Assembly: GCA_022842935.1 (NCBI GenBank)
Contig: JALHOP010000008.1
Location: 124,001-188,000, forward strand
DNA: 64,000 nucleotides
From: Myxococcota bacterium
Lineage (GTDB): Bacteria > Myxococcota > XYA12-FULL-58-9 > JALHOP01
Direction of reading: 5' to 3'
Below the pieces are notes generated by a model, which saw only the letters and a list, made by a program, of their open reading frames with translations, ran no database searches and was not told where the DNA came from. Each line of letters starts with the position of its first letter. Position 1 is the stretch's first letter. A program made the translations under genes and the position numbers. Of the stretch, positions 1 through 64,000 are shown piece by piece.

Positions 1-1169
1 CGGCCAGCCCGGTAGGGAGAGCTCTTGCGTTTGAGCATGAGGCCTTCGACGCCGAGCGTCCGAGCCTCTTCGCGGCGGATGGCAAGCTCCGACCAGGTCG
101 ATGCGCCGATCAACTCGGACGCTGGGAACATGGGCGAGGCTGCCTCGAGGCGCGCGCGGCGGTCGCTCAAGGGTTGCTCGCGGATATCGGCGCCGTTCAG
201 CTCGAGCACGTCGTAGACCATGAAAACGACCGGTGCGTGGGCGAGCACGCTGGGCGTGAGCTTGTTGCGACCAATACGCTGCTGCAGCACAGCAAAGGGC
301 AACGGTCGGCCGTCACGAAAAGCGAGAATCTCGCCGTCGAGTACCGTGCCGTCGCCTAACGCTAGGCCCCGCGAGACAACCTCGGGAAACCTGTCGCTCA
401 CCAGCTCTTCACCCCGAGACCACAGATAGACGACTCCTCCGCGCTTCACGAGCTGGGCGCGAATACCGTCCCACTTCCACTCGGCCTGCCATTCAGCAGG
501 GTCGCCGAGGACACCGACGGCGGTCTCGAGGGGCGATGCCAAATAGAACGGATACGGTCGTGACGCGTCGATGTCGCTGCCATCGGCGCGCAGCAAACGC
601 GCCACGAGATCTGGCGTCGGGTCCCAAGCACCCATCAGCCGATGCGCAATTGCGGCTGGCGGCAGATCGGCGACCTTGGCGAGCGCGCGGGTCACGAGCG
701 TCTGCGAAACACCTACGCGCAACGCTCCCGTCAGGAGCTTGTTGAAGATGAAGAGCTCGCGACCGCTCAGCTCACTCCACCAGCTGCTGACAGCCTCTCG
801 TTGCGCCTCTCGCGTCATGCCACCGAGCGTGAGAATCCGCTCGGTGAGCCAGCGGTGGAGCGGTAGGTCGCTCGCTCGCCGCTCGCGACTCTGGTCGTCG
901 AGCAGGAGCGATACCGTCTCGGCGAGGTCTCCAACGCGCGCGTAAGACTCCTCGATGAGCCAACCCGGTAGACCGGTCGCCTCGCCAACCCACCCGGCGA
1001 GCTGCCGTACGCTCATCAGACGCGTGAGCCGCCGGCCAGTCAGGAAGAACAACACCCATGCCGCATCTGCCGGCTCGGCCACGGAAAAGTACTCCACCAT
1101 CGCTTCAACTTTCGCGTTCGTCGAGGTGGTGCGGTCGAGACGCTCATAGAGCTCGGCGAAGGCTCTCAA
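1..1169 (-). CDS. ATP-dependent DNA ligase, C-terminus outside window
   Basis: Seals nicks in DNA using ATP. My reading from a TTG start at 1169 gives 389 codons that stay open to the window edge, so the C-terminal OB-fold is missing here. An alpha-helical N-terminal domain of about 200 residues precedes the nucleotidyltransferase motif I (EWKWDGIR, near residue 235), whose Lys would be adenylated. A motif III-like stretch (VFMVYDVLELNG) follows. The TTG overlaps the stop of the upstream exonuclease by 4 bp (TTGA), so the two are probably translationally coupled. The pair matches the known ligase/MBL-exonuclease repair module; the Lhr-type helicase and phosphoesterase often found with it would lie beyond the edge if present. 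The start is inferred from the overlap. Confidence 0.9.
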   Translation of the reverse strand, partial: MRAFAELYERLDRTTSTNAKVEAMVEYFSVAEPADAAWVLFFLTGRRLTRLMSVRQLAGWVGEATGLPGWLIEESYARVGDLAETVSLLLDDQSRERRASDLPLHRWLTERILTLGGMTREAQREAVSSWWSELSGRELFIFNKLLTGALRVGVSQTLVTRALAKVADLPPAAIAHRLMGAWDPTPDLVARLLRADGSDIDASRPYPFYLASPLETAVGVLGDPAEWQAEWKWDGIRAQLVKRGGVVYLWSRGEELVSDRFPEVVSRGLALGDGTVLDGEILAFRDGRPLPFAVLQQRIGRNKLTPSVLAHAPVVFMVYDVLELNGADIREQPLSDRRARLEAASPMFPASELIGASTWSELAIRREEARTLGVEGLMLKRKSSPYRAG

Positions 1170-2191
1170 GTGGCCTCCCCTTCGTCGTCGTTCTCCGAAA
1201 ACTCGGTGCTAAGGACGTCGGCGCTAAGCCCAGCCTCTCGACATGCACGCGCAAGGACATCTTTGTATCCATGTGTCGCAAGGACGCGCTGCGCGCCACA
1301 CTCCGCGATGGTGGTCAGCAAACCGTTCCAGTCGGCGTGGTCCGACAGCGAGAAGCCCCGATCGAAGCCCTGACGCCTGCGATTGCCGCGCACGCGCATC
1401 CATCCAGAGGCGAACGCGGTCTCATAGTCGCCGAAGCGGCGCAGCCACGTACTTCCATAGGCGCCTGGCGGAGCAAGGACGAGCTCGCCCGCGAACCGCC
1501 GACCCTTTTCGGCATTGGTGACCTTCAACGTCGGCAAGAGCGCAACGCCAGCCGCGCGATACGCCTCGACGAGCGGCTCCAGCGCGCCGTGCACGTAGAC
1601 CGGCCGGTCGACCAGCCGCGCCAGCTCTCCGAGGATGCGTTGCGCTTTACCGAGCGCATAGCAAAAGAGGACACAGGCGTGGCCTCGCCGGACGCCTTCG
1701 TCCCACCAGGCGAGAATCTCCCGTGCGGTCACCTCGCCGGGCGCCCAGCTGTAAATGGGGAGCGCAAAGGTCGCCTCGGTGATCAGAACGTCACACGGCA
1801 CGACCTCGAACGGTGCACAGGTCGGATCATCGCCTCGCTTGTAGTCGCCGGTGCAGACCCAGACCTCGCGTCCGTCGCTCACGCGGACCTGCGAGGAGCC
1901 AAGCACATGGCCGGCCGGATGAAACGACACCGTCACGTCACCAACACGCAGCGCATCACCTGACCGTACCGTGGCAATGTTCGCCGCCTCGCCCACCCGC
2001 CGCCGCAGCAGTCCGGCACCCTCCTCGGCGCAGGTGTAGCTCCCCATGCCCCAACGCGCGTGATCGGCGTGGGCATGGGTGATGAACGCCCGCGGCACGG
2101 GTTTCCAGGGGTCGATGTGAAAGTCACCGCGCGAACAATAGAGACCGGCCGGCGTCAAGTTCAGCAATGGTTCGCTCACGCCTTGCTCCAC
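1166..2191 (-). CDS. Ligase-associated DNA exonuclease (MBL / beta-CASP fold)
   Basis: 341-aa metallo-beta-lactamase-fold nuclease expected to trim DNA ends for the adjacent ligase. The metal-binding signature is HAHADHARW near residues 39-47. Downstream come the family's typical [11 protein letters not shown], a Glu-containing ITEATFALP segment, and a C-terminal [11 protein letters not shown] plus ATHGYKD. Its stop overlaps the ligase start, and it is divergent from transketolase with only about 50 bp between the starts, so the promoters must be very close or overlapping. The family assignment is firm; the polarity of the activity cannot be read from sequence. Confidence 0.92.
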
Positions 2192-2242
2192 CCTGCGCCG
2201 CGTGCTTTCAACGATTTCCGGACCCGCGCAAAGGAACCCGAC

Positions 2243-4249
2243 ATGACCGCTACTCCACTCGACATCTTATCGGTGAACACGATTCGGACGCTGTCCATCG
2301 ACGGAGTGCAAAAAGCGAATTCGGGTCACCCAGGCCTCCCGCTCGGCGCCGCGCCGATGGCCTATGTGGTGTGGCAGCGCCACCTGCGCCACAATCCCAA
2401 AAATCCTAAATGGGCCGACCGCGATCGTTTCGTCCTGTCCGCGGGTCACGGCAGCATGCTGCTGTATTCGCTCCTGCATCTCACCGGCTACGAGTCGATG
2501 AGCATGGACGACATCAAGGCCTTCCGGCAGTGGCACAGCCGCACCCCCGGGCACCCCGAGAGCTTCGAGACACCCGGCGTCGAGGCAACCACGGGCCCGC
2601 TCGGCCAGGGCATCGCGAACGCCGTCGGCATGGCCATGGCGGAGCGCGCGCTCGCCGCCATCTTCAACAAGGACGGTCATACCATCGTCGACCACCATAC
2701 GTATTGTCTGGTCGGCGATGGCGACGTCATGGAGGGCGTTGCCCAGGAAGCGTGCTCGCTCGCAGGCCATCTGAAACTCGGCAAGCTCGTCGTGCTCTAC
2801 GACGCCAATCAGGTGACCCTCGACGGCCCGGCCTCGCAGTCGTTCACCGAAGACGTGGGCAAGCGTTACGAAGCCTACGGCTGGAAGGTGCAGCACGTAA
2901 AAAATGGCGACGACGACATCGAGGGCCTCGACCGCACCATTGCGTCCGCTAAGAAGGACATGTCGGCGCCGCATCTCATCATCGTCAACACCACCATCGG
3001 TTACGGCTCGCCCAAGGCAGGAACGAGCAAGGTGCATGGCTCGCCGTTGGGGCCGGACGGCGTGAAGGAAACGAAAAAGGCGCTCGGCTTCGACCCCGAG
3101 AAGCAGTTCTTTGTCCCCGATGAGGCCTTGAAAAACTTCCGCAGCGCGCTCACCCGCGGGAACGAGCTCGAGTCCGAGTGGAACAAACGCTTCGAGGCGT
3201 TCGCCAAGGCACGGCCAGACCTCGCTACCCAGTGGAAGCACCTGATGGCAGGCGAGCTGCCCAAGGGATGGGATACGAATCTGCCGACCTTCAAGGCTGG
3301 CGAGTCTCTTGCGACGCGCGAGGCGGGTGGCAAGGTCCTGAACGCCATCGCCAAGACGGTCCCGTGGATCTTCGGTGGCGACGCCGACCTCTCGGAGTCG
3401 ACGAAGACACACCTCGAGGAGGTCAAGCCATTCGACGGCGCTCACGGGACCGGCGGCAACATTCACTTCGGGGTCCGCGAGCATGCAATGGCGGCCGCCT
3501 GCAACGGCATCGCCTACCACGGCGGTCTGCATCCATACTGCGCGACGTTCTTCACGTTCTCTGACTACATGCGCCCGTCGGTTCGTCTCTCCGCGCTGTC
3601 GCGCTTGTCGGTCACCTACGTGTGGACGCATGACTCGGTGGGACTTGGCGAAGACGGCCCGACCCACCAACCAGTCGAGCAGCTCATGTCCCTACGCTGC
3701 ATGCCGAACATGGTGGTCATCCGTCCCGGTGATGCAAACGAGACAACTGAAGCGTGGCGCTACGCCATGACACACAAAAACGGCCCGGTTGGTCTCGTCC
3801 TGTCGCGGCAAAAGTTGCCGACCCTCGACCGAACCAAATTCGCGCCGGCGCATGGGGCCGCCAAGGGTGCGTACGTTCTAGCGGACGCAAAGCCTGGCAA
3901 GGTCGACGCGATCATCATGGCGACGGGGTCTGAGCTCGTCATCGCCGTGAAAGCTTACGAGAAGCTCGCCGCCGACGGCGTGGCGGTACGGCTCGTCTCC
4001 ATGCCCTCGTGGGAGATCTTCAAGGCTCAGGACGTAAGCTACCGCGAACAGGTGCTCCCCAAGGCATGCACCGCGCGCGTGTCCATCGAGGCGGGGGTCA
4101 CCTTCGGCTGGAGCACGTGGCTCGGTGATCGCGGCATCGCCATTGGAGTCGACCGCTACGGCGCATCGGCCCCGGCCGAGGTGATCTACGAGAAGCTCGG
4201 GCTCACGGCGGAAGCGGTCATTGGGGCGGTGAAGAAGCTACTCGGCTGA
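2243..4249 (+). CDS. tkt: Transketolase
   Basis: Transfers two-carbon ketol units in the pentose phosphate pathway, using thiamine diphosphate. 668 aa, the usual full length. Features in order: [13 protein letters not shown] near the N-terminus, the ThDP-binding GDGDVMEG followed by an Asn-containing DANQVTLDG, the pyrimidine-domain Glu in GVREHAMAA, and [16 protein letters not shown]. The ATG at 2243 has AAGGA about 8 bases upstream and begins right where homology begins; the reading frame is open further upstream but that part has no recognisable sequence. Divergent from the exonuclease gene. Downstream lies a short tandem repeat and no obvious terminator. Confidence 0.97.
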
Positions 4250-4263
4250 GGACCGCAGGTGGA

Positions 4264-4420
4264 CGGTCGGCGATCGGTCGGCGGTTATCGGTCGGCGGTC
4301 ATCGGTCGGCGGTTATCGGTCGTCGGTTATCGGTCGTCGGTTATCGGTCGTCGGTCATCGGTCACCGGTCACCGGTCACCGGTCATCGGTTAACGGCCGT
4401 CGGTCGTCGGCGATCGGCTC
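4264..4420. repeat. Heptamer-based tandem repeat (CGGTCGG / CGGTTAT family)
   Basis: About 155 bp built from degenerate 7-mers. Most pair up as a 14-bp unit of the type TCGGTCGGCGGTTA, with T/C and G/T alternation between copies; about six clear 14-bp copies are followed by CCGGTCA heptamers. It fills the gap between the convergent tkt and acyl-CoA dehydrogenase genes and has no coding frame. It could form structured transcripts or be a slippage-prone minisatellite. There are no unique spacers, so it is not CRISPR. Confidence 0.85.
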
Positions 4421-4453
4421 GTCGGGCATCGCCACCGGCATCCGCGGTCCCGC

Positions 4454-6112
4454 TTACGGCCGTGTCGCCAACCCCTTGATCCGCGCAGCATACCCGGCAT
4501 CCGGCTCCGCCTTCGGACCCATCCGTCGATCGAGGAAGTGCTCGATCACTGCGGACTCGGTGCCGTCACAGCGCATAGCACACGCCCACACCAACCAGGC
4601 CGCCTCACTCGCGAGCGGCCGCATGCGTAACGTCGCCTCGCTGTCCGGAGCATCGAGCGTACGCGCGAAACGCTTCGCTGTAGCGTCGACGAGCGCGGTG
4701 AGCCGAGCATCCCCCCGCGCCTGTCCGGCAAGGTGGGCGAAGAACGGCTCGTGGATGCGCTTGCGCTGAGCGTCTTTCCAGACCTGCGTGATGAGGACGT
4801 TGTGCGTGCCCTCCCAGTTCTCGAAGACGACGTTGTCTCGCAACAGGCGAGGCAGCACAGAAAAGGTCTCGATGGCGCCATTGCCACCCAGCACCTCGAT
4901 ACCCTGGAGCGCCACCTCGTGTGAGGACACGGCGCTGCGCATCTTGTTCACGTTGACCGCCATCCGCAGGTAAGCGGCGCCCGCGTCGTCGAGCTGACCG
5001 AGCTCGGCACGGTCCATGAGGTGCGCAAGGTACAACGAGCCCGACACCATAGCGTCGGTCTCGCTACGCATGTCGGCGAGTGTCTCTTGCACCAGCGGGT
5101 AGTTCGCAATGGCGGTGCCGAAGGCAGTACGGGCGTGCGCATACGTATGGGCGGTGATGCTTGCGCGACGCGCGATTCCTGCGCACCCGAAGGCGTTGAC
5201 GACACGTGAGGTATTGATGACCCAGGTCATCACCGTGTTGAAGCCTTGCGAAACGTCGCCGACGTTCCATGCGTAAGCGCCCTCGAAATCGACCTCGGCG
5301 CTCGCCATGCTCCGCGTTCCGAGCTTCTCTTTGAGCCGACGCAGCGTGTAGCTGTTCAGAGTTCCATCGGGGAGGCGTCGCGGGACGAGGAACAAACCGA
5401 GACCTTTGGTGCCATCGGAGGCCCCCTCCGGTCGCGCGGTCATCAAGATGAGATCGGCAGTGCAGTTCGAGCAAAACCACTTCTCACCATGAATGCGGTA
5501 AGGGGCGACCCCAGAGGCGTCCGGTACCGCGCGCACGGCATTGGCACCGACGTCGGAGCCCCCCTGTACCTCGGTGAGGAACTGAGCGCCGTGCGCGAGC
5601 GCCGCGTAGTCGTTCGAAAGCAAGCGTCCGAGATAGCGTTCTTGAAGCTCGGGCGAGCCCACCGCCTTTATCGCCTTGATGAGACCAGCGGTGCAGGCGA
5701 GCGGGCAGTTGTGCCCGGCTTCGCCGTTGTGGCTCGACAGGTAAAACAGCGCCATCGAGTGCAAGTTCGCGCCCCACTCCCCCAGCACCGACATGACGCC
5801 AGAGCCGTAAATCAGAGCGCCGGCTTCGTGGTAGCTCGGATGGAACTCGACTTCTTCGATGCGCTCGCCAAAGGGCGACCAGCGATCGAGCCTTGGAAGG
5901 TTCTGCGGCAGGTTGTTCGTACGCACGAGCCGATCGATGGGCCCAGCGCACTCGGCGCCGAAACGGTCGAGGCCGTCGAGCCACCCGTTCGTCGCGTCGC
6001 CACCCAGGTGCTTCACGACGCGCTGCAGGTGGATCTCGGTGCGCCAGAAGTTGTCGGGTTGAAGACGCTCGAACTCGAGCAATCCAGCGCGGCCAGCCTC
6101 GGTTCCGTTCAT
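4454..6112 (-). CDS. Acyl-CoA dehydrogenase, AidB-like
   Basis: FAD-dependent acyl-CoA dehydrogenase superfamily member of 552 aa. It is longer than the roughly 380-aa beta-oxidation enzymes because of an N-terminal extension resembling AidB and related long dehydrogenases. Visible family features are the middle-domain FLTEVQGGSDVGAN, GEKWFCSNC, the KLGTRSMASAEVDFEGA segment, and the C-terminal GIEVLGGNGAIETFSVLPRLLRD followed by FENWEGTHNVL. An ATG at 6112 is preferred over an in-frame TTG three codons upstream. The substrate is unknown; both a role in acyl-CoA oxidation and an AidB-like alkylation-response role are possible. Confidence 0.88.
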   Translation of the reverse strand: MNGTEAGRAGLLEFERLQPDNFWRTEIHLQRVVKHLGGDATNGWLDGLDRFGAECAGPIDRLVRTNNLPQNLPRLDRWSPFGERIEEVEFHPSYHEAGALIYGSGVMSVLGEWGANLHSMALFYLSSHNGEAGHNCPLACTAGLIKAIKAVGSPELQERYLGRLLSNDYAALAHGAQFLTEVQGGSDVGANAVRAVPDASGVAPYRIHGEKWFCSNCTADLILMTARPEGASDGTKGLGLFLVPRRLPDGTLNSYTLRRLKEKLGTRSMASAEVDFEGAYAWNVGDVSQGFNTVMTWVINTSRVVNAFGCAGIARRASITAHTYAHARTAFGTAIANYPLVQETLADMRSETDAMVSGSLYLAHLMDRAELGQLDDAGAAYLRMAVNVNKMRSAVSSHEVALQGIEVLGGNGAIETFSVLPRLLRDNVVFENWEGTHNVLITQVWKDAQRKRIHEPFFAHLAGQARGDARLTALVDATAKRFARTLDAPDSEATLRMRPLASEAAWLVWACAMRCDGTESAVIEHFLDRRMGPKAEPDAGYAARIKGLATRP

Positions 6113-6170
6113 GGCAACCAAGCTGGCACGCGGGTTACGCGGTGCGCAAGTCGCGGGCTGGACGTGCGAC

Positions 6171-6773
6171 CTAGCCTCCGAGCGCCGTCAGGCGCGCGCG
6201 GGCGTCGGCGTGACTCGGATCGAGCTCGAGGACACGAGAGAACTCGCGCTTGGCTTTCTCGGTCTCCTTCGCGAAGAAATAGACGAGGCCAAGCTTGTAG
6301 TGTGCAGAGAGCTCATCGGGTCGCGTCTCGACCACCTGCTCGAGGATCTCGCGCGCCGGCGCGGGCTTGTTCTGATTGAAGTACACGTTGACGAGTGTGT
6401 CCGCGGCGATCCACCAGTCCATCGACTCACGCGGCAGCTCCAGCCCCTTCTTCAAGTGTGGAATGGCGCGGCCGTACTGCTTGGTGAAATTGCACAGCAT
6501 CCCGAGCATGATGTGCGCGCGACCGTGATTAGGCGCGAGCTTGAGGGCGCGCTCGTAGGCCTTGTCTGCCTCGGTGGCCACGGTTTTGTCTTCAGATGAG
6601 AGCTCGCCGGCACGCAGCTGGGGTTCGATGGAGCGCATCAGCGCAAGCCCAAGGTTGAACTGTGCGTTGGCGTCCTTAGGAGCGGCCTTGGCGCTGGCTC
6701 GCGCGTCATCCAGGCCATCGGCTTGCGCAACCGAGGACACCAGCAAACATGCAGCGATGATGAGAGCTTTCAT
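6171..6773 (-). CDS. Exported tetratricopeptide-repeat protein
   Basis: 200 aa with a Sec signal peptide (MKALIIAACLLVSSVAQA, cleavage predicted after AQA). About four TPR-like helical repeats follow, for example NAQFNLGLALM, NHGRAHIMLGML, SAHYKLGLVYFF and DPSHADARARLTAL. Likely a periplasmic protein-protein interaction scaffold; no partner is indicated. It lies about 60 bp upstream of the acyl-CoA dehydrogenase on the same strand and may be co-transcribed with it. No enzymatic domain is visible. Confidence 0.85.
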   Translation of the reverse strand: MKALIIAACLLVSSVAQADGLDDARASAKAAPKDANAQFNLGLALMRSIEPQLRAGELSSEDKTVATEADKAYERALKLAPNHGRAHIMLGMLCNFTKQYGRAIPHLKKGLELPRESMDWWIAADTLVNVYFNQNKPAPAREILEQVVETRPDELSAHYKLGLVYFFAKETEKAKREFSRVLELDPSHADARARLTALGG

Positions 6774-6907
6774 GGGTTCGAGCTTAGCAGCAACACTGTC
6801 GCCACGCTCTCGTCTTCCTCACGATGAACCTCTGCCACGGCGCCAGTGGTACGGCGTCTGGTTTTCGATGTCGGAGCGGCATGCCACCGATGTCCGTGAT
6901 AGCGACG

Positions 6908-7342
6908 TCAGGCGGTTGCGTGCTCGAGGACCCGCACGAGAAAGCGCACCAGGTCGGCCTCGGTGATGATGCCAACCAGCTTTTCACCGTCGAGCACCGG
7001 AAGACACCCAACCCGCGCCTCGAGCATGCGTCGCGCCGCGTCGCGTACCGCTGTATCGGGCGCGGCGGTCGCAATGTCGGTCTTCATGATGCTGTGCGCT
7101 GGGATGCGTCGCTCGAGCGCAACGGTCTCGCGCGCCGATAGGTGCAAAGTGGAGCTCGGCTGGGCCGCCAAGAGGTCGCGATGGCTGATGAGGCCCACGA
7201 GCTTTCCATCAGCCACAACAGGTAAGTGGCGCACGTGTTTCAAGGCTGCAATCGCGGACGCGGCGGCCAGGTCATCATCGGGTTCCAGTGTGACAACGGG
7301 GCTGCTCATGAGGTCAGCGACCACCACTTTCGGCTTTTCCAC
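6908..7342 (-). CDS. Tandem CBS-domain protein
   Basis: 144-aa stand-alone CBS pair, a module that usually binds adenine nucleotides and acts as an energy sensor. First CBS: MSSPVVTLEPDDDLAAASAIAAL with HLPVVADGKLVGLISHRDLL. Second: IMKTDIATAAPDTAVRDAARRML with CLPVLDGEKLVGIITEADLVRFL. The frame is open well upstream but that stretch is Arg/Ser-rich and unrelated, so I chose GTG at 7342, just before the first CBS motif; ATG at 7312 is an alternative. Divergent from the 218-aa gene at 7390. No effector domain is fused, so its target is unknown. Confidence 0.85.
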   Translation of the reverse strand: MEKPKVVVADLMSSPVVTLEPDDDLAAASAIAALKHVRHLPVVADGKLVGLISHRDLLAAQPSSTLHLSARETVALERRIPAHSIMKTDIATAAPDTAVRDAARRMLEARVGCLPVLDGEKLVGIITEADLVRFLVRVLEHATA

Positions 7343-7389
7343 GGAGCCAAGCTTGCCGGACGGCACGGCTTTCGCAAGAGTCTCTGAAC

Positions 7390-8046
7390 ATGGCCGTCGA
7401 CATTCCCCGATTGAAGAATTTGGCCGCAAATATTGCGCGGACCTTGTCAGCGGTTGCGTCCGCGCCGCCCCACAAGCCTGTAGCGAGCACCGCCCTCGAG
7501 CGTGCCTTCGCCGATGTCGAGACCCTGATCGCCGCAGTGCGTGACGAACCGTCCCTGTGGCGGCAACCGACACTCTCGACCCTGGAGAAGCTCGAGCAAC
7601 ACTACGGGCGAGCCTTGGGCCGCATCATCGCAGCGCTTGGTGGCTTACCAGTAGGTACGCACGTCCGGAACGCAACGCTCGCGCGCCTCATCGACGAAGA
7701 CGACGCCACGCGTGCCGAGCTCTTGCGTCTCGACGCGGCCAACAACGCAGAGCTCTTGGAGACCCTGTTCGAGCTGTTCGTCTCGCCGCGCCCGGCCAGC
7801 GCCAGGAAGGCCGCCCCGGCGGACGCCCAGCGTGAGTCGAAGACCGCGCCCCGAAAGGACAACCGCAGCGCAGCAGAGCAGGCCGCGGTGCTCGTCGCGG
7901 AGCGCGCCGCCTTCGTCATCCCCGCGCTCCTGCCACGCAGTGACCCACCCTTCACGTCGCCCGAAGCCGACCCCGATCAGGAACCCGAGCATCACGTCGA
8001 CGACGTCAAGCGCGTCGAGCCCGGAGCCCGTCCGCGCAAGCGTTGA
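7390..8046 (+). CDS. Hypothetical protein, helical with disordered C-terminus
   Basis: 218 aa, not recognised. The N-terminal ~135 residues are predicted mostly helical (LKNLAANIARTLSAV, LERAFADVETLIAAVRDE, LSTLEKLEQHYGRALGRIIAAL, AELLETLFELF). The C-terminal third is charged and low-complexity, rich in Pro, Glu, Asp and Arg, and ends in RPRKR. No signal peptide or membrane segment. Codon third positions are GC-rich in this frame, which favours it over the overlapping antisense frames. Divergently arranged with the CBS gene and convergent with msrA. Confidence 0.6.
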   Translation: MAVDIPRLKNLAANIARTLSAVASAPPHKPVASTALERAFADVETLIAAVRDEPSLWRQPTLSTLEKLEQHYGRALGRIIAALGGLPVGTHVRNATLARLIDEDDATRAELLRLDAANNAELLETLFELFVSPRPASARKAAPADAQRESKTAPRKDNRSAAEQAAVLVAERAAFVIPALLPRSDPPFTSPEADPDQEPEHHVDDVKRVEPGARPRKR

Positions 8047-8123
8047 CTGGAGCGGAGCCCGGTTCCAACGACTCGGCGCTTGCACGGGAGTCGGTTGACC
8101 CGGTAACGCGCGAGCGCTGGGGT

Positions 8124-8723
8124 TTAGTGTGCGACCTTGGGCGGCTGCCCCCAAAGCTTCTCGAGGCGTGCATCCCGCCCACAGCCCTTGCGATATCCGT
8201 AATAGCGGTCCGGATCTTTCTTCCAGAAGTCCTGGTGGTAGTCCTCGGCCGGGTAGAAGGTGTTAGCCTTGGTAATCTCGATGACGATGGGGCCTTTCAC
8301 CTTGAGGCGCGACGCGGCCGCCTCCTTCGAGGCCTCCGCCGCTTTCTTCTGCGCGTCGTCGATGAAGAAAATTCCGGGCCGGTATTGGCTGCCGCGGTCA
8401 CAGAACTGCCCTTCCTTGTCGAGCGGGTCGACATTGTTCCAGAACACCTCGAGCATGGTCGCGTAGCTCGTCACGCTCGGGTCGAAGGTCACCTTGACGG
8501 CTTCCGTGTAGCCGGTCGCACCGTTCGAAACCTCCTTGTAGGTTGGGTTCGCCTTGGTGCCGCCGATGAAACCCGAGATCACCTGGCTGACGCCAGGTTG
8601 CCCTTCGAAGCCGGTCTCGGCGCACCAAAAGCAGCCGGCCGCGAAGTACGCTTCCTGAACAGACGGGGCGGCCGACGCACCAGTCGCCTGCAAGAGGACG
8701 GCTGTGAACACGGTCACGAACAT
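8124..8723 (-). CDS. msrA: Peptide methionine sulfoxide reductase MsrA, exported form
   Basis: Reduces methionine-S-sulfoxide in proteins. 199 aa. The active-site motif AGCFWCAE carries the catalytic Cys, and the family's SQYRPGIFF and EDYHQDFW segments are present. The ATG at 8723 has a good AAGGAG about 8 bases upstream and starts a hydrophobic leader (MFVTVFTAVLLQATGASA), so this copy is predicted to act in the periplasm. The C-terminal stretch has a Cys (RKGCGRD) that could be the resolving residue. Transcribed in the same direction as the ROK kinase upstream, with a short gap. Confidence 0.95.
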   Translation of the reverse strand: MFVTVFTAVLLQATGASAAPSVQEAYFAAGCFWCAETGFEGQPGVSQVISGFIGGTKANPTYKEVSNGATGYTEAVKVTFDPSVTSYATMLEVFWNNVDPLDKEGQFCDRGSQYRPGIFFIDDAQKKAAEASKEAAASRLKVKGPIVIEITKANTFYPAEDYHQDFWKKDPDRYYGYRKGCGRDARLEKLWGQPPKVAH

Positions 8724-8777
8724 TTGTTGGTCTCCTTCCTGGGCGCCCATGGATACGCCGCGGACGCATTCTTGGTT

Positions 8778-9734
8778 TCAGCGGCGACGGTGATGCGCCG
8801 AAAGACCCGCTCCAATGATTCCGGCGTTGTCCCCGAGGGTTGTCTGCACGATGCGAAGTTTCTGCAAGAACGACGACCATGCGTAGCGCGGGACGGCGTC
8901 GTCGACGCTCTTCGCGAGAGTCGGCGCGGTCTGTAACACGCCACCACCAAGCACGATGACCCGCGGGTTCCAAGCCATGATGACGGTCCCCAGAAGCCAG
9001 GCGCACCGCTCAGCGATGTCGTGCCAAAGAAGCCGCGCCGCGCGGTCGCCTGCCACAGCAGCATCCTCGATATCTCTCGAGGTGATGTTGGCCCAGTCAG
9101 CTCCGCGCTGCTGGATGAGCTGGGACGGCGTGCCGTTCTCGTGAACGTCACGCAAGAGCTCCGGCAGATGCCGACCTCCGACGTAAGCCTCGATGCAGCC
9201 CAGTTGACCACACCCGCAGCGCCGGCCTGTGACCGAGGACTCGTATTTGATGTGACCGATCTCCGGCGCGAGACCATCAGCCCCTTCCATCAACACACCG
9301 TTCGACACGGCACCCATGCCGACGCCCGTACCGATGAACACGCAGACGACGTCACGCTCACCTTTGCCGTCGCCGACCATCGCTTCACCGTAGGTGATCG
9401 CGTTGAGGTCGTTGACGAGGCGAACCGGGAGGCCAGCGGCCCTCTCGAGGATGGGCCCGAAGTGAACATCACGCCAACCGAGATTGGGAGCATTCGCGAC
9501 CAGCCCCGTCTCGGTCCACACCGAGCTTGGGACTGTCATGGTAATGCCAAGCTCGCGAGTCGCGCCCTTCAAGGTCGCGATCAACCGCGCCACATCGGCG
9601 GCGATGCCTTCGGGCGATCGATCGTCGACCTTTACTTTGGTGAACTGCTCGACGTCACCACGCGCGCTAACCAGGGCGGCGCGAATGTTCGTGCCCCCGA
9701 GATCCACGGCGATGGCCTTGGCGGCCGAAGTCAC
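8778..9734 (-). CDS. ROK-family sugar kinase (probable glucokinase)
   Basis: 318 aa. The N-terminal phosphate-binding motif is AVDLGGTNIRAALV, the catalytic Asp lies in LVNDLNAITYGE, a GTGVGMGAV nucleotide-binding loop follows, then the ROK zinc signature CGCGQLGCIEAYVGG after EIGHI. It most likely phosphorylates glucose or a close analogue with ATP; specificity is inferred from overall similarity. The GTG start at 9734 overlaps the stop of the mutase gene (GTGA). Coupling with phosphomanno/glucomutase makes a hexose to hexose-6-P to hexose-1-P route plausible. Confidence 0.9.
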   Translation of the reverse strand: MTSAAKAIAVDLGGTNIRAALVSARGDVEQFTKVKVDDRSPEGIAADVARLIATLKGATRELGITMTVPSSVWTETGLVANAPNLGWRDVHFGPILERAAGLPVRLVNDLNAITYGEAMVGDGKGERDVVCVFIGTGVGMGAVSNGVLMEGADGLAPEIGHIKYESSVTGRRCGCGQLGCIEAYVGGRHLPELLRDVHENGTPSQLIQQRGADWANITSRDIEDAAVAGDRAARLLWHDIAERCAWLLGTVIMAWNPRVIVLGGGVLQTAPTLAKSVDDAVPRYAWSSFLQKLRIVQTTLGDNAGIIGAGLSAHHRRR

Positions 9735-11107
9735 GCCCCGAGCTCCTTGCGCACCCGCGCAATCTCCGTCTCGAAAAGGACCTGAAGCTCCTTCGCGCGC
9801 GCGGCCGACAGCGCCTCGAAGCGCATGACCAGGATTGGCGTCGTGTTGCTCGCGCGCACGAGACCCCAACCATCGCTCCACTCGACGCGAGCGCCGTCGA
9901 TGTCGATGACCTTCGAGCCGTCTTTGCGCGCCTTGAAAGCCTCTGTGACCTTCTTGACGATCGGAAACTTGGTTGCCTCGGTGACATCCATGCGCAACTC
10001 GGGCGTCGCGTGCATCACTGGTACGTCCTTCAAACGCTCGCCGACCGACCCATCGCCCGTCGACAGGATCTCGAGCAAACGCCCCGCCGTGTAGCAGGCG
10101 TCGTCGAATCCGTAATAGCGGTGTTTGAAGAAGATGTGCCCGCTCATCTCACCTGCGAGCTCGGCGCCCGACTCCTTCATCTTCTCCTTGATGAGAGAGT
10201 GTCCGGTTCGCCACATGATCGGCTTACCACCGTGCTTGGCAATATCGTCGTAGAGGGTCTTCGAGCACTTCACTTCGCCAATGATCGAAGCGCCAGGAGC
10301 CTCGGCGAGCACGGCGCGCGACAGTAGGATCATCAGGCGGTCGCCCCAGATGGCGTCGCCGTTGGAGTCGACGACCCCAATGCGATCGGCGTCACCATCG
10401 AAGGCGATACCAACGTCGGCCTTGGTCTCGGCGACCTTCCTCTTCAGGTCGACAAGGTTCTTCTCGACGGTGGGATCCGGATGGTGATTGGGATAGCGCG
10501 AGTCGGGCTCAATGAAGAGCGGCACGATATCGTAACCCAGCTTCTGCAAGACCGGCATGGCGGTGATGCCGCCGACGCCATTGCCGCCGTCGAGCACCAC
10601 CTTGAGCCGCTTGGCCGGCTTCTTGAGCAACTTCACGCAATCGTCGACGTAGGCTTCGAGCACGGGTGACTGCTGGGAACCACCCTTTCCAAGCGCGAAT
10701 CGGTCCGTCTCGATTGTGCGGCGCAGCTCCTGGATTTGTTCACCGTAGAGCGACTTGCCGAGAAGCGTGAGCTTGAAGCCGTTGTATTCGGGCGGGTTGT
10801 GACTACCCGTGATTTGCACGCCGCCATCGGCTTCGAGATGCTTGATTGCCCAGTAGTTTACCGGCGTCGGCGTGACACCAATGAGGAGTGCGGTGCAACC
10901 GGTGGCCGCGAGCCCCTCCGCGAAAGCGTCCTCTAGAATCTTGCCGTGTTCACGGTTGTCGCGACCAACGACGACACGACTCTTGCCGGCGTTCCGGATG
11001 TGCGTCCCGACGGATTTGCCGAGCGCGCGGGCCACATCAGCGGTGAGGTCGCGGCCGTAAATGCCGCGGATGTCGTACTCGCGAAAAATCTCCTGGGCGA
11101 TCTTCAT
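9731..11107 (-). CDS. Phosphomannomutase/phosphoglucomutase
   Basis: 458 aa, alpha-D-phosphohexomutase family. Domain 1 carries the phosphoserine loop TGSHNPPEYNGFK, domain 2 the Mg-binding DGDADRIG, domain 3 the sugar-binding EMSGHIFF and domain 4 an RASNTTP phosphate-binding loop. The length and these signatures match dual-specificity enzymes of the AlgC type. It supplies mannose-1-P to the GDP-mannose pyrophosphorylase three genes upstream and glucose-1-P to glycan synthesis. The ATG at 11107 shares one base with the upstream stop (TGATG); a GTG one codon earlier is also possible. Confidence 0.95.
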   Translation of the reverse strand: MKIAQEIFREYDIRGIYGRDLTADVARALGKSVGTHIRNAGKSRVVVGRDNREHGKILEDAFAEGLAATGCTALLIGVTPTPVNYWAIKHLEADGGVQITGSHNPPEYNGFKLTLLGKSLYGEQIQELRRTIETDRFALGKGGSQQSPVLEAYVDDCVKLLKKPAKRLKVVLDGGNGVGGITAMPVLQKLGYDIVPLFIEPDSRYPNHHPDPTVEKNLVDLKRKVAETKADVGIAFDGDADRIGVVDSNGDAIWGDRLMILLSRAVLAEAPGASIIGEVKCSKTLYDDIAKHGGKPIMWRTGHSLIKEKMKESGAELAGEMSGHIFFKHRYYGFDDACYTAGRLLEILSTGDGSVGERLKDVPVMHATPELRMDVTEATKFPIVKKVTEAFKARKDGSKVIDIDGARVEWSDGWGLVRASNTTPILVMRFEALSAARAKELQVLFETEIARVRKELGA

Positions 11108-11358
11108 CACAATCCCTTGTTCACATCGTGCTCGAGCTCGTCGAGCTTGTCTTCGACGTTGTCCTTGGTGATCTCGCGCTTGGCCTCTTCGTAGGCCTCG
11201 CGGTACGTCGAGCCCATCTCGGGCACGTCGCGCTCGAGCTCGGGCTGTTTGACGGAGACCGGCCCCGTGGCGGTGGGTTTATTGCTCGGCGAGTCCTGCT
11301 TCTTGGCGCAGGCAAGCGAAGAGAGGGCGACGGCGACCACTATAGCAAACGAGCGCAT
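11107..11358 (-). CDS. Small lipoprotein of unknown function
   Basis: 83 aa with a type II signal peptide (MRSFAIVVAVALSSLAC; lipobox LSLAC-like with Cys17). The mature part is strongly charged (REAYEEAKREITKDNVEDKLDELEHDV) and probably forms a single long helix. Its ATG overlaps the stop of the upstream gene by one base and its own stop overlaps the mutase start, so it is translationally embedded in the sugar-nucleotide operon. No family recognised. Confidence 0.8.
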   Translation of the reverse strand: MRSFAIVVAVALSSLACAKKQDSPSNKPTATGPVSVKQPELERDVPEMGSTYREAYEEAKREITKDNVEDKLDELEHDVNKGL

Positions 11359-11816
11359 CAGAAGCCCACCATGGCGCGGGCCCGAGCTTGGGCGCCGAAC
11401 TCGGTCATCGTCGCACGGTGTCGTTGGGTCTCGCGGCGACGAACGTTCTCGACGCGCTCGAGCAATCGGTTGTCGTTCTGCGCCGTCGCGAGCTCGGCGA
11501 TGTAGTCGAGTCGCGCCAAGCGCTGGTAGTGGACGATGAGCTCGTCGTCCCGCGCCTTCTCATAAGTGCCGCGAAGGTCAGGTGGTTGCGGCATGGGAGT
11601 GTTGTTGACGATGAGCGAGCCGTCTCGTGTCTCTTTTTTCTTGTTGGGCTTCGACTTCGCGGGCGCCTTGCCCTTCTCGGGCACGGCCCAGAGCTCCGGC
11701 GATTGCATGAGTACCGCCATCGCGGCCACAGCCCACAGCCAGCGGCGCCACCCTCGTACGGCGGCCGCTAGGCCATGTCGTATCGCGCTGCGCTGCCTCA
11801 AAGATACGCGTCCCAT
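11358..11816 (-). CDS. Exported hypothetical protein, basic/helical
   Basis: 152 aa, not recognised. A long Arg-rich n-region precedes a hydrophobic stretch (LWAVAAMAVLMQ) ending near AVP, consistent with a signal peptide or anchor. A Lys/Pro-rich linker (KGKAPAKSKPNKKKE) follows, then a helical C-terminal part with regularly spaced charges (YEKARDDELIVHYQRLARLDYI). The ATG overlaps the end of the GDP-mannose pyrophosphorylase gene by 19 bp. A TTG at 11801, giving a 4-bp overlap, is an equally reasonable start. Confidence 0.65.
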   Translation of the reverse strand: MGRVSLRQRSAIRHGLAAAVRGWRRWLWAVAAMAVLMQSPELWAVPEKGKAPAKSKPNKKKETRDGSLIVNNTPMPQPPDLRGTYEKARDDELIVHYQRLARLDYIAELATAQNDNRLLERVENVRRRETQRHRATMTEFGAQARARAMVGF

Positions 11817-12856
11817 CCCCGCTCCTTCAGTTGTTCGACGATGGCCCGTACATCTTGGGCACGATTGCTGGGGACCACCAGAGTAGCGTCTTTGGTTCGC
11901 ACGACCACCAGTCCGTCGACCCCAACAACACCAGCGACGCCGTCCTCGGCGTAAACCACGCTGTTGGTGGTGTCGACCAGGATGGTTTGGCCCCGCGTGA
12001 CGTTTCCGGCGCCGTCTGGCTCGATGACGGAGCCGGTCGCGTTCCAGCTTCCGATGTCGCTCCAGCCGCAGCTGACTGGAACCACGGCGAGGTCCTTGGC
12101 CTTCTCCATGACACCATGGTCGATGGAGACCGAGCGCAACGTCGCGTATTCGCGCTTGACGACTCTTGGCTTGGCATCGCCAGCCTCGATGCGACGCATG
12201 GCGACGTGGAGATCTGGCAGCGAGCGCTCGATTTCTGTTTCGACGATCGACGGCTTCATCACGAACATGCCCGCGTTCCAGTCGAAGCCCCCTTTGGTGA
12301 CGAGCTGGATGGCGCGCTCCTTGGTGGGCTTCTCGATGAAGCGCTTCACCGCAAACGAGCCCTGAACGGCGCGATCGGGCTTGCCTCGCTCGATGTAACC
12401 GTAGCCGGTCTCAGGGTAGGTCGGCTCGATACCCAAGGTGACGATACGATCCTCGCGCGCCAGGCGAACCGCCTTCTTCAGGGCGTCACACAAAGCGGGA
12501 CCGTTGCGTACGAAATGATCGGCCGGCAGAACGACCATGACCGCCTGCGGGTCGCTGCGGCGAACAGAAAGCGCCGCGTACGCTATCGCGGCGGCCGTGT
12601 TCTTGGCCTGTGGTTCGACGAGCACATGCGACGACGGCAGCTTGGGCACTGCGGCGGCGCAAGCCTTCGCATGACTCTCTCCAACCACCATCCACCAGCG
12701 TGAGGGCGTCGCAAGGGCGCGGACACGGTCGAAGGTCTGCGCCAGAAGACTCTTCTTGTTGGCGAAACGCAGGAGCTGCTTGGGCTGATGGTGGCGCGAG
12801 ACGGGCCAGAAGCGCGTTCCAGAGCCGCCGGCCATGACGACGATGTGGACGTTCAC
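11798..12856 (-). CDS. manC: Mannose-1-phosphate guanylyltransferase
   Basis: 352 aa; makes GDP-mannose from mannose-1-P and GTP. The nucleotidyltransferase signature MAGGSGTRFWPVSR with the downstream PKQLL is at the N-terminus, followed by VLPADHF and the FIEKP motif (AVKRFIEKP). It lacks the C-terminal phosphomannose isomerase cupin, so it is the single-function type. With the mutase and ROK kinase downstream this suggests an operon for activated mannose, used for exopolysaccharide or LPS. Confidence 0.95.
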   Translation of the reverse strand: MNVHIVVMAGGSGTRFWPVSRHHQPKQLLRFANKKSLLAQTFDRVRALATPSRWWMVVGESHAKACAAAVPKLPSSHVLVEPQAKNTAAAIAYAALSVRRSDPQAVMVVLPADHFVRNGPALCDALKKAVRLAREDRIVTLGIEPTYPETGYGYIERGKPDRAVQGSFAVKRFIEKPTKERAIQLVTKGGFDWNAGMFVMKPSIVETEIERSLPDLHVAMRRIEAGDAKPRVVKREYATLRSVSIDHGVMEKAKDLAVVPVSCGWSDIGSWNATGSVIEPDGAGNVTRGQTILVDTTNSVVYAEDGVAGVVGVDGLVVVRTKDATLVVPSNRAQDVRAIVEQLKERGWDAYL

Positions 12857-12865
12857 GTTAGGCCT

Positions 12866-13438
12866 TTACAGCAGCTCTACCAAGCGCAGCAACATGAAGG
12901 CCGTGAGCCCCCAGATGTCTTCGCCGTCGGCGTAGAAATGCGGCAGCTCATAGACCTTGCCGCCGCGCTCATGACTTTCGAGCTTCCAGCGCGGTCGCTC
13001 GACGAGCTCGGCGAGTGGTACCGCGAATACCCGAGCGACCTCATCGGCGTTGGGCACCAGCGGCGCCTTCGCATCGATGACGCCGACGACGGGAGTGATG
13101 TGATAACCGGTGTGCGATAGCACGTGGTCGAGGCTGCCGAGCACATGGACCGCGGTCGCTGGCAACGCCATCTCCTCGTAAGCTTCGCGTAGCGCGGTTG
13201 CCTCGGCGCTGCCGTCGAAGGGATCGACGCTACCACCGGGGAACGAGACCTGCCCACTGTGGGTAGCAAGTGTCTCGGCCCTTCGCGTGAAGACGACCTC
13301 GAGCTCCCGCGACTCGCCCATCCGCCGTAGCGGAACGAGCACCGCCGCCTGCCGCCACGTGGAGACAGGCAGCTTCGCCGGTGCGTACTCCGAAATGACC
13401 GCCGAGACGTGCTCTAGGTCAGTTGCCGGCCGAGGCAC
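12866..13438 (-). CDS. NUDIX hydrolase, CoA pyrophosphatase-like
   Basis: 190 aa by my start. The NUDIX box runs from [19 protein letters not shown] through YEEM, with the Glu residues expected to bind Mg. The preceding [10 protein letters not shown] is typical of the NudL/Nudt7 CoA pyrophosphatase group, which cleaves CoA to phosphopantetheine and 3',5'-ADP. The frame is open beyond the metK stop, but that stretch is Arg/Ser-rich noise. GTG at 13438, overlapping metK by 20 bp, gives the usual family length. Substrate assignment is by similarity only. Confidence 0.85.
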
Positions 13439-14624
13439 GCGACTCCGTGTGCGCCTTGCCACCGTCGGCCTTGCAAGCCTTCTGGAGGCGCTCGGCCGCG
13501 TCGGTGCGCTCCCAACCGAACTCCGGCTCGCTGCGACCGAAGTGCCCATAGGCCGCTGTCTTCGTGTAGATGGGCTTGAGAAGGTCGAGCCGCTTGATGA
13601 TGTCGGCGGGCTTGCCGCTGAACTCTGCCATCACGGCCTGCTCGATGCGCTGTTCGCTCACCGTGCCTGTACCGAAGGTCTCAACCATGATCGATACTGG
13701 CTGCGCGACGCCAATCGCGTAGGCGAGCTGGACTTCACAACGGGCCGCGAGACCGGCCGCAACGACGTTCTTGGCGATGTAGCGCGCGAAGTACGCGGCG
13801 CTGCGGTCGACCTTCGACGGATCCTTACCGCTAAATGCACCGCCGCCGTGACGACCCATGCCGCCGTAGGTGTCAACGATGATCTTGCGGCCGGTGACGC
13901 CAGCGTCGCCCATGGGGCCGCCGACGACAAAACGGCCGGTCGGGTTCACGTGGTAGACGATGTTCGGAGCGCGCAGCTCCTTGGGAATGACCTGCTCGAT
14001 GATCTGGCTGATGACGGCGTCGCGCAGGGTCTTCTGATCGACGTCGGGCGAGTGCTGAGTCGAAATGACGACGTTCTGTACGCGCGTCGGCTTGTTATCG
14101 ACGTACTCGAACGTCACCTGGCTCTTACCATCGGGCCGCAGGAACGGCAGAGTCCCGTCCTTGCGGAGCTTGGCGAGACGGCGCGTCAAGTGGTGCGCGT
14201 AGGTGATGGGTGCGGGCATGAGCTCTGGGGTCTCGTTGCAGGCATAGCCAAACATCATGCCCTGGTCGCCGGCGCCCTGCTCCTTTTGTGCGCCGGTATC
14301 GACGCCTTGGGCGATGTCGGGAGACTGCTTGCCGATGGCCGTGAGCACGGCGCAGGTGTTGGCGTCGAAGCCCATGTCGCTCGATGTGTAGCCGATGCTT
14401 TTGATGGTCTGGCGTACGATGGCGGGCATTTCAACGTAGCAGCTGGTCGTAATCTCACCGGCGACGACCGCCATGCCCGTGGTCACGAGCGTCTCGCAGG
14501 CAACGCGCGCCTTTGGATCCTCACGGAGGATGGCGTCGAGGATCGAGTCCGAGATTTGGTCGGCGACCTTGTCGGGGTGACCTTCGGTGACGGACTCGGA
14601 CGTAAAGAGGAAATCACGATTCAT
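13419..14624 (-). CDS. metK: S-adenosylmethionine synthetase
   Basis: 401 aa; forms AdoMet from methionine and ATP. The N-terminus [20 protein letters not shown] is diagnostic. The signature hexapeptide region ([12 protein letters not shown]) and the P-loop-like [19 protein letters not shown] are both present. Full length with a clear ATG. It has its own candidate sigma-70 promoter just upstream and is followed by the NUDIX gene, which overlaps its 3' end. Confidence 0.98.
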
Positions 14625-14651
14625 CGGCTTTGATTCTCCAGGGGTCGCCGC

Positions 14652-14680
14652 TTTTAGCGGCCCGCGCGGCGAAGTGTCAA
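14652..14680 (-). promoter_or_regulatory. metK: Candidate sigma-70 promoter of metK
   Basis: On the minus strand a perfect -35 TTGACA (14675-14680) is followed after exactly 17 bp by CTAAAA (14652-14657) as a -10, about 28 bp before the metK ATG. The -10 is imperfect. No SAM-riboswitch-like structure was recognised in the roughly 130-bp leader region. Confidence 0.5.
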
Positions 14681-14754
14681 AGGGATGTGAGATCGTGCCT
14701 GCGCAAACCCGCGCAATTCCTGGCCCTGAGGTCGCAGGTGGCTGCGGGCGCCGC

Positions 14755-16122
14755 TCATTCTCCCGTGAGGCGAAGCTGCACTTGAGTTGCGCCTGGGGGG
14801 CTCACGCGCTGGTTGGGCGGCCCGTGGACATAAGCGACCTTCGGCTCGCGCTCGCGGGGTTCGGCGAGGCCCAGCACGCTCGTTGCCTCCCGTGAGGGTA
14901 GCTGGTCGACGTTCTTGAGGGTCTTCTCCATGGCGCGTGTGCGGACCGCCGCGTCGTCGATGGTGTTCGAGGCCTCGGTGAGCTTCTTCTGGACCTTGGT
15001 CAGGACGTCACTGAAGCGGCCGAACTCGGATTTCACGGCCCCGAGGACGGTCCAAACCTCGCTCGAACGCTTCTGGAGCGCGAGTGTCCGGAAGCCCATT
15101 TGCAAGCTGTTGAGCAACGCCGCGAGCGTCATCGGCCCAACGAGCAACACACGATAGTCGCGCTGCAGGCCGTCGGCGAGGCCGGGCCGCCGCACGAGCT
15201 CTGCGTAGAGGCCCTCGGTGGGTACGAACATCAGGCCGAAGTCGGTGGTGTGCGGTGACATCACGTATTTGTCGCGGATGGCCCCCGCGCATCGCTTGGC
15301 ACAAACCTCGAGCGCTTTGGCGGACTGCTCGACGCCAGCGGCGTCGCCGCGCTCGGACGCCTCGACCAAGCGCTGGTAGTCTTCCTGCGGGAACTTGGAG
15401 TCGATGGGGAGCCAGGTGATGTCGTCGTGGCCAGGCATGCGGATGGCGAACTCGACGCGCTCGCGACTACCGGGCACGGTGGCCACGTTGGTGGCGTATT
15501 GCTCGGGTGTAAGGATCTGCTCGAGGAGATTGCCCAGCTGCACCTCGCCCCATGTCCCGCGCGTCTTGACGTTCGTTAGCACCTTGCGCAGGTCGCCGAC
15601 GCCCGAGGCGAGGTTCTGCATTTCGCCAAGGCCCTTGTGAACCTGTTCGAGCCGCTCGCTCACCAGCTTGAATGACTCGCCCAAGCGCTTCTCGAGGGTG
15701 CCCTGCAGTTTCTCGTCGACGGTGGCGCGCATCTCTTCGAGGCGCTTGCCGTTGTCTTCTTGCATGTTGCGCATGCGCTCATCGACCATCGTGGTGAGCT
15801 GCACGATGTGTTGCGACGCCTCGGCGAAACGCGACTGCAGGCCGTTGGCAAGAGTCGTGAGCGACACCCGAACGTCTTCGCGTACCTGCTGGGACGTGCG
15901 CGAAGCGTCGTCTCGCCCGCGCGCAAGGTCTTCACGCAGCCCGCGTTCGAGCCGCTCTTGCGCCCGCTCGATGACCGCGAATCGCTCGGCTGTGCCATGT
16001 TGCGCCGCGACCATGCGCAATAACAGCGCGACGACCACCGCAAGGGTCACGACGCTAGCAATGAGAACGGCGATCAGCATGGATACACCCCACGCAGGGA
16101 GGTTATGCCGCGAGTCTGACAA
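14755..16122 (-). CDS. rmuC: RmuC-family DNA recombination protein
   Basis: 455 aa. An N-terminal membrane anchor ([20 protein letters not shown]) is followed by a long coiled coil to about residue 165, then the RmuC nuclease-like core. Core motifs seen are [51 protein letters not shown] and a further helical tail. The family limits inversions and is thought to process DNA at the membrane; its biochemical role is still poorly defined. It lies upstream of metK on the same strand but metK has its own promoter candidate. Confidence 0.93.
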
Positions 16123-16155
16123 TTCCGACGCGCCGTTGGCCGGCGCGCGCCGCGC

Positions 16156-17034
16156 TCAGTTGACGATAAGGAGAGGCGGACGGTCGGGACGCACACGAAC
16201 CACGCCGCGGACCGAATATCGCCCGTCGGAAATACCACCGTGAGCGCTCCCCAGCGAGCGCCCCCCCATGGTCGCATACGAGGCATCCTCGACCCGGTTG
16301 TACACCACCAAGTGGGCTTCACGTTCTCCCGGCGAAAAGAAGCGATGGTAGGTCTCGAGAATCGACGTGTCCCGCAGGCCATTTCGAAGCTGGCCGGTTG
16401 CCACATCGAAATGCGGGCTGTAGACCGCGCCTGTGGACGTGTGGCGCGAGATCTCTTCGGCCTGGCCGGTGACGAGCAGCCGCGCTCCGTCGTAGCGTTG
16501 CGGCTCCATCGCGATCGCTCGCACCAAGGCGCTTGCCGCAACCGGTGGAGCCTGCCCTGGATGCTGGGCGAGGAACTGGCCCAGCTCAACCATGGTCATG
16601 GGCGGCCGACCGCTCAAGCGTTCACGGAGCAGCTCGATGCGGTACTCGGCGGAGGAAATCGGAATGGCGCGCAGCGGAAGGCGGGCCACTTGCGGTGCTT
16701 CGACGCCTCGCGCGGTCTCGGCGAATGTCAGTCCGAGCGTCTCGACGGCGAAGCGGCGCGCCTCACCGGCGAGCCGCGCATCGGCCGTCGTGAGCCCGGG
16801 AGCAAGGCCCTGCTCGAGCATCGCGCGAGCCTCGGGACTGCGGACCGCGAGCAACGCCCGGCGCTGGTCGGCAGCTGGCAAGGCGCGAACATCGCGAGCA
16901 AACGACGCAGCGCCGCCGCCGTCGGCAATCTCCACCGCATCGATGAAGCCGTCCGCTTCGCGTGCCGCGTCGAATAGCCCGCCGCCGTTGTCCCAGCGCC
17001 CGTCGAAGGAGCCGCTAGACGTTACTTTCGCCAT
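16156..17034 (-). CDS. Hypothetical protein
   Basis: 292 aa, family not recognised. No signal peptide or membrane segment. The N-terminal half is Ala-rich and helical with repeated acidic/basic patches. The C-terminal half looks globular (YDGARLLVTGQAEEISRHTSTGAVYSPHFDVATGQLRNG, then REAHLVVYNRVEDASYATMGGRS) and ends in beta-like VRGVVRVRPDRPPLLIVN. The ATG at 17034 is chosen for a GAGGG 5 bases upstream; ATG at 17052 is also in frame. Separated by 33 bp from rmuC. Confidence 0.6.
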   Translation of the reverse strand: MAKVTSSGSFDGRWDNGGGLFDAAREADGFIDAVEIADGGGAASFARDVRALPAADQRRALLAVRSPEARAMLEQGLAPGLTTADARLAGEARRFAVETLGLTFAETARGVEAPQVARLPLRAIPISSAEYRIELLRERLSGRPPMTMVELGQFLAQHPGQAPPVAASALVRAIAMEPQRYDGARLLVTGQAEEISRHTSTGAVYSPHFDVATGQLRNGLRDTSILETYHRFFSPGEREAHLVVYNRVEDASYATMGGRSLGSAHGGISDGRYSVRGVVRVRPDRPPLLIVN

Positions 17035-17235
17035 CGAACCCTCGTTGCGCATCGGACCGACATCGACACGATCCAACCCGTGAGTCTGTCCCCGCGGTGG
17101 ACAGCCTGGCAACGGACAAAACGCCGGCGGCCAATCCGACAGCACGTCAGGGCCCAGCCCTCAAACCCCGGCCCCAGGGAGCCCCAGGCCGGAAAGCGTC
17201 ACGTTCCGGCGCCTCTGCGATGGACCTTCGGGCGT

Positions 17236-17469
17236 TCAGCGCAAGGCCGGCCTCCAGCTCGATCCAACGATCGGGCGGTGCCGCTCGATTGGGTCCGGCT
17301 CGACCTTGCAGGCCTCGGCCCACAGCGTCGCCTGGCTCACACCCGAGGCGTTCGCGACCTCTCGAATGGCCTTGTAGATGGCAAGCTCCATGGTCTGTTC
17401 CTCGAATGCCTCGAGCGTGTCGAGGCGCTCGAGCAGCCGGCGGGCTGCATCGTAGAGTTTGTTGCTCAC
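17236..17469 (-). CDS. Small hypothetical protein coupled to upstream gene
   Basis: 77 aa, unknown. The GTG start at 17469 overlaps the stop of the upstream 460-aa gene (GTGA), which argues for a genuine translationally coupled gene. It reads as three short helices (LYDAARRLLERLDTLEAFEEQTM, ELAIYKAIREVANASG, SQATLWAEACKVEPDP) with no membrane segment. The middle resembles a helix-turn-helix in layout but no DNA-binding family is recognised. It probably works with the product of the gene it overlaps. Confidence 0.55.
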   Translation of the reverse strand: MSNKLYDAARRLLERLDTLEAFEEQTMELAIYKAIREVANASGVSQATLWAEACKVEPDPIERHRPIVGSSWRPALR

Positions 17470-18848
17470 GGTATGATCTCGAAGACCCCAGTGCGCTGTA
17501 TCTGTTCCCACAGGGCGGTGCGCGCGAACGCCTGTTGGGCGGCTGCACCCTCCCGCGCCTCGCGGTTCGTCGGCAGGATCGGGCGGTCGCCGAGTTGGTT
17601 CAAATAGCGCCGCAGGGCGAGGTCACCGCCCTCGAGGTGCAGCAAAGTGAGAAAAACAAGACCGCGCTGATCGAGGTCGCGCCGCGGCGCCAACTGGCCG
17701 ACCGCCGCGAGTGCATGGTCACGCCCGCGGGCAATGCGCGCCGCCGTGTAGGTTAGAGAGTTGGTGAGGGCCGAGCGAGCGCCGGCCGGGACGAACACGG
17801 GGCGACCCGAATCGCCGTGAAATGCCTGTCCGAACCAGCTGGGGAGATAGCCGGCGCGCTGCAACGACGCCACGTCGTCCGCAATAGAAGTCACGCCAAG
17901 CACCTGCTCGCCATCAATACGGTCGGGTATCTCGATGTCGGCGATGCCGCGGTGCCAGCCCACAACCGCTTGCGACATGCCTTGTTCGCTCGCCACGGCA
18001 TACAGCAATGCGGGGTCGAGATTCCGTGCGGCCAGCGCCGCCGCCGAAAGAGCCTGCGCGATGGGCTGCTCCCGCGGCTCGTCGACCATCGCTGGAGTAC
18101 GTGGTTCGATACCACAATCGTAGATGGGTCCCAGCGCGCGAGCGATTGCGTAAGCTTGCGCGCGCTGCACGCGGGCGCCGCGATGAACGATGCGAGCCGC
18201 CCCTTCGCCCGGCTCTGCTGCGTCCTCGAAAGCCGCGATGGCAGTCAGCGCCCTGTGCGCCCGTGACACGAGCGGAGACGAAGCAATCGACTCTTGCGAA
18301 GCCCCAGCGAGCAGCGCCGCTAGCGCCTGGTTGATGGCGCGACTCTCCGCGAAAGCGTACGCACGTTCGCGGGGCGCGTCGTCATGCGTGCCGAAATGAA
18401 AAAAAGGGGTCTCGGCGACCACAGTCCGAGCACGGTCAATCAAGACGAAGCTCATCACGATCGGGTCGCCCAAGGGCAGAGCTTCGTCACTCACCGCGAC
18501 CTGCAACGCCACGGAACGCGGTACGGAGCCAGTCACACGAGCTCGCTCGCCGTCCAGCAGCTCGACACGTAAACCCGTGGGGCGCGCCCAGAGCTGCGTG
18601 ATGCCCGCAGCACGGACACGCGCCGGACGGGCGCCAAGGTCTGCCGGCAGCTCGAGGGCGCCGATGAGCGCCGCGGACGCAGCGACTGGCTGGGGGCCAA
18701 GAGCCACTCGCGTAAGGCCAGGTCGCTCCGGGAGATAACGCAGGGGGCCCCGCTCGCCGCGAGGCTTGCGCAGCTGTTCGGTGATGCCGAGAAAGCACTC
18801 TGGCGCGGACAAGGGCCCGCGCTGCGTAAGCGCGAACGCGTTGGACAT
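17466..18848 (-). CDS. Large hypothetical protein with N-acetylmuramidase-like fragment
   Basis: 460 aa, not confidently assigned. The ATG at 18848 has GGGAGGG just upstream; the frame runs further but there it is Arg-rich and unrelated. The first ~190 residues look beta-rich (VRAAGITQLWARPTGLRVELLDGERARVTGSV, LGDPIVMSFVLIDRARTVV). The rest is helical and Ala-rich. A short patch (LDPALLYAVASEQGMSQAVVGWHRG) is reminiscent of lysozyme-like folds, but I see no catalytic signature I trust. No signal peptide. Divergent from the M3 peptidase gene. Confidence 0.55.
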   Translation of the reverse strand: MSNAFALTQRGPLSAPECFLGITEQLRKPRGERGPLRYLPERPGLTRVALGPQPVAASAALIGALELPADLGARPARVRAAGITQLWARPTGLRVELLDGERARVTGSVPRSVALQVAVSDEALPLGDPIVMSFVLIDRARTVVAETPFFHFGTHDDAPRERAYAFAESRAINQALAALLAGASQESIASSPLVSRAHRALTAIAAFEDAAEPGEGAARIVHRGARVQRAQAYAIARALGPIYDCGIEPRTPAMVDEPREQPIAQALSAAALAARNLDPALLYAVASEQGMSQAVVGWHRGIADIEIPDRIDGEQVLGVTSIADDVASLQRAGYLPSWFGQAFHGDSGRPVFVPAGARSALTNSLTYTAARIARGRDHALAAVGQLAPRRDLDQRGLVFLTLLHLEGGDLALRRYLNQLGDRPILPTNREAREGAAAQQAFARTALWEQIQRTGVFEIIP

Positions 18849-18985
18849 GAGCCCTCCCCTGTTTGGTGTTCCGCCTTTTCGGACGGCACGCGCGCGAAGT
18901 TGCCTGACAAACCCGGCAAGGCGTGATTTCAAGCGTGCCCGGTAGAGACGGGCTGGCGCTACTGGCGCGGCCGTGGAGAGCAACA

Positions 18986-21064
18986 GTGAAAACACTCCTC
19001 CTTCTTGGTGCAACCTTGGTTCAGGCCAAATCGCCGCTCTTGAACGCATGGAAAGGCCCGCACGGCGGGGTTCCCCCGCTCGACCAGGTGAATACCGCCG
19101 AGCTCGGTCAAGCCCTCGAGGCCGCGATGGACGACTACCGCCGCGAGCTCCACGCCATCGGCGAGAACAAAGCGGCGCCGACCTTCGCCAACACCATTGT
19201 CGCTCTCGAGAAGGCGGGCGAGCCCTTCACGCGAGTCCGAACCATTTACGCGATCTGGAGCTCGTCGATGAAGACACCCGAGTTTCAGAAAGTCGAAGAG
19301 ACGATGGCGCCAAAGCTCGCTGCCTTCAAGGACGAGATCACGCACGATCCGAAGCTCTGGAAGCGCATCGAAGCCGTGTACGCCAAAGCGGATAAGCTCA
19401 AAGGAGAAGACCGTCGTCTCGCCTGGTACTACTACACGCAGTTCGCCCAAGAAGGCGCGAAACTTGCCGAGGCCGACAAACACAAGCTCTCCGAAATCAA
19501 CCAAACGCTCGCCGGCCTCTATACGAAGTTCAGCCAGAACCTGCTCGCCGACGAGGAGTCGCAGGCGCTCATCGTCGAGAGCAAAAAGGATCTTGCTGGC
19601 CTGCCGCAGTCGCTCATCGATGCCGCCGCCGAAGAGGCGGCTCGGCGCAACATGAAGGGCAAGTGGGCGTTCGCGAACACCCGCTCGTCGATGGATCCAT
19701 TCCTTACCTACGCGTCAAGCCGAGCTCTGCGCGAGAAAGCCTTCTCGATGTGGGTCACGCGTGGCGATAGCGGCGGTGCCACCGACAACAACGCCATCGT
19801 CACCCAGATTCTCAGGCTACGGGGCGAGCGCGCGAAGCTCCTGGGTTACCCGACTTACGCCCACTGGCACCTCGCCGACACCATGGCGAAGGAGCCGCAG
19901 GCGACCATGGATCTGATGATGCAAGTGTGGAAGCCAGCCGTCGCACAGGTGAAGAAGGACGTGGCCGCCATGCAAGCCATCGTCGATGCGGAAAAAGGCG
20001 GTTTTGCCATCAAGCCATGGGACTACCGCTATTACGCCGAGAAGGTGCGCAAGGCGAAATACGACCTCGACTTCAGTGAGGTGAAGCCCTACCTGCAACT
20101 CGACAGGCTTCGCGAGGCGATGTTCTGGGTCGCCGGCGAGCTCTATGGCCTGCGCTTCAAAGAAGCGAAGGGCCTCCCAGTCTTTCACCCATCGATGAGC
20201 GTTTACGAGGTCGTCGACCGCAATAGCAAACACGTCGGCCTATGGTATTTCGACCCTTATGCACGCCCTGGCAAAGCCTCGGGTGCATGGATGAACGCCT
20301 ACCGCGAACAGAGCCGGGTCAACGGCAATGTCACGACGATCGTCTCCAACAATTCGAACTTTATCGCGGCTAAGCCAGGCGAGCCGGTGCTCATATCGTG
20401 GGACGACGCGCGCACCCTCTTCCACGAGTTCGGCCACGCCCTCCACGGCCTCCTCGCGAATGCCACGTATCCCTCGCTCTCGGGCACCAACACCGCGCGC
20501 GACTTCGTCGAGTTCCCCTCGCAGTTCGCGGAGAACTACCTGCGGACGCCCGAGGTCCAGAAGATGCTCGTGAACGCCAAGGGTGAGGCCATTCCCGTGT
20601 CCCTGATCGCCAAGATCGAAAAGGCCGCCACCTTCAACGAGGGCTTCCGCACCACCGAATTCTTGGCATCCGCAATCGTGGACATGAAGATGCACCTCGC
20701 GGTCGAGACGGTCGAGCCCAAGAGCTTCGAAGCAGGGACCCTCGCGGAGCTTGGCATGCCGAAGGAAATCGTGATGCGGCATCGCATCCCCCAGTTCGCG
20801 CATCTCTTCGCCGACGACGGATACGCCGCAGGCTACTACGGCTATCTGTGGGCCGAGGTGCTCGACCACGACGCTTATCAGGCGTTCGTCGAGGCGGGCA
20901 GTCCCTACGACAAGGTCACCGCCAAGAAGCTCGTCGACACCCTGTTCTCAGTCGGCAACACAGTGGATCCCGCCGAGGCCTATCGGAGCTTCCGTGGACG
21001 CGATCCAAAGGCCTCCGCGCTCTTGAAGGCACGCGGCCTCGACGGGGTGACGGCCACCAACTGA
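18986..21064 (+). CDS. M3-family metallopeptidase (peptidyl-dipeptidase/oligopeptidase type)
   Basis: 692 aa zinc peptidase. The HEFGHALH zinc-binding motif is near residue 480, with the third ligand expected in the downstream FVEFPSQFAENYL helix. The length, the WYFDPYARPGKASGAWM segment and the DDGYAAGYYGYLWAEVLDHDA region fit the Dcp/OpdA group. A GTG at 18986 with GGAGAG upstream opens a leader (KTLLLLGATLVQA) that looks like a short signal peptide, so periplasmic action on small peptides is likely. Upstream in-frame codons do not resemble the family. Confidence 0.92.
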   Translation: MKTLLLLGATLVQAKSPLLNAWKGPHGGVPPLDQVNTAELGQALEAAMDDYRRELHAIGENKAAPTFANTIVALEKAGEPFTRVRTIYAIWSSSMKTPEFQKVEETMAPKLAAFKDEITHDPKLWKRIEAVYAKADKLKGEDRRLAWYYYTQFAQEGAKLAEADKHKLSEINQTLAGLYTKFSQNLLADEESQALIVESKKDLAGLPQSLIDAAAEEAARRNMKGKWAFANTRSSMDPFLTYASSRALREKAFSMWVTRGDSGGATDNNAIVTQILRLRGERAKLLGYPTYAHWHLADTMAKEPQATMDLMMQVWKPAVAQVKKDVAAMQAIVDAEKGGFAIKPWDYRYYAEKVRKAKYDLDFSEVKPYLQLDRLREAMFWVAGELYGLRFKEAKGLPVFHPSMSVYEVVDRNSKHVGLWYFDPYARPGKASGAWMNAYREQSRVNGNVTTIVSNNSNFIAAKPGEPVLISWDDARTLFHEFGHALHGLLANATYPSLSGTNTARDFVEFPSQFAENYLRTPEVQKMLVNAKGEAIPVSLIAKIEKAATFNEGFRTTEFLASAIVDMKMHLAVETVEPKSFEAGTLAELGMPKEIVMRHRIPQFAHLFADDGYAAGYYGYLWAEVLDHDAYQAFVEAGSPYDKVTAKKLVDTLFSVGNTVDPAEAYRSFRGRDPKASALLKARGLDGVTATN

Positions 21065-21452
21065 TGCCAGTACGGGTCAGCCCGCGGAAACATCGAGCAT
21101 TCCGGCAACTGGCGCGGCTGGCACGGCGATACAACAATCGGCCGCACTCGGCGGCCCCCCCCTCAAGCACTGATTCATTCCGAAGGCGCTTCCAAACGCC
21201 TTCCAGAGCCGTATCGCCGTGTCGTCACTTCCTCTTTCGCGCCTTCTTTCCTCGGCGTCGCCTCGCGCGCTCGGCGCGACCGAGTCGCCTTCCACCGCCA
21301 CCTCGCCACCCGGGCCAAGCATGCGGCGAGGGACCGGCGGCATCGCCGGTGACGACTACACCCGGGGAGTGAGCGACGCCTCCCGTCGGGCGCGCACGAC
21401 GAGCGCGCGTGGGGTGACGCCGGTCCGGCCATCTCTGCTTTCGGCAACGGCC
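21065..21452. other. Gap between peptidase and FAD-oxidoreductase genes
   Basis: About 390 bp with no convincing gene. It contains a GC hairpin at 21140-21156 (GGCCGC, 5-nt loop, GCGGCC) followed by a C-run rather than T-run, which may slow transcription after the peptidase gene. The downstream frame is open through much of this stretch (from 21219), but its translation is low-complexity Ser/Arg/Thr, so I treat it as untranslated or at best an N-terminal tail of the oxidoreductase. Confidence 0.5.
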
Positions 21453-22835
21453 GTGAAGAACGCTGTCGTCGTCGGGGCGGGTCCATGTGGCCTGCTCGCG
21501 TCGCTTGAGCTCGTCCAGAACGGCGCCTCCGTGACGCTGGTCGAGCAACGCAATGGCTACACCCGACCGATCCACTGGAACGTCCGCGCCGACCTCCTGC
21601 ATCGCATCGCCGAGACTTGCCCGGGCGCGCTGCAGCGGGTGCTCGAGCGCCTTGGCGCCATCGAGAGCGCCGAGAGTATCGACGCGACGACGACGACACT
21701 GCCGCCGGAGAAGCTCGAGGCTCTGCGCAAAGACAAGCCTCAGCGCCGCGTTACGATTGGCCCATCTGGCCTCGTTCTCCAGCAGAAGGGTGTCGCCGCC
21801 CCACCGGCGGATGCACAGCGCGCCCGCTTCGGCGGACGCACGATGCTAAAGTCGGCGTCGGTGGGACAGATCCTCACCGTCGATCTCGAGAACATTCTCT
21901 TTGGGGAGCTCGAACGGATCGCAGCGCAACCCAAAGGCGACCGCCCGAGCGTTACCATTTTGCGCAACCACCGCCTCGAGCTCGTCGACAGCGCAGATAA
22001 GAAGGGCTTCAAGGCGTGTACGGCCTACGAAGTCACCGAGCGCACCGAGCCGGGCGGTAAGGCGGTCTTCGCCGCCACCGGCAAGCGTATTCGTCTGGGT
22101 ACACCCGACCTCATCGTCAGCTGTGACGGCGCGAACAGTCAGATGCGGACCATGGCTGGCATTGCGCGCACGCACGTTTCGGCCCCAACCCGCTTCATCG
22201 CCGCGTCGATCGCCTCAGCCGCGATCTCGGCAGAGGCTCCGCATGGAGGGCTGGCCCGGCGACGCTACGCTGAGGTCACGAACCCCGAAGACGGCAAGGT
22301 CCATGGACTCCGGCAGGTGGTCCTCGGTATCACGACCGCGCCCCAGAGCTGGGTGCTCGTCGAGGTGCCGCCATGGGTCGACCTCACCACCAAGGAGGCT
22401 ACCGCCGACTTCTTCTACGCGCATGCGGCGCCGGTCGTCGGCCGCTCGGAGGCAGAGCTTCGCAAGCTCCCCGTCACGTGGGGACCGAACCCCTTCGGCA
22501 TACAGCAGTACATCTCCGCGACCGCCGTCCACGGCGAAAACGTCATCTTCGCTGGTGATGCAGTCGGCAGCGCTCACTTCCTAACCAGCGGCGGCGTGAT
22601 GGTGGCAACGGTGCCGCACATCTTCGCGCTCGAGAAACTACTGGCAAACCTTGCCGATGGCGTGCCGCGAAAAATCGCGCTCGACCGCTACGACAGATGG
22701 GCGCTTGCCGGTACGAAGGAATGGCTGCGACTCGGCTTCGGTGAGTTCGGCCGCCGCGGCGCACAAACCGAAACCTTCGAGTCCGCGATGGCGGCCGCGC
22801 TCGAGCGCCTGCGCCACGCGCGGGGTAGCGCTTAG
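21453..22835 (+). CDS. FAD-dependent oxidoreductase (aromatic-hydroxylase-like)
   Basis: 460 aa. The Rossmann dinucleotide-binding motif VVVGAGPCGLLASLELVQNG is at the very start. The DG motif region is LIVSCDGANSQMR and the second FAD motif is FAGDAVGSAHFLTSGGVMVA, a layout seen in flavin monooxygenases of the p-hydroxybenzoate hydroxylase type. The substrate is unknown and there are no pathway neighbours. GTG at 21453 places the FAD motif within the first ten residues; ATG at 21321 or 21219 would add a disordered leader. It ends just before a strong terminator. Confidence 0.8.
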   Translation: MKNAVVVGAGPCGLLASLELVQNGASVTLVEQRNGYTRPIHWNVRADLLHRIAETCPGALQRVLERLGAIESAESIDATTTTLPPEKLEALRKDKPQRRVTIGPSGLVLQQKGVAAPPADAQRARFGGRTMLKSASVGQILTVDLENILFGELERIAAQPKGDRPSVTILRNHRLELVDSADKKGFKACTAYEVTERTEPGGKAVFAATGKRIRLGTPDLIVSCDGANSQMRTMAGIARTHVSAPTRFIAASIASAAISAEAPHGGLARRRYAEVTNPEDGKVHGLRQVVLGITTAPQSWVLVEVPPWVDLTTKEATADFFYAHAAPVVGRSEAELRKLPVTWGPNPFGIQQYISATAVHGENVIFAGDAVGSAHFLTSGGVMVATVPHIFALEKLLANLADGVPRKIALDRYDRWALAGTKEWLRLGFGEFGRRGAQTETFESAMAAALERLRHARGSA

Positions 22836-22845
22836 CGACGCGAAG

Positions 22846-22880
22846 CACCGGGTCCTACTGCTCTGGCACCCGGTGTTTTC
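22846..22880 (+). terminator. Rho-independent terminator
   Basis: A perfect 8-bp stem (CACCGGGT at 22846-22853 with ACCCGGTG at 22868-22875) and a 14-nt loop is followed directly by TTTTC. It begins 10 bp after the FAD-oxidoreductase stop and lies between that gene and the convergent heat-shock gene. The T-run is on one side only, so it acts on plus-strand transcription. Confidence 0.85.
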
Positions 22881-22919
22881 TAGCGTCGCTATGCGAAAGC
22901 CACGGAAGGGGGCGCTCGT

Positions 22920-23327
22920 TTACTTGCCCGCTCGCACCTGGATCTTCTGAACGCGCGCCTCCTTCGCCTTCGGCAGGGTCACACGAAGCACCCCGTCCGT
23001 CGCACGCGCCGTGATGGCGTCGCGGTCGATGGGAGTGTGAACCGTGAATGTGCGTCGGTAGTTGCCGACGTCGTATTCGCGATGCGCGAGCGTCAACCCT
23101 TCCACGTCGCGCTTTGCGAGTCGGGCCTCGACTGTCAAGACATCGCCCTCGAACGTCACGTTGATGTCGCTGTCCGCGGCGCCGGGTACGTCGGCGACAA
23201 GCACGATGCTGTCGGCCGTCTCGTAGACATCGGTGCGCGGCGCGAAGAACACTTCGGGCTCTGATTGCGGAGCGACCTGATCGTCACGCCGCTGGGTCGT
23301 GGGTTGCATAGTCGTTTGCATGGTCAT
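22920..23327 (-). CDS. Small heat shock protein (Hsp20/alpha-crystallin), second of pair
   Basis: 135 aa ATP-independent chaperone that holds unfolding proteins. The alpha-crystallin domain runs from FFAPRTDVYETADSIVLVADVPG to the C-terminal GVLRVTLPKAKEARVQKIQV, which includes the A-x-x-x-n-G-V-L motif. An N-terminal Gln/Thr/Met-rich stretch (MTMQTTMQPTTQ) is unusual. It follows the other Hsp20 gene by 20 bp and is probably co-transcribed. The two are divergent enough to suggest hetero-oligomers or different client ranges. Confidence 0.93.
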   Translation of the reverse strand: MTMQTTMQPTTQRRDDQVAPQSEPEVFFAPRTDVYETADSIVLVADVPGAADSDINVTFEGDVLTVEARLAKRDVEGLTLAHREYDVGNYRRTFTVHTPIDRDAITARATDGVLRVTLPKAKEARVQKIQVRAGK

Positions 23328-23347
23328 GTCTCCTCGTTCTGTCTCGT

Positions 23348-23758
23348 CTAGTTGGCGTTGATGGCGATGCTCCGGCGCTTGTCGGCCTCGGCTCGCGGTA
23401 AGGTGATCTGCAAGACGCCGCGCTCGAACTTCGCGTCGACCCTGTCGGAGTCGATACGGAACGGCAGCTCGATGGCCCGGACGAAGCTCCCCGTCTGACG
23501 CTCACGTCGATGCGCGGTCGCCCCATCGAGCTCGATGGGCTTGCGCTCGCCTTTCACCGTAACGGTCTTGCCGAAGACAGAAACATCGAAGGCCTCCGCC
23601 GAGAAACCCGGAAGCTCGGCGGTGACGACCGCGCTGTCTTGGCCGGTCCATACGTTGAACGCCGGGCCGTTTGCGCCAGCAAAAGCACGGTTCAGGTCGA
23701 CTTGAAGACGGGACAACTCGCGGAAAGGGTCCCAGCTAAAGAAGGAATCGCTAAGCAT
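23348..23758 (-). CDS. Small heat shock protein (Hsp20/alpha-crystallin), first of pair
   Basis: 136 aa. The N-terminus WDPFRELSRLQVDLNRAF is typical of class A bacterial Hsp20. The alpha-crystallin domain contains VVTAELPGFSAEAFDVSV and ends with AKFERGVLQITLPRAEADKRRSIAI. The first gene of a two-gene heat-shock unit whose AT-richer leader carries a candidate promoter and a small hairpin. Confidence 0.94.
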   Translation of the reverse strand: MLSDSFFSWDPFRELSRLQVDLNRAFAGANGPAFNVWTGQDSAVVTAELPGFSAEAFDVSVFGKTVTVKGERKPIELDGATAHRRERQTGSFVRAIELPFRIDSDRVDAKFERGVLQITLPRAEADKRRSIAINAN

Positions 23759-23789
23759 GGTATCTCCCTGGAATCACGATTGTTATGGA

Positions 23790-23833
23790 CTCCGCATGGA
23801 GATTATTTAGCTAACGATTAAGCACGTCGTCAA
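23790..23833 (-). promoter_or_regulatory. Candidate promoter and 5'-leader hairpin of the hsp20 pair
   Basis: On the minus strand TTGACG (23828-23833) and TAAATA (23804-23809) are spaced by 18 bp, a fair sigma-70-like promoter. Just inside the predicted transcript is CTCC-ATGC-GGAG (23790-23801), a small hairpin in the leader about 30 bases before the ATG. Rhizobial and other sHSP genes often carry RNA thermometers here; this hairpin is too short to claim that. Confidence 0.4.
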
Positions 23834-23912
23834 GTCCGACGTAGTCAATGCATACTCTTTTTATATGCGCCATTGCCCCGGGGGCCGGTGCCGACTACTG
23901 TGCAGCCTGGAC

Positions 23913-24332
23913 ATGGCCGTGCACCAAAGCAGCTTCGTCGCGAAGACACCTGGGCGTGGGACGACGAATGTGACCGCCGACGTGCAACGTGTCGCGGACG
24001 CCTCGGGCATCACGACGGGTGTCTGCACCGTTTTCATCCAGCACACGAGCGCCTCGCTCCTCATCACCGAAAACGCAGACCCGGACGTTCGCGTCGACCT
24101 CGAAACGTGGATGAGCGGCGCCGTCCGCGATGGCGACCCGAAGTTCGTTCACGACGCAGAGGGGCCAGACGACATGTCCGCGCACGTTCGGACCGTGTTG
24201 ACTGACACGACGGTGACCATCCCGCTCCGCGATGGGAAGCTCGCCCTTGGGACCTGGCAAGGCGTTTATGTTTGGGAGCACCGAACCTCACCGCATGAGC
24301 GCAAGCTCATCGTGACCGTGCTCGGCGAATAG
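23913..24332 (+). CDS. YjbQ/UPF0047-family protein
   Basis: 139 aa, matching the compact single-domain YjbQ family, whose E. coli member has weak thiamine phosphate synthase activity. Signature segments are VFIQHTSASLLITENADPDVRVDLE and the C-terminal LALGTWQGVYVWEHRTSPHERKLIVTVLGE, which includes the conserved Gln and His cluster. ATG at 23913 gives the family length; the upstream in-frame ATG at 23865 adds an unrelated Cys-rich piece. Divergent from the hsp20 pair. Confidence 0.92.
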   Translation: MAVHQSSFVAKTPGRGTTNVTADVQRVADASGITTGVCTVFIQHTSASLLITENADPDVRVDLETWMSGAVRDGDPKFVHDAEGPDDMSAHVRTVLTDTTVTIPLRDGKLALGTWQGVYVWEHRTSPHERKLIVTVLGE

Positions 24333-24358
24333 CTATCGCTGCGCTGGGGTCGAAACCC

Positions 24359-24991
24359 TCAGAACATGATGGCGATGCTCACAGGCGCCGAAGTCCATTC
24401 CGTGCCGTCGGGCTCGACGTTGACCGCGTAGACCCAACCGTTGAACGCACCGCCCTCAGCGCCGAAGCCACGGGGCGCCGAGCCCGCGTCGAAGACGAAG
24501 GTCGCCTCGCTAGCCGAGACGTAAGTCGCACGATAGCGGACGTCGACCTCTGCTGCGGCGCGACCATCGGCTGTGTAGTCGCCGACGAAGCGGACCACGA
24601 GGCTCGCCTGGTCAGGATGGGCGAAGTGACCACCGTGGATGGTGAGAACATCCCCATCGCAAAGCTGCGGCCACTCGGGACACTCGACGGTCGGGCAGCT
24701 TACCGGAGGCGGCGGTACCGGTTCACAGTCAGCCGGGTCGACGTCACCGTCAGCGCCCGGCGTGCCGTCCACATCGCCATCGCCCACGTCATGACTGTCA
24801 TCCGCGTCGCTGGGTACAATCGCGTCCGAATCGCCGCCGGTCGCGTCGCCACCACCGCCGCCGCCGCCGCCGCGTTGCGCGAGCGTGTCGTCTTCGGGAT
24901 TGCCCGAGCCGTACAAGCCGTCGAGCCCCTCATCCGCCGCTCCACATGCCGCCGAGAGCGCCCAGACCACCACCATCGCGAAACGACGCAT
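24359..24991 (-). CDS. Lipoprotein with Gly/Asp-rich spacer and IPT/TIG-like domain
   Basis: 210 aa. Type II signal peptide ending in LSAAC. A run of eight Gly is followed by an Asp/Gly/Ser-rich acidic stretch to about residue 90, then a Cys-containing Pro-rich link (CEPVPPPPVSCPTVECPEW). The remainder resembles an immunoglobulin-like IPT/TIG beta-sandwich (GDVLTIHGGHF, LVVRFVGDYTADGRAAAEVDVRY, ATYVSASEATFVFDAG). Last gene of the Gld-type operon, 4 bp after the DUF4340 gene. Probably surface-exposed with the acidic spacer holding the domain away from the membrane. Confidence 0.75.
   Translation of the reverse strand: MRRFAMVVVWALSAACGAADEGLDGLYGSGNPEDDTLAQRGGGGGGGGDATGGDSDAIVPSDADDSHDVGDGDVDGTPGADGDVDPADCEPVPPPPVSCPTVECPEWPQLCDGDVLTIHGGHFAHPDQASLVVRFVGDYTADGRAAAEVDVRYRATYVSASEATFVFDAGSAPRGFGAEGGAFNGWVYAVNVEPDGTEWTSAPVSIAIMF
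24848..24874. repeat. CCG trinucleotide repeat inside lipoprotein gene
   Basis: Uninterrupted or near-uninterrupted CCG/CCA triplets encode the Gly8 run of the lipoprotein on the minus strand. Copy-number change would be in frame. Confidence 0.8.
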
Positions 24992-24995
24992 GAGC

Positions 24996-26453
24996 CTACT
25001 TTGCTTGGATTTGTTTGAGCATCTCTTGCTCGCGCCGCTTCTGTTCGATCTGTTTCATCAAACCAGCGCGCACATGAGGCGGCAGCCCCTCGAGCGCGTT
25101 CGGATCGAGCTTCGACAAGGCATCATTCTCATCACTCGCGCCGCGCTTGGCAAATGACGAAACGCCACCGGCGAGGTTCGTGCGCACGTAAGCGGTGGCG
25201 ATGACCACGTTCCCGGTGTTGCCGCGCGCGTAGACGACGTCACGGTTGTCTTCTTTGACCTGCGCGCCGAAGACGAGCGTGTCTTCCTTACCACCCTCGA
25301 GCTTGACGGTAACCTTCGTCTTGCTCGCCGCGAGGCCGTTGTCCTTTGCGTCGTCGACGATGCGCATGCCCTTCGCGCTCGCGACCTGGGTGACCCGGCG
25401 CTCGACTGCTTGTGGATCGAGAACCCAGCCGTCTGGCTTCTTCTCGGTGGTCGTGACCAGCTCCCAAGCTCCCTTCTTCTTGGCGAAGACCGTCTTGTTG
25501 GCGCCGTCGACGATAGTGAGACCGATCGCCTTGGTGTTGTCGAAGCTCATGAGAGACGCATCGCGGAGGTCGCGCTTGCGCTTGCGCAGCGGCGACGCGG
25601 TGCCCTCGCTCAGCACGAAGGTGCGCGGCCTACCATCGACGAGCGCGTGCAGGTTATCGGCATCGGTCGGGGTACGCGGGACGTGCAAGGTCGAGGCGCC
25701 GTCTTTCCAAGTCAACACGAACACGTCTTCGAGGCCAGCGGCGCTCACGGCCTCGGCCGTCGCGAGCACGTCTTTGGCGCGCAGGTTGACCACCTGCGAA
25801 ACGAAGCTCGCCGCGACCCCGGCATCGAGCTTGAAACCCTCGGGCACCCCGCCCTCGAGCGTCCATGCCTCGTTCTCCTTCACCAGAGCGTAGGGTTCTT
25901 CGCCCGCAAGCCGAATCTCGAGCTTCGTCGCGTCACCCACCGTCTGCGAGAAGAGCTTTCGCTCGAGCCAGGTTGTCGCCGCTTTGGCGTACAAGCCAGC
26001 GTTCAAGCCTTTCACTTGGTAAATGTCGTCGCCGACCCGCACCGCCGAGCCACCGCCGGACAAGCTCTTGCCGACGATGAAGTCGCTGACGTTCTTGCCG
26101 CTTTTTTTGAAGGTAACGTGCGCACCTTTGGCGTCGTCGACCTCGTACGCTGCAAAGTGCTCGCTTCCGCGCGCGATGAGGTCACTGCTTTGAGCCTTCG
26201 CAGCGGCCTCGATTGCGCGCGTCACGGCGCTTTGATCGGCTTCGCGACCATCAGCAAGCGTCCAGACCTCGCCTGTCTTCTTGAGCTCGACCGAGACCGG
26301 CCCAGTGACGGTGAGAGCGTCGACGTCGCTCGCCTGGATCTTCGGCAACGACAAGCGGGTCATGCCTCGCTCTGGCGGCTTGCGCATGAACACGAAAGCC
26401 AGACCGGCCAGGACGACGAATACCGCCAGGATAATGAGCGTGCTCTTCTTCAC
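24996..26453 (-). CDS. DUF4340-domain protein (Gld-ABC accessory)
   Basis: 485 aa. One N-terminal membrane anchor (TLIILAVFVVLAGLAFVFM), then a mostly extracytoplasmic beta-rich region with repeated modules (VWTLADGREADQSAVTRAIEAA, AWTLEGGVPEGFKLDAGVAASFV, AWELVTTTEKKPDGWVLDPQAVERRV). The tail is a charged helix (EQKRREQEMLKQIQ). DUF4340 proteins usually accompany GldG-type ABC accessory genes, as here, but their role is unknown. It begins 11 bp after the GldG-like gene. Confidence 0.85.
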   Translation of the reverse strand: MKKSTLIILAVFVVLAGLAFVFMRKPPERGMTRLSLPKIQASDVDALTVTGPVSVELKKTGEVWTLADGREADQSAVTRAIEAAAKAQSSDLIARGSEHFAAYEVDDAKGAHVTFKKSGKNVSDFIVGKSLSGGGSAVRVGDDIYQVKGLNAGLYAKAATTWLERKLFSQTVGDATKLEIRLAGEEPYALVKENEAWTLEGGVPEGFKLDAGVAASFVSQVVNLRAKDVLATAEAVSAAGLEDVFVLTWKDGASTLHVPRTPTDADNLHALVDGRPRTFVLSEGTASPLRKRKRDLRDASLMSFDNTKAIGLTIVDGANKTVFAKKKGAWELVTTTEKKPDGWVLDPQAVERRVTQVASAKGMRIVDDAKDNGLAASKTKVTVKLEGGKEDTLVFGAQVKEDNRDVVYARGNTGNVVIATAYVRTNLAGGVSSFAKRGASDENDALSKLDPNALEGLPPHVRAGLMKQIEQKRREQEMLKQIQAK

Positions 26454-26464
26454 GAATAACTCCG

Positions 26465-28060
26465 CTATAGCGTCACTTTACCACGGCGCGATTCACGCAT
26501 ACGCCAGCGCGCAAGCCCGAAGGCAACGAACGCGAATGGCAGTCCGACGACGTTCGCGAGCTTCATGGCGTTGCGACCACCGTCGGAGACCTCGCCCAGC
26601 GGCGCCGCCGAGAGTCCGCGCGAACGAACCTGCAACAATGCTTCGTCCATGACCATCCAGTCGGTCATGTTGAGGACGAACGCCTCGTTGGCTTTGCCGC
26701 TGTATTGATCCTGAATGAACGCCGAGCCTCCGGCAACGAGGACGCGCGAATTGCCGGCTTCGTTCGCGGGCGTTCCGTAGGGCGACTTGAGTTGCCCCAC
26801 CAGCGTCAACATCAGCGGGTGCGACTTCTGATCCTTCACCTTGTCGGCGGTCCATCGCTGGAGCGGATCGAGGTCGTACGGCGGCTCCGCAAGCCATGAC
26901 TCGCGCGAGCTCTCCGCCAGCACCGTCACCGTGACGCCATCCGTGGTTTTGGGCGTCAACGCCGCCATGAACGGGAAGGCAATGCCGCCAAGGCCACGGC
27001 TGATCGGCGAGTTCGCCGCCAGCGCCTCGACGATTGGCACGTACGGGTAACGGACCGGTTGCATGATGCGCATCGCACCGCGCTGCTGCGCCACATTCAA
27101 CGTCGCGCAGCGCGGGTCGAGCACGAGGCCTGGCTCGATTGTCGCACCGTAGCTTGCGAGCAACGCGTTCAAACCATGAGTGACATCCTGCGTTTGCAGG
27201 TTCTGGAGGTCGGGCTTGGTGTTGTCGAGGAAAAACGCGGCAGAGCGTCCCGACATGACGAAGCTATCGATAGCGCGGAGCTCCGCGTCACCAAGAGGCG
27301 TCGTCGGGCCGGCGACGATGATGGCATCCACATCCTCGGGGATGGTCGGCGTGCTGGCGAGATCGAGCGGCGCCACATCGTAGTTCGCGGCAAGGAGTTG
27401 AGCGACGCGCTGGAGACCCTCTTGTGGGGTCGGGCCGCCGTGGCCCTGGAGCACTGCGACCTTCGGCGCTTTGTCGCGCGTCAGCTTGCGCATGAGCGTG
27501 GTCAAGTCGTACTCGAGCGTGCTCGTCTCCTGCACCACGGGGATGACCTCGTGTTTGTCACCGACGCGCACGGCGATGCCCATGTACGCGCGCTTCACCT
27601 CAAGCTTGTCGTCCTCGTTGACCCGCACTTGCACCGGCGGGATGCCGAGCGTCTGCAGCTCCTTCTCCATGCTAGTGGCTTCGCGGACCTGGCGACCGAA
27701 GATATCCTGCTTGACGTCCTTCTTTTTCTCTTTGTCGGCGTCGGTCTCCTCGGCGGTGGGGTCGATGAGCTCGTAGCGGAAGTTGTCCGCTGAAGCGTTG
27801 TAATACTCCTCGAGCAGGTCCTTCACGTAACGGGCGTTGGTCGAATACGGCGGTGGGAGATCTTTGGTGAAGTACGCCTGGACAGTGACCGGCGTCTTCA
27901 AAGAACGCACGGTGTCGCGCGAAGCGTCGCTCAACGTGAACTGATCGTCGCGCGTGAGGTCGGCGCGCCCGAACACAGACATGCCGATGACGTTCACGGC
28001 AACGAGAATGCCTACGACCGCGATAGCGGATACAGTCGAATCGATGGCTTTCTTTTTCAT
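26465..28060 (-). CDS. GldG-like ABC transporter auxiliary protein
   Basis: 531 aa. An N-terminal membrane segment (VSAIAVVGILVAVNVIGMSVFG), a large extracytoplasmic region with the GldG core (LSDASRDTVRSLKTPVTVQAYFTKDLPPPY, KVAVLQGHGGPTPQEGLQRVAQLL, VDAIIVAGPTTPLGDAELRAIDSFVMSG) and a C-terminal membrane segment (NVVGLPFAFVAFGLARWRM). The ATG at 28060 follows the permease stop by 13 bp; upstream in-frame sequence is Cys/Ser-rich and unrelated. In Bacteroidetes GldA-F-G support gliding; homologues in other phyla are often not linked to motility. Confidence 0.9.
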   Translation of the reverse strand: MKKKAIDSTVSAIAVVGILVAVNVIGMSVFGRADLTRDDQFTLSDASRDTVRSLKTPVTVQAYFTKDLPPPYSTNARYVKDLLEEYYNASADNFRYELIDPTAEETDADKEKKKDVKQDIFGRQVREATSMEKELQTLGIPPVQVRVNEDDKLEVKRAYMGIAVRVGDKHEVIPVVQETSTLEYDLTTLMRKLTRDKAPKVAVLQGHGGPTPQEGLQRVAQLLAANYDVAPLDLASTPTIPEDVDAIIVAGPTTPLGDAELRAIDSFVMSGRSAAFFLDNTKPDLQNLQTQDVTHGLNALLASYGATIEPGLVLDPRCATLNVAQQRGAMRIMQPVRYPYVPIVEALAANSPISRGLGGIAFPFMAALTPKTTDGVTVTVLAESSRESWLAEPPYDLDPLQRWTADKVKDQKSHPLMLTLVGQLKSPYGTPANEAGNSRVLVAGGSAFIQDQYSGKANEAFVLNMTDWMVMDEALLQVRSRGLSAAPLGEVSDGGRNAMKLANVVGLPFAFVAFGLARWRMRESRRGKVTL

Positions 28061-28073
28061 GGCGATAGACCCT

Positions 28074-28793
28074 TTACGAACGCTGCCGCGACAACACGCG
28101 CATGGCGACGAACAACGCGCCCCCGATGAGCGACAGATAATAGAAGATATTGCGGGTATCGATGACCCCACGGGCCATGCTTTCGAGGTGCGAGCTCACA
28201 GAGATGAACTCGACGAACGACGCCAAGCCCGGCGGCACGAAAAACTGCAGCCAGTAGACGAAGTAAAGCACCGCGCAAACGATGAAGCCCGCGATGAAGG
28301 CGACGATCTGGTTCTGCGTGATCGTCGAGCACAACAGGCCGATGGCGGTAAGCGCGCCGGCGAACAAGAGCATACCGAAGTAGCCGGCGGCGACCGGCCC
28401 CCAGTCGAGGTCTCCGATGGCGGACACCGAGATCGCGTACACGAGCGTCGACAGGATCGAGACCGCGAGGAGAGCGAACGCCGCGGTGAACTTGCCCGCG
28501 ATGATCTCCCACTTGCGGATCGGCATCGTCGAGATGAGCTCGATGGTCCCGCTTTTGCGTTCTTCAGCAATGAGCCGCATCGTCACCGCAGGTGCGATGA
28601 TGACCAGCAGCATCGATGGCGAGAACGGCGACGGCGCGAACAAGGGACGCAGGTCAGCCCGGCCCATCAAGAACAGCGAGCTGAAGAACATCCAGCCCGC
28701 CACCAACAAAAACGTGACGATGACGATGTACGCCACCGGTGCATTGAAATAGCTCGCGAGCTCACGGCGCGCGATGACGGCGACCTTACGCAC
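28074..28793 (-). CDS. ABC-2 type permease, GldF-like
   Basis: 239 aa with six predicted membrane helices, e.g. VAYIVIVTFLLVAGWMFFSSLFL, MLLVIIAPAVTMRLIAEE, AAFALLAVSILSTLVYAISV and IVAFIAGFIVCAVLYFVYWLQFF. The motif EERKSGTIELISTMPIRKWEI is the usual cytoplasmic coupling region of ABC-2 permeases. A GTG at 28793 with AAAGGAGG 6 bases upstream, overlapping the ATPase gene by 8 bp, is favoured over an in-frame start at 28814. Confidence 0.93.
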   Translation of the reverse strand: MRKVAVIARRELASYFNAPVAYIVIVTFLLVAGWMFFSSLFLMGRADLRPLFAPSPFSPSMLLVIIAPAVTMRLIAEERKSGTIELISTMPIRKWEIIAGKFTAAFALLAVSILSTLVYAISVSAIGDLDWGPVAAGYFGMLLFAGALTAIGLLCSTITQNQIVAFIAGFIVCAVLYFVYWLQFFVPPGLASFVEFISVSSHLESMARGVIDTRNIFYYLSLIGGALFVAMRVLSRQRS

Positions 28794-29775
28794 GTGCAGC
28801 CTCCTTTTCGCCACGCGTCAGGCGGCGGAACGTATCCTCGAGTGAAACGCCACGACGCTGCATCCCCACGAGCACCATGTCGTTCGAGACCGCGGTGTTG
28901 AAGATGCCTTCGCGTGGGTCAACGTCGCCAGCGGCGCGAAGCGCGAAGCCCAGAGTGCCAGGCCCTTCCGCCTCGGCGTTGGCGACACCACGCACGCCTG
29001 GGATATTCGACAGCAGCGCCATGACGCGCGCCGCTTCGAGAGCGGCCCCAGCTTTCGCCTTGACGACGATCTGGATGGTGGCGCCAGCGGTGCCTTCGGT
29101 CAGGGCCTCGGGCGTGTCGTCGGCTACGAGCTTGCCATCAGCGATGATGATGATGCGATCGCAGGTCGCCTGCACCTCGGGAAGGATGTGCGTCGACAAC
29201 AAGATGGTCTTGTCGCGGCCCAGGTCCTTGATGAGCTGTCGGATCTCGACGATCTGGTTGGGATCAAGACCGCTCGTGGGCTCGTCGAGGATCAGCAAGT
29301 CGGGGTCGTGCACCAAGGCCTGCGCAAGGCCAACACGCTGACGATAGCCCTTCGAGAGCTGGCCGATGTCCTTGCCGAGGACGTTCAGCAAGCCGCAGCG
29401 CTCGCAGATCCCCTTGAGCTTCTCACGGCGGCCCGCTTTGGCGACACCCCGCAAGTCGGCGGCGAACTCGAGGAAATCGAGAACCATCATGTCGTCGTAA
29501 AGCGGGGCGCTCTCGGGGAGGTAACCCAGCTTGCTCTGAGCGGTGAGCGGGTCGTCGCCCACATCGATGCCACCAATGAAGGCACTGCCCCGGCTCGGCT
29601 TGAGATAGCCCGTGAGCATCTTCATGGTGGTGGATTTACCGGCGCCGTTCGGGCCCAGGAAGCCCACGACCTCGCCGCGCGCCACCTTGAACGAGACGGT
29701 GTCGACGGCACGGGTCGTACCGTAGTCTTTTCCCAGACCTCGGGCTTCGACCATCGCTTGCGATGCATCGCTCAT
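28786..29775 (-). CDS. ABC transporter ATP-binding protein, GldA-like
   Basis: 329 aa. Walker A GPNGAGKST, Q-loop region, ABC signature LSKGYRQRVGLAQAL, Walker B LLILDEPTSGLDP and switch His in LSTHILPE are all present. The C-terminal ~90 residues form an extra domain (ATIQIVVKAKAGAALEAARVM) as in GldA/NosF-type proteins. First gene of a five-gene unit: ATPase, permease, GldG-like, DUF4340, lipoprotein. Substrate unknown. Confidence 0.95.
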   Translation of the reverse strand: MSDASQAMVEARGLGKDYGTTRAVDTVSFKVARGEVVGFLGPNGAGKSTTMKMLTGYLKPSRGSAFIGGIDVGDDPLTAQSKLGYLPESAPLYDDMMVLDFLEFAADLRGVAKAGRREKLKGICERCGLLNVLGKDIGQLSKGYRQRVGLAQALVHDPDLLILDEPTSGLDPNQIVEIRQLIKDLGRDKTILLSTHILPEVQATCDRIIIIADGKLVADDTPEALTEGTAGATIQIVVKAKAGAALEAARVMALLSNIPGVRGVANAEAEGPGTLGFALRAAGDVDPREGIFNTAVSNDMVLVGMQRRGVSLEDTFRRLTRGEKEAARA

Positions 29776-29939
29776 GCTTCACCTCTAAAGTCTTCGGTGA
29801 GCGCCACTACCACCCACGGCTGGCGATGTTCAAGCGTGAGCTGCCTTCAGCGTGGGACATGCGCCGTATCGACGACGCTCGCTCGCTCGAGCGCGGTCGT
29901 CGGCTGGCGGTTCGCGTCCGGGCGGGTTCTGACGGCGCG

Positions 29940-31124
29940 TCAGAGTTCCGCTTCCATCTGCGGACGCGAGATGCGCGAAAAGCCCGTGAAGTCACCGCGA
30001 GCAAGACCACGCCACAACGCCTCGAGCGGGCCGCTCCGAAAAAAACGCAGCCAGAGGTTCGCCAGAGCGACCTGGAAGATCCAGAAGAGCGCCGCCGCGA
30101 CGAATAAGCCAGCACGACCGACGCTTCCAAAGAGGCCGAGGCCTTGCCCCCCGAACAGCGCGGTACCCACGAGTGATTGCATGACGTAGGCGCTGAACGC
30201 TGTCCGCCCAAGCGTAGCGACACCTCGTACCGCCCAGGTGTCACCGAAGCGCCTCGCGGCGGCGATGACGGTGAGCGCGATGGCGATCGCTAGCGGCACC
30301 GCCCCGACTTCGTGCACGGCCTCGGCCGCTAGCCACGGGCGGGCAGCGAACGAGGTCGCGACCTGGATCACCATACCGCCAGCGGTGACGGCGAGTCCGA
30401 CGATCCACAACGCGATGACCCACGCGACGCCAGGCTTGCGCGTCGTGAAGACTCCAAGGCGCATCCCCGCCATGCCGAGCAACATGCAACCGGCGGCGCG
30501 AAGGCCGGTCTCCGTGAGCAAGCCGGTGGTCTGGCTCTCGAACGAGAGCATGGCTCGGATCGGGGTTTGCTCGAGCCACCCCGAGCGATAGGCAGCGAGC
30601 TCGGCGGCGACGCTGCTCGCATCGAGATGGTCGGTGATTGGCCGCAGGAGCTCGCTCGGCAGCTCATGGAACGCGGCAGCGAGGGTCGCGGCAACGACGG
30701 GCCCGGCCGCGAGGAGCACGCTACCTACGGCAACGAGACGCCTAGCCGGCCACGGGCGCGCGCCAACCACGACGAGACCAACCACGCCGTAGGTGAACAA
30801 GATGTCGCCGTACCAGACGAGGTAAGCGTGCAGCAGACCAAAAGCGACGAGCCAGACGAGGCGACGCCTGGGCCGCGTCGCATCACCACCAAGCACCAGA
30901 GATGCCCCAAAGAGCATGGCGAACATATTCAGAAACTTGAAGTCGAAAAGCAGCCGACCAACCGCCCAGGCGACTCCATCGAGGCCGGCGAGAGAGCCGA
31001 AGACCAAGGGGTTCAGATAGGCGGCATGGGGCATCGCGAAGGACTGGATGTTGATGACGAGGATCCCGAAAAGACAGAATCCCCGCAGGACGTCGATGGA
31101 GGGAACTCGCAAGCGCTCGCTCAT
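29940..31124 (-). CDS. DUF418-domain (YeiB-like) membrane protein
   Basis: 394 aa polytopic membrane protein with about ten helices. The N-terminal RVPSIDVLRGFCLFGILVINI and the C-terminal GPLEALWRGL are the usual DUF418 landmarks, with NMFAMLFGASLV between them. Function is not established for the family. ATG at 31124 is chosen because it starts the family homology (MSERLRVPSIDVLRG). Divergent from a TetR gene; the space between them holds a perfect palindrome. Confidence 0.92.
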   Translation of the reverse strand: MSERLRVPSIDVLRGFCLFGILVINIQSFAMPHAAYLNPLVFGSLAGLDGVAWAVGRLLFDFKFLNMFAMLFGASLVLGGDATRPRRRLVWLVAFGLLHAYLVWYGDILFTYGVVGLVVVGARPWPARRLVAVGSVLLAAGPVVAATLAAAFHELPSELLRPITDHLDASSVAAELAAYRSGWLEQTPIRAMLSFESQTTGLLTETGLRAAGCMLLGMAGMRLGVFTTRKPGVAWVIALWIVGLAVTAGGMVIQVATSFAARPWLAAEAVHEVGAVPLAIAIALTVIAAARRFGDTWAVRGVATLGRTAFSAYVMQSLVGTALFGGQGLGLFGSVGRAGLFVAAALFWIFQVALANLWLRFFRSGPLEALWRGLARGDFTGFSRISRPQMEAEL

Positions 31125-31139
31125 CCGGGTAATATTAAA

Positions 31140-31157
31140 CAAGAACTCACATTCTTG
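31140..31157. promoter_or_regulatory. Candidate operator: CAAGAA-N6-TTCTTG palindrome
   Basis: A perfect inverted repeat with 6-bp arms (CAAGAA at 31140-31145, TTCTTG at 31152-31157) around a 6-bp spacer. It lies between the divergent DUF418 (start 31124) and TetR (start 31190) genes, next to an AT-rich patch (taatattaaa) that could be a -10. Position and symmetry fit a TetR-family operator controlling both genes. Confidence 0.6.
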
Positions 31158-31189
31158 AGCTCGCCCGGTGCTCGCGTTGGGAGGTGGGA

Positions 31190-31843
31190 ATGGCCCGTGA
31201 AGCGCGCCGCCGTTCAATGCGGACGAACCTGCGCAAACAGCCGATGCAGGAACGTAGCAAAGCTCTGGTCACAGCGCTGATTCGGACAACAGCTCGCATT
31301 TTGATTCGCGACGGCTGGCCGGCCCTGACGACCAACCGCGTGGCGCGGGAGGCCGGCGTAAGCATCGGGAGCCTCTATCAGTATTTTCCAGACAAAGACG
31401 CGCTCGCCCGCGCGCTCGTCGAGCAAATCAGCGCCGAGATGCTGGAGAGCCTGATGACGCTCGCGGTCTCCTTGCACGACAAGTCGCTGCGCGCGGGAGT
31501 GGGCATGATCGTCCACGCCGCTATCGACGCCACGCGCAAGGACGCGGCGCTCTATCGTGCCCTCCTGCTCGAGCTACCGCGTCTCGGGATGCTCGAGCTC
31601 TTCGAGCGCGTGAACGGCCGTCTCGAGGACGCTCTGGCGGACTGGCTCGCGAGCCGCCGCGATGAGGTCGTCATGAGGGACCCCTCCCTAGCGGCGCACC
31701 TCATCGTGACGGCTCTGGACGCGCTCACCGACAGGGCGCTGCTCTTCCGGCCAGAGCTCTTGGAAAGCCCGCGCTTGGCACGCGAGCTCGAGGCGATGAT
31801 CTTGGGCTACCTGAGCGATCGGGGCGGCGTGCTCCGAGGCTGA
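31190..31843 (+). CDS. TetR/AcrR-family transcriptional regulator
   Basis: 217 aa. The N-terminal helix-turn-helix is classic (ALIRTTARILIRDGWPALTTNRVAREAGVSIGSLYQYFPDKDALARALV). The C-terminal ligand-binding domain is helical without a recognised ligand class. ATG at 31190 has GGGAGG upstream; a GTG two codons earlier is also in frame. It is divergent from the DUF418 gene, which is therefore its most likely target. The arginine operon begins 115 bp downstream on the same strand and could receive read-through. Confidence 0.93.
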   Translation: MAREARRRSMRTNLRKQPMQERSKALVTALIRTTARILIRDGWPALTTNRVAREAGVSIGSLYQYFPDKDALARALVEQISAEMLESLMTLAVSLHDKSLRAGVGMIVHAAIDATRKDAALYRALLLELPRLGMLELFERVNGRLEDALADWLASRRDEVVMRDPSLAAHLIVTALDALTDRALLFRPELLESPRLARELEAMILGYLSDRGGVLRG

Positions 31844-31958
31844 AAGCGCGCACGATCGCGAGTTGGGTTGCGCGGGCCGCGCGGTGGCTCACACCGACGC
31901 CGTTTCCGAACGCGAGACCTCGACAAGTCGACGACTAGGACGTAGGTGCCGTCCCGAA

Positions 31959-32948
31959 ATGAGCGGTTCTCGTCACTTTACGCAGCTTCGCGACCTTGGT
32001 GTCGCCGGTCTCGAGGAAGTCATCGGGAAGGCCAGCGCCTGGAAAAAATCCGCGCCGCAAGGAAAGCTCGCGGGCCGCATCCTGGGCATGGTCTTCTTCA
32101 ACCCCAGCCTGCGCACGCGCGCGAGCTTCGAAGCCGCCATGCTCCGTAGTGGCGGACACGCCATCGTCCTCGAGGTGGGCTCCGGAGTGTGGACGCTCGA
32201 GCACCGCGACGGCGTGGTCATGGACCAGAACCGCACCGAGCACATTCGCGAGGCTGTGCCGGTCTTGTCACGCTACGTCGACGCGCTCGCCATCCGTACG
32301 TTCTCCGATGGCAGCGGCGACCAAGCCGATGAAGCGGATGTGGTCTTGAATGGGTTTCGCCGCTATTCGGAGAAGCCAGTGATCAGCATGGAGAGTGCGC
32401 GAGAGCACCCCTGCCAGGGTCTCGCCGACGTTCTGACCATGCGCGAGCGCTTCGGACAGACCAAAGGCCTCGACGTCACCCTCACCTGGGCCCCGCACGT
32501 GAAGCCGCTACCGAAGGCCGTGCCCAACTCGTTTTTGCTGTCCGCCGCGGCGGCCGGGTGCAAGGTGCGCGTTGCTCACCCCAAGGGCTTCGAGCTCACA
32601 ACGTCGGTGCTCGACGAAGCCCGCGCTTTCGCCAAGCAGGCCGGCGGCACGGTCGAGGTCACCAACGACCAGAGCGCCGCACTCGAGGGGTCGCACGTCA
32701 TCTACGCAAAGGCGTGGGGTCCTTCGTCGGCGAGCCCGGACGCGGCCGTCCGCCAGGACGCGTGGATGCCCACCAAGAAGCACTTGGGGCTACTCGAAGA
32801 CGACGGGATCTTCATGCACTGCCTGCCAACCCGCCGGGGCCTCGAGGTCGCCGACGAGGTGCTCGACGACCCGCGCTCGCGCGTCGTCGACGAGGCCGAA
32901 AATCGCTTTCACGTGCAGCGCGTGATCTTGCACGACCTTTTGAGCTAA
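31959..32948 (+). CDS. N-acylornithine carbamoyltransferase (acetyl- or succinyl-ornithine type)
   Basis: 329 aa. It carbamoylates an N-acylated ornithine in an arginine pathway that keeps the acyl group until after this step. FFNPSLRTR (46-54) replaces the STRTR phosphate loop of ordinary OTCases, a hallmark of the AOTCase/SOTCase branch. HCLPTRR, and the HPCQGLADVLT carbamoyl-phosphate segment, are present. At the position aligned with Glu92 of Xanthomonas AOTCase (Pro in Bacteroides SOTCase), this protein has Thr93, so acetyl versus succinyl preference is open. First gene of the operon, 12 bp before argB. ATG at 31959 matches the family start. Confidence 0.92.
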   Translation: MSGSRHFTQLRDLGVAGLEEVIGKASAWKKSAPQGKLAGRILGMVFFNPSLRTRASFEAAMLRSGGHAIVLEVGSGVWTLEHRDGVVMDQNRTEHIREAVPVLSRYVDALAIRTFSDGSGDQADEADVVLNGFRRYSEKPVISMESAREHPCQGLADVLTMRERFGQTKGLDVTLTWAPHVKPLPKAVPNSFLLSAAAAGCKVRVAHPKGFELTTSVLDEARAFAKQAGGTVEVTNDQSAALEGSHVIYAKAWGPSSASPDAAVRQDAWMPTKKHLGLLEDDGIFMHCLPTRRGLEVADEVLDDPRSRVVDEAENRFHVQRVILHDLLS

Positions 32949-32960
32949 AGAGCCAAAAAA

Positions 32961-33845
32961 ATGCAACCTCAACATCCCCTGCGAGCCGCGGTTCCGTATT
33001 TGAAGGAGTTCCGCGGTAAGACCTTCGTCGTCAAAGTCGGCGGCGAAATCCTCGAGAGCCAAGCGGCGCGCAAGAGCGTCAGCGAGCAGCTTGCCCTCCT
33101 CTGGCACCTCGGCATCAAGTTGGTCGTCGTCCACGGTGGCGGCGCTGCAATCGACGACGTCTGCACCCGCCTGCAGTTGCCAACCACCAAGGTCGCCGGC
33201 CGACGCATCACCAGCCCCGAGGTGCTCAAGGTCGTCAAAATGGTGCTCGCCGGTGACATTCACGTCGACCTCACCGCGCAGCTCCGTGCCGCTGGATTGC
33301 CCGTCTGCGGAGTCTCGGGCGTCGACACTGGCGTCTTGCGCGCTCAGCGCCGCCCGCCGATGCAGGTCCGCGAAGACGGAGCGTCGGAAAGCAAAGAAGT
33401 CGACTTCGGACTGGTAGGTGACCTCGTACCAACCGAGCCGACGCTCGTACATCACCTGCTCGCTGGCGGCTTCGTGCCGCTGGTGGCGCCGCTCGCCGGC
33501 AACGACAACGGAGAGGTGTTCAACACCAACGCCGACACCGTCGCGGCGTCCCTCGCCGGCACCCTGCGGGCCGAAAAACTCATCTTCATGCTGGCCGTAC
33601 CCGGCCTCATGCGTGATCCCAAACAGCCGTCGAGCCTCGTCCCCTTCGCGACGACACACGATGTCGATACCTTGATCGCCGAGGGCGTCGTCACTGGTGG
33701 CATGCGACCCAAGCTCGCGGCCGCCCTGACCGCGCTCGAGGCGGGAGTCGGGAGCGTGCATCTCGTGAGCGGCATGCAGCAAGACGCGCTTCTCGGCGAG
33801 ATCTTCACCAATGAAGGCAGCGGCACCATGCTTCGGCGGGGCTGA
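32961..33845 (+). CDS. argB: Acetylglutamate kinase
   Basis: 294 aa; phosphorylates N-acetylglutamate. Amino-acid-kinase landmarks: FVVKVGGEIL with the catalytic Lys, VVHGGGAAIDD, a Gly-rich VAGRRITSPEVL, N-T-N-A-D-T-V-A in the nucleotide/substrate site and VTGGMRPKLAAAL near the C-terminus. It ends normally (NEGSGTML) and has no fused GNAT acetyltransferase, unlike ArgB of Xanthomonas, whose carbamoyltransferase is otherwise similar to the neighbour here. Spacing is 12 bp from the gene before and 11 bp to the next. Confidence 0.95.
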   Translation: MQPQHPLRAAVPYLKEFRGKTFVVKVGGEILESQAARKSVSEQLALLWHLGIKLVVVHGGGAAIDDVCTRLQLPTTKVAGRRITSPEVLKVVKMVLAGDIHVDLTAQLRAAGLPVCGVSGVDTGVLRAQRRPPMQVREDGASESKEVDFGLVGDLVPTEPTLVHHLLAGGFVPLVAPLAGNDNGEVFNTNADTVAASLAGTLRAEKLIFMLAVPGLMRDPKQPSSLVPFATTHDVDTLIAEGVVTGGMRPKLAAALTALEAGVGSVHLVSGMQQDALLGEIFTNEGSGTMLRRG

Positions 33846-33856
33846 AAGGGAGCGTC

Positions 33857-34909
33857 GTGAGAATCACCGTCGACAAGATCGCCTCGGTTACTCGCAACCT
33901 CGACCTAGGAAAGACCCTCACACTTACTGACCGTATCGAGGTGCGGCCGGGCGCGGTCATCGCGGGGCGCGTCCTCAACCACAAGGGCGCCTACAACACG
34001 CTCGAAGACCGTCACGGCCGCATGAGCACGGTGCAGAGCGGCGACATCGTCATCGGCGCCCTCGGTCACCGTAACGCGCTGCATGGCTACGAAGGCGTGC
34101 TGCCCGCGAAGGTGAACGTCGGCGATAAGCTGCAGATCTTGAACCTGGGTGGCGTCATCGGCCACTGCATCTCGTTCAACCCCGACGTGGGACCGCCGTT
34201 CGACCTCGAGGTGCTGGGTCAGGTGCTGGTCTTCCCCGAGTTCAACTCGCGTGTCGGGCAGCCGGCTCACATCGGCATGAACGCACTCGAAGGCGTCGCG
34301 GACGCGGCGATGGTCCCTGTCATTTACGTGGCGGGCACCTGCATGAACTCGGGCAAGACGGCAGCGGCATGCACGCTGGTGCGGAGTCTGTCGCAGGCTG
34401 GCTACCGCGTGGGCGGCGGCAAACTGACTGGAGTGTCGCTGCAGAAAGACATCCTCAACATGAGGGACTACGGCGCCGACATCGCCTACGACTTCACCGA
34501 CACCGGGGTCGTCTCGTCGGACGCTTCCACCAGCCAACGGTCCGCGCGCATCGTCTTCTCGGAGCTCGCCGCGGAGGGCGCCCAAATCATCGTCGCCGAG
34601 ACGGGTGATGGCATCATGGGAGACTACGGCGTTCAGTCTATTTTAGCGGACAAAGAGCTCATGAAGCGCGCCGCGGCCATCCTGCTGTGCGCCAACGACC
34701 CGGTCGGCTGCGCTGGCGGCGTTCGCGACATGAAGGAGCGTTACGGGCTCCAGGTCGATGTGGTCACCGGCCCAGCCACCGACAACAACGTCGGGGTTCG
34801 CTTCGTGCAACGCGAGCTCGGCCTACCAGCCTTGAACGCGCGAACCAACGCTCAAGCGCTCAGCGACTTCATCAAGGCCAAGATGATCGAGCGCGGGGCG
34901 TTGAAGTGA
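33857..34909 (+). CDS. P-loop protein of unknown function inside arginine operon (DUF1611-like?)
   Basis: 350 aa, unassigned. The first ~145 residues are beta-rich (IEVRPGAVIAGRVLNHKGAYNTLE, SGDIVIGALGHRNALHGYEG). A clear Walker A, AGTCMNSGKT, sits at 159-168, followed by KLTGVSLQKDILNMRDYGADIAYDFTD and an ETGDGIMGDYG segment that could be the Walker B/switch region. The layout resembles DUF1611/DgcN-type or MobB/CobB-like P-loop proteins, but I cannot assign it. It is 11 bp after argB, and its stop overlaps the argC GTG (GTGA), so it is translated together with arginine genes. A role in pathway supply, such as acylglutamate formation or nucleotide-dependent regulation, is only inference. Confidence 0.8.
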   Translation: MRITVDKIASVTRNLDLGKTLTLTDRIEVRPGAVIAGRVLNHKGAYNTLEDRHGRMSTVQSGDIVIGALGHRNALHGYEGVLPAKVNVGDKLQILNLGGVIGHCISFNPDVGPPFDLEVLGQVLVFPEFNSRVGQPAHIGMNALEGVADAAMVPVIYVAGTCMNSGKTAAACTLVRSLSQAGYRVGGGKLTGVSLQKDILNMRDYGADIAYDFTDTGVVSSDASTSQRSARIVFSELAAEGAQIIVAETGDGIMGDYGVQSILADKELMKRAAAILLCANDPVGCAGGVRDMKERYGLQVDVVTGPATDNNVGVRFVQRELGLPALNARTNAQALSDFIKAKMIERGALK

Positions 34910-35943
34910 GCGAGCGGCGTATCGTCGTGCTCGGCGCATCCGGGTACGGCGGTGGCGAGCTTTTGCGGCTACTCGCGCAGCACCCCGAGCGGCCCCGCGT
35001 CCGCGGCGTGTCGCGCTCGTATGCCGGGAAGCCTTTCCATAACGTCCATCCGAACCTCCGGGGCGTCGTCCCAGGCGCCTTCGATGGCAGCGTCGACTGG
35101 ACCTGGCTCTCGGAGAGCGACAAACCGGTGCTGTTCTGTGCCATGCCGCATGGCGAGTTGTCGCAGCAGTACAAAGCGCTCGCCGCATCCGCACCTGGCG
35201 ACACCTGGCGTCGACTCACGCTCATCGATCTCTCGGCAGATTTCCGCATTCACGACGTCGACCTCTATAAGCGCTTCTATAAAGTCGAGCATCCCTGCCC
35301 CGACGAGATCCCCGCCTTCACGTACGGGTTTTGCGAGTGGCAGCACGATGCCATCAAGGCGGCCAAGCGCATTGCCAATCCCGGTTGTTTCGCGACGGCA
35401 TTGCAACTGGCGCTCTTGCCGCTCGCCAAGCAGCACCTCGGGCTCATCGCGGTGAGTGGCGTCACGGGCTCGTCGGGCTCGGGCATGAAGCTCTCGGAGA
35501 CCACACATCACCCGACGCGGGCGCACGACTTCCGCGCCTACAAAGCCCTCGGCCACCAGCACCAGGCCGAGGCCATTCAGCTCATGTTGTCGCTCGGCGT
35601 GGGCGGTGACCTCGCGTTCGTGCCACACTCGGCGCCCATCGTACGCGGAATCTTCCTCACGATGCAGGTCGCTGGCGTATCCGACGTTCGCTCGCGATTC
35701 GAGAGCGTGTACGCGAACGCCCCCTTCGTGCGCCTCGTCGAGGACTCGCCACGCCTCGCCTCCGTCACCGGCAGCAACTTCGTCGACATCGGCGTCGTCA
35801 CACACGGCAAGGTCACGGCGATCATGGTCGCGCTCGACAACTTGGTGAAGGGCATGGCTGGCCAGGCGATCCAGAACATGAACCTCGCGACTGGGCTCGA
35901 CGAGCGCGCCGGGCTTTGGGCCGCGGCGGCATACCCGGCTTGA
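34906..35943 (+). CDS. argC: N-acetyl-gamma-glutamyl-phosphate reductase
   Basis: 345 aa; reduces the acyl-phosphate made by ArgB to the semialdehyde using NADPH. The Rossmann motif VVLGASGYGGGELLRLL is at the N-terminus and the catalytic Cys is in ANPGCFATA. HPTRAHDFRAYK and LAFVPHSAPIVRGI match the dimerisation/substrate region. GTG at 34906 overlaps the P-loop gene stop by 4 bp. Last gene of the cluster; argD, argE/J, argG, argH and a stand-alone acetylglutamate synthase are not in the window. Confidence 0.96.
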   Translation: MSERRIVVLGASGYGGGELLRLLAQHPERPRVRGVSRSYAGKPFHNVHPNLRGVVPGAFDGSVDWTWLSESDKPVLFCAMPHGELSQQYKALAASAPGDTWRRLTLIDLSADFRIHDVDLYKRFYKVEHPCPDEIPAFTYGFCEWQHDAIKAAKRIANPGCFATALQLALLPLAKQHLGLIAVSGVTGSSGSGMKLSETTHHPTRAHDFRAYKALGHQHQAEAIQLMLSLGVGGDLAFVPHSAPIVRGIFLTMQVAGVSDVRSRFESVYANAPFVRLVEDSPRLASVTGSNFVDIGVVTHGKVTAIMVALDNLVKGMAGQAIQNMNLATGLDERAGLWAAAAYPA

Positions 35944-35978
35944 TTCCCGCAACGCTCGCGACGAGCTGCTCCGGCGTT

Positions 35979-36596
35979 TCAGCGCGGAGCTGCGGGGGTG
36001 GCAAGCGATTGAGCCGCGAAGAGGGTCGCTGCTTCTCGGTTACGCACCCAGGGGGCCGAGCCCTTCTCGAGACTCACCGTCTCCGTGAGAGTCCCCCGCG
36101 CGTAGGCGTAGTTCTGTTCGATGCGATACGTGTCGAAGGGAGCGAAGGCACTGCCGTCAGCGTGCAAGGTCAGGCTTGCGACGCGGAACTCCGGGTCGCT
36201 GTAGCCTTCGCCCGAGCCGAGCGACGATTGGACGCTTGCGGCCAGACGACCGTTTGCCTCCGTTGAAGCCCAGTCGATGCCGAAGAAGTAGGTCTGCTCG
36301 CGTGGCCCCGCGACGCCGTCATACCCGGGATGAAGTCTGCGGAGCTGCTTGACGGACTCCCAGCGCCCCTCGTAGCGGCGCTGCTCGACGCTGAACTCGT
36401 AGTCGAGCTCCGGGTGGCGCACCCAGCTGCCACCCTCGAAGCGCTCGGCTTCGCCGAATCCGATCCACACCAAGGTCTGGTCAGGGGCTCGCGCCGGACC
36501 TTCGCGTAACGGGACCGCACCGCGCCCGGCAGGACCGCAAGCGGCAGCACAAGAAACCACGAGGACCGAAAGGAAAACGACGCGCCTATTTTTCAT
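35979..36596 (-). CDS. Lipoprotein of unknown function
   Basis: 205 aa. Type II signal peptide (VVFLSVLVVSCAAAC) in which two Cys could serve; the second (CAAAC-G) fits the lipobox best. The mature part is soluble and mixed alpha/beta (TLVWIGFGEAERFEGGSWVRHPELDYEFSVEQ, EQTYFFGIDWASTEANGRLAASVQ). No family recognised. Divergent from the LysR regulator with 78 bp between starts, which makes it the natural regulatory target. Confidence 0.75.
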   Translation of the reverse strand: MKNRRVVFLSVLVVSCAAACGPAGRGAVPLREGPARAPDQTLVWIGFGEAERFEGGSWVRHPELDYEFSVEQRRYEGRWESVKQLRRLHPGYDGVAGPREQTYFFGIDWASTEANGRLAASVQSSLGSGEGYSDPEFRVASLTLHADGSAFAPFDTYRIEQNYAYARGTLTETVSLEKGSAPWVRNREAATLFAAQSLATPAAPR

Positions 36597-36674
36597 GGAT
36601 TACATCCTCCTGGCGCTAGACTCGCGCGTGGGGTGTTGATCCACAATCTAGTAAGGTGTCTGCTTAGTGTTGCC

Positions 36675-37556
36675 ATGCAGACAACAATCAATCTGAACCA
36701 TCTAGCCGTCTTCCGCAGCGTTGCGGACCACAAGAGCTTCACGGGCGCCGCGCGTGCTCTGGGTAGCGACAAAGCGCACGTCAGTCGCGTCGTGCGAGCT
36801 CTCGAAGCCTCACTTGGTGTAGCACTCGTCAGCCGTACAACCCGCAGCGTCGAGCTCACACCGGCCGGCGACGGCCTGCTAGCCATGGTCCAGGACCCGC
36901 TCGACGCTCTGCGATTCGCGAGCAAAGCAATCGCTGATCGCACCAAGACCCCATCGGGGCGCGTGACCCTCGCGACGACCGCGGACCTGGCGCGCGACTT
37001 ACTCGCTCCCCTCCTTCCCTCGTTTCGAGCTCGCTTTCCGAAGGTGTTCGTCGAGATACGGGTTGGAAGCCACGTCGAGAGCTTTCGCGACCCTACCCTC
37101 GACCTCGCGCTCCGCGTGGGTCGGCAGACCGACCGGACCGCACGCGTCCGCAAACTCGGCCGCCTCGAAGCCGCCTTCTTCGCGGCGCCGCGCTACGTGT
37201 CGGCGCGTGGCGAGCCCAGGAGCTTGGCTGAGCTCGCTACGCACGAAACCGCCTGGCCAATTGCCAAGAGAGTCAGTTTCCAAGGCCGGGACAGTCCCCC
37301 GGCTCCTTCGGTGGGTTGTGACGACTTCGCGACCGTCCTCGCATTCGCTCGCGCCGGCGGAGGGGTCGCGTTACTCCCGACGCACCTTGCCAGGGTGCAT
37401 CTGCGCGATGGCAGTTTGGTGAGGATCCTACCCAACGTCGCTGTTCCCGAAGCGCCGCTGTACTTGGTCACGCGCGACGCGCGACCACTACCCGGGCGCG
37501 TCGAGGTCCTGCGAGCGCACATCGCGGCGAGCTTGCCGTCCTTGCTGGCTGCATGA
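36675..37556 (+). CDS. LysR-family transcriptional regulator
   Basis: 293 aa. The winged helix-turn-helix is at the N-terminus (NLNHLAVFRSVADHKSFTGAARALGSDKAHVSRVVRALEASLGVALVSRTTRSVELTPAG), followed by the periplasmic-binding-protein-like effector domain (GRVTLATTADLARDLLAPLLPSF onward). The effector is unknown. ATG at 36675 gives the normal start two to three residues before the HTH. The divergent lipoprotein gene is its probable target. Confidence 0.95.
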   Translation: MQTTINLNHLAVFRSVADHKSFTGAARALGSDKAHVSRVVRALEASLGVALVSRTTRSVELTPAGDGLLAMVQDPLDALRFASKAIADRTKTPSGRVTLATTADLARDLLAPLLPSFRARFPKVFVEIRVGSHVESFRDPTLDLALRVGRQTDRTARVRKLGRLEAAFFAAPRYVSARGEPRSLAELATHETAWPIAKRVSFQGRDSPPAPSVGCDDFATVLAFARAGGGVALLPTHLARVHLRDGSLVRILPNVAVPEAPLYLVTRDARPLPGRVEVLRAHIAASLPSLLAA

Positions 37557-37620
37557 GGCGCTGGCCGTGGCCATGTCACGGGTGATGTTTTCCTTTCTCG
37601 CTCGATTGGAGTGTCTGTTG

Positions 37621-38643
37621 ATGATGCGCGCGCGTCTGACTTTTTTCATCGCCTTGGTCGCTAGTTGTGGGCGCGACGAGCCGCGCACTCCGAAGGACGA
37701 GCCGCAGGAGGTCCTTTGCGACGACACCGCGGACGGTGAGCTCGTGTTCCCGAGCAGCCAGAACAATGGCGTGTTCGACGCCTCGATCGCCATCGCCCCC
37801 GACGGGCGAGCATGGATGGCATATTCGGTGGTGAACCGCGACGCAGAGGGCGACGACCACGTGGCAACGCGCCTTGCGTCGAGCGATGACGGACTCACCT
37901 GGTGTGAGTCGGTCGCGCTCGGGCAGACATCCGCGGTGAACGGGTACCCCGCAGCGAGCTGGAACAACGAAGTGGCATCGTTGGTGTTCGACGCTCATGC
38001 GCCCATCGACGAGCGCTGGAAGCTCTTCTGGCATGCCTACGTGCTCATCGGCTCCGAGCGCCATTTCGAGACCGGCCGCATTCTCTGGCGCGCGGCGGAG
38101 TCGCCTGAGGGTCTTGCGTCGGCGTCCGACCGCCCCCTCGTCTTCGACACCTGGGAGGAGCTTAGTGACTGCGTCGTACTGACTGAGCCTGGCGCCGTCA
38201 CGCATGACGATCACCTATTTCTTGCCCTTCAGTGCCAAGCCGTCGACCAGCGCATCGTCGTCACCGAGCTTGACCGCAATAGCGGAGCATTCGTATTTCG
38301 CGGTGCGCCCATTCGTGCCGGCGACGTCGAAGCCTTGAGTCCGCTCATCACGGGTGTCGCCGCTCCAGCGCTCGTCGCGGGCGCGAGCGCGAGCGCGGGT
38401 GGGCTCACGCTCATCGTCAGCCCCGAGGTTGGCGCGCTCTACGGTGGGTGCCTCGCCTATGCGCTCGACATCTCGACGTTCGCCGTCGGCTCGCCGCTGC
38501 AGGTCTTCGCTGGAGCTCCCGCGGAGCTTACCGGTGCCTGCGAGCTCGACAGCGCCCTCCCCGCTCTGGGCCTGGTGGTGTCGCAAACGACGCTGCTGAC
38601 GCAGCCGGTCTTCCACCTCAGGGTGCCGGGCGTGTTCTGGTAA
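37621..38643 (+). CDS. Lipoprotein with sialidase-like Asp-box, beta-propeller-like
   Basis: 340 aa. Lipobox ALVASC closes a type II signal peptide starting at ATG 37621 (GGAG about 10 bases upstream). The mature protein is beta-rich with an Asp-box-like SSDDGLTW near residue 90 and several repeated AMAYSVV, WKLFWHAYVL, HLFLALQC strands that suggest a beta-propeller as in GH33/GH43 folds. Catalytic residues of a named glycosidase family could not be identified. Cell-surface or periplasmic sugar/ligand binding is possible. Confidence 0.7.
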   Translation: MMRARLTFFIALVASCGRDEPRTPKDEPQEVLCDDTADGELVFPSSQNNGVFDASIAIAPDGRAWMAYSVVNRDAEGDDHVATRLASSDDGLTWCESVALGQTSAVNGYPAASWNNEVASLVFDAHAPIDERWKLFWHAYVLIGSERHFETGRILWRAAESPEGLASASDRPLVFDTWEELSDCVVLTEPGAVTHDDHLFLALQCQAVDQRIVVTELDRNSGAFVFRGAPIRAGDVEALSPLITGVAAPALVAGASASAGGLTLIVSPEVGALYGGCLAYALDISTFAVGSPLQVFAGAPAELTGACELDSALPALGLVVSQTTLLTQPVFHLRVPGVFW

Positions 38644-38677
38644 CTGGCGCCGGGGCGATGGTGTACGATCGAACAGG

Positions 38678-39535
38678 ATGGAGGCATTCAAGCGCAACTT
38701 CCTGCGCCACGTCGAAGCGGTGGGGAAGTGGATGACGGCGCGCCGCGCCGGCGGCGCCATCAATCCGGTGACGCTGCAGCTCGAGATCTCCTGCAACGGA
38801 ACGACGCGCAGATTCACACCACAGTTTCTTCGAGACGAAGCCTGACGGCACGGCCAGCTTCGCGCGCGAGCTCAAGCCGAGCGTCATCGGCTTCGTCAGC
38901 TGGTTGCCGTACGCGAGCAAGGGCTGGCCCGTGGCCCAGGACAAGGCTGCCTTCAAGGAGTTTGCACACGCTCACGGCGTGCCGACGCCCCCGTCGTGGA
39001 CCGACACTCCGCGCGCAGAGCCGTTCCTCGTCAAAACCAACAAGTCATCCCTCGGCCAAGGCCAACGGGGCCCGTTTGCCGCAGGCACCCAGGTACAACT
39101 CGCTCCCGGCGAATATTGTGAGCGTTTCATCTTCGGCAGCTTGGTGAAGGCCTGGTACTGGAACGCCGAGCTGGTGGTGGCCGAGCACGTCACCATGCCC
39201 ATGGTGCAGGGCGACCGCCGGCAGACATTGCGACAGCTCGCGACCGCGCGGCTCGACGCCGGAGTAGCGCTCCCCCGCCACTTCGCGAACGTCGCTCAGC
39301 TTCAAGGGCTTGGGCCCGAATCCGTTTTGGCGAGCGGCCAGGTCGCGTTCGCCGACTACCAGTACATGTCGCCGATGAACTGCGCTCAGGAGTCGCGTCG
39401 TCGCTCGACGCCGTTCTCGATGAGGAAGGCCGGGTCTGGTTTCTCGAGGCCAACTGCAACCCGCTGCTGCACCCGTCGTTCTATCATCACATGCTCGACG
39501 CGCTTTTCCCCGCACCTTCTCCCAGCACCCCGTAG
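38678..39535 (+). pseudogene. ATP-grasp-type protein, two frameshifts
   Basis: One continuous protein can be read only by switching frames twice. From ATG 38678 the first frame gives about 45 residues (MEAFKRNFLRHVEAVGK onward) and hits TGA at 38840. A second frame carries the core from about 38812 to 39385 (SWLPYASKGWPVAQDKAAFKE, EPFLVKTNKSSLGQGQRGPF, EYCERFIFGSLVKAWYWNAELVV). The original frame resumes at about 39385 with EEGRVWFLEANCNPLLHPSFYHHML and ends at TAG 39535. The EANCNP motif and the KTNKSSLGQG loop are typical of the ATP-grasp fold. Either a decaying gene or two sequencing/assembly errors that cancel out; exact shift points are uncertain. Confidence 0.7.
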
Positions 39536-39536
39536 C

Positions 39537-39569
39537 GACGCCTGTCGCGTAGCCGAGCGACGAGGCGTC
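39537..39569. terminator. Possible bidirectional hairpin between convergent genes
   Basis: GACGCC-t-GTCGC (39537-39548) pairs with GCGAC-ga-GGCGTC (39557-39569) around an 8-nt loop. It lies between the frameshifted ATP-grasp gene and the convergent cytochrome operon. There is no strong T-run, so termination would be weak or need other factors. Confidence 0.4.
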
Positions 39570-39595
39570 CTTGCATGATGCGCGGGGCGGGGCTC

Positions 39596-42022
39596 CTACG
39601 GCGCGGGCCGACTCAGCCCGCTCACGTCGCCGCCCAAGTGATCGATGCTGTCGATCAAGAGCTGCGCGGTGTAGCTGAAGTTGTGCGCGTACGAGCCTGG
39701 GTCTTTGACGCTGAGCTGGTAGTTGTGCGCCGCGCGCAGGAGGTCTGCGGGCCAAGGTGAGAAGCGCGCGGTGTCCTCGCTGCCGCAAGTGCCGCTGGGG
39801 TTCGGCGGTGCCGCGTCGTTGAAGAAGTACGGATGTCGGTCTTCGTTGTAGCAAATCGAACGACTGAGAGCGGCGGCGCGGGTGCGAAGCTCGGCGAGCA
39901 AACGGGCTTGCAGGCCTTGAATCTCGCTCTTGAGCGATTCCGCGACGTTGCCGTCGCCGTCGTAGTCGGCGGTGCGCAGCGCCCCACGGATCTCGTCGGG
40001 GCCGTCGTCGTTCGAGTGGCAAACCGCGCAGCGGGTCTCCCACACATCGCTTATTGCAAACGTGTGGTTGCTCGTGACGGGGTCGTGGCACGAGGTGCAC
40101 TCGGCCCGATCACCGAGCCCTGGCGGGTGGATGAGCGGCCCCGAATAGGTCGGCCCTGTGAACTCGTAGCCGATCTTCAAGGTCGTACCGGCGCGCGTCC
40201 CGGCAGCCGGGAAATAGTGGACGTTCAGGAAGCTCGATGGGCCGCTCGGCGGCGCAGCAGCAATAGCCGCGTCAATGGTCGCCTTGGATTGTCGGCCGAT
40301 GTGGCAGTTGGCGCAGAGATTGTCATTGTTTTCGCTACCGGCATCGCCGTCGCTCGGCGTTGGATCGAACGACGTGGTGACTGCCGAGCCCGGGAGATAG
40401 ACCAGCGTGGGCACGTTCACGGCGAAGGCGCCGGCTTGGCCCTCGAGGCCAAAGGTGTCGTGACACGTGCTACATTCGAGGCCGTTGTCTTGCTCAGGCA
40501 CCGACTTGCCGACACCGAACTGCGTGAAGAAGCGAAAGCCCTCCGCGCCGCCGTGGCAACGCGAGCAGCTCGCGACCACACCCTCGGCGTTGCTGTCCCA
40601 ATTGCGAAAGGCCTGCGCCGCCCCATTGAAGTGACCCACGTCTTCGCGAACCAGGTTCGTCACGTTGGTGTCCGCTGTGAGACCATCGTTCAAGTCGACG
40701 ATGGAGTCGTGCAACAGCTGGATGACGTATTTACCGTTGTGCGCGAAGTTGCCCGGGTCAACCGCCATCATCTGGTAGTTGTATGCGGCGCGCAGCAAAC
40801 GCGGCGTCCAGCTGGCGTAGCCATTCGGGAACGTCGACTCGGAGGCGCTGCATGCACCGTCCCCGTCGCTGTCCTTGAACCAGTACGGATAGGCGGCGCC
40901 GTAACACAGGCGAGCCGAGCGTTCGCTGCCATAGCGCTGAATGGCGGCGTAGAGGATGTCCTTGAGCCCCTGAATCTCGCCGTAGATGCCCTCGGTGCGG
41001 TTGTTGTCGCCATCGTAGTCCTGATTGCGTGAGGCGATCATCCTGATGTTGCGCACGCTATCGCGGTCGGTCGCACCTTGATGGCAAGTAGCGCAGACGT
41101 CGAAGCGAACCTGCGCGGTATGCGGGTCGTGACAACCCACGCAGCTGTCGAGCCCCGGCACATGGCGGAAGCGCACGTCATAGACCTGCGTTGGATATTG
41201 GTAGCCTCCCTGGGCGACGCCAGCGTAGAGGGTGGCGGCTGCCGGGTAGTAGTGCACATTCAAGAAACCAAGATCGGGGTCGCTCTGGTCGGGATCGGTC
41301 AGGCCTTGCGCGCTAACCAGCGCGTCGACATCGGCGCCAGAGGCGCGACCCTGGTGGCACGTCATGCAGCGCGCCTCGGGGCCGAGGCCATCGACGGTCA
41401 CTCCAGAGGGGAAAGTCACGCTCGTTAGCGCCGTGGTCGCCGCGTTGTGGCAGGTCTCGCAATCGACGACCCCGCCGATGGCTGCGGGGTTGTCGACGAC
41501 ACCTGAAGGAGTGCCATCGCCCCCGAGATAGTCGAGGTAGCCCGCCGGGCTGTGGCAACGCGCGCACTCAACGGGAACGCTGCCGTCTTCGTTCCAATGG
41601 TTGAACGCTTCGCTCGTCGTGTCCGCGTGCGGCGAGGAAAGCCAAGCCTCGTAGCTTGGTACCGCGCCGAAGTCGGGCGGGCCCGCGAGCTCCGCGACGA
41701 CAACCACGACGTGACGACCGATGGCAGCGCTCTGATCGCCGACAACGCGGATGATCGCCTCACCCAGGGTCACACCGGTGACCGCTCCAGCGGCGTCGAC
41801 GGTGGCGACCTCGGGGCGCTCGCTCACCCAGCTGTAGCTCGTGTCGACCGCGTTGGCGGTCGCGGCGCTCACCTGGATGGTCGCCCCCACCACCACCGAA
41901 TTCGGGCCGGTCGTAGACACGAGAGGAGACTTCTCGCGCTCGAGGTCAGCGCAGGCCGCAAGGCAAACCGTTCCAAGCAAGACCAACCGACCGATGACGC
42001 GACATTGACTATGATTGTTCAT
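39596..42022 (-). CDS. Decaheme c-type cytochrome lipoprotein with Ig-like domain and internal duplication
   Basis: 808 aa. Lipobox CLAAC after MNNHSQCRVIGRLVLLGTV. Residues ~30-110 look like a bacterial Ig-like (BIG2) domain (SVVVGATIQVSAATANAVDTSYSW, ATVDAAGAVTGVTLGEAIIRV). Then ten CxxCH sites, five per half; the halves are clearly duplicated (FLNVHYYPAAATL / FLNVHYFPAAGTR; DYDGDNN..EIQGL / DYDGDGN..EIQGL; LLRAAYNYQMMAVDPGNFAHN / LLRAAHNYQLSVKDPGSYAHN). Probably an outer-surface electron carrier. ATG at 42022 overlaps the preceding stop (ATGA). Last gene of the cytochrome operon. Confidence 0.92.
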   Translation of the reverse strand: MNNHSQCRVIGRLVLLGTVCLAACADLEREKSPLVSTTGPNSVVVGATIQVSAATANAVDTSYSWVSERPEVATVDAAGAVTGVTLGEAIIRVVGDQSAAIGRHVVVVVAELAGPPDFGAVPSYEAWLSSPHADTTSEAFNHWNEDGSVPVECARCHSPAGYLDYLGGDGTPSGVVDNPAAIGGVVDCETCHNAATTALTSVTFPSGVTVDGLGPEARCMTCHQGRASGADVDALVSAQGLTDPDQSDPDLGFLNVHYYPAAATLYAGVAQGGYQYPTQVYDVRFRHVPGLDSCVGCHDPHTAQVRFDVCATCHQGATDRDSVRNIRMIASRNQDYDGDNNRTEGIYGEIQGLKDILYAAIQRYGSERSARLCYGAAYPYWFKDSDGDGACSASESTFPNGYASWTPRLLRAAYNYQMMAVDPGNFAHNGKYVIQLLHDSIVDLNDGLTADTNVTNLVREDVGHFNGAAQAFRNWDSNAEGVVASCSRCHGGAEGFRFFTQFGVGKSVPEQDNGLECSTCHDTFGLEGQAGAFAVNVPTLVYLPGSAVTTSFDPTPSDGDAGSENNDNLCANCHIGRQSKATIDAAIAAAPPSGPSSFLNVHYFPAAGTRAGTTLKIGYEFTGPTYSGPLIHPPGLGDRAECTSCHDPVTSNHTFAISDVWETRCAVCHSNDDGPDEIRGALRTADYDGDGNVAESLKSEIQGLQARLLAELRTRAAALSRSICYNEDRHPYFFNDAAPPNPSGTCGSEDTARFSPWPADLLRAAHNYQLSVKDPGSYAHNFSYTAQLLIDSIDHLGGDVSGLSRPAP

Positions 42023-42450
42023 GGCTGAGCGCCCCCCGCGATCCATGTGACGAGCGTTTGCAATTCAACAGAGCCTTGCGGCCAGACCGCGCCACCGCCG
42101 TGACCCCGCCCACTCGCGTTGCCGACGAGCGCGCTCCCCGCCGGGTCGCCTTCGTCGACGAAGCCAAGGGACGCTTCGTAAGCGCCATCGGCTGCGTTGG
42201 GGAAACCGAAGCTGCCGCCACCTTGACCGTTGTGACAGCGTCCACAATCGCGCTGCAGCGCTGGAAAGACATCGCTTGCAAACGACACGGTGCCGCCGTC
42301 GCTGTCGCCGACCGCATCGCTATCGCCTTGCACGTCATCGCCAGCCTGCGCCGGAGTGGGTTCGCCGCGATCGAACCCCGCGCAGCCGAGCGTGAGCACG
42401 AGCGCTACCCCAGAACCGAACGTCGCGACCCGCATTGCTCTAGAACTCAT
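42019..42450 (-). CDS. Monoheme c-type cytochrome lipoprotein
   Basis: 143 aa. Type II signal peptide (VATFGSGVALVLTLGC), an acidic linker (DDVQGDSDAVGDSDGG), then one CxxCH (DCGRCHNGQ). The fold ends in GRGHGGGAVWPQGSVELQTLVTWIAGGA, nearly the same pattern as in the heme domains of the porin fusion directly upstream (GEGHGAG...GSPELQLLRSWIASGA), so it is a paralogue of them. It overlaps both neighbours. ATG at 42450 is used; ATG at 42435 is an alternative with nearly the same signal peptide. Confidence 0.85.
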   Translation of the reverse strand: MSSRAMRVATFGSGVALVLTLGCAGFDRGEPTPAQAGDDVQGDSDAVGDSDGGTVSFASDVFPALQRDCGRCHNGQGGGSFGFPNAADGAYEASLGFVDEGDPAGSALVGNASGRGHGGGAVWPQGSVELQTLVTWIAGGAQP

Positions 42451-44608
42451 AGGCCAGGCTCACCCGCGTGAAGTCGTCGTCGACCTCGTCGGCTCGCTCG
42501 AGGTTCCAGAAGTGGAACACACCGAAGGACAACCCGTGGTACCGCGCCACGACACCGACGTTGTGCGCCGAGGCGTCCGCGACCGTCCAGCGCGTGTCAT
42601 CTTGGATGACACCGCGCCGGTTGTCGTAGTTCTGGATGCCCTGGCGGTACTGGATGAAGAGCCAGTCCACCGGGAAGTAGCGCACCATAAAGTAACTTGC
42701 GAAGTGGTAGTAGTCGCGACCCGAGCCACCGCCGGTCACGTCGGCCCGCATCGCGCCGGCGGAGAAGGTGAAGTCCTGCAAGAACGGAACTCCACGCAGC
42801 TTCCAGAGCTGAGCATCGAGGGCTTGCAACACGAGTCGTCGGTCGAAGCGCAGGTCGTTGTAGTAAACCGAGTAGTAGAGGGACGCTGGTCCGTACGAAG
42901 CGCCCAAACGATTGCCGATCGCGATCTGCGCGTCGTCGAGGGCCGCCAGATCGCTCTGCAGGTTCAGCACCGCGTCTTGCTGGCGCAGGGCGTGACCAGC
43001 CACGGCGTAGAGGTCGTGGTTGAAGGCGAACGGCCCGACGCGAGCGTAGGTCGACAGCTGGACGCCTTCGCGCGCCCAGATGATTGGCAGCATGCGTTGG
43101 TCGAACGCAGCAAGGCCGCCGTAGTTGTGGTGATAGAGCGGGTCCGAGCCGAAGGGCACCAAGAGCTTGCCAGCCTTTGCGGTGAGCCGGACTGGCCAGT
43201 GTTTGGGCGAGAGGCGGTACGCCAGCTCCCACAGTTGCAGGGTGATGAGCTCGGCGGTGAACGAAAGCGGGGAGTCCTTCTCCTGCCAGCTCAAGAACAA
43301 GAAGTTGTGATAGACCTGAATGGCGTTGCGGCCGCCCTTGAACAAAGGTTGGTCGCGATAGTCGCGGCGCTCATAGTTGAGATCGAATCGCCCATTGAGG
43401 CGAAAGCCCGCAAAGAGCGGCAGACCCGATCCGAACATCGTCCGCAGATCACCGCCGACACCGCGCATCGTCGCATGTGGATGTGGCGCGTCACCAGGCG
43501 TCGCGCTTGCTGTCGCCGCTTGCGTTCCGTCGGCCGTCACGCGCGAGGCGGCGGTCGGTTGCACCTGCGCAGCCGAGCTATCCGTCGCGCTCGGCTCCGC
43601 CACGGCGCCGCTCGCGATCCAGCTCCTCAGGAGTTGAAGCTCCGGCGAGCCATCGGACAAGATGACGCCAGCACCGTGCCCTTCCCCACGCGCCTTGGCG
43701 ACCAACGCACTCGCGTCGGGGTCTCCGGGGATGACGTTTCGACGCGCCGACGCGTAGTGCGTGAGCGGCGCGCTGTCGACGCCGTACGTCGTGGACGCGG
43801 CCATGCCGTCGGCGCCGTGGCAGCTGGCACAGCCCTGCACCAACGCTTGGTGGACAGAGGGCACGAAAAAGACCCCAGCGCTCTGAACAGCAGCGCTGCC
43901 GTCCGCCGGAGCAGACGTTTCGGCGGGGACAGGCTCGACAGGCGCCGGCGGCACTGCGGGCACTGGCGCCGCCACGCTCGCCTGCGGCACGGCCGCACTC
44001 TTGGCTTGGCCGTCCGCGATGGCGGCTTTGGCGGCGGCGTTCCCGCGACGCGCCCCCGTCTCGATCCACTTCAGAAAGAGATCATACTCAACGCTGGGAC
44101 TTGCGATCGCCTTGGCGTGTTTCTCACCCGTACCTCGCCTGAGCAACGGACTCGTTGCCGCCTTGCTCGGGTCGACTTGCGCGCGCGCCACCTCGAAGCT
44201 AGCGGCAACGTCCGCACTCAAGATCAGCTTGCTGCGACCGCCTGAGCCGCCCACTTTGTGGCAGCTCCCGCACTTCGCCATCAGGACGGGATAGACCTGC
44301 GTGTCGAAGTCTGGCCCGCGTGGCGTGGCCTTGCCGGACTGCTGCTGGGTGGGGCTCGCCGGCGCCGCCGCAGGGGTGGGCGCTGTCGCAGGAGCGGCCG
44401 CTGGCTGCTCCGTTGGCTTCTTGGGTGCCGGCTCGATTCCCACCTTCTTCTCGATCGCGCGTCGCTTCTCGGCTTCGCGCGATTCGACACCCGCCTTGCG
44501 TTCGAGCTCCTTGCGCTGATCGGCCTGCGCTGCGACCCCGCTCGCGGAAAAGAGCAGACCGAGAAGCACGAAGGCACATGCCGCGTTCGCTCGGACGTCA
44601 CGGCGCAT
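42440..44608 (-). CDS. Diheme cytochrome c fused to outer-membrane beta-barrel
   Basis: 722 aa. Signal peptide (CAFVLLGLLFSASGVAA), a charged helix then a Pro/Ala linker, heme domain 1 (CGSCH near 113-117, distal KHAKAI, closing KWIETGA), a second Pro/Ala linker, heme domain 2 (CASCH near 260-264, GHGAG, SWIASGA), and from about residue 390 a beta-barrel to the end. Barrel strands alternate and are aromatic-edged (FLFLSWQEKDSPLSFTAEL, SLYYSVYYNDLRFDRRLVL), and the last residue is Phe, as in Omp85-inserted barrels. The order cytochrome-then-barrel recalls Cyc2 of iron oxidisers, but with two hemes of a different domain type. ATG 44608 with GAGG 7 bases upstream is preferred to GTG 44620. Confidence 0.88.
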   Translation of the reverse strand: MRRDVRANAACAFVLLGLLFSASGVAAQADQRKELERKAGVESREAEKRRAIEKKVGIEPAPKKPTEQPAAAPATAPTPAAAPASPTQQQSGKATPRGPDFDTQVYPVLMAKCGSCHKVGGSGGRSKLILSADVAASFEVARAQVDPSKAATSPLLRRGTGEKHAKAIASPSVEYDLFLKWIETGARRGNAAAKAAIADGQAKSAAVPQASVAAPVPAVPPAPVEPVPAETSAPADGSAAVQSAGVFFVPSVHQALVQGCASCHGADGMAASTTYGVDSAPLTHYASARRNVIPGDPDASALVAKARGEGHGAGVILSDGSPELQLLRSWIASGAVAEPSATDSSAAQVQPTAASRVTADGTQAATASATPGDAPHPHATMRGVGGDLRTMFGSGLPLFAGFRLNGRFDLNYERRDYRDQPLFKGGRNAIQVYHNFLFLSWQEKDSPLSFTAELITLQLWELAYRLSPKHWPVRLTAKAGKLLVPFGSDPLYHHNYGGLAAFDQRMLPIIWAREGVQLSTYARVGPFAFNHDLYAVAGHALRQQDAVLNLQSDLAALDDAQIAIGNRLGASYGPASLYYSVYYNDLRFDRRLVLQALDAQLWKLRGVPFLQDFTFSAGAMRADVTGGGSGRDYYHFASYFMVRYFPVDWLFIQYRQGIQNYDNRRGVIQDDTRWTVADASAHNVGVVARYHGLSFGVFHFWNLERADEVDDDFTRVSLAYEF

Positions 44609-44927
44609 GGCACGCCTCACATGGCATCGCGCTTATGTTCGGCGCTTGGCCGCCGTCGTGGCAGGCACCGCAATAGCGGCCCTCCTTCATGGCGGCGTGC
44701 GAAAATCCCTCGAGGCGCTGAGGGAAAAGGCTCGGATGGCAGGTGTAGCAATATTGCGCGTGATGCTCCCAGTGCGAGAACATTGCAGGCTGCGGGCTCT
44801 TGCGTTCCTTCACGGGCGGGATACGCAGGTCCTGAGGCATGGAATACGCCCCGACCCAGGTGCCGACGAGGAGCAACCCAACGACAGCACCGCAACGGAG
44901 AACCAATCGTGTTGCAAAGCCAGACAT
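44598..44927 (-). CDS. Triheme c7-type cytochrome, periplasmic
   Basis: 109 aa. An uncleaved or cleaved N-terminal hydrophobic segment (LVLRCGAVVGLLLVGTWVGA) precedes a compact domain with three CxxCH (YCYTCHPS, YCGACHDG, PCEACHAP). The spacing MFSHWEHH..CYTCH..GFSHAAMKEGRYCGACHDGG is that of the c(7)-type triheme family, whose members shuttle electrons through the periplasm. ATG 44927 starts 5 bp after the small membrane-protein stop; its own 3' end overlaps the porin-fusion start. Confidence 0.9.
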   Translation of the reverse strand: MSGFATRLVLRCGAVVGLLLVGTWVGAYSMPQDLRIPPVKERKSPQPAMFSHWEHHAQYCYTCHPSLFPQRLEGFSHAAMKEGRYCGACHDGGQAPNISAMPCEACHAP

Positions 44928-44932
44928 CGGTG

Positions 44933-45130
44933 CTAGAGCGCCTTCGTCTGGCGCAAGACGCGCCAAACCGCGAAGAAGAAAAGCGCCGCGCCGGCCAGAA
45001 TGAGCCCCAGCCCAAGGCTCGCGAAGATCACAAAGGCACCAGGCGTCCAGAAAAAGGTGCAGACGAGCTGCACGAGCAAGCCAAGAAGCACCAGCATCGC
45101 AGCGACGCGAATCAGCTTGGTCGGTGTCAT
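44933..45130 (-). CDS. Small two-helix membrane protein in cytochrome operon
   Basis: 65 aa, two predicted membrane helices (VAAMLVLLGLLVQLVCTFF and GAFVIFASLGLGLILAGAALFFFAVW). ATG at 45130 overlaps the stop of the tetraheme gene (ATGA), and the next gene starts 5 bp later, so it is fully embedded in the operon. It resembles small subunits that stabilise quinol dehydrogenases, but no family was recognised. Confidence 0.8.
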   Translation of the reverse strand: MTPTKLIRVAAMLVLLGLLVQLVCTFFWTPGAFVIFASLGLGLILAGAALFFFAVWRVLRQTKAL

Positions 45131-45729
45131 GGTGGGCTCCAGAAGTTGCCAGCCTTTACGCCGGCCATGTCGTGCGCGATGTCGTGGCAACTCAGGCACG
45201 AGGTCTTGTTTTCGGTGAGCTCGGCTCGCACTGAATCGTGGGCGCCTTGCTCGAGATAGGCGCGTCCGTCTTCGTGGCAGTGCAGGCAGATGGAGTTCGG
45301 GTAGGCTTGCGCAAGCTCGATCGTCTCGGGAACGCCGCCGATGTAGTGATAGTAGACGTGACGCAGGCCGTTGAGCTTCGCCTGGATGGTCCCGAACATT
45401 GCGTAGTTGGTGTGGCAGGAGAAGCAAACCTGGTCACGACCGATCAAGCGCTTCTGGTAATGCATCGCCACAAGCGAGCGCGGGTTGTCGACGAAAAGGC
45501 TCTTCCCCCAAGGCTCCATCTCGTGACAGTCGAGGCAGAACTCGGCGTTGCTCGAGCGGACAGCGCCAGTCGTCACGCCCGTGCCCGCCACAGCGACCGG
45601 CAAGATGACGAGGCCGCCCAAGAGCACGAGGCGGCCAGCCGTGTGTTGAGCCAGTGCCTCGGCTCCGACGGCTAAAAAGACAACCAGGACTGCGGTCGCA
45701 GCGATGAGGACAACGATGACGGTCGGCAT
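45127..45729 (-). CDS. NapC/NirT-type tetraheme cytochrome, inner membrane
   Basis: 200 aa with four CxxCH (FCLDCHEME, VCFSCHTNY, ICLHCHEDG, SCLSCHDIA). The CxxCHEMEPW start and the HxxCLSCHD end are typical of the NapC/NrfH/CymA group, which oxidises menaquinol and hands electrons to periplasmic partners. It has two N-terminal membrane segments (VIVVLIAATAVLVVFLAV and LVLLGGLVILPVAVAGTGV) rather than the usual one. Lies 7 bp after the decaheme gene and overlaps the next. Likely the quinone entry point of the pathway. Confidence 0.92.
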   Translation of the reverse strand: MPTVIVVLIAATAVLVVFLAVGAEALAQHTAGRLVLLGGLVILPVAVAGTGVTTGAVRSSNAEFCLDCHEMEPWGKSLFVDNPRSLVAMHYQKRLIGRDQVCFSCHTNYAMFGTIQAKLNGLRHVYYHYIGGVPETIELAQAYPNSICLHCHEDGRAYLEQGAHDSVRAELTENKTSCLSCHDIAHDMAGVKAGNFWSPP

Positions 45730-45736
45730 CGGTTTC

Positions 45737-48166
45737 CTACAAGCCGCTGTGCGCGGTCACGGCATCGGCGGTTCGCCCAGCCCCGTGACAGACATTGCAA
45801 GTCTCGAGATTGCCTGTAGCGAGCTGGCTGCGCGGGGCGTTCACCAAAGCACCGTTGAGTCGCATGTGATTCACCGCCTGGACACCGTCGTGGCACGAAA
45901 CGCACGCCGCCGCCGCCGGGGTGGTCACGATATCGTCGCCGTTCGGCAACGAGCCACGCGCCGCGATGATGGCCGCGCGGCTATCGGGCGTGCCACTCGG
46001 CACCAGCTGAGTGCTCGCGAGCTCGCCAGGCGGAAGGTTGGTGTCGTACGAGCCGGGCATATGACAGGTCTCGCAGTTGTTGATGTCGCTCGGGTAGGTG
46101 ATCTCGCTGAAGTTGTAGCCAGTCACCGATGACCCACGCACCCGAACGAAGTCGAACACGTTATTGCGGACGCCAGCGGAGTGAATGGAGTGGATCATGT
46201 CCTTGAAGTTCTGCGGCGCTTCTGGCCAGGTCAGCGGGTTCGCGGGGTCGAGCGGGCCGCTCACCAGCGGATTGGTTGGGAGCACGCCGCTCGAGAGCGC
46301 GGCACCGATCTGTGTTTGTACCGGACCCGACACCGGAGTCGATGCCGTCCGACCGCTCGAGGTGAGATTCGGGTTGTGGCAGGTGACGCACACCTGGACC
46401 TCGTAGACCCGATTGCCGCCATGCGCTTCGAACCACTCGTGGCAGTTCGAACATTTGGCTGGGTCAGCGACGGTCCGCCGAGGCACGTCACCAGCGACCG
46501 TCTCGACGCGCGAGACCGTGTGCCTGTCGACGTTGCCCAAGAGAGGCACCCCCAGCTGGGTGAAGTAGCCCTGCAGCGATACAGTGCGCATCACAGAGCC
46601 CGGGGGAAACACGAAGTTGGTGGTCGCCGTATGAAAGCCCTCGCTGTCGGCCGCGCTCAGCGTGCCACCCGTCGGCCCCGCCACTGCGTTGCGTAGATTG
46701 GCGAGCGAAACCGTAGAGGGTTGCGACCCCGCCTGCCCCGAGCCCAAGTTGTTGTAGTCGATGGGGGCGTCAATGCCGTCTTGCGCGTTCGCCCAGGCGA
46801 GCAGGAAGCTCGGCCCGCCCGACAGGCCCAGCGTTGCCGGGTTAACGCTCAAATCAATCGCGGTCCCATTGCGCAAGATCTTGAACCGAATGACCGCCTC
46901 CCCGAGTGAGCCGACCGTCACGCTGTCGATCGCGTAGTCGATACGGTCGACGCCGGGCGGCAATGCCTCGTTGTTCTGGGTGGGATTCACCGTGCGGTGC
47001 ACGTCAACGATGCGACAGCTCTGGTTGTTCGCCGGGCCGCATGTACTGATGAGGCCCTGGACGTGGCACGTATTGCAGAGAGCGCTCGCTGGGTCGGCGG
47101 TATGGGCCGCATAGGTGGGCCCTTCGTGGCAGCCTCCGCACGAGATGACGTTGGGGGTAACCTGCCAGTTGTCGCCCTGCGGCGCCGCAGTGCTTGCCTC
47201 GTGGCACTTGTTGCAGTGCTTGAGATCTTGCGGGTACGTCGTCTCGCTGAAGTCCTCGCCGCCGAGCAGAAAGGGCGCAGCGCCGTTCGCGGCCCGAAAG
47301 CTCGCGCCGTGGATGGCGTGCGTCATGTACGACATGTCGGCCAAGGGCAGCGTCGCGCCCGGAATCGCCGTGTTGACGTTGTGACAGACAACGCAGTAGC
47401 CGGCCTCGTAACGACTGCCATGCGCGACGATGCGGCCGTGGCATTCATTGCAGCTCTTGCTCTCGATGATGTTGCGCGTCTCGGTCACGGTGCCGCCGGC
47501 GGGCACCACATCGAGAACTGCGTTGATGGCTGGCAACGTGTTGCCATTCACGGCACCGCTGATCTGCAGCACGACACGGTGTGTCCGCGTCGCCTCGAAT
47601 GGGATGAGCTCGCCGGTCACCGGATTGCGAGCGTCGGAGAGATCGGTGGCGAGCGTGTACGTATACGTGCCGTCGAGGTTGTCGGTGAGCGTCCCGGTGC
47701 GTTCGTTGGTGGCCTGCATGACCTGACCGGGGGGCGTACCCGCGGCGCGGTTCACCATGCTTTGCCAGCGGGTCGGATCGGCCGGCTCGGGTCCAGGAAC
47801 GAGCTTGGCGAGTGCAACCCGCACGTTGCCAGAAGAGCCGGCGCGCAGACCAATCGCCCCACGGCCGGCGCCGTCCGTAACTGCGAACGTGATGCTGGTC
47901 GGGGTGCCAAACGTCACTGCGCTGATCGCGGCGTTGAGCACTGAAACTCGCTCGGCCGCGAGGTTAACGGCGAGCGCCCCTGGGGGACCCGCGCTTCCAG
48001 GACCGCCTGGTTGCCCGGCGTCACCGGGCGCTCCTGAGCTACCGTCGTTACCCGCCTCACCGGGCGGGCCAGCAGGACCTTCAGGGCCGCGCTGCGGGTC
48101 ATCGTCGCAAGCACTCAGCGAAGAAAACGACAGAGCAAGAGCCGAACACAGAAGAAACCTGGCCAT
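45737..48166 (-). CDS. OmcA/MtrC-family decaheme c-type cytochrome lipoprotein with collagen-like spacer
   Basis: 809 aa. Lipobox SLSAC. Directly after it come about 13 Gly-X-Y triplets (GPEGPAGPPGEAGNDGSSG onward), a collagen-like stalk. The body has ten CxxCH: five in the first half (CNECH, CVVCH, CNKCH, CGGCH, CNTCH) and five in the second (CSNCH, CVTCH, CETCH, CVSCH, CNVCH), with beta-rich domains around each, the OmcA/MtrC pattern. Conserved IHG/IHS segments after heme 2 and 7 (MTHAIHGASF, MIHSIHSAGV) support this. ATG at 48166 starts the signal peptide. Probable terminal surface reductase; first gene of the operon. Confidence 0.93.
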   Translation of the reverse strand: MARFLLCSALALSFSSLSACDDDPQRGPEGPAGPPGEAGNDGSSGAPGDAGQPGGPGSAGPPGALAVNLAAERVSVLNAAISAVTFGTPTSITFAVTDGAGRGAIGLRAGSSGNVRVALAKLVPGPEPADPTRWQSMVNRAAGTPPGQVMQATNERTGTLTDNLDGTYTYTLATDLSDARNPVTGELIPFEATRTHRVVLQISGAVNGNTLPAINAVLDVVPAGGTVTETRNIIESKSCNECHGRIVAHGSRYEAGYCVVCHNVNTAIPGATLPLADMSYMTHAIHGASFRAANGAAPFLLGGEDFSETTYPQDLKHCNKCHEASTAAPQGDNWQVTPNVISCGGCHEGPTYAAHTADPASALCNTCHVQGLISTCGPANNQSCRIVDVHRTVNPTQNNEALPPGVDRIDYAIDSVTVGSLGEAVIRFKILRNGTAIDLSVNPATLGLSGGPSFLLAWANAQDGIDAPIDYNNLGSGQAGSQPSTVSLANLRNAVAGPTGGTLSAADSEGFHTATTNFVFPPGSVMRTVSLQGYFTQLGVPLLGNVDRHTVSRVETVAGDVPRRTVADPAKCSNCHEWFEAHGGNRVYEVQVCVTCHNPNLTSSGRTASTPVSGPVQTQIGAALSSGVLPTNPLVSGPLDPANPLTWPEAPQNFKDMIHSIHSAGVRNNVFDFVRVRGSSVTGYNFSEITYPSDINNCETCHMPGSYDTNLPPGELASTQLVPSGTPDSRAAIIAARGSLPNGDDIVTTPAAAACVSCHDGVQAVNHMRLNGALVNAPRSQLATGNLETCNVCHGAGRTADAVTAHSGL

Positions 48167-48295
48167 GGACGGACCCTGGGCTTGAAAGTCCCGAAACGAG
48201 CACTCCATCTACGAAAACCAAGTTCGTTGTCGAGCGAAACTATTGCGCGCAAGGCTTGCGCAGAAGCCCGCGACGCTGATGACAGGACGCCCGCT

Positions 48296-50227
48296 TTAGC
48301 GTTGCACGTGCAAAATGTGCGCGGGAACCCGAGCGCCCGGATCGAGCCTTACGTAGTTGTGCTCACCCCAGTTGAAACGCTCGCCCGTGACCAAATCGAC
48401 GACGTCGTAGCGCCCATTCGACGGTAGGCCGAGCAGCCGCATATCGATGGACGCCGTACCGATCTGCGCGTTGTGGGGGTCGAGATTCACGACGCAGATG
48501 ATGATGTCGGTTCCAGCCCGCTTCACGTAAGCAAGAAGCTGTTCGTTGTCGGTGCGCGCAAAGTCGAGGTTCGCGAGGGTTCGCAGTGCTTCGTGTTCGC
48601 TGCGAAGACGATTCACGCGGCGGATCAAGTCCTTGATGTTTCCTGCCTGGTTCCAGTCCCGCACCTTGATCTCGTACTTCTCGCTGTCGAGGTACTCTTC
48701 GCGGCCAGGGAGGGCTGCGTTCTCGCAGAGCTCGTAACCGCTATAGATGCCATACGTCGGCGATAGCGTCGCCGCTAAAACGAACCGCATCTGAAACGCC
48801 GCACGCCCTCCGTGCTGCAGTATCGGAGGCAAAATGTCCGGCGTGTTGGCGAAGAAGTTAGGACGAAAGTAGTGCCGCATCTCCGTGCGCGTCAGCTCAG
48901 TGAGGTATTCGACCAGCTCGTCGCGCGTGTTGCGCCACGTGAAGTAGGTGTACGACTGGGAGAAGCCGATCTTGGCGAGGTGTTGCATGACCTTCGGCCG
49001 CGTGAACGCTTCGGCCAAAAAAACGACCCCGGGATCCCGAGCGTGCACGTGCGCGATGAGCCACTTCCAGAAGGGGAACGCCTTGGTGTGGGGATTGTCG
49101 ACGCGGAAAATGCGCACGCCGTGATCGACCCAGTGCTCGACGACGCTGAGCAACGCTTGCCAGAGCTCTTCCACGTTGGGCGCGTCGAAGTTCAAATGGT
49201 GGACGTCTTCGTACGTCTTGGGGGGGTTCTCGGCGTATTTGATGCTGCCGTCGGGGCGCTGGATGAACCACTCGGGGTGCTGCGCGATCCAGGGATGGTC
49301 GGGTGAGCACTGAATCGCGAAGTCGAGCGCCACCTCCAAGTCGTGCGCGTGCGCGGCCGCTACGAAGCGGTCGAAGTCGGTGATCGTACCCAGATCTGGA
49401 TGAACCGCATCGTGTCCGCCCTCACGGGCACCGATGGCCCACGGACTGCCGACGTCGTCGGGCTCGCACTTGAGAACGTTGTTCTTGCCCTTGCGGTTGG
49501 TGACGCCAATGGGATGGATGGGTGGCAGGTAGACGACGTCGAAGCCCATGTCGCGAATATCCGCGAGCCGCCCTTCTGCTTCGCGCAGGGTCGCGTGTTT
49601 TCCGGGTACTCGCCCCGCCGACCGTGGGAAAAGCTCGTACCAGGCACCCACCAGCGCACGCTCGCGATCGACGACCAAGTCGAGGGCCGGGCTATGTGCG
49701 ACGCGGTCGGGTTTCGGCGCGTAGCGAAGCATCAGCTCGCCGAGTTTGTCGGCGCGTGCGAGGTGCAAAGCTTGCTCGCCCGCTGCGGCGGACTCCTCGA
49801 GCTGCTCCGCGAACGAGGTGAGCGCGGTCTTGTCACTCGAACGCGCTTTACCGCGCGCTTCGCGCACCAAGGCGACACCTTCGAGGACACAGCTACGAAC
49901 ATCGAGCCTCGCCGCTACCTTCTTCTCGAGCTCGTCGAGCCACGATGCGAAGTGATCGGTCCAGGCCTCGACGGTGTATTGGTAGCGCGTGTTCTCGCGC
50001 GGCACGAACTCGCCCCGGAAGCGGTCGTTTCCGAGTGCGTCCATCGGCGCGGTCTGAAAGCTGCGGTCGCGCTCGCGCTTCCACTTGAGCACCACGCGGA
50101 TCCTGTCATGACCGTCCCGAAAGGCATCCGCTTCGACCACGACCTGGCGCCCTACCACGGTCTTCACGGGATAGCGGCCGCCGTCGACCGCCGGCGTTAG
50201 CCCTTCGATAGTGATGTGCTCCGCCAC
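48296..50227 (-). CDS. glgE: Alpha-1,4-glucan:maltose-1-phosphate maltosyltransferase
   Basis: 643 aa GH13 enzyme that extends alpha-glucan from maltose-1-phosphate. Features: an N-terminal beta domain, YLPPIHPIGVTNRKGKNN, VALDFAIQCSPDHPW, catalytic Asp in IFRVDNPHTKAFPFW and acid Glu in VVFLAEAFTRP. The NPHTK sequence after the nucleophile and YEDVHHLNFD are GlgE-specific and distinguish it from trehalose synthases. No treS, pep2 or glgB is nearby. Ends with a C-terminal beta domain. Confidence 0.95.
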   Translation of the reverse strand: MAEHITIEGLTPAVDGGRYPVKTVVGRQVVVEADAFRDGHDRIRVVLKWKRERDRSFQTAPMDALGNDRFRGEFVPRENTRYQYTVEAWTDHFASWLDELEKKVAARLDVRSCVLEGVALVREARGKARSSDKTALTSFAEQLEESAAAGEQALHLARADKLGELMLRYAPKPDRVAHSPALDLVVDRERALVGAWYELFPRSAGRVPGKHATLREAEGRLADIRDMGFDVVYLPPIHPIGVTNRKGKNNVLKCEPDDVGSPWAIGAREGGHDAVHPDLGTITDFDRFVAAAHAHDLEVALDFAIQCSPDHPWIAQHPEWFIQRPDGSIKYAENPPKTYEDVHHLNFDAPNVEELWQALLSVVEHWVDHGVRIFRVDNPHTKAFPFWKWLIAHVHARDPGVVFLAEAFTRPKVMQHLAKIGFSQSYTYFTWRNTRDELVEYLTELTRTEMRHYFRPNFFANTPDILPPILQHGGRAAFQMRFVLAATLSPTYGIYSGYELCENAALPGREEYLDSEKYEIKVRDWNQAGNIKDLIRRVNRLRSEHEALRTLANLDFARTDNEQLLAYVKRAGTDIIICVVNLDPHNAQIGTASIDMRLLGLPSNGRYDVVDLVTGERFNWGEHNYVRLDPGARVPAHILHVQR

Positions 50228-50260
50228 GGCGCAAAGAATAATCTCGCCAAGCGCTCGAGG

Positions 50261-51271
50261 CTACTTTGGAGCGTCGCCCTTGAGCTGTGATGCGGCTGCT
50301 TCAGGTGAAACCGGGTTGATGTGCGCCCCGCTCCCCCACTCGAGACCCGCGAGCTCGGCCAGGCGAGGCGCTATCTCGAAGTGCCAATGAAACGGCGCCT
50401 TGGGGTCGTCCGGACCGGGCCGCGAGGAATGCAGGATGGCATTGAACGGCACGTTGCCGAGCTGGTTGGTCAACCGTTCGAAGATGTCGCGTAAGTGGGT
50501 GGCGAAGCGCCGCCGGTCACCCGCAGGCACGCTCAAGAAGGTCGACCGATGTGCGCGCGGCACGATCCACAACTCGTAAGGCAGTCGCGACGCGAACGGG
50601 GCAATGGTCACGTACGTCTTGTCCTGCGCCACGATGCGAACGTCCTGCGTCACCTCGCTCTGCAAGATGTCGCAGACCATGCAGGTCTGCTTCGCCTTGT
50701 AGTGCGCTCGAAGAGAGGTGAGCATGCGGTCACTCACTGGTGCGCTCACCGGTGCCGAGACGATTTGCATGTGCGGGTGCTCGCGCGAGGCGCCCGCCGC
50801 TGGGCCGTGGTTCATGAAAAGAGCCACGTGCTGGGTGTTTGGATCGCGCCACAGCTCGTGCATGCGGTGCTGACACACCGCAAGCACGGTGTTCCAGTGG
50901 TCGACCGAGAGCTGAGCGCAGGAGCGGTCATGCTCGGGACTCAGGATGACGAGCTCGTGCACCCCCATCGCCGGGACGCGCTCGAACAACCCGCCGGTCT
51001 CGATGGGGCGCTCGGGGAGGTCGTTCTGTACCGCCGGGTACTTGTTGGGAATGACGCGCACGGACCATCCGGGCTGGTTCGCCGGGTCGTCACTAGGCCT
51101 CACCGCCATGACCTCTTCGGGCGTCAGGCGCTCGTTGCCTGGGCAAAACGGGCACACCTTGCCGCGCTCGGTCGCGTGGGCGGACCGCGTAAAGTCGCTC
51201 GGACGCTTACCGCGCGCGTGGGCAATGATGGTCCAGTGCCCTCGCAGGGGGTCGCGGCGGATCTCGGACAT
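50261..51271 (-). CDS. galT: Galactose-1-phosphate uridylyltransferase
   Basis: 336 aa; exchanges UMP between UDP-glucose and galactose-1-P. HIT-superfamily: Zn site region CPFCPGNE at the N-terminus and active-site ASREHPHMQIVSAPV, where the usual HPHGQ reads HPHMQ. The second motif, FHWHFEIAPRL, is intact. No other Leloir genes are adjacent; it lies between glgE and the nuo cluster, 33 bp upstream of glgE, so the two may be co-transcribed. Confidence 0.92.
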   Translation of the reverse strand: MSEIRRDPLRGHWTIIAHARGKRPSDFTRSAHATERGKVCPFCPGNERLTPEEVMAVRPSDDPANQPGWSVRVIPNKYPAVQNDLPERPIETGGLFERVPAMGVHELVILSPEHDRSCAQLSVDHWNTVLAVCQHRMHELWRDPNTQHVALFMNHGPAAGASREHPHMQIVSAPVSAPVSDRMLTSLRAHYKAKQTCMVCDILQSEVTQDVRIVAQDKTYVTIAPFASRLPYELWIVPRAHRSTFLSVPAGDRRRFATHLRDIFERLTNQLGNVPFNAILHSSRPGPDDPKAPFHWHFEIAPRLAELAGLEWGSGAHINPVSPEAAASQLKGDAPK

Positions 51272-51334
51272 AGTCGAGCATCACAGGTATGCGAGATTCA
51301 ACGCGCACACAATTCGTGCGATTGAGCGGTTTGG

Positions 51335-51652
51335 CTACGTTTCGTCGCGCAAGGCGTCGAGCTCGTCGACTTCGATGGTCTGACGCGTTCGGAAGACGCC
51401 GATGATGATGGCAAGGCCAACAGCGGCTTCGGCGGCGGCGATCGCCATGACGAAGAACGCGATGACGTGGCCGGCCGGGTCACCGTACTGTTTGGCGTAC
51501 GCAATGAACACTAGGTTCGCGGCGTTGAGCATGAGCTCGATGCTCATGAGAAGCGTGAGTGCGTTGCGGCGGATGATGGCGCCGGCCGTGCCGATGCCGA
51601 ACAGCAGCGCGCCGAGCATCACGAAGTGCGCGGGCAATAGCTGAAAGCTCAT
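51335..51652 (-). CDS. nuoK: NADH-quinone oxidoreductase subunit K
   Basis: 105 aa membrane subunit with three helices (FVMLGALLFGIGTAGAIIRRN, LLMSIELMLNAANLVFIAYA, IAFFVMAIAAAEAAVGLAIIIGVF). The conserved Glu in SIELMLNAANL and in AAAEAAVGLAI are part of the proton path. ATG overlaps the nuoJ stop by 4 bp. Last gene of the truncated nuo cluster. Confidence 0.95.
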   Translation of the reverse strand: MSFQLLPAHFVMLGALLFGIGTAGAIIRRNALTLLMSIELMLNAANLVFIAYAKQYGDPAGHVIAFFVMAIAAAEAAVGLAIIIGVFRTRQTIEVDELDALRDET

Positions 51653-52143
51653 TGCAGCCTCTTCAAGCCCAAGACCACCGGACCGACGATAGCGACCAGC
51701 AGGAGGACGCCAATAGCCTCGAAGGCAAACAGGTACTGCGACAGCATCAGCTCGCCGACGACCTTTACAGTCGCGACCACGGGCTTACCGACTCCCGATG
51801 GTACGCCAAAGCGGAATGCACCTTCGGCGATGCGTGCCGAGAAGTACAGAGCCGCCAAGCCACCCAAGACCTTCGAGATCGAGAAGTAGATGGGTCGCTG
51901 GGTCCCCGGCTGCAGGTTCAAGAGCATGATGACGAACACGAACAGAACCAGGATGGCGCCCGCGTAGACCAGAACCTGCATGGCGGCCACGAACGATGCG
52001 TCGAGCAAAACGAAGAGTACCGACAAGAACACCAGCGCGACGATCAGCGAAAGAGCGCCCTTAAGGGGCGTCCGCGCCATGATTGTGCCTCCGGCTGTCA
52101 CCAAGAGTCCTGCCGCGGCGATGACGAAAACGGCGATGTCCAT
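51649..52143 (-). CDS. nuoJ: NADH-quinone oxidoreductase subunit J
   Basis: 164 aa with five helices. The conserved VLVYAGAILVLFVFVIMLLNL and the N-terminal leader DIAVFVIAAAGLLVTAGGTIMARTPLKGALSL are diagnostic. ATG at 52143 shares one base with the nuoF stop (TAATG); upstream in-frame residues are unrelated. It follows nuoF directly, without nuoG, H and I in between. Confidence 0.95.
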   Translation of the reverse strand: MDIAVFVIAAAGLLVTAGGTIMARTPLKGALSLIVALVFLSVLFVLLDASFVAAMQVLVYAGAILVLFVFVIMLLNLQPGTQRPIYFSISKVLGGLAALYFSARIAEGAFRFGVPSGVGKPVVATVKVVGELMLSQYLFAFEAIGVLLLVAIVGPVVLGLKRLQ

Positions 52144-53546
52144 TACGAGGCCCGCTCCGCGGTAGCGTCTTCCCAGAAGTTGTACGGCGTCGGCTCGACC
52201 GCGTAGTCGCCGAAGCTGCACTTTTTGTTGCGCACGTGATCCATGAACTCATCGCGGTACTTGTCGAAGAAGCTCTTGACCGGCATCGCAATGGAGTCGG
52301 CCAGCACGCAGATGGTCATGCCCATCATGTAGTCGGTCGCGGACATGAGCTTGGCGATGTCGGCATCGGTGCCTTCACCATGTTCGAGCTTGTAGAGAAT
52401 CTTGGCGACCCAGCCCGTACCCTCGCGGCAAGGCGTACACTGGCCACACGATTCGTGGGCGTAGAAGTTCGCGAGCGTCAGGAGCGAGCGCACCATGCAG
52501 GTGTTCTCGTCGAAGACCATCATGCCGGCGCTGCCGAACATCGAGCCCGCTTTTTTCACGTTGTCGAAGTCGAGCGGGGTGTCGGTCTCGAGGGGCCAGG
52601 CGTGCTCGGGCGCACCCTCGGGTGCAAGCGCCTTGCAGGGTTGCGGCTTCAAAACAGGCGTCGAGCTGCCGCCTGGCTGGATTCCCTTGAGCTTGCGACC
52701 CTTCCAGACGCCACCGCAGAGCTCGAGAAACTTGTTGGCTGGATAGCCGTTCGGAATCTCGTAGATGCCCGGGCGCTCGACGTGCCCACTGACGCACATC
52801 AGCTTGGGTCCGCCATTACCGGGCGACCCCTGCTTCAAGAACCAATCGACACCACGTGAGAAGATGAGCGGCACGCACGCAATGGTCTCGACGTTGTTGA
52901 CCGACGTTGGCCCCGCGAAAGCACCCTTCACCGCGGGAAACGGCGGTTTCAATCGCGGACGGCCAATCTTGCCCTCGAGCGATTCGAGCAGTGCTGTCTC
53001 TTCGCCGCAGATGTAAGCGCCGGCGCCACGGTGCACGACGCAGTCGATGCGGTAACCCGAGCCCATCGACGAGTCGCCGAAAATGCCCTTCTCGTAGGCT
53101 TCCTTCACCGCGTGTTGGATGCGCCGATACGGCAGACCGAACTCGCCTCGGATGTAGATGTAGATTTTGTTTGCGCCGATGGCTTTGGCGCCGATGGCGC
53201 AGCCCTCGAGCAATAGGTGCGGATCGCGCGAGAGAATGTAGCGATCTTTGTAGGTGCCCGGCTCCGACTCGTCGGCGTTGATGACGAGGTACTTCGGAAC
53301 CTTCGACTCCTTGGGCACGAAGCCCCACTTCATGCCCGTCGGAAAGCCCGCACCGCCACGGCCGCGCAGGTTCGACTTCTTCACCTGATCGATGATCTCG
53401 TCGGGCTGCATGCCAAGGCATTTGCGCAAGGCTTCATATCCGCCATCGCGGACGTAGCCGGCATAGGTCCAACCATCGGACACGAACCAGCGCTTCGATA
53501 GAGTTTGCTCGAAGCCCTTCGGAGCCCAATCCGCAGCGTTCGTCAT
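52143..53546 (-). CDS. nuoF: NADH-quinone oxidoreductase subunit F (NADH-binding)
   Basis: 467 aa. NADH/FMN site: RGRGGAGFPTGMKW and NADESEPGTYKDR, plus YICGEETALLESLEG. The 4Fe-4S ligands are in ESCGQCTPCREGTGW and a later Cys in GMTICVLADS. It oxidises NADH and passes electrons through FMN. GTG/ATG overlap with nuoE stop shows coupling. Slightly longer than the usual ~430 aa because of N- and C-terminal extensions. Confidence 0.97.
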   Translation of the reverse strand: MTNAADWAPKGFEQTLSKRWFVSDGWTYAGYVRDGGYEALRKCLGMQPDEIIDQVKKSNLRGRGGAGFPTGMKWGFVPKESKVPKYLVINADESEPGTYKDRYILSRDPHLLLEGCAIGAKAIGANKIYIYIRGEFGLPYRRIQHAVKEAYEKGIFGDSSMGSGYRIDCVVHRGAGAYICGEETALLESLEGKIGRPRLKPPFPAVKGAFAGPTSVNNVETIACVPLIFSRGVDWFLKQGSPGNGGPKLMCVSGHVERPGIYEIPNGYPANKFLELCGGVWKGRKLKGIQPGGSSTPVLKPQPCKALAPEGAPEHAWPLETDTPLDFDNVKKAGSMFGSAGMMVFDENTCMVRSLLTLANFYAHESCGQCTPCREGTGWVAKILYKLEHGEGTDADIAKLMSATDYMMGMTICVLADSIAMPVKSFFDKYRDEFMDHVRNKKCSFGDYAVEPTPYNFWEDATAERAS

Positions 53547-54043
53547 GACAGCCCTCTCAGGAACTTCTCCAGCTTCTCTTCCGTGAGATTTTCGACGAAG
53601 GTCTCGTTGCCGGGGCTGCCGCCGTCACCGGGCATGCCGTGCCACAACATCGGTGCGGTTCCGCAGGCGGCCAGGCACTCTTCGTGCTCGAGAGTGACAC
53701 GCCCATCGGCGGTGGTCTCGCCGCATTTGATGCCAAGAACCTTCTCGGCGTGCGCGATCACCTTGTCGGCACCGCGCAGCTGGCATGCGAGGTTGCGACA
53801 GATTTTGACGACGTGACGGCCAACTTTGTGGTCGTGAAACATCGTGTAGAACGTCACGACTTCGTGAACGCGCGCAGGTGGCACGTCGAGCACTTCCGCC
53901 ACGTCGTGTTCGGCATCTTCCGACAGAAAGCCGAGCTGCTTTTGCGCGAGGTGGAGAGCAGGCAATGTGCAGGCGAGCGTCGTCGGGTAGCGCTTCTTGA
54001 GCGACTCGATAGCGTCGACGGTGTCTTTGGAGAGGACGCGCAT
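53543..54043 (-). CDS. nuoE: NADH-quinone oxidoreductase subunit E
   Basis: 166 aa thioredoxin-like subunit with a [2Fe-2S] cluster. Ligand pattern ICRNLACQLRG and ECLAACGTAPML gives C-x4-C and C-x3-C. The helical N-terminal VHEVVTFYTMFH is typical. First gene of the cluster nuoE-F-J-K. Confidence 0.96.
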   Translation of the reverse strand: MRVLSKDTVDAIESLKKRYPTTLACTLPALHLAQKQLGFLSEDAEHDVAEVLDVPPARVHEVVTFYTMFHDHKVGRHVVKICRNLACQLRGADKVIAHAEKVLGIKCGETTADGRVTLEHEECLAACGTAPMLWHGMPGDGGSPGNETFVENLTEEKLEKFLRGLS

Positions 54044-54133
54044 CGGAACTCCCTTGCGAGCGCGAGGGTTTATTACGAGTGCGGGGCCCGAGTGTCAACG
54101 ACGCCGAATGGGAACCTGCCGACTTCCAGCGAA

Positions 54134-54425
54134 CTAAGCCGCGGAGCTCTGCGCGTCCTTGGGAGCTTCGATCGCGGGCACGTCCTCGCGCCTCAAGCCA
54201 ACGAAGAGTGTGTGCGGTGTGCGCGCGTCATGCACCTTGAAGCGCGGTAAATCGCCGCGCTTGAAGTATTGACGAAACAGCACGGGCCGCGCAGCCACGC
54301 GCGAGCGCACGCTGCTCGGGCGACCTTGCCGCGTCACCGCGGCGCACGAGCTCATGCGTCGCTTCGTATCCATCGACGCCCTTTACGACCCGCGTATCGA
54401 GGCGATCGACCTGGTCACGGGCCAC
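54134..54425 (-). pseudogene. Possible frameshifted small gene
   Basis: Two overlapping frames on the minus strand each look coding over half their length. From a GTG at 54425: ARDQVDRLDTRVVKGVDGY, followed by EATHELVRRGDAA. In the other frame ending at 54134: VLFRQYFKRGDLPRFKVHD, followed by ARTPHTLFVGLRREDVPAI. A single shift near 54310 would join them into a ~95-aa protein. No family recognised. The rest of the 54044-54513 gap shows nothing else. Confidence 0.35.
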
Positions 54426-54513
54426 GGCGGCACAGCGCTCTGTCTCGGTGCGTCAATTCGCTCAGCATGGGGAGAGCTGTGAACACTCTGGCGCGGCGTT
54501 GGACACCCGCCCA

Positions 54514-55224
54514 TCACAGCTCGAATTCAGCCCACAGCGGCAAGTGGTCTGACAAAACGGTCCATGGATCGCCTGTGAGTCGTGTGGTCCGGTGTGTCGC
54601 AACGTTGCGCACGTAGACGCGATCGAGGCAGAACACCGGACGCCGCGCCGGCCATGTCCGCGCCAGCGGAGCCCCCGTCCCTAGAGAGTTTTCGACCCCG
54701 AGATCACGCTGGATAATCGGGTCGAGGTAGCGGTTCCAGTCGTTGAAATCACCAGCCAGGACGAACGCCGCGTTGCTGGGCACGCGCGCTTTTACGATCT
54801 CGCGGATCATGCCGACCTGCGCGACGCGCTGCCGCTGATTGAGCCCGAGATGCACGTTCAAGACGTGCAAGGCCTTGCCGCCGACATCGAGGTGGCAATA
54901 GAGCGCGCCGCGACGTTCGAAGCGGTTCGTCGAGATATCGTAGTTCTGCGAGTCCACGATGGTGTGCTTGGTGACGGTGGCGTTGCCGTGGTGACCGACC
55001 CGCCGGTGCTTGTTTGGCTCGTAGAACGAGCGCATGCCCAGGCGCGCCGCGAGCTCCTTGCTCTGGTGGCGCGCCTCATCGTCGCTTGGGTGAAAGACCT
55101 CCTGCACGAGCACGACGTCGGGCTCGCGGGAACGCAAGGCGTCAGTGAGTTGCTCGAAAGCAGTCTGGGAGCGGCCCGAGGCCCCTTTGCCCTTGCGAAT
55201 ATTGTAGGTGACGAAGCGCAACAC
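54514..55224 (-). CDS. Endonuclease/exonuclease/phosphatase (EEP) family protein
   Basis: 236 aa, DNase I-like fold. Metal and catalytic motifs: the N-terminal FVTYNIRKGKG, VLVQEVF (Glu), VLNVHLG, LAGDFNDWN (Asp/Asn) and the C-terminal VLSDHLPLWAEF (Asp-His). Substrate could be DNA, RNA or a phospholipid/phosphoinositide; nothing in the sequence decides. No signal peptide. The next upstream gene encodes a lipid phosphotransferase fusion, which hints at a lipid-phosphate role but weakly. Confidence 0.9.
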   Translation of the reverse strand: MLRFVTYNIRKGKGASGRSQTAFEQLTDALRSREPDVVLVQEVFHPSDDEARHQSKELAARLGMRSFYEPNKHRRVGHHGNATVTKHTIVDSQNYDISTNRFERRGALYCHLDVGGKALHVLNVHLGLNQRQRVAQVGMIREIVKARVPSNAAFVLAGDFNDWNRYLDPIIQRDLGVENSLGTGAPLARTWPARRPVFCLDRVYVRNVATHRTTRLTGDPWTVLSDHLPLWAEFEL

Positions 55225-55339
55225 TGCGATGCGGTCCCGGCGACCTCGGGTCGCCAGCTAGCGAATCGACAAACGACGCCGCACGGGCGGCGCGGGAACC
55301 CTGGCGGGCGCGGCGCCCGACAGTGACTCCCATTATGCG

Positions 55340-56590
55340 CTATGCAGGGCCAACCTGGTAGTCGACCTCACCCTCGGTCGCGCGCGGCGAAAAAACGTAG
55401 TCGCGCTGAAGAGGGAAGTTCCAGAGCGCGAAGACAGCGCCGCGCACGATGACCCAGGCAATGCGGTAGTCGACGTCGGGCAGAAGCAAAATGACCGCGA
55501 CGCCACCTGAGTTCAAAAGCGCGCTGGTGAACGACACGAACGTATAGCGACGCGCCTGCGGCAGCGTGGGATCGTGGCTAGCGAAGGTCCAGACGCGATT
55601 GATCGAGAAGTTCACCACGGCCCCGACCACGCAACCGCACGCGGTCGCGAGGGGAGGCGGGAGTTTTGCGTAAACGAACAGCAACACCGCCGTGAAATCA
55701 ACGGCCGTCGCGACCACCGCGGCGAAGATGTTACGCAGCGCGCTGCCTCGACCAAGACGTAGCCAGCTCGAGTTGCGCCGGACTCCGTCGCCAAGGGCCG
55801 CGAGCAGGAACTTGAAACGCTGCAGAGCCGTGATCTGCGTCGAGACAGCAAGGAGGACGATACCGCCAACCGCGAGCCAGTGCATCGGTCGCGGGTCTTG
55901 GGGTCGGAAGTAGACTTCGATGACCGGCGAAAGTGCGACCGAGCCACCGAGATAGATGATGCGCTCGGCGCGCTGCATGAAGCCGATGTCCTTCATGCCG
56001 ACGCCCGATGCCTCTGCCTTGGCACGGATATACGGCACGAGCGACGAACCGACCAGCGCGATGAGCGAGGCCATCAGCACCCACGAGTCGCGATAGAACC
56101 AAGCAAGCCCAACGAGGACAGCCGCGTCCGCATAGCGGTCGAGAATGGAGTCGAGCGCGGCCCCACTTGCGGTCGCCTTGCCCGTGGTGCGCGCAAGCCG
56201 GCCATCTACGACGTCGAGAATGCCCGAGAAGATGTAGAGCCAGCCGCCAAGCGCAAAGCGGCCCGCAGCCAGCGATACGCCGGCCCCCGTCGACAGAAGC
56301 ATCGACAGCGTCGTGATGGCGTTTGGCGGCAGACCGCTGCGCATAGCGGCGGACCAAAGCGGCCGCATCACCCAGGCGAAATACAAGCGCAACCACATAC
56401 CGGTGAGGAACGTTGTTGGGCGCGACTCCATCTCTTTGTCGGAGTAGGAGCCCTTGATGAAGTAGCGAATGGTGTAGAGGAAAAGACCGACCGCGAAATA
56501 CGCAAAGAACAGGATCGTGGGGGCGAGCGCCGTCCAGACACGCTGGGCCGGCGACAAATTGCCCTGGATGATGTTGATCAGTGCGTCCAT
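55340..56590 (-). CDS. CDP-alcohol phosphatidyltransferase fused to GtrA-like domain
   Basis: 416 aa integral membrane protein. Residues ~85-245 carry the full CDP-alcohol phosphotransferase signature D129-G130-x2-A133-R134-x8-G143-x3-D147-x3-D151. After a short Arg-rich linker, residues ~285-405 form a four-helix GtrA-like domain (ATAVDFTAVLLFVYAKL, VVNFSINRVWTFAS and a closing FALWNFPLQRDYVF). CDP-OH-PT makes a phospholipid head group; GtrA proteins are thought to flip polyprenyl-linked sugars. Fusion would couple synthesis and translocation. Substrate of either half is unknown. Confidence 0.9.
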   Translation of the reverse strand: MDALINIIQGNLSPAQRVWTALAPTILFFAYFAVGLFLYTIRYFIKGSYSDKEMESRPTTFLTGMWLRLYFAWVMRPLWSAAMRSGLPPNAITTLSMLLSTGAGVSLAAGRFALGGWLYIFSGILDVVDGRLARTTGKATASGAALDSILDRYADAAVLVGLAWFYRDSWVLMASLIALVGSSLVPYIRAKAEASGVGMKDIGFMQRAERIIYLGGSVALSPVIEVYFRPQDPRPMHWLAVGGIVLLAVSTQITALQRFKFLLAALGDGVRRNSSWLRLGRGSALRNIFAAVVATAVDFTAVLLFVYAKLPPPLATACGCVVGAVVNFSINRVWTFASHDPTLPQARRYTFVSFTSALLNSGGVAVILLLPDVDYRIAWVIVRGAVFALWNFPLQRDYVFSPRATEGEVDYQVGPA

Positions 56591-56790
56591 GTCCCTCGTC
56601 GGGTCTCCGGCTCACGCAGAAACTGGTGCTGCGCCGGAAAGATGTCAATTTATCGCCGCGGGAGGGCGATCGTCCTGGCTTCGACGGTGACGCCTGGCAG
56701 GAGGTCCTTTAAACCTCCCGGGGCGATTTGTCATCCAAAGACGTCCGACGCTGGATCGAAGGGCGAAATTCCCTCTCCCAAGCCCCTGAA

Positions 56791-57456
56791 TTAATTCGCT
56801 TCTTTGTCGATGGCCTTCTTCATGCGCTCGTTCGCAAAGATGGCAATCTCGACCCGCCGATTCTTGGCACGTCCGTCTTCGCTGTCGTTGTCAGCGACAG
56901 GGGTGTCCTCACCCTCGCCCACCGTCTTGATGCGCACACCCTTGATGCCTTGGGCTTGCGCGTATTCTGCCACCGCGTTGGCACGCTTCTGGGAAAGTTG
57001 GTGGTTGTATTCGGTCTTGCCGCTGCTGTCGGTGTGACCAGCAATCAAGACGTCGGTGTCGTCGTAACGCTCGAGGACCTTGGCCAGCTCCGCGATGTTT
57101 GCCTTGGCGGCGGGCTTCAAGTCGGCCTCGTTGACGTCGAACAAGATACCCGACTCGAAGGTGACGAGAATGCCCTCACCCACGCGCTCGACCTTGGCGC
57201 CCTTCAAGTCCTTGTCGAGTTGCTCGGCGCGCTTGTCCATGTGCCGCCCGATGAGAGCGCCCGTGGTGCCGCCGACCGCCGCGCCGATGATGGCACCGAT
57301 GGCAGCGCCCTTACCGCCTCCAACCGCCGCACCGACGCCGGCGCCTGCGGCTCCGCCTGCGCCAATGCCCAACAACGCGCCCGTGCCGCTCTTGGTGGCG
57401 CAAGCGCCCAGGGTGAGGGACGAAGCGATAGATAGTGCGACGATTGCCTTCTTCAT
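56791..57456 (-). CDS. OmpA-family lipoprotein with glycine zipper
   Basis: 221 aa. Signal peptide with lipobox LTLGAC from ATG 57456. A Gly-rich zipper (GALLGIGAGGAAGAGVGAAVG and GAAIGAIIGAAVGG, ~25-75) can insert or pack in the membrane. The OmpA peptidoglycan-binding domain follows, with LIAGHTDSSGKTEYNHQLSQKRANAVAEY and the C-terminal RAKNRRVEIAI. It is a typical YiaD/Pal-like outer-membrane anchor. The upstream frame to 57549 is open but unrelated. Confidence 0.94.
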   Translation of the reverse strand: MKKAIVALSIASSLTLGACATKSGTGALLGIGAGGAAGAGVGAAVGGGKGAAIGAIIGAAVGGTTGALIGRHMDKRAEQLDKDLKGAKVERVGEGILVTFESGILFDVNEADLKPAAKANIAELAKVLERYDDTDVLIAGHTDSSGKTEYNHQLSQKRANAVAEYAQAQGIKGVRIKTVGEGEDTPVADNDSEDGRAKNRRVEIAIFANERMKKAIDKEAN

Positions 57457-57721
57457 GGGGCTCTCCTTCTGGTTTTTCGCTTTTGGAAAGCCCTGAACCA
57501 CCACAGGAAGGGGGGCCATTTCAACCACCTTGCGCTTGGTGCCGCTCATGGGGCTTCAAGTTGCCGGATGTGCGACCTCGTCGTCTTGGGAAACGTGACG
57601 CGGCTGCGGCGCTCACGGTTGCTTTGTGGCGCGGCGCCTCCCCTGTGGACGCCGCGACGCAAGCAGCGTATGCCGCCGCTCGGGCCGTGGAAGGCCCGGG
57701 ACTAGGCAATTTGAGGTGACC

Positions 57722-59374
57722 ATGTCGCGTGTCATTCGAGCTCCCCGTGGAAGCGAGCGCACCTGCAAGGGGTGGGTCCAGGAAGCGGCCTTGCGCATGC
57801 TCATGAACAACCTCGACCCCGACGTCGCCGAGCGTCCGCAAGACCTAGTCGTCTATGGCGGTACCGGCAAAGCGGCACGCAACTGGGAAGCCTTCGACGC
57901 CATGGTCGCGACCTTGAGGAGCCTTGGCGAGGACGAGACCATGCTGGTGCAGAGCGGCAAGCCCGTAGCGGTCTTCAAATCGCACCCCGACGCGCCACGC
58001 GTGCTGATCGCCAACAGCAATCTCGTGGGCAAATGGGCCGACTGGGACACGTTCCGTGACCTCGAGGCGCGCGGTCTGACCATGTACGGCCAGATGACCG
58101 CGGGCAGCTGGATCTACATCGGCACCCAGGGGATCTTGCAGGGCACCTACGAAACCTTCTGCGCCGCCGGCCGCACGCACTTTGGCGACGCCAATCTCGC
58201 TGGCCGCACCATCCTCACAGCAGGCCTTGGCGGTATGGGCGGAGCGCAACCCCTCGCCGGCACGATGGCGGGCGCGGCTGTTCTCGCTGTCGAGGTCGAT
58301 CCGCACCGCATCAAGCGGAGACTCGAAACCCGCTACCTCGACACGACCGAGCCCACCCTCGACGCCGCGCTAAAACGCCTCGAGCAAGCCAAGGCGAAGC
58401 GCGAGGCCATCTCGATTGGCCTGCTCGCCAACGCCGCCGACGTTTTCCCAGAGCTCGTCAAGCGCGGCTATCGCTTCGATCTCGTCACCGACCAAACGTC
58501 GGCGCACGACCCGCTGGTGGGATACGTTCCCAACAAGATGACACTCGACGAGGCGAACGCCCTACGCGCGAGCGATCCGAAAGGATACGTCGAACGATCG
58601 ATGGCCGCTATGGCGGATCACTGCCGCGCGATGGTGCAGATGACCAAAAGCGGAATGCATGTGTTCGACTACGGCAACAACCTGCGCGCACAGGCACAGA
58701 GCGCCGGCGTTACCGACGCGTTCTCGTACCCGGGCTTTGTGCCCGCCTACATCCGGCCATTGTTCTGCGAAGGCTCGGGACCGTTCCGCTGGGTGGCTTT
58801 GTCAGGTGACCCGGCCGACATCGCCAAAACGGACGAGTGTGTCATGAAGACCATCGACCGTCCCGAGCTGCACCGCTGGATCAAGATGGCGCGCGAGCGC
58901 GTTGCCTACCAGGGCTTGCCCGCCCGCATTTGCTGGTTGTCGTACGGCGAGCGCAAGCGCGTCGGTCTTGCCTTCAACGACTTGGTACGACGTGGTGAGG
59001 TCAAAGCGCCGCTCGTCATCGGACGCGACCACCTGGATTGTGGCTCGGTCGCGAGCCCCAACCGCGAGACCGAGGCGATGAAAGACGGCTCAGACGCTAT
59101 CGCGGACTGGCCCATCCTGAACGCGATGATCAACGCCGTGAACGGCGCGTCGTGGGTCAGCTTCCACCACGGTGGTGGCGTTGGCATGGGCTATTCGCTG
59201 CACGCCGGTATGGTCATCGTCGCCGACGGTACCGACGCGGCGGCTTCGCGTCTGGCGCGCGTTCTCGACAGCGACCCTGGCATGGGCGTCGTGCGCCACG
59301 TGGACGCGGGCTATGACCGCGCGGTCGACGTGGCAAAGCAGCGCGGCGTCGCCATTCCGGGCCTCACCAGGTGA
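57722..59374 (+). CDS. hutU: Urocanate hydratase
   Basis: 550 aa; converts urocanate to imidazolonepropionate with bound NAD+. N-terminal [33 protein letters not shown] motif [18 protein letters not shown], and the active-site Cys in [23 protein letters not shown] are all present. ATG 57722 matches the family start. Its stop overlaps the hutI GTG. hutH (histidase) and hutG are not in the window. Confidence 0.98.
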
Positions 59375-60585
59375 GCGCGACTCTCTACGTCGGCATCAGC
59401 GAGCTCGTGCAGCCGCATGCCGACGCTGGTAGTAGCCGAGATCCGCTCTCGGTGACGCGCGACGCGGCGCTCCTCGTACGCAACGGCGTCGTCGTGGCTG
59501 CGGGACCCCGCGAGCTGGTGCGTTCGGTGCCCGACGTCGCGGCGGCCGAGCAGGTCGACCTTGGGGGCCGTGCCGTCATCCCTGGGTTCATCGACTCGCA
59601 CACCCACGTGGTCCATGCGGGCGAGCGCGTCGACGACCTGGCGCGGCGGGCGCGGGGCGAGACCTACGCAAGCATCGCCAAAGCTGGTGGGGGCATCAGG
59701 CGCTCAGTTCGACATCTCGCTGAAGCGACGATCGAGGAGATCGCCCAGCAGTCCCTGCCCCGACTCGATGCCATGTTCGCGTGCGGCACCACGACGGTCG
59801 AAGTGAAGACGGGCTACGGGCTCACCCCAGAGCTCGAGGAGAAGCACGTCGCGGCCATCGAGCTGACCGCCAAGAGCGTCAAGCAGCAGCTCCTCCCGAC
59901 CCTGCTCGCGCACGTCCCCGTCTCCCCTACCGGAATCGAGCGCGAGGACGTCGTTCGTGCCTGGCACGACACGGTCATCCCAAAGCTCGCCAAACGTGTG
60001 CGGTACTTCGACGTGTTCGTCGAGGACGGCGCTTTCACGGCCGATGAGGCACGTAAGTTATGTGGCTATGCGCGTAGTCACGGATTGGGCTTGAAGCTTC
60101 ATGTCGACCAGCTCCGCGATGGCGGAGGGGCAGCCCTTGCTGCGTCGCTTGGCGCTCTGTCTGCCGATCACCTCGAGCATACGAGCGCCGTGGGGGCGCG
60201 CGCGCTGGCGGATACCGGGGTGCTCGCGTGCATTCTTCCCGGCTGCTCCCTCATGCTGCGCGATTGGCCCAACGCCCGGGCGCTCCGCGAAGCTGGCTGC
60301 GAGGTGGCCATCGCGAGCGACTGTAACCCAGGCTCCTCGCCGCTCGTCGACCTGACCCTGTGCGGCCTGTTGGCCGCGACACAGTGTGGGTTAACCCTGG
60401 ACGAGGCCTTGTGGGGGATTACCCGGGGTGGTGCGAAGGCTCTCGGCCTGCACGATCGCGGTCGTTTGGTGCCGGGTGAGCGTGCGGACCTCGTTGTGGT
60501 CGATCACACTGATTTTCGGGCGATTTTTGCTCGTCCAAATCGACCTCCAGTGCATCGTGTGATCGTGGGGGGCCTGCCCAAATAG
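59371..60585 (+). CDS. hutI: Imidazolonepropionase
   Basis: 404 aa amidohydrolase acting on the hutU product. Metal-binding SHTHVVHAG, substrate segment [33 protein letters not shown] and the catalytic Asp in [11 protein letters not shown] are conserved. GTG 59371 overlaps hutU by 4 bp (GTGA). C-terminus [17 protein letters not shown] is typical. Confidence 0.97.
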
Positions 60586-60636
60586 CAAAGCGGAATTAGC
60601 TTACGGGCATGCAGTGTTACCCCCAAGAGGTGCGCC

Positions 60637-61320
60637 ATGCAGACCGTTCGTGAAGTCCCCCGCGGTAAGCCGGTGCGCATCGACGTGTCCGAGGGCCGGC
60701 TCGTCGGTGAGCTGACCCTACCGCGAAATCCCAAAGGCCTCGTCATCTTTGCCCATGGCAGTGGCGTGAGCCATCACAACCATCCCAAAAGCGCGAGCGT
60801 CGCGCGCAACCTCGAGCAGAACGAGCTCGGCACTTTGGCCGTCGAGCTGCTCACCGAAGAGGAAGCGCACATTGATCGCATCACCACGCAGCTACGACTC
60901 GAGGTCGATATGCTGGCCGCCCGCATTGGCAGCATCCTCGACTGGGTTGGCGCCGACAAGCGCACCTCCCAGCTCAAGGTCGGCATCGTCGCCACCGGAA
61001 CCGCAGCCGGTGCGGTCATGAAGGCGCTGGCCGAAAAGCCCGAGCGGGCTTTTGCAGTCGTGGTGCGGAGCGGCCGTCCGGATCTTGCACTCGGTGCGCT
61101 TCGCGACGTGACGACGCCAACGATGTTGGTCGTCGGCAGCCGCGACCTCGGCACCCTCGAGCTCAATCGGGGTGCTTTGGAGAAGCTTGCCGGGCCGAAG
61201 CGCCTGGAGATCGTCCAGGGTGCGGGAGCCGCTTTCGAAGAGGAAGGCGCGATCGACCGCGTTGCCTTGCTCGCGAACGCTTGGCTCAAGCGCTATCTGC
61301 AAGGAAAGAAGCCCGACTGA
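60637..61320 (+). CDS. Alpha/beta-hydrolase homologue lacking catalytic residues
   Basis: 227 aa. Family landmarks of the dienelactone-hydrolase-like group are retained: FAHGSGVSHHNHPKSASVARNL, a nucleophile-elbow region, the acid strand MLVVGSRDLGTLELNRGAL. At the elbow, where relatives have G-A-S-T-G-A-A, it reads VATGTAAG, so the Ser is lost (Thr120 or Gly121 there). Near the end, where relatives have GATHLFEEPGAL, it has GAGAAFEEEGAI, so the His is Ala198. Asp170 remains. Probably a non-hydrolytic binding or regulatory protein. 51 bp after hutI, so may be in the hut operon. Confidence 0.8.
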   Translation: MQTVREVPRGKPVRIDVSEGRLVGELTLPRNPKGLVIFAHGSGVSHHNHPKSASVARNLEQNELGTLAVELLTEEEAHIDRITTQLRLEVDMLAARIGSILDWVGADKRTSQLKVGIVATGTAAGAVMKALAEKPERAFAVVVRSGRPDLALGALRDVTTPTMLVVGSRDLGTLELNRGALEKLAGPKRLEIVQGAGAAFEEEGAIDRVALLANAWLKRYLQGKKPD

Positions 61321-61403
61321 GCACACCCGAGAGCCAAGGCGAATGGCCCCAACGCCAACGCCTTGGCTCGAGGAGACACCGGCACCTTGCCCTTGGCGCG
61401 CTC

Positions 61404-61805
61404 TTATCTCGCAGTGCAGGAGCTAGCGGGCATACGGATGGTGCGCAAGGAGCTCGCTTCGCCGAGCGGGTTCTTCACCAGCTCGAAGACAAAGCCGTCG
61501 AAGCTCGTGTCACGCCCATCACTGTCGACTGCGGTCTCGCGAATCCGGTTGCCGTTTGCCCCCCAAGCACCTTGTTTGGCGAGGCACGAGAAGACCCCGG
61601 GCTCGGTCTTGTGAAACATGCACGTCATGCCGGTGCGCTTCTCCGCCTTGGCTGCGTTGTCGAGCGTGAAGGTGTAAACGCCAGCCTCGTCGGCGACGAG
61701 CTCTGCCCGAAGTGTGTCCGGCAAGTTCTTCATTGGTTTGTGCTGGCAGCGGATCTCGGTCGGCGCTTGCAGCAAGGACGCGGTGAGAACGAGGAGGCTG
61801 AGCAT
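61404..61805 (-). CDS. Exported hypothetical protein
   Basis: 133 aa. ATG 61805 opens a signal peptide (MLSLLVLTASLLQAPTEI). The mature part has four Cys (IRCQHKP, GMTCMFH, FSCLAKQ, SSCTAR), which suggests two disulfides, and mixed beta strands (AELVADEAGVYTFTLDNA, SFDGFVFELVKNPL). No family recognised. Divergent/convergent to neighbours with short gaps. Confidence 0.7.
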   Translation of the reverse strand: MLSLLVLTASLLQAPTEIRCQHKPMKNLPDTLRAELVADEAGVYTFTLDNAAKAEKRTGMTCMFHKTEPGVFSCLAKQGAWGANGNRIRETAVDSDGRDTSFDGFVFELVKNPLGEASSLRTIRMPASSCTAR

Positions 61806-61901
61806 GGAGACTCCGGGTGTTGCGCGCGCTACCGCAGACGCGACGGTAGCGCGTGGGCCGGCAATGTCGCTCGACCCCGGGGCGCGTCGCAAGCGGCCGC
61901 T

Positions 61902-62681
61902 TCAATCATAGCGATAGAAGCCGACGCCGGTCTTCTTGCCGAGCTCGCCTCTGGCGACCTTGGGCTTTAACCACGCGATGAGACGGCGCAAGCGCTTGTC
62001 GTTGGGGCTCCGCTGGAGAGCCGCGTCAGCGTTGCGCAACATAGTGTCGAGGCCAATGAGGTCCATGATGGCGAATGGCCCCTGCTCCATGCCGGTCGCC
62101 GTGGTCCAGGCGTGGTCGATGCTCGCGACCGAGGCCACCTCGTCGAGCGCGAGCTCTTGCGCGGCGGTCAGCACAGCGATCAACATCGCGTTGAAGACAT
62201 ACTCGCGGTGCTCGCGCGCATGCACCATCGGCTCGTGTCCGAGCTTGCGCGTTAGCTCCGCGATAGCGTCTATCGCGCCGGGGGAGGTTTCGGCGTGCCC
62301 CATGACGTCGACGAGACGGTTGCGATCGACTGGCGGATGGAAATGCCAAGCGAGGAAGCGCTCGGGCCGCTCCACCGCCTCGGCGATCTCCGACGGCAAC
62401 AACGTCGAGGTGTTACTCGTAAGCAGAGCGTCGGCGCGAACCACACGCGAAAGAGCCGACCATAGTCGCCTCTTCGCGGCGAGGTCTTCGATGATGGACT
62501 CGCTGACGACATCAGCATCGAGCGCTGCCTCGAGGCTCGCGACCGTAAGAAAACGGTCGGCAACGCGTGCGAGCGCCCGCGCATCGCTATCGTAGAGCAC
62601 CACCGCGCACCCCGCCTTCACGCAGAGGGCGGCAATTTGCGTTCCCATCGTCCCAGCGCCGACGATGAAGATGCGGGTCAT
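61902..62681 (-). CDS. 3-hydroxyacyl-CoA dehydrogenase, stand-alone
   Basis: 259 aa. NAD-binding IFIVGAGTMGTQIAALCVKAGC at the N-terminus; ADVVSESIIEDLAAKRRLW with the conserved Glu; SNTSTLLPSEIAEAV; catalytic His in LAWHFHPPVDRNRLVDVMG, where most relatives read FFNPV. Slightly shorter than the typical 280-290 aa. It could act on 3-hydroxybutyryl-CoA or another 3-hydroxyacid. Its ATG overlaps the stop of the CheY-like gene upstream (ATGA). Confidence 0.9.
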   Translation of the reverse strand: MTRIFIVGAGTMGTQIAALCVKAGCAVVLYDSDARALARVADRFLTVASLEAALDADVVSESIIEDLAAKRRLWSALSRVVRADALLTSNTSTLLPSEIAEAVERPERFLAWHFHPPVDRNRLVDVMGHAETSPGAIDAIAELTRKLGHEPMVHAREHREYVFNAMLIAVLTAAQELALDEVASVASIDHAWTTATGMEQGPFAIMDLIGLDTMLRNADAALQRSPNDKRLRRLIAWLKPKVARGELGKKTGVGFYRYD

Positions 62682-63055
62682 ATTCCGAGCAACATCTTGG
62701 TTGTGTTGCAAACGTGCGCTGCTTGTACGGGCTTCGAGATGTACGCATTGGCGCCAAGTTGCATGGCGCGCTGCCGGTCACTCTCGGCGCCCTCGGTGGT
62801 GATCACCACGATGCGCAGATCCTGATACTTGGCGTCACCGCGCAACGTACTGACCAGCTTGAACCCGTCCATGACCGGCATGTTGATGTCGGTGATTACG
62901 AGGTCATAGTGGTCGCGCGCGAGCTTCTTGAGGGCATCGACGCCGTCGTCGGCCTCGTACACCTCGAGCGCCCTTAGCCTCTTCAAGGCGAAGACGATGA
63001 GGTGGCGCATGGTCGGAGAGTCTTCGACGACCAGTGCTTTCTTGTTCTCGGACAT
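62678..63055 (-). CDS. Single-domain response regulator (CheY-like), copy 1
   Basis: 125 aa receiver only. Acidic pocket VVEDSPTMR, phosphoacceptor Asp in VITDINMPVMDGF, Thr in VVITTEG and Lys in YISKPVQAAHV. No output domain, so it signals through protein contacts. Very similar to the receiver at 63183. Confidence 0.95.
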   Translation of the reverse strand: MSENKKALVVEDSPTMRHLIVFALKRLRALEVYEADDGVDALKKLARDHYDLVITDINMPVMDGFKLVSTLRGDAKYQDLRIVVITTEGAESDRQRAMQLGANAYISKPVQAAHVCNTTKMLLGI

Positions 63056-63182
63056 CGCAGAAGCAGTTTAGCGCCAAGACGAAGAGAATCCACGCAAACC
63101 AGACTCTTCGAGCCTTTGCCACCGCGAGGCGCGCGAAAGCTCTCTAACCCCAGTGGGCGCCTGTGTTGACCAGGCCGCCGGG

Positions 63183-63557
63183 TTAGAGCTTGAGGAGCTG
63201 TTTCACCGTATTGATGACGTGTGGCGCCTGGATGGGCTTGGTGATGTAGGCGTTCGCCCCCAAGGCAAGGGCGCGCTGGCGATCTTCTTGGGCGCCCTCG
63301 GTGGTGATGATGATGATCGGGATCTCTTTGTGAGTCTCGTCCTTGCGCACGAGGCTAACGAGCTTGAGGCCGTCCATGATCGGCATGTTGATGTCGGTGA
63401 TGAGGATGTCGAACTTGCTACTCTGAAGCTTCTTGAGAGCATCCACCCCGTCGTCTGCCTCGATCACCTTAAGCGCGGGAAGACGCTTGAGCGCGAAAAC
63501 GATGAGCTGACGCATGGTCGGCGAGTCTTCGACGACCAGCGCGGTGTACTCAGCCAT
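63183..63557 (-). CDS. Single-domain response regulator (CheY-like), copy 2
   Basis: 124 aa. Same residues as copy 1 (VVEDSPTMRQLIVFALKRL, LITDINMPIMDG, IIITTEGAQEDRQRALALGANAYITKPIQAPHV). The two share most of their length, so they are a recent tandem duplication. It follows the GAF-domain gene by 50 bp. Confidence 0.95.
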   Translation of the reverse strand: MAEYTALVVEDSPTMRQLIVFALKRLPALKVIEADDGVDALKKLQSSKFDILITDINMPIMDGLKLVSLVRKDETHKEIPIIIITTEGAQEDRQRALALGANAYITKPIQAPHVINTVKQLLKL

Positions 63558-63607
63558 TCAGCACCTGCGTGGCGACAGTGCCAGCGTGCCTGCGTCCGTC
63601 GCGGGCT

Positions 63608-64000
63608 CTACTCCGATGTGGACGACGAGGTGACAAGGTCGATGAACCCCTGAATCGTGGTGAGCTTGCGCTTCGAATCCGTGTAGAGCTTTGCCGCGAA
63701 AATCGCGGTGGCCGCGTGCCCGGCGAGCAGCGTGAACAGCTCGTGATCAACACTAGCAAGGCGCTTCTTCTGCCGCAAAAATTTATAGATCGACAGAACC
63801 CCGATCGTGAGCTCCTTGATCTTCAGGGGGACGCAAACGACTGGCGAGCTGAGGTCGGCGTCGACGCCTTCGAGCTCGGATACGAAATGCGGCACGCCGG
63901 TTTCGATGACCTCGTGTGCGATAGGTGACACCGGCACCTCCTGGGCGGTGCCCCAATCGAGTCCTTCGGCGACGAGCAGCTTCGGCTCCCAGCCACCGCG
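63608..64000 (-). CDS. GAF-domain protein, N-terminus outside window
   Basis: 131 codons open to the edge. It contains the C-terminal half of a GAF domain (PIAHEVIETGVPHFVSEL, SPVVCVPLKIKELTIGVLSIYKF, DHELFTLLAGHAATAIFAAKLY) and ends SSSTSE. GAF proteins bind small ligands or sense redox/light; the output domain, if any, lies outside. Position next to two receivers suggests a shared signalling path. Confidence 0.85.
   Translation of the reverse strand, partial: RGGWEPKLLVAEGLDWGTAQEVPVSPIAHEVIETGVPHFVSELEGVDADLSSPVVCVPLKIKELTIGVLSIYKFLRQKKRLASVDHELFTLLAGHAATAIFAAKLYTDSKRKLTTIQGFIDLVTSSSTSE

Follow-up and report, generated by a model that had tools for sequence, protein, structure and literature searches.

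Seven genes, all on the minus strand and each starting with ATG, occupy positions 39596-48166 of the window, the 64-kb stretch of DNA that was analyzed (Table 1). Along the direction of transcription they are separated by intergenic gaps of +7, -4, +5, -11, -11, and -4 bp, and their products carry, in the same order, 10, 4, 0, 3, 2, 1, and 10 CxxCH motifs, 30 in total. Both results agree with the preliminary description of this DNA, which had reported minus-strand genes overlapping or at most 7 bp apart with 10+4+0+3+2+1+10 such sites. When the residues of each protein were shuffled (2000 times per protein), the mean number of CxxCH was 0-0.03 and the maximum 2, and only five scattered CxxCH motifs were present in the six frames of the remainder of the window. 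Three of the seven proteins contain a lipobox (LSAC, LTLGC, and LAAC). The upstream neighbours in the window, glgE and a galT-type gene, are unrelated to the haem genes. Scans for sigma-70 promoters and terminators at the locus gave scores no better than those of shuffled sequences.

Table 1. Genes of the multihaem locus in transcription order, with the evidence for each assignment.
Feature	Coordinates	Strand	Length (aa)	CxxCH	Basis
OmcA/MtrC-family decahaem lipoprotein	45737..48166	-	809	10	TIGR03507, PF22113
NapC/NirT-type tetrahaem cytochrome	45127..45729	-	200	4	PF03264
Two-hydrophobic-segment protein, no family	44933..45130	-	65	0	Hydropathy, conserved alignment
c7-type trihaem cytochrome	44598..44927	-	109	3	TIGR04257, PF14522
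Dihaem cytochrome-porin fusion	42440..44608	-	722	2	AlphaFold2 model, porin-fold matches
Monohaem lipoprotein	42019..42450	-	143	1	Lipobox, 41% identity to second porin module
Big_2-decahaem lipoprotein	39596..42022	-	808	10	PF02368, PF14522

Six-gene core and its OmcA/MtrC-type neighbour

Relatives of the locus were located by searching the genomes of the phylum with the barrel of the porin fusion, after which gene neighbourhoods were compared. Six of the seven genes (39596-45729; 20 haems) kept a common order in 17 other genomes, namely NapC/NirT-type tetrahaem cytochrome, 65-aa protein, c7 trihaem, dihaem-porin, monohaem lipoprotein, and Big_2-decahaem lipoprotein. The cluster was complete in 14 of these genomes (L022, L023, L056-L064, L071, L074, and L081) and clipped at contig ends in the other three (L024, L070, and L076). 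Start-stop overlaps were also kept across the core clusters, mostly at -4, -4, -14, -11, and -4 bp. In the phylum sample, where barrel matching used a barrel-only profile, the strong decahaem matches (E = 0) and the strong barrel matches (E < 1e-140) fell into the identical 16 genomes. The preliminary description had made its case depend on the homologues being syntenic somewhere else, which holds for the core.

Hosts were named from an alignment-based scan of contigs with only two peptide patterns (a single-sequence contig scan gave no matches); they comprise Corallococcus sicarius, C. exercitus, C. interemptor, C. carmarthensis, Corallococcus sp. AS-1-6 and CA053C, Myxococcus dinghuensis, and three MAGs. 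The distribution of the core is patchy, since none of the six other genomes searched from the order of the window genome contains it. A search of plasmids with the barrel produced no match. The genes that flank the core vary from locus to locus and include peptidases, FtsA, an ATP-grasp ligase, and a CCP/MauG peroxidase. Because they are not conserved, the core stands alone as a module, and a derivation of its function from conserved neighbours was rejected for the same reason.

The product of 45737-48166 has ten CxxCH motifs and reached 396.8 bits against TIGR03507 (cut-off 209.3), which places it in the OmcA/MtrC family; it also matched PF22113 and the solved structures of MtrF, OmcA, and MtrC. 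It has the lipobox LSAC-C and an N-terminal collagen-like stretch. An OmcA-type gene adjoining the core was absent from every other core cluster compared, and TIGR03507 matches occurred in 96 genomes (in a draw equal in size) that did not include the other 15 core genomes. Its nearest relatives found (L111, L121, and L108, with 55, 41, and 39% identity, respectively) do not lie beside a core either. Both observations would fit a chance neighbour that is functionally unlinked to the core. We consider such a chance placement unlikely, given that the OmcA-type gene lies on the same strand and ends 7 bp ahead of the NapC-type gene, a gap without space for a terminator. Collectively, the conserved unit is a self-contained six-gene module and the OmcA-type gene is a local addition to it, so that the single seven-gene, 30-haem operon proposed previously stood as regards its tight packing but not as one unit. 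In the course of these searches, OmcA/MtrC-type decahaem genes were also observed beside one NapC-like frame and others that have 11-25 CxxCH in L109, L110, and L120 (G008, G029, and G137), a cluster type which looks like a separate candidate conduit.

Predicted proteins of the core

With 44.8 bits against PF03264 (cut-off 24.1), two N-terminal hydrophobic segments, and four CxxCH motifs, the first of them CxxCHxM, the tetrahaem protein belongs to the NapC/NirT family and is the sole such match in the genome. It shares 45-60% identity among core clusters and remained under all NCBIfam equivalog cut-offs (NrfH, 42.5 of 134.2, and others); from its family only, it is presumed to be a menaquinol oxidiser. 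The 65-aa protein, which has two hydrophobic segments and no match to a known family, is always encoded between the NapC-type and trihaem genes and forms a conserved alignment with 37-55% identity. This two-helix protein is a possible partner of the NapC-type cytochrome. The trihaem protein was assigned to the c7 type by 54.0 bits against TIGR04257 (cut-off 40) and 40.1 bits against PF14522 (cut-off 24.8) together with its three CxxCH motifs, and it is presumed to act as a periplasmic carrier. The only other c7-type multihaem match of the window genome, a 250-aa frame, is located some 10 kb away from a gene for a haem-copper oxidase (G000:C1:558369-558857 and G000:C1:547384-548718 for the pair).

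The porin fusion combines a signal peptide with two haem modules, located around residues 113 and 260 and parted by Pro/Ala-rich linkers, and a barrel at about residues 400-722 which matches no Pfam family. Sequence searches of solved structures with the profiles of the barrel and of the Big_2-decahaem lipoprotein returned Ig-like or chance matches only. We modelled the protein with AlphaFold2, using the window porin fusion and ten relatives as input, and compared the barrel with known structures by Foldseek and VIA-align. The model (mean pLDDT 67, pTM 0.49) contained 16 strand elements in residues 402-721, and it aligned with OprO and OprP (Z 21.0, 294-295 residues at 4.6-4.7 A) as well as with PorB (4aui; Z 21.0, 271 residues at 3.3 A) over residues 382-722 of the fusion. 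The porin domain thus models as a 16-strand general porin fold, with the placement of the haem modules lying outside the support of the model. Two CxxCH motifs were present in every complete homologue of the fusion, and a joint alignment showed that its haem modules are related to the free monohaem lipoprotein, whose 41% identity to the second porin module (Table 1) corresponds to E 5e-12.

Relatives of the porin domain were also observed outside the core. L025 (G010:C23, 7847-9043 and 1658-7551) contains an unfused, haem-free barrel relative of about 30% identity that adjoins divergent frames with 6, 13, 30, and 5 CxxCH, perhaps an older arrangement in which this porin and the cytochromes were separate proteins. 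In addition, haem-free proteins of 458-514 aa in L027 and L028 (G004) and L030 (G054) are distant relatives of the porin domain without a Pfam family, and they point to a wider unnamed barrel family.

Met was absent from 12 of the 13 mature monohaem proteins, all of which share, besides the haem His, a single common His 44-47 residues downstream. Judging from this composition, the distal ligand of the monohaem module is most likely His (bis-His ligation), and the haem is for that reason probably of low potential. The Big_2-decahaem lipoprotein is built of two five-haem halves that cross-match each other and shares 53-59% identity among core clusters. As a whole it matched no recognised family, PF02368 and PF14522 covering parts of it; its structure model was of too low a quality for a structure search. 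Distant 12-haem relatives of this protein were observed in other contexts in L067, L068, and L069 (G078, G070, and G081), where their neighbours include further genes for 12-haem and for 6-haem proteins; these genomes, of 2.5-6.7 Mb, belong to one family, perhaps the Anaeromyxobacteraceae.

In Myxococcus xanthus lipoproteins, Lys at position +2 is an inner-membrane signal and Ala at position +7 a matrix signal (PMC3222651). The lipoproteins of the locus have neither residue, which fits a location in the outer membrane, such rules telling the membrane but not the face. The OmcA-type lipoprotein carries Asp at +2, which is ambiguous for localisation; Asp+2 is an inner-membrane signal by the rules of E. 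coli.

Comparison with known outer-membrane electron routes

To our knowledge, electrons cross the outer membrane either along a multihaem wire enclosed by a large barrel (Mtr, Pcc) or by means of the monohaem fusion Cyc2. Cyc2 and Cyt572 carry a c-type haem module N-terminal to a 16-strand porin-like barrel (PMC8406198, PMC10654088), and in published models Cyc2 comes close to phosphoporin and Cyt572 to PorB (PMC10654088, PMC8406198). Like them, the fusion described here has a signal peptide, N-terminal haem modules, a C-terminal 16-strand porin-like barrel, and a predicted place in the outer membrane. Unlike them, it has two haem modules of a different kind, it lacks the AXPXFAR[QK][TY] motif upstream of CXXCH by which Cyc2 is defined (PMC8406198), and it belongs to a fixed operon with NapC, c7, and monohaem and decahaem lipoproteins in which electron flow would probably be outward. 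As the P.FAR[QK][TY] pattern was missing in 13 of 13 barrel proteins and two haems are present instead of one, identity with Cyc2 was rejected.

The Shewanella Mtr system (CymA-MtrCAB/OmcA) resembles the locus in its NapC/NirT-type quinol cytochrome, its periplasmic carrier, and its surface decahaem, the window genome having one protein of the OmcA/MtrC family; it differs in that a small haem-fused porin takes the place of the 26-strand sheath here, with no MtrB and no MtrA in the operon. An MtrB-type barrel was rejected, since MtrB/PioB (PF11854) had no match anywhere in the window genome and the barrel is too small. A separate periplasmic decahaem of the MtrA kind was also absent among the seven genes, which bears out the earlier remark that the locus has no separate MtrA/MtrB pair. 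Because the barrel is a 16-strand porin and not a 26-strand sheath, outer-membrane crossing is not simply transferable from Mtr.

As in the Geobacter Pcc systems (OmbB-OmaB-OmcB type; PMC4245776), a porin, periplasmic cytochromes, and surface cytochromes are encoded together. In contrast to these, there is no 8-haem or 12-14-haem periplasmic partner and the small porin is fused to cytochrome modules; the only soluble-type cytochrome of the cluster that is not a lipoprotein is the trihaem, whereas Pcc is defined by a periplasmic cytochrome of at least 8 haems (PMC4245776). Genome mining also gave PCC3 and PCC4 (PMC5566968), candidate clusters in which a porin and cytochromes are encoded with an inner-membrane protein. 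Their multihaem proteins are very large, and their inner-membrane protein has five helices and HX13H motifs, where the core has a NapC-type cytochrome, a c7 trihaem, and the dihaem-porin.

A search of the open-access literature found no description of such a myxobacterial cluster, and the preliminary description likewise knew of no described system with this combination and order of genes; the supplementary cluster lists of PMC11475568 may hold the cluster uncommented. Myxococcaceae were unmentioned in those surveys of genes for Mtr, Pcc, and Fe(II) oxidation that were searched for the family name. We regard the core as a new form among extracellular electron conduits and fused cytochrome-porins.

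Candidate electron route and alternative readings

The reading that we favour, and which we hold to be rather probable, is that the six-gene core is a self-contained menaquinol-to-surface conduit whose basis is a dihaem cytochrome-porin that resembles Cyc2 but is distinct from it. Electrons would pass from menaquinol to the NapC/NirT-type cytochrome, for which the 65-aa membrane protein may be a partner, and would be ferried over the periplasm by the c7 trihaem to the two haem modules, sited at the periplasmic mouth of the porin. From there they would reach the monohaem and Big_2-decahaem lipoproteins at the outer face and finally an acceptor outside the cell, for example Fe(III), humics, or a shuttle, the OmcA/MtrC-type decahaem of the window genome serving as an extra terminal reductase. 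The preliminary description had assigned a protein to each layer of an extracellular conduit. The layers were recovered (NapC/NirT and c7 above their cut-offs, a porin-fold model, three lipoproteins, and OmcA/MtrC far above its cut-off), whereas we infer the quinol donor, the direction of flow, the surface exposure of the lipoproteins, the passage through the outer membrane, and with them the function.

Several lines of evidence argue for this conduit. The same six genes recur in 17 other genomes with order and overlaps retained, barrel and decahaem are found in the same 16, and the core stands alone. Assignments to the NapC/NirT, c7, and OmcA/MtrC families exceeded curated cut-offs, and the fold class of the modelled porin domain is also the one described for Cyc2 and Cyt572, both fused cytochrome-porins. 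The lipoproteins lack the M. xanthus Lys+2 signal, the monohaem haem is most likely bis-His and probably of low potential, and an OmcA/MtrC-type gene has joined the cluster locally. Against it stand the Asp+2 of the OmcA-type protein, the decahaem with its poor model and without a whole-length family, a porin model that supports the fold of the barrel domain but no position for the haem modules, the aerobic life ascribed to the known hosts together with the two haem-copper oxidase genes of the window genome, and above all a 16-strand porin that, as modelled, would be too narrow for a multihaem wire. Crossing is thereby left unexplained as it is for Cyc2, for which the problem of passing electrons through a small porin has already been noted (PMC8406198).

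The same narrowness, and the likeness of the barrel to general and anion-selective solute porins, would also suit an arrangement with the lipoproteins and haem modules turned towards the periplasm and a porin that admits a soluble substrate only. Electrons would then not cross the outer membrane, and the decahaem would reduce the substrate or store electrons at the inner face of that membrane. Outer-membrane lipoproteins are often inward-facing, and the sorting rules are silent on the face. We nevertheless judge this arrangement improbable, as the haem modules fused to the porin and the free paralogous lipoprotein suggest electron traffic at the pore, and a gene from a surface-reductase family, OmcA/MtrC, is joined to the operon here. 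Electron uptake, in which the fusion would oxidise Fe(II) or another donor at the pore and feed electrons inward as Cyc2 does, is suggested by the N-terminal haem modules on 16-strand porins of the iron-oxidiser proteins Cyc2 and Cyt572, but it is quite improbable in view of the Cyc2 motif in 0 of 13 sequences, two haems instead of one, the company of a NapC/NirT quinol-type cytochrome, a c7, and decahaems, the lack of a Met ligand in 12 of 13 monohaem modules, which speaks against a high potential, and the heterotrophy of the hosts.

Within the outward conduit, a more specific proposal can be made only tentatively. The core may represent a separate, as yet unnamed type of fused cytochrome-porin, in which electrons would cross the outer membrane through homologous haem modules at either mouth of the small 16-strand barrel, with two fused modules inside and one outside as a free lipoprotein. 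This would form a quinol-to-surface outlet in aerobic predatory myxobacteria. The known hosts of the core are regarded as aerobes, and we know of no report of extracellular respiration in them. The window genome contains two haem-copper oxidase genes and is therefore likely to respire oxygen. A conduit would be of use to it when oxygen is low, for disposing of electrons, or for mobilising iron.

A porin fusion with two haems, conserved and constantly accompanied by a NapC-type cytochrome, a c7, and a decahaem lipoprotein, would add a further way of crossing the outer membrane. If true, this would be notable, since oxygen-breathing predatory soil myxobacteria are not known for exporting electrons to their surface. 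As the core is present in species of Corallococcus and Myxococcus that can be cultivated, extracellular respiration can be tested directly in classical aerobic predators, and the core supplies marker genes for such respiration in soil.
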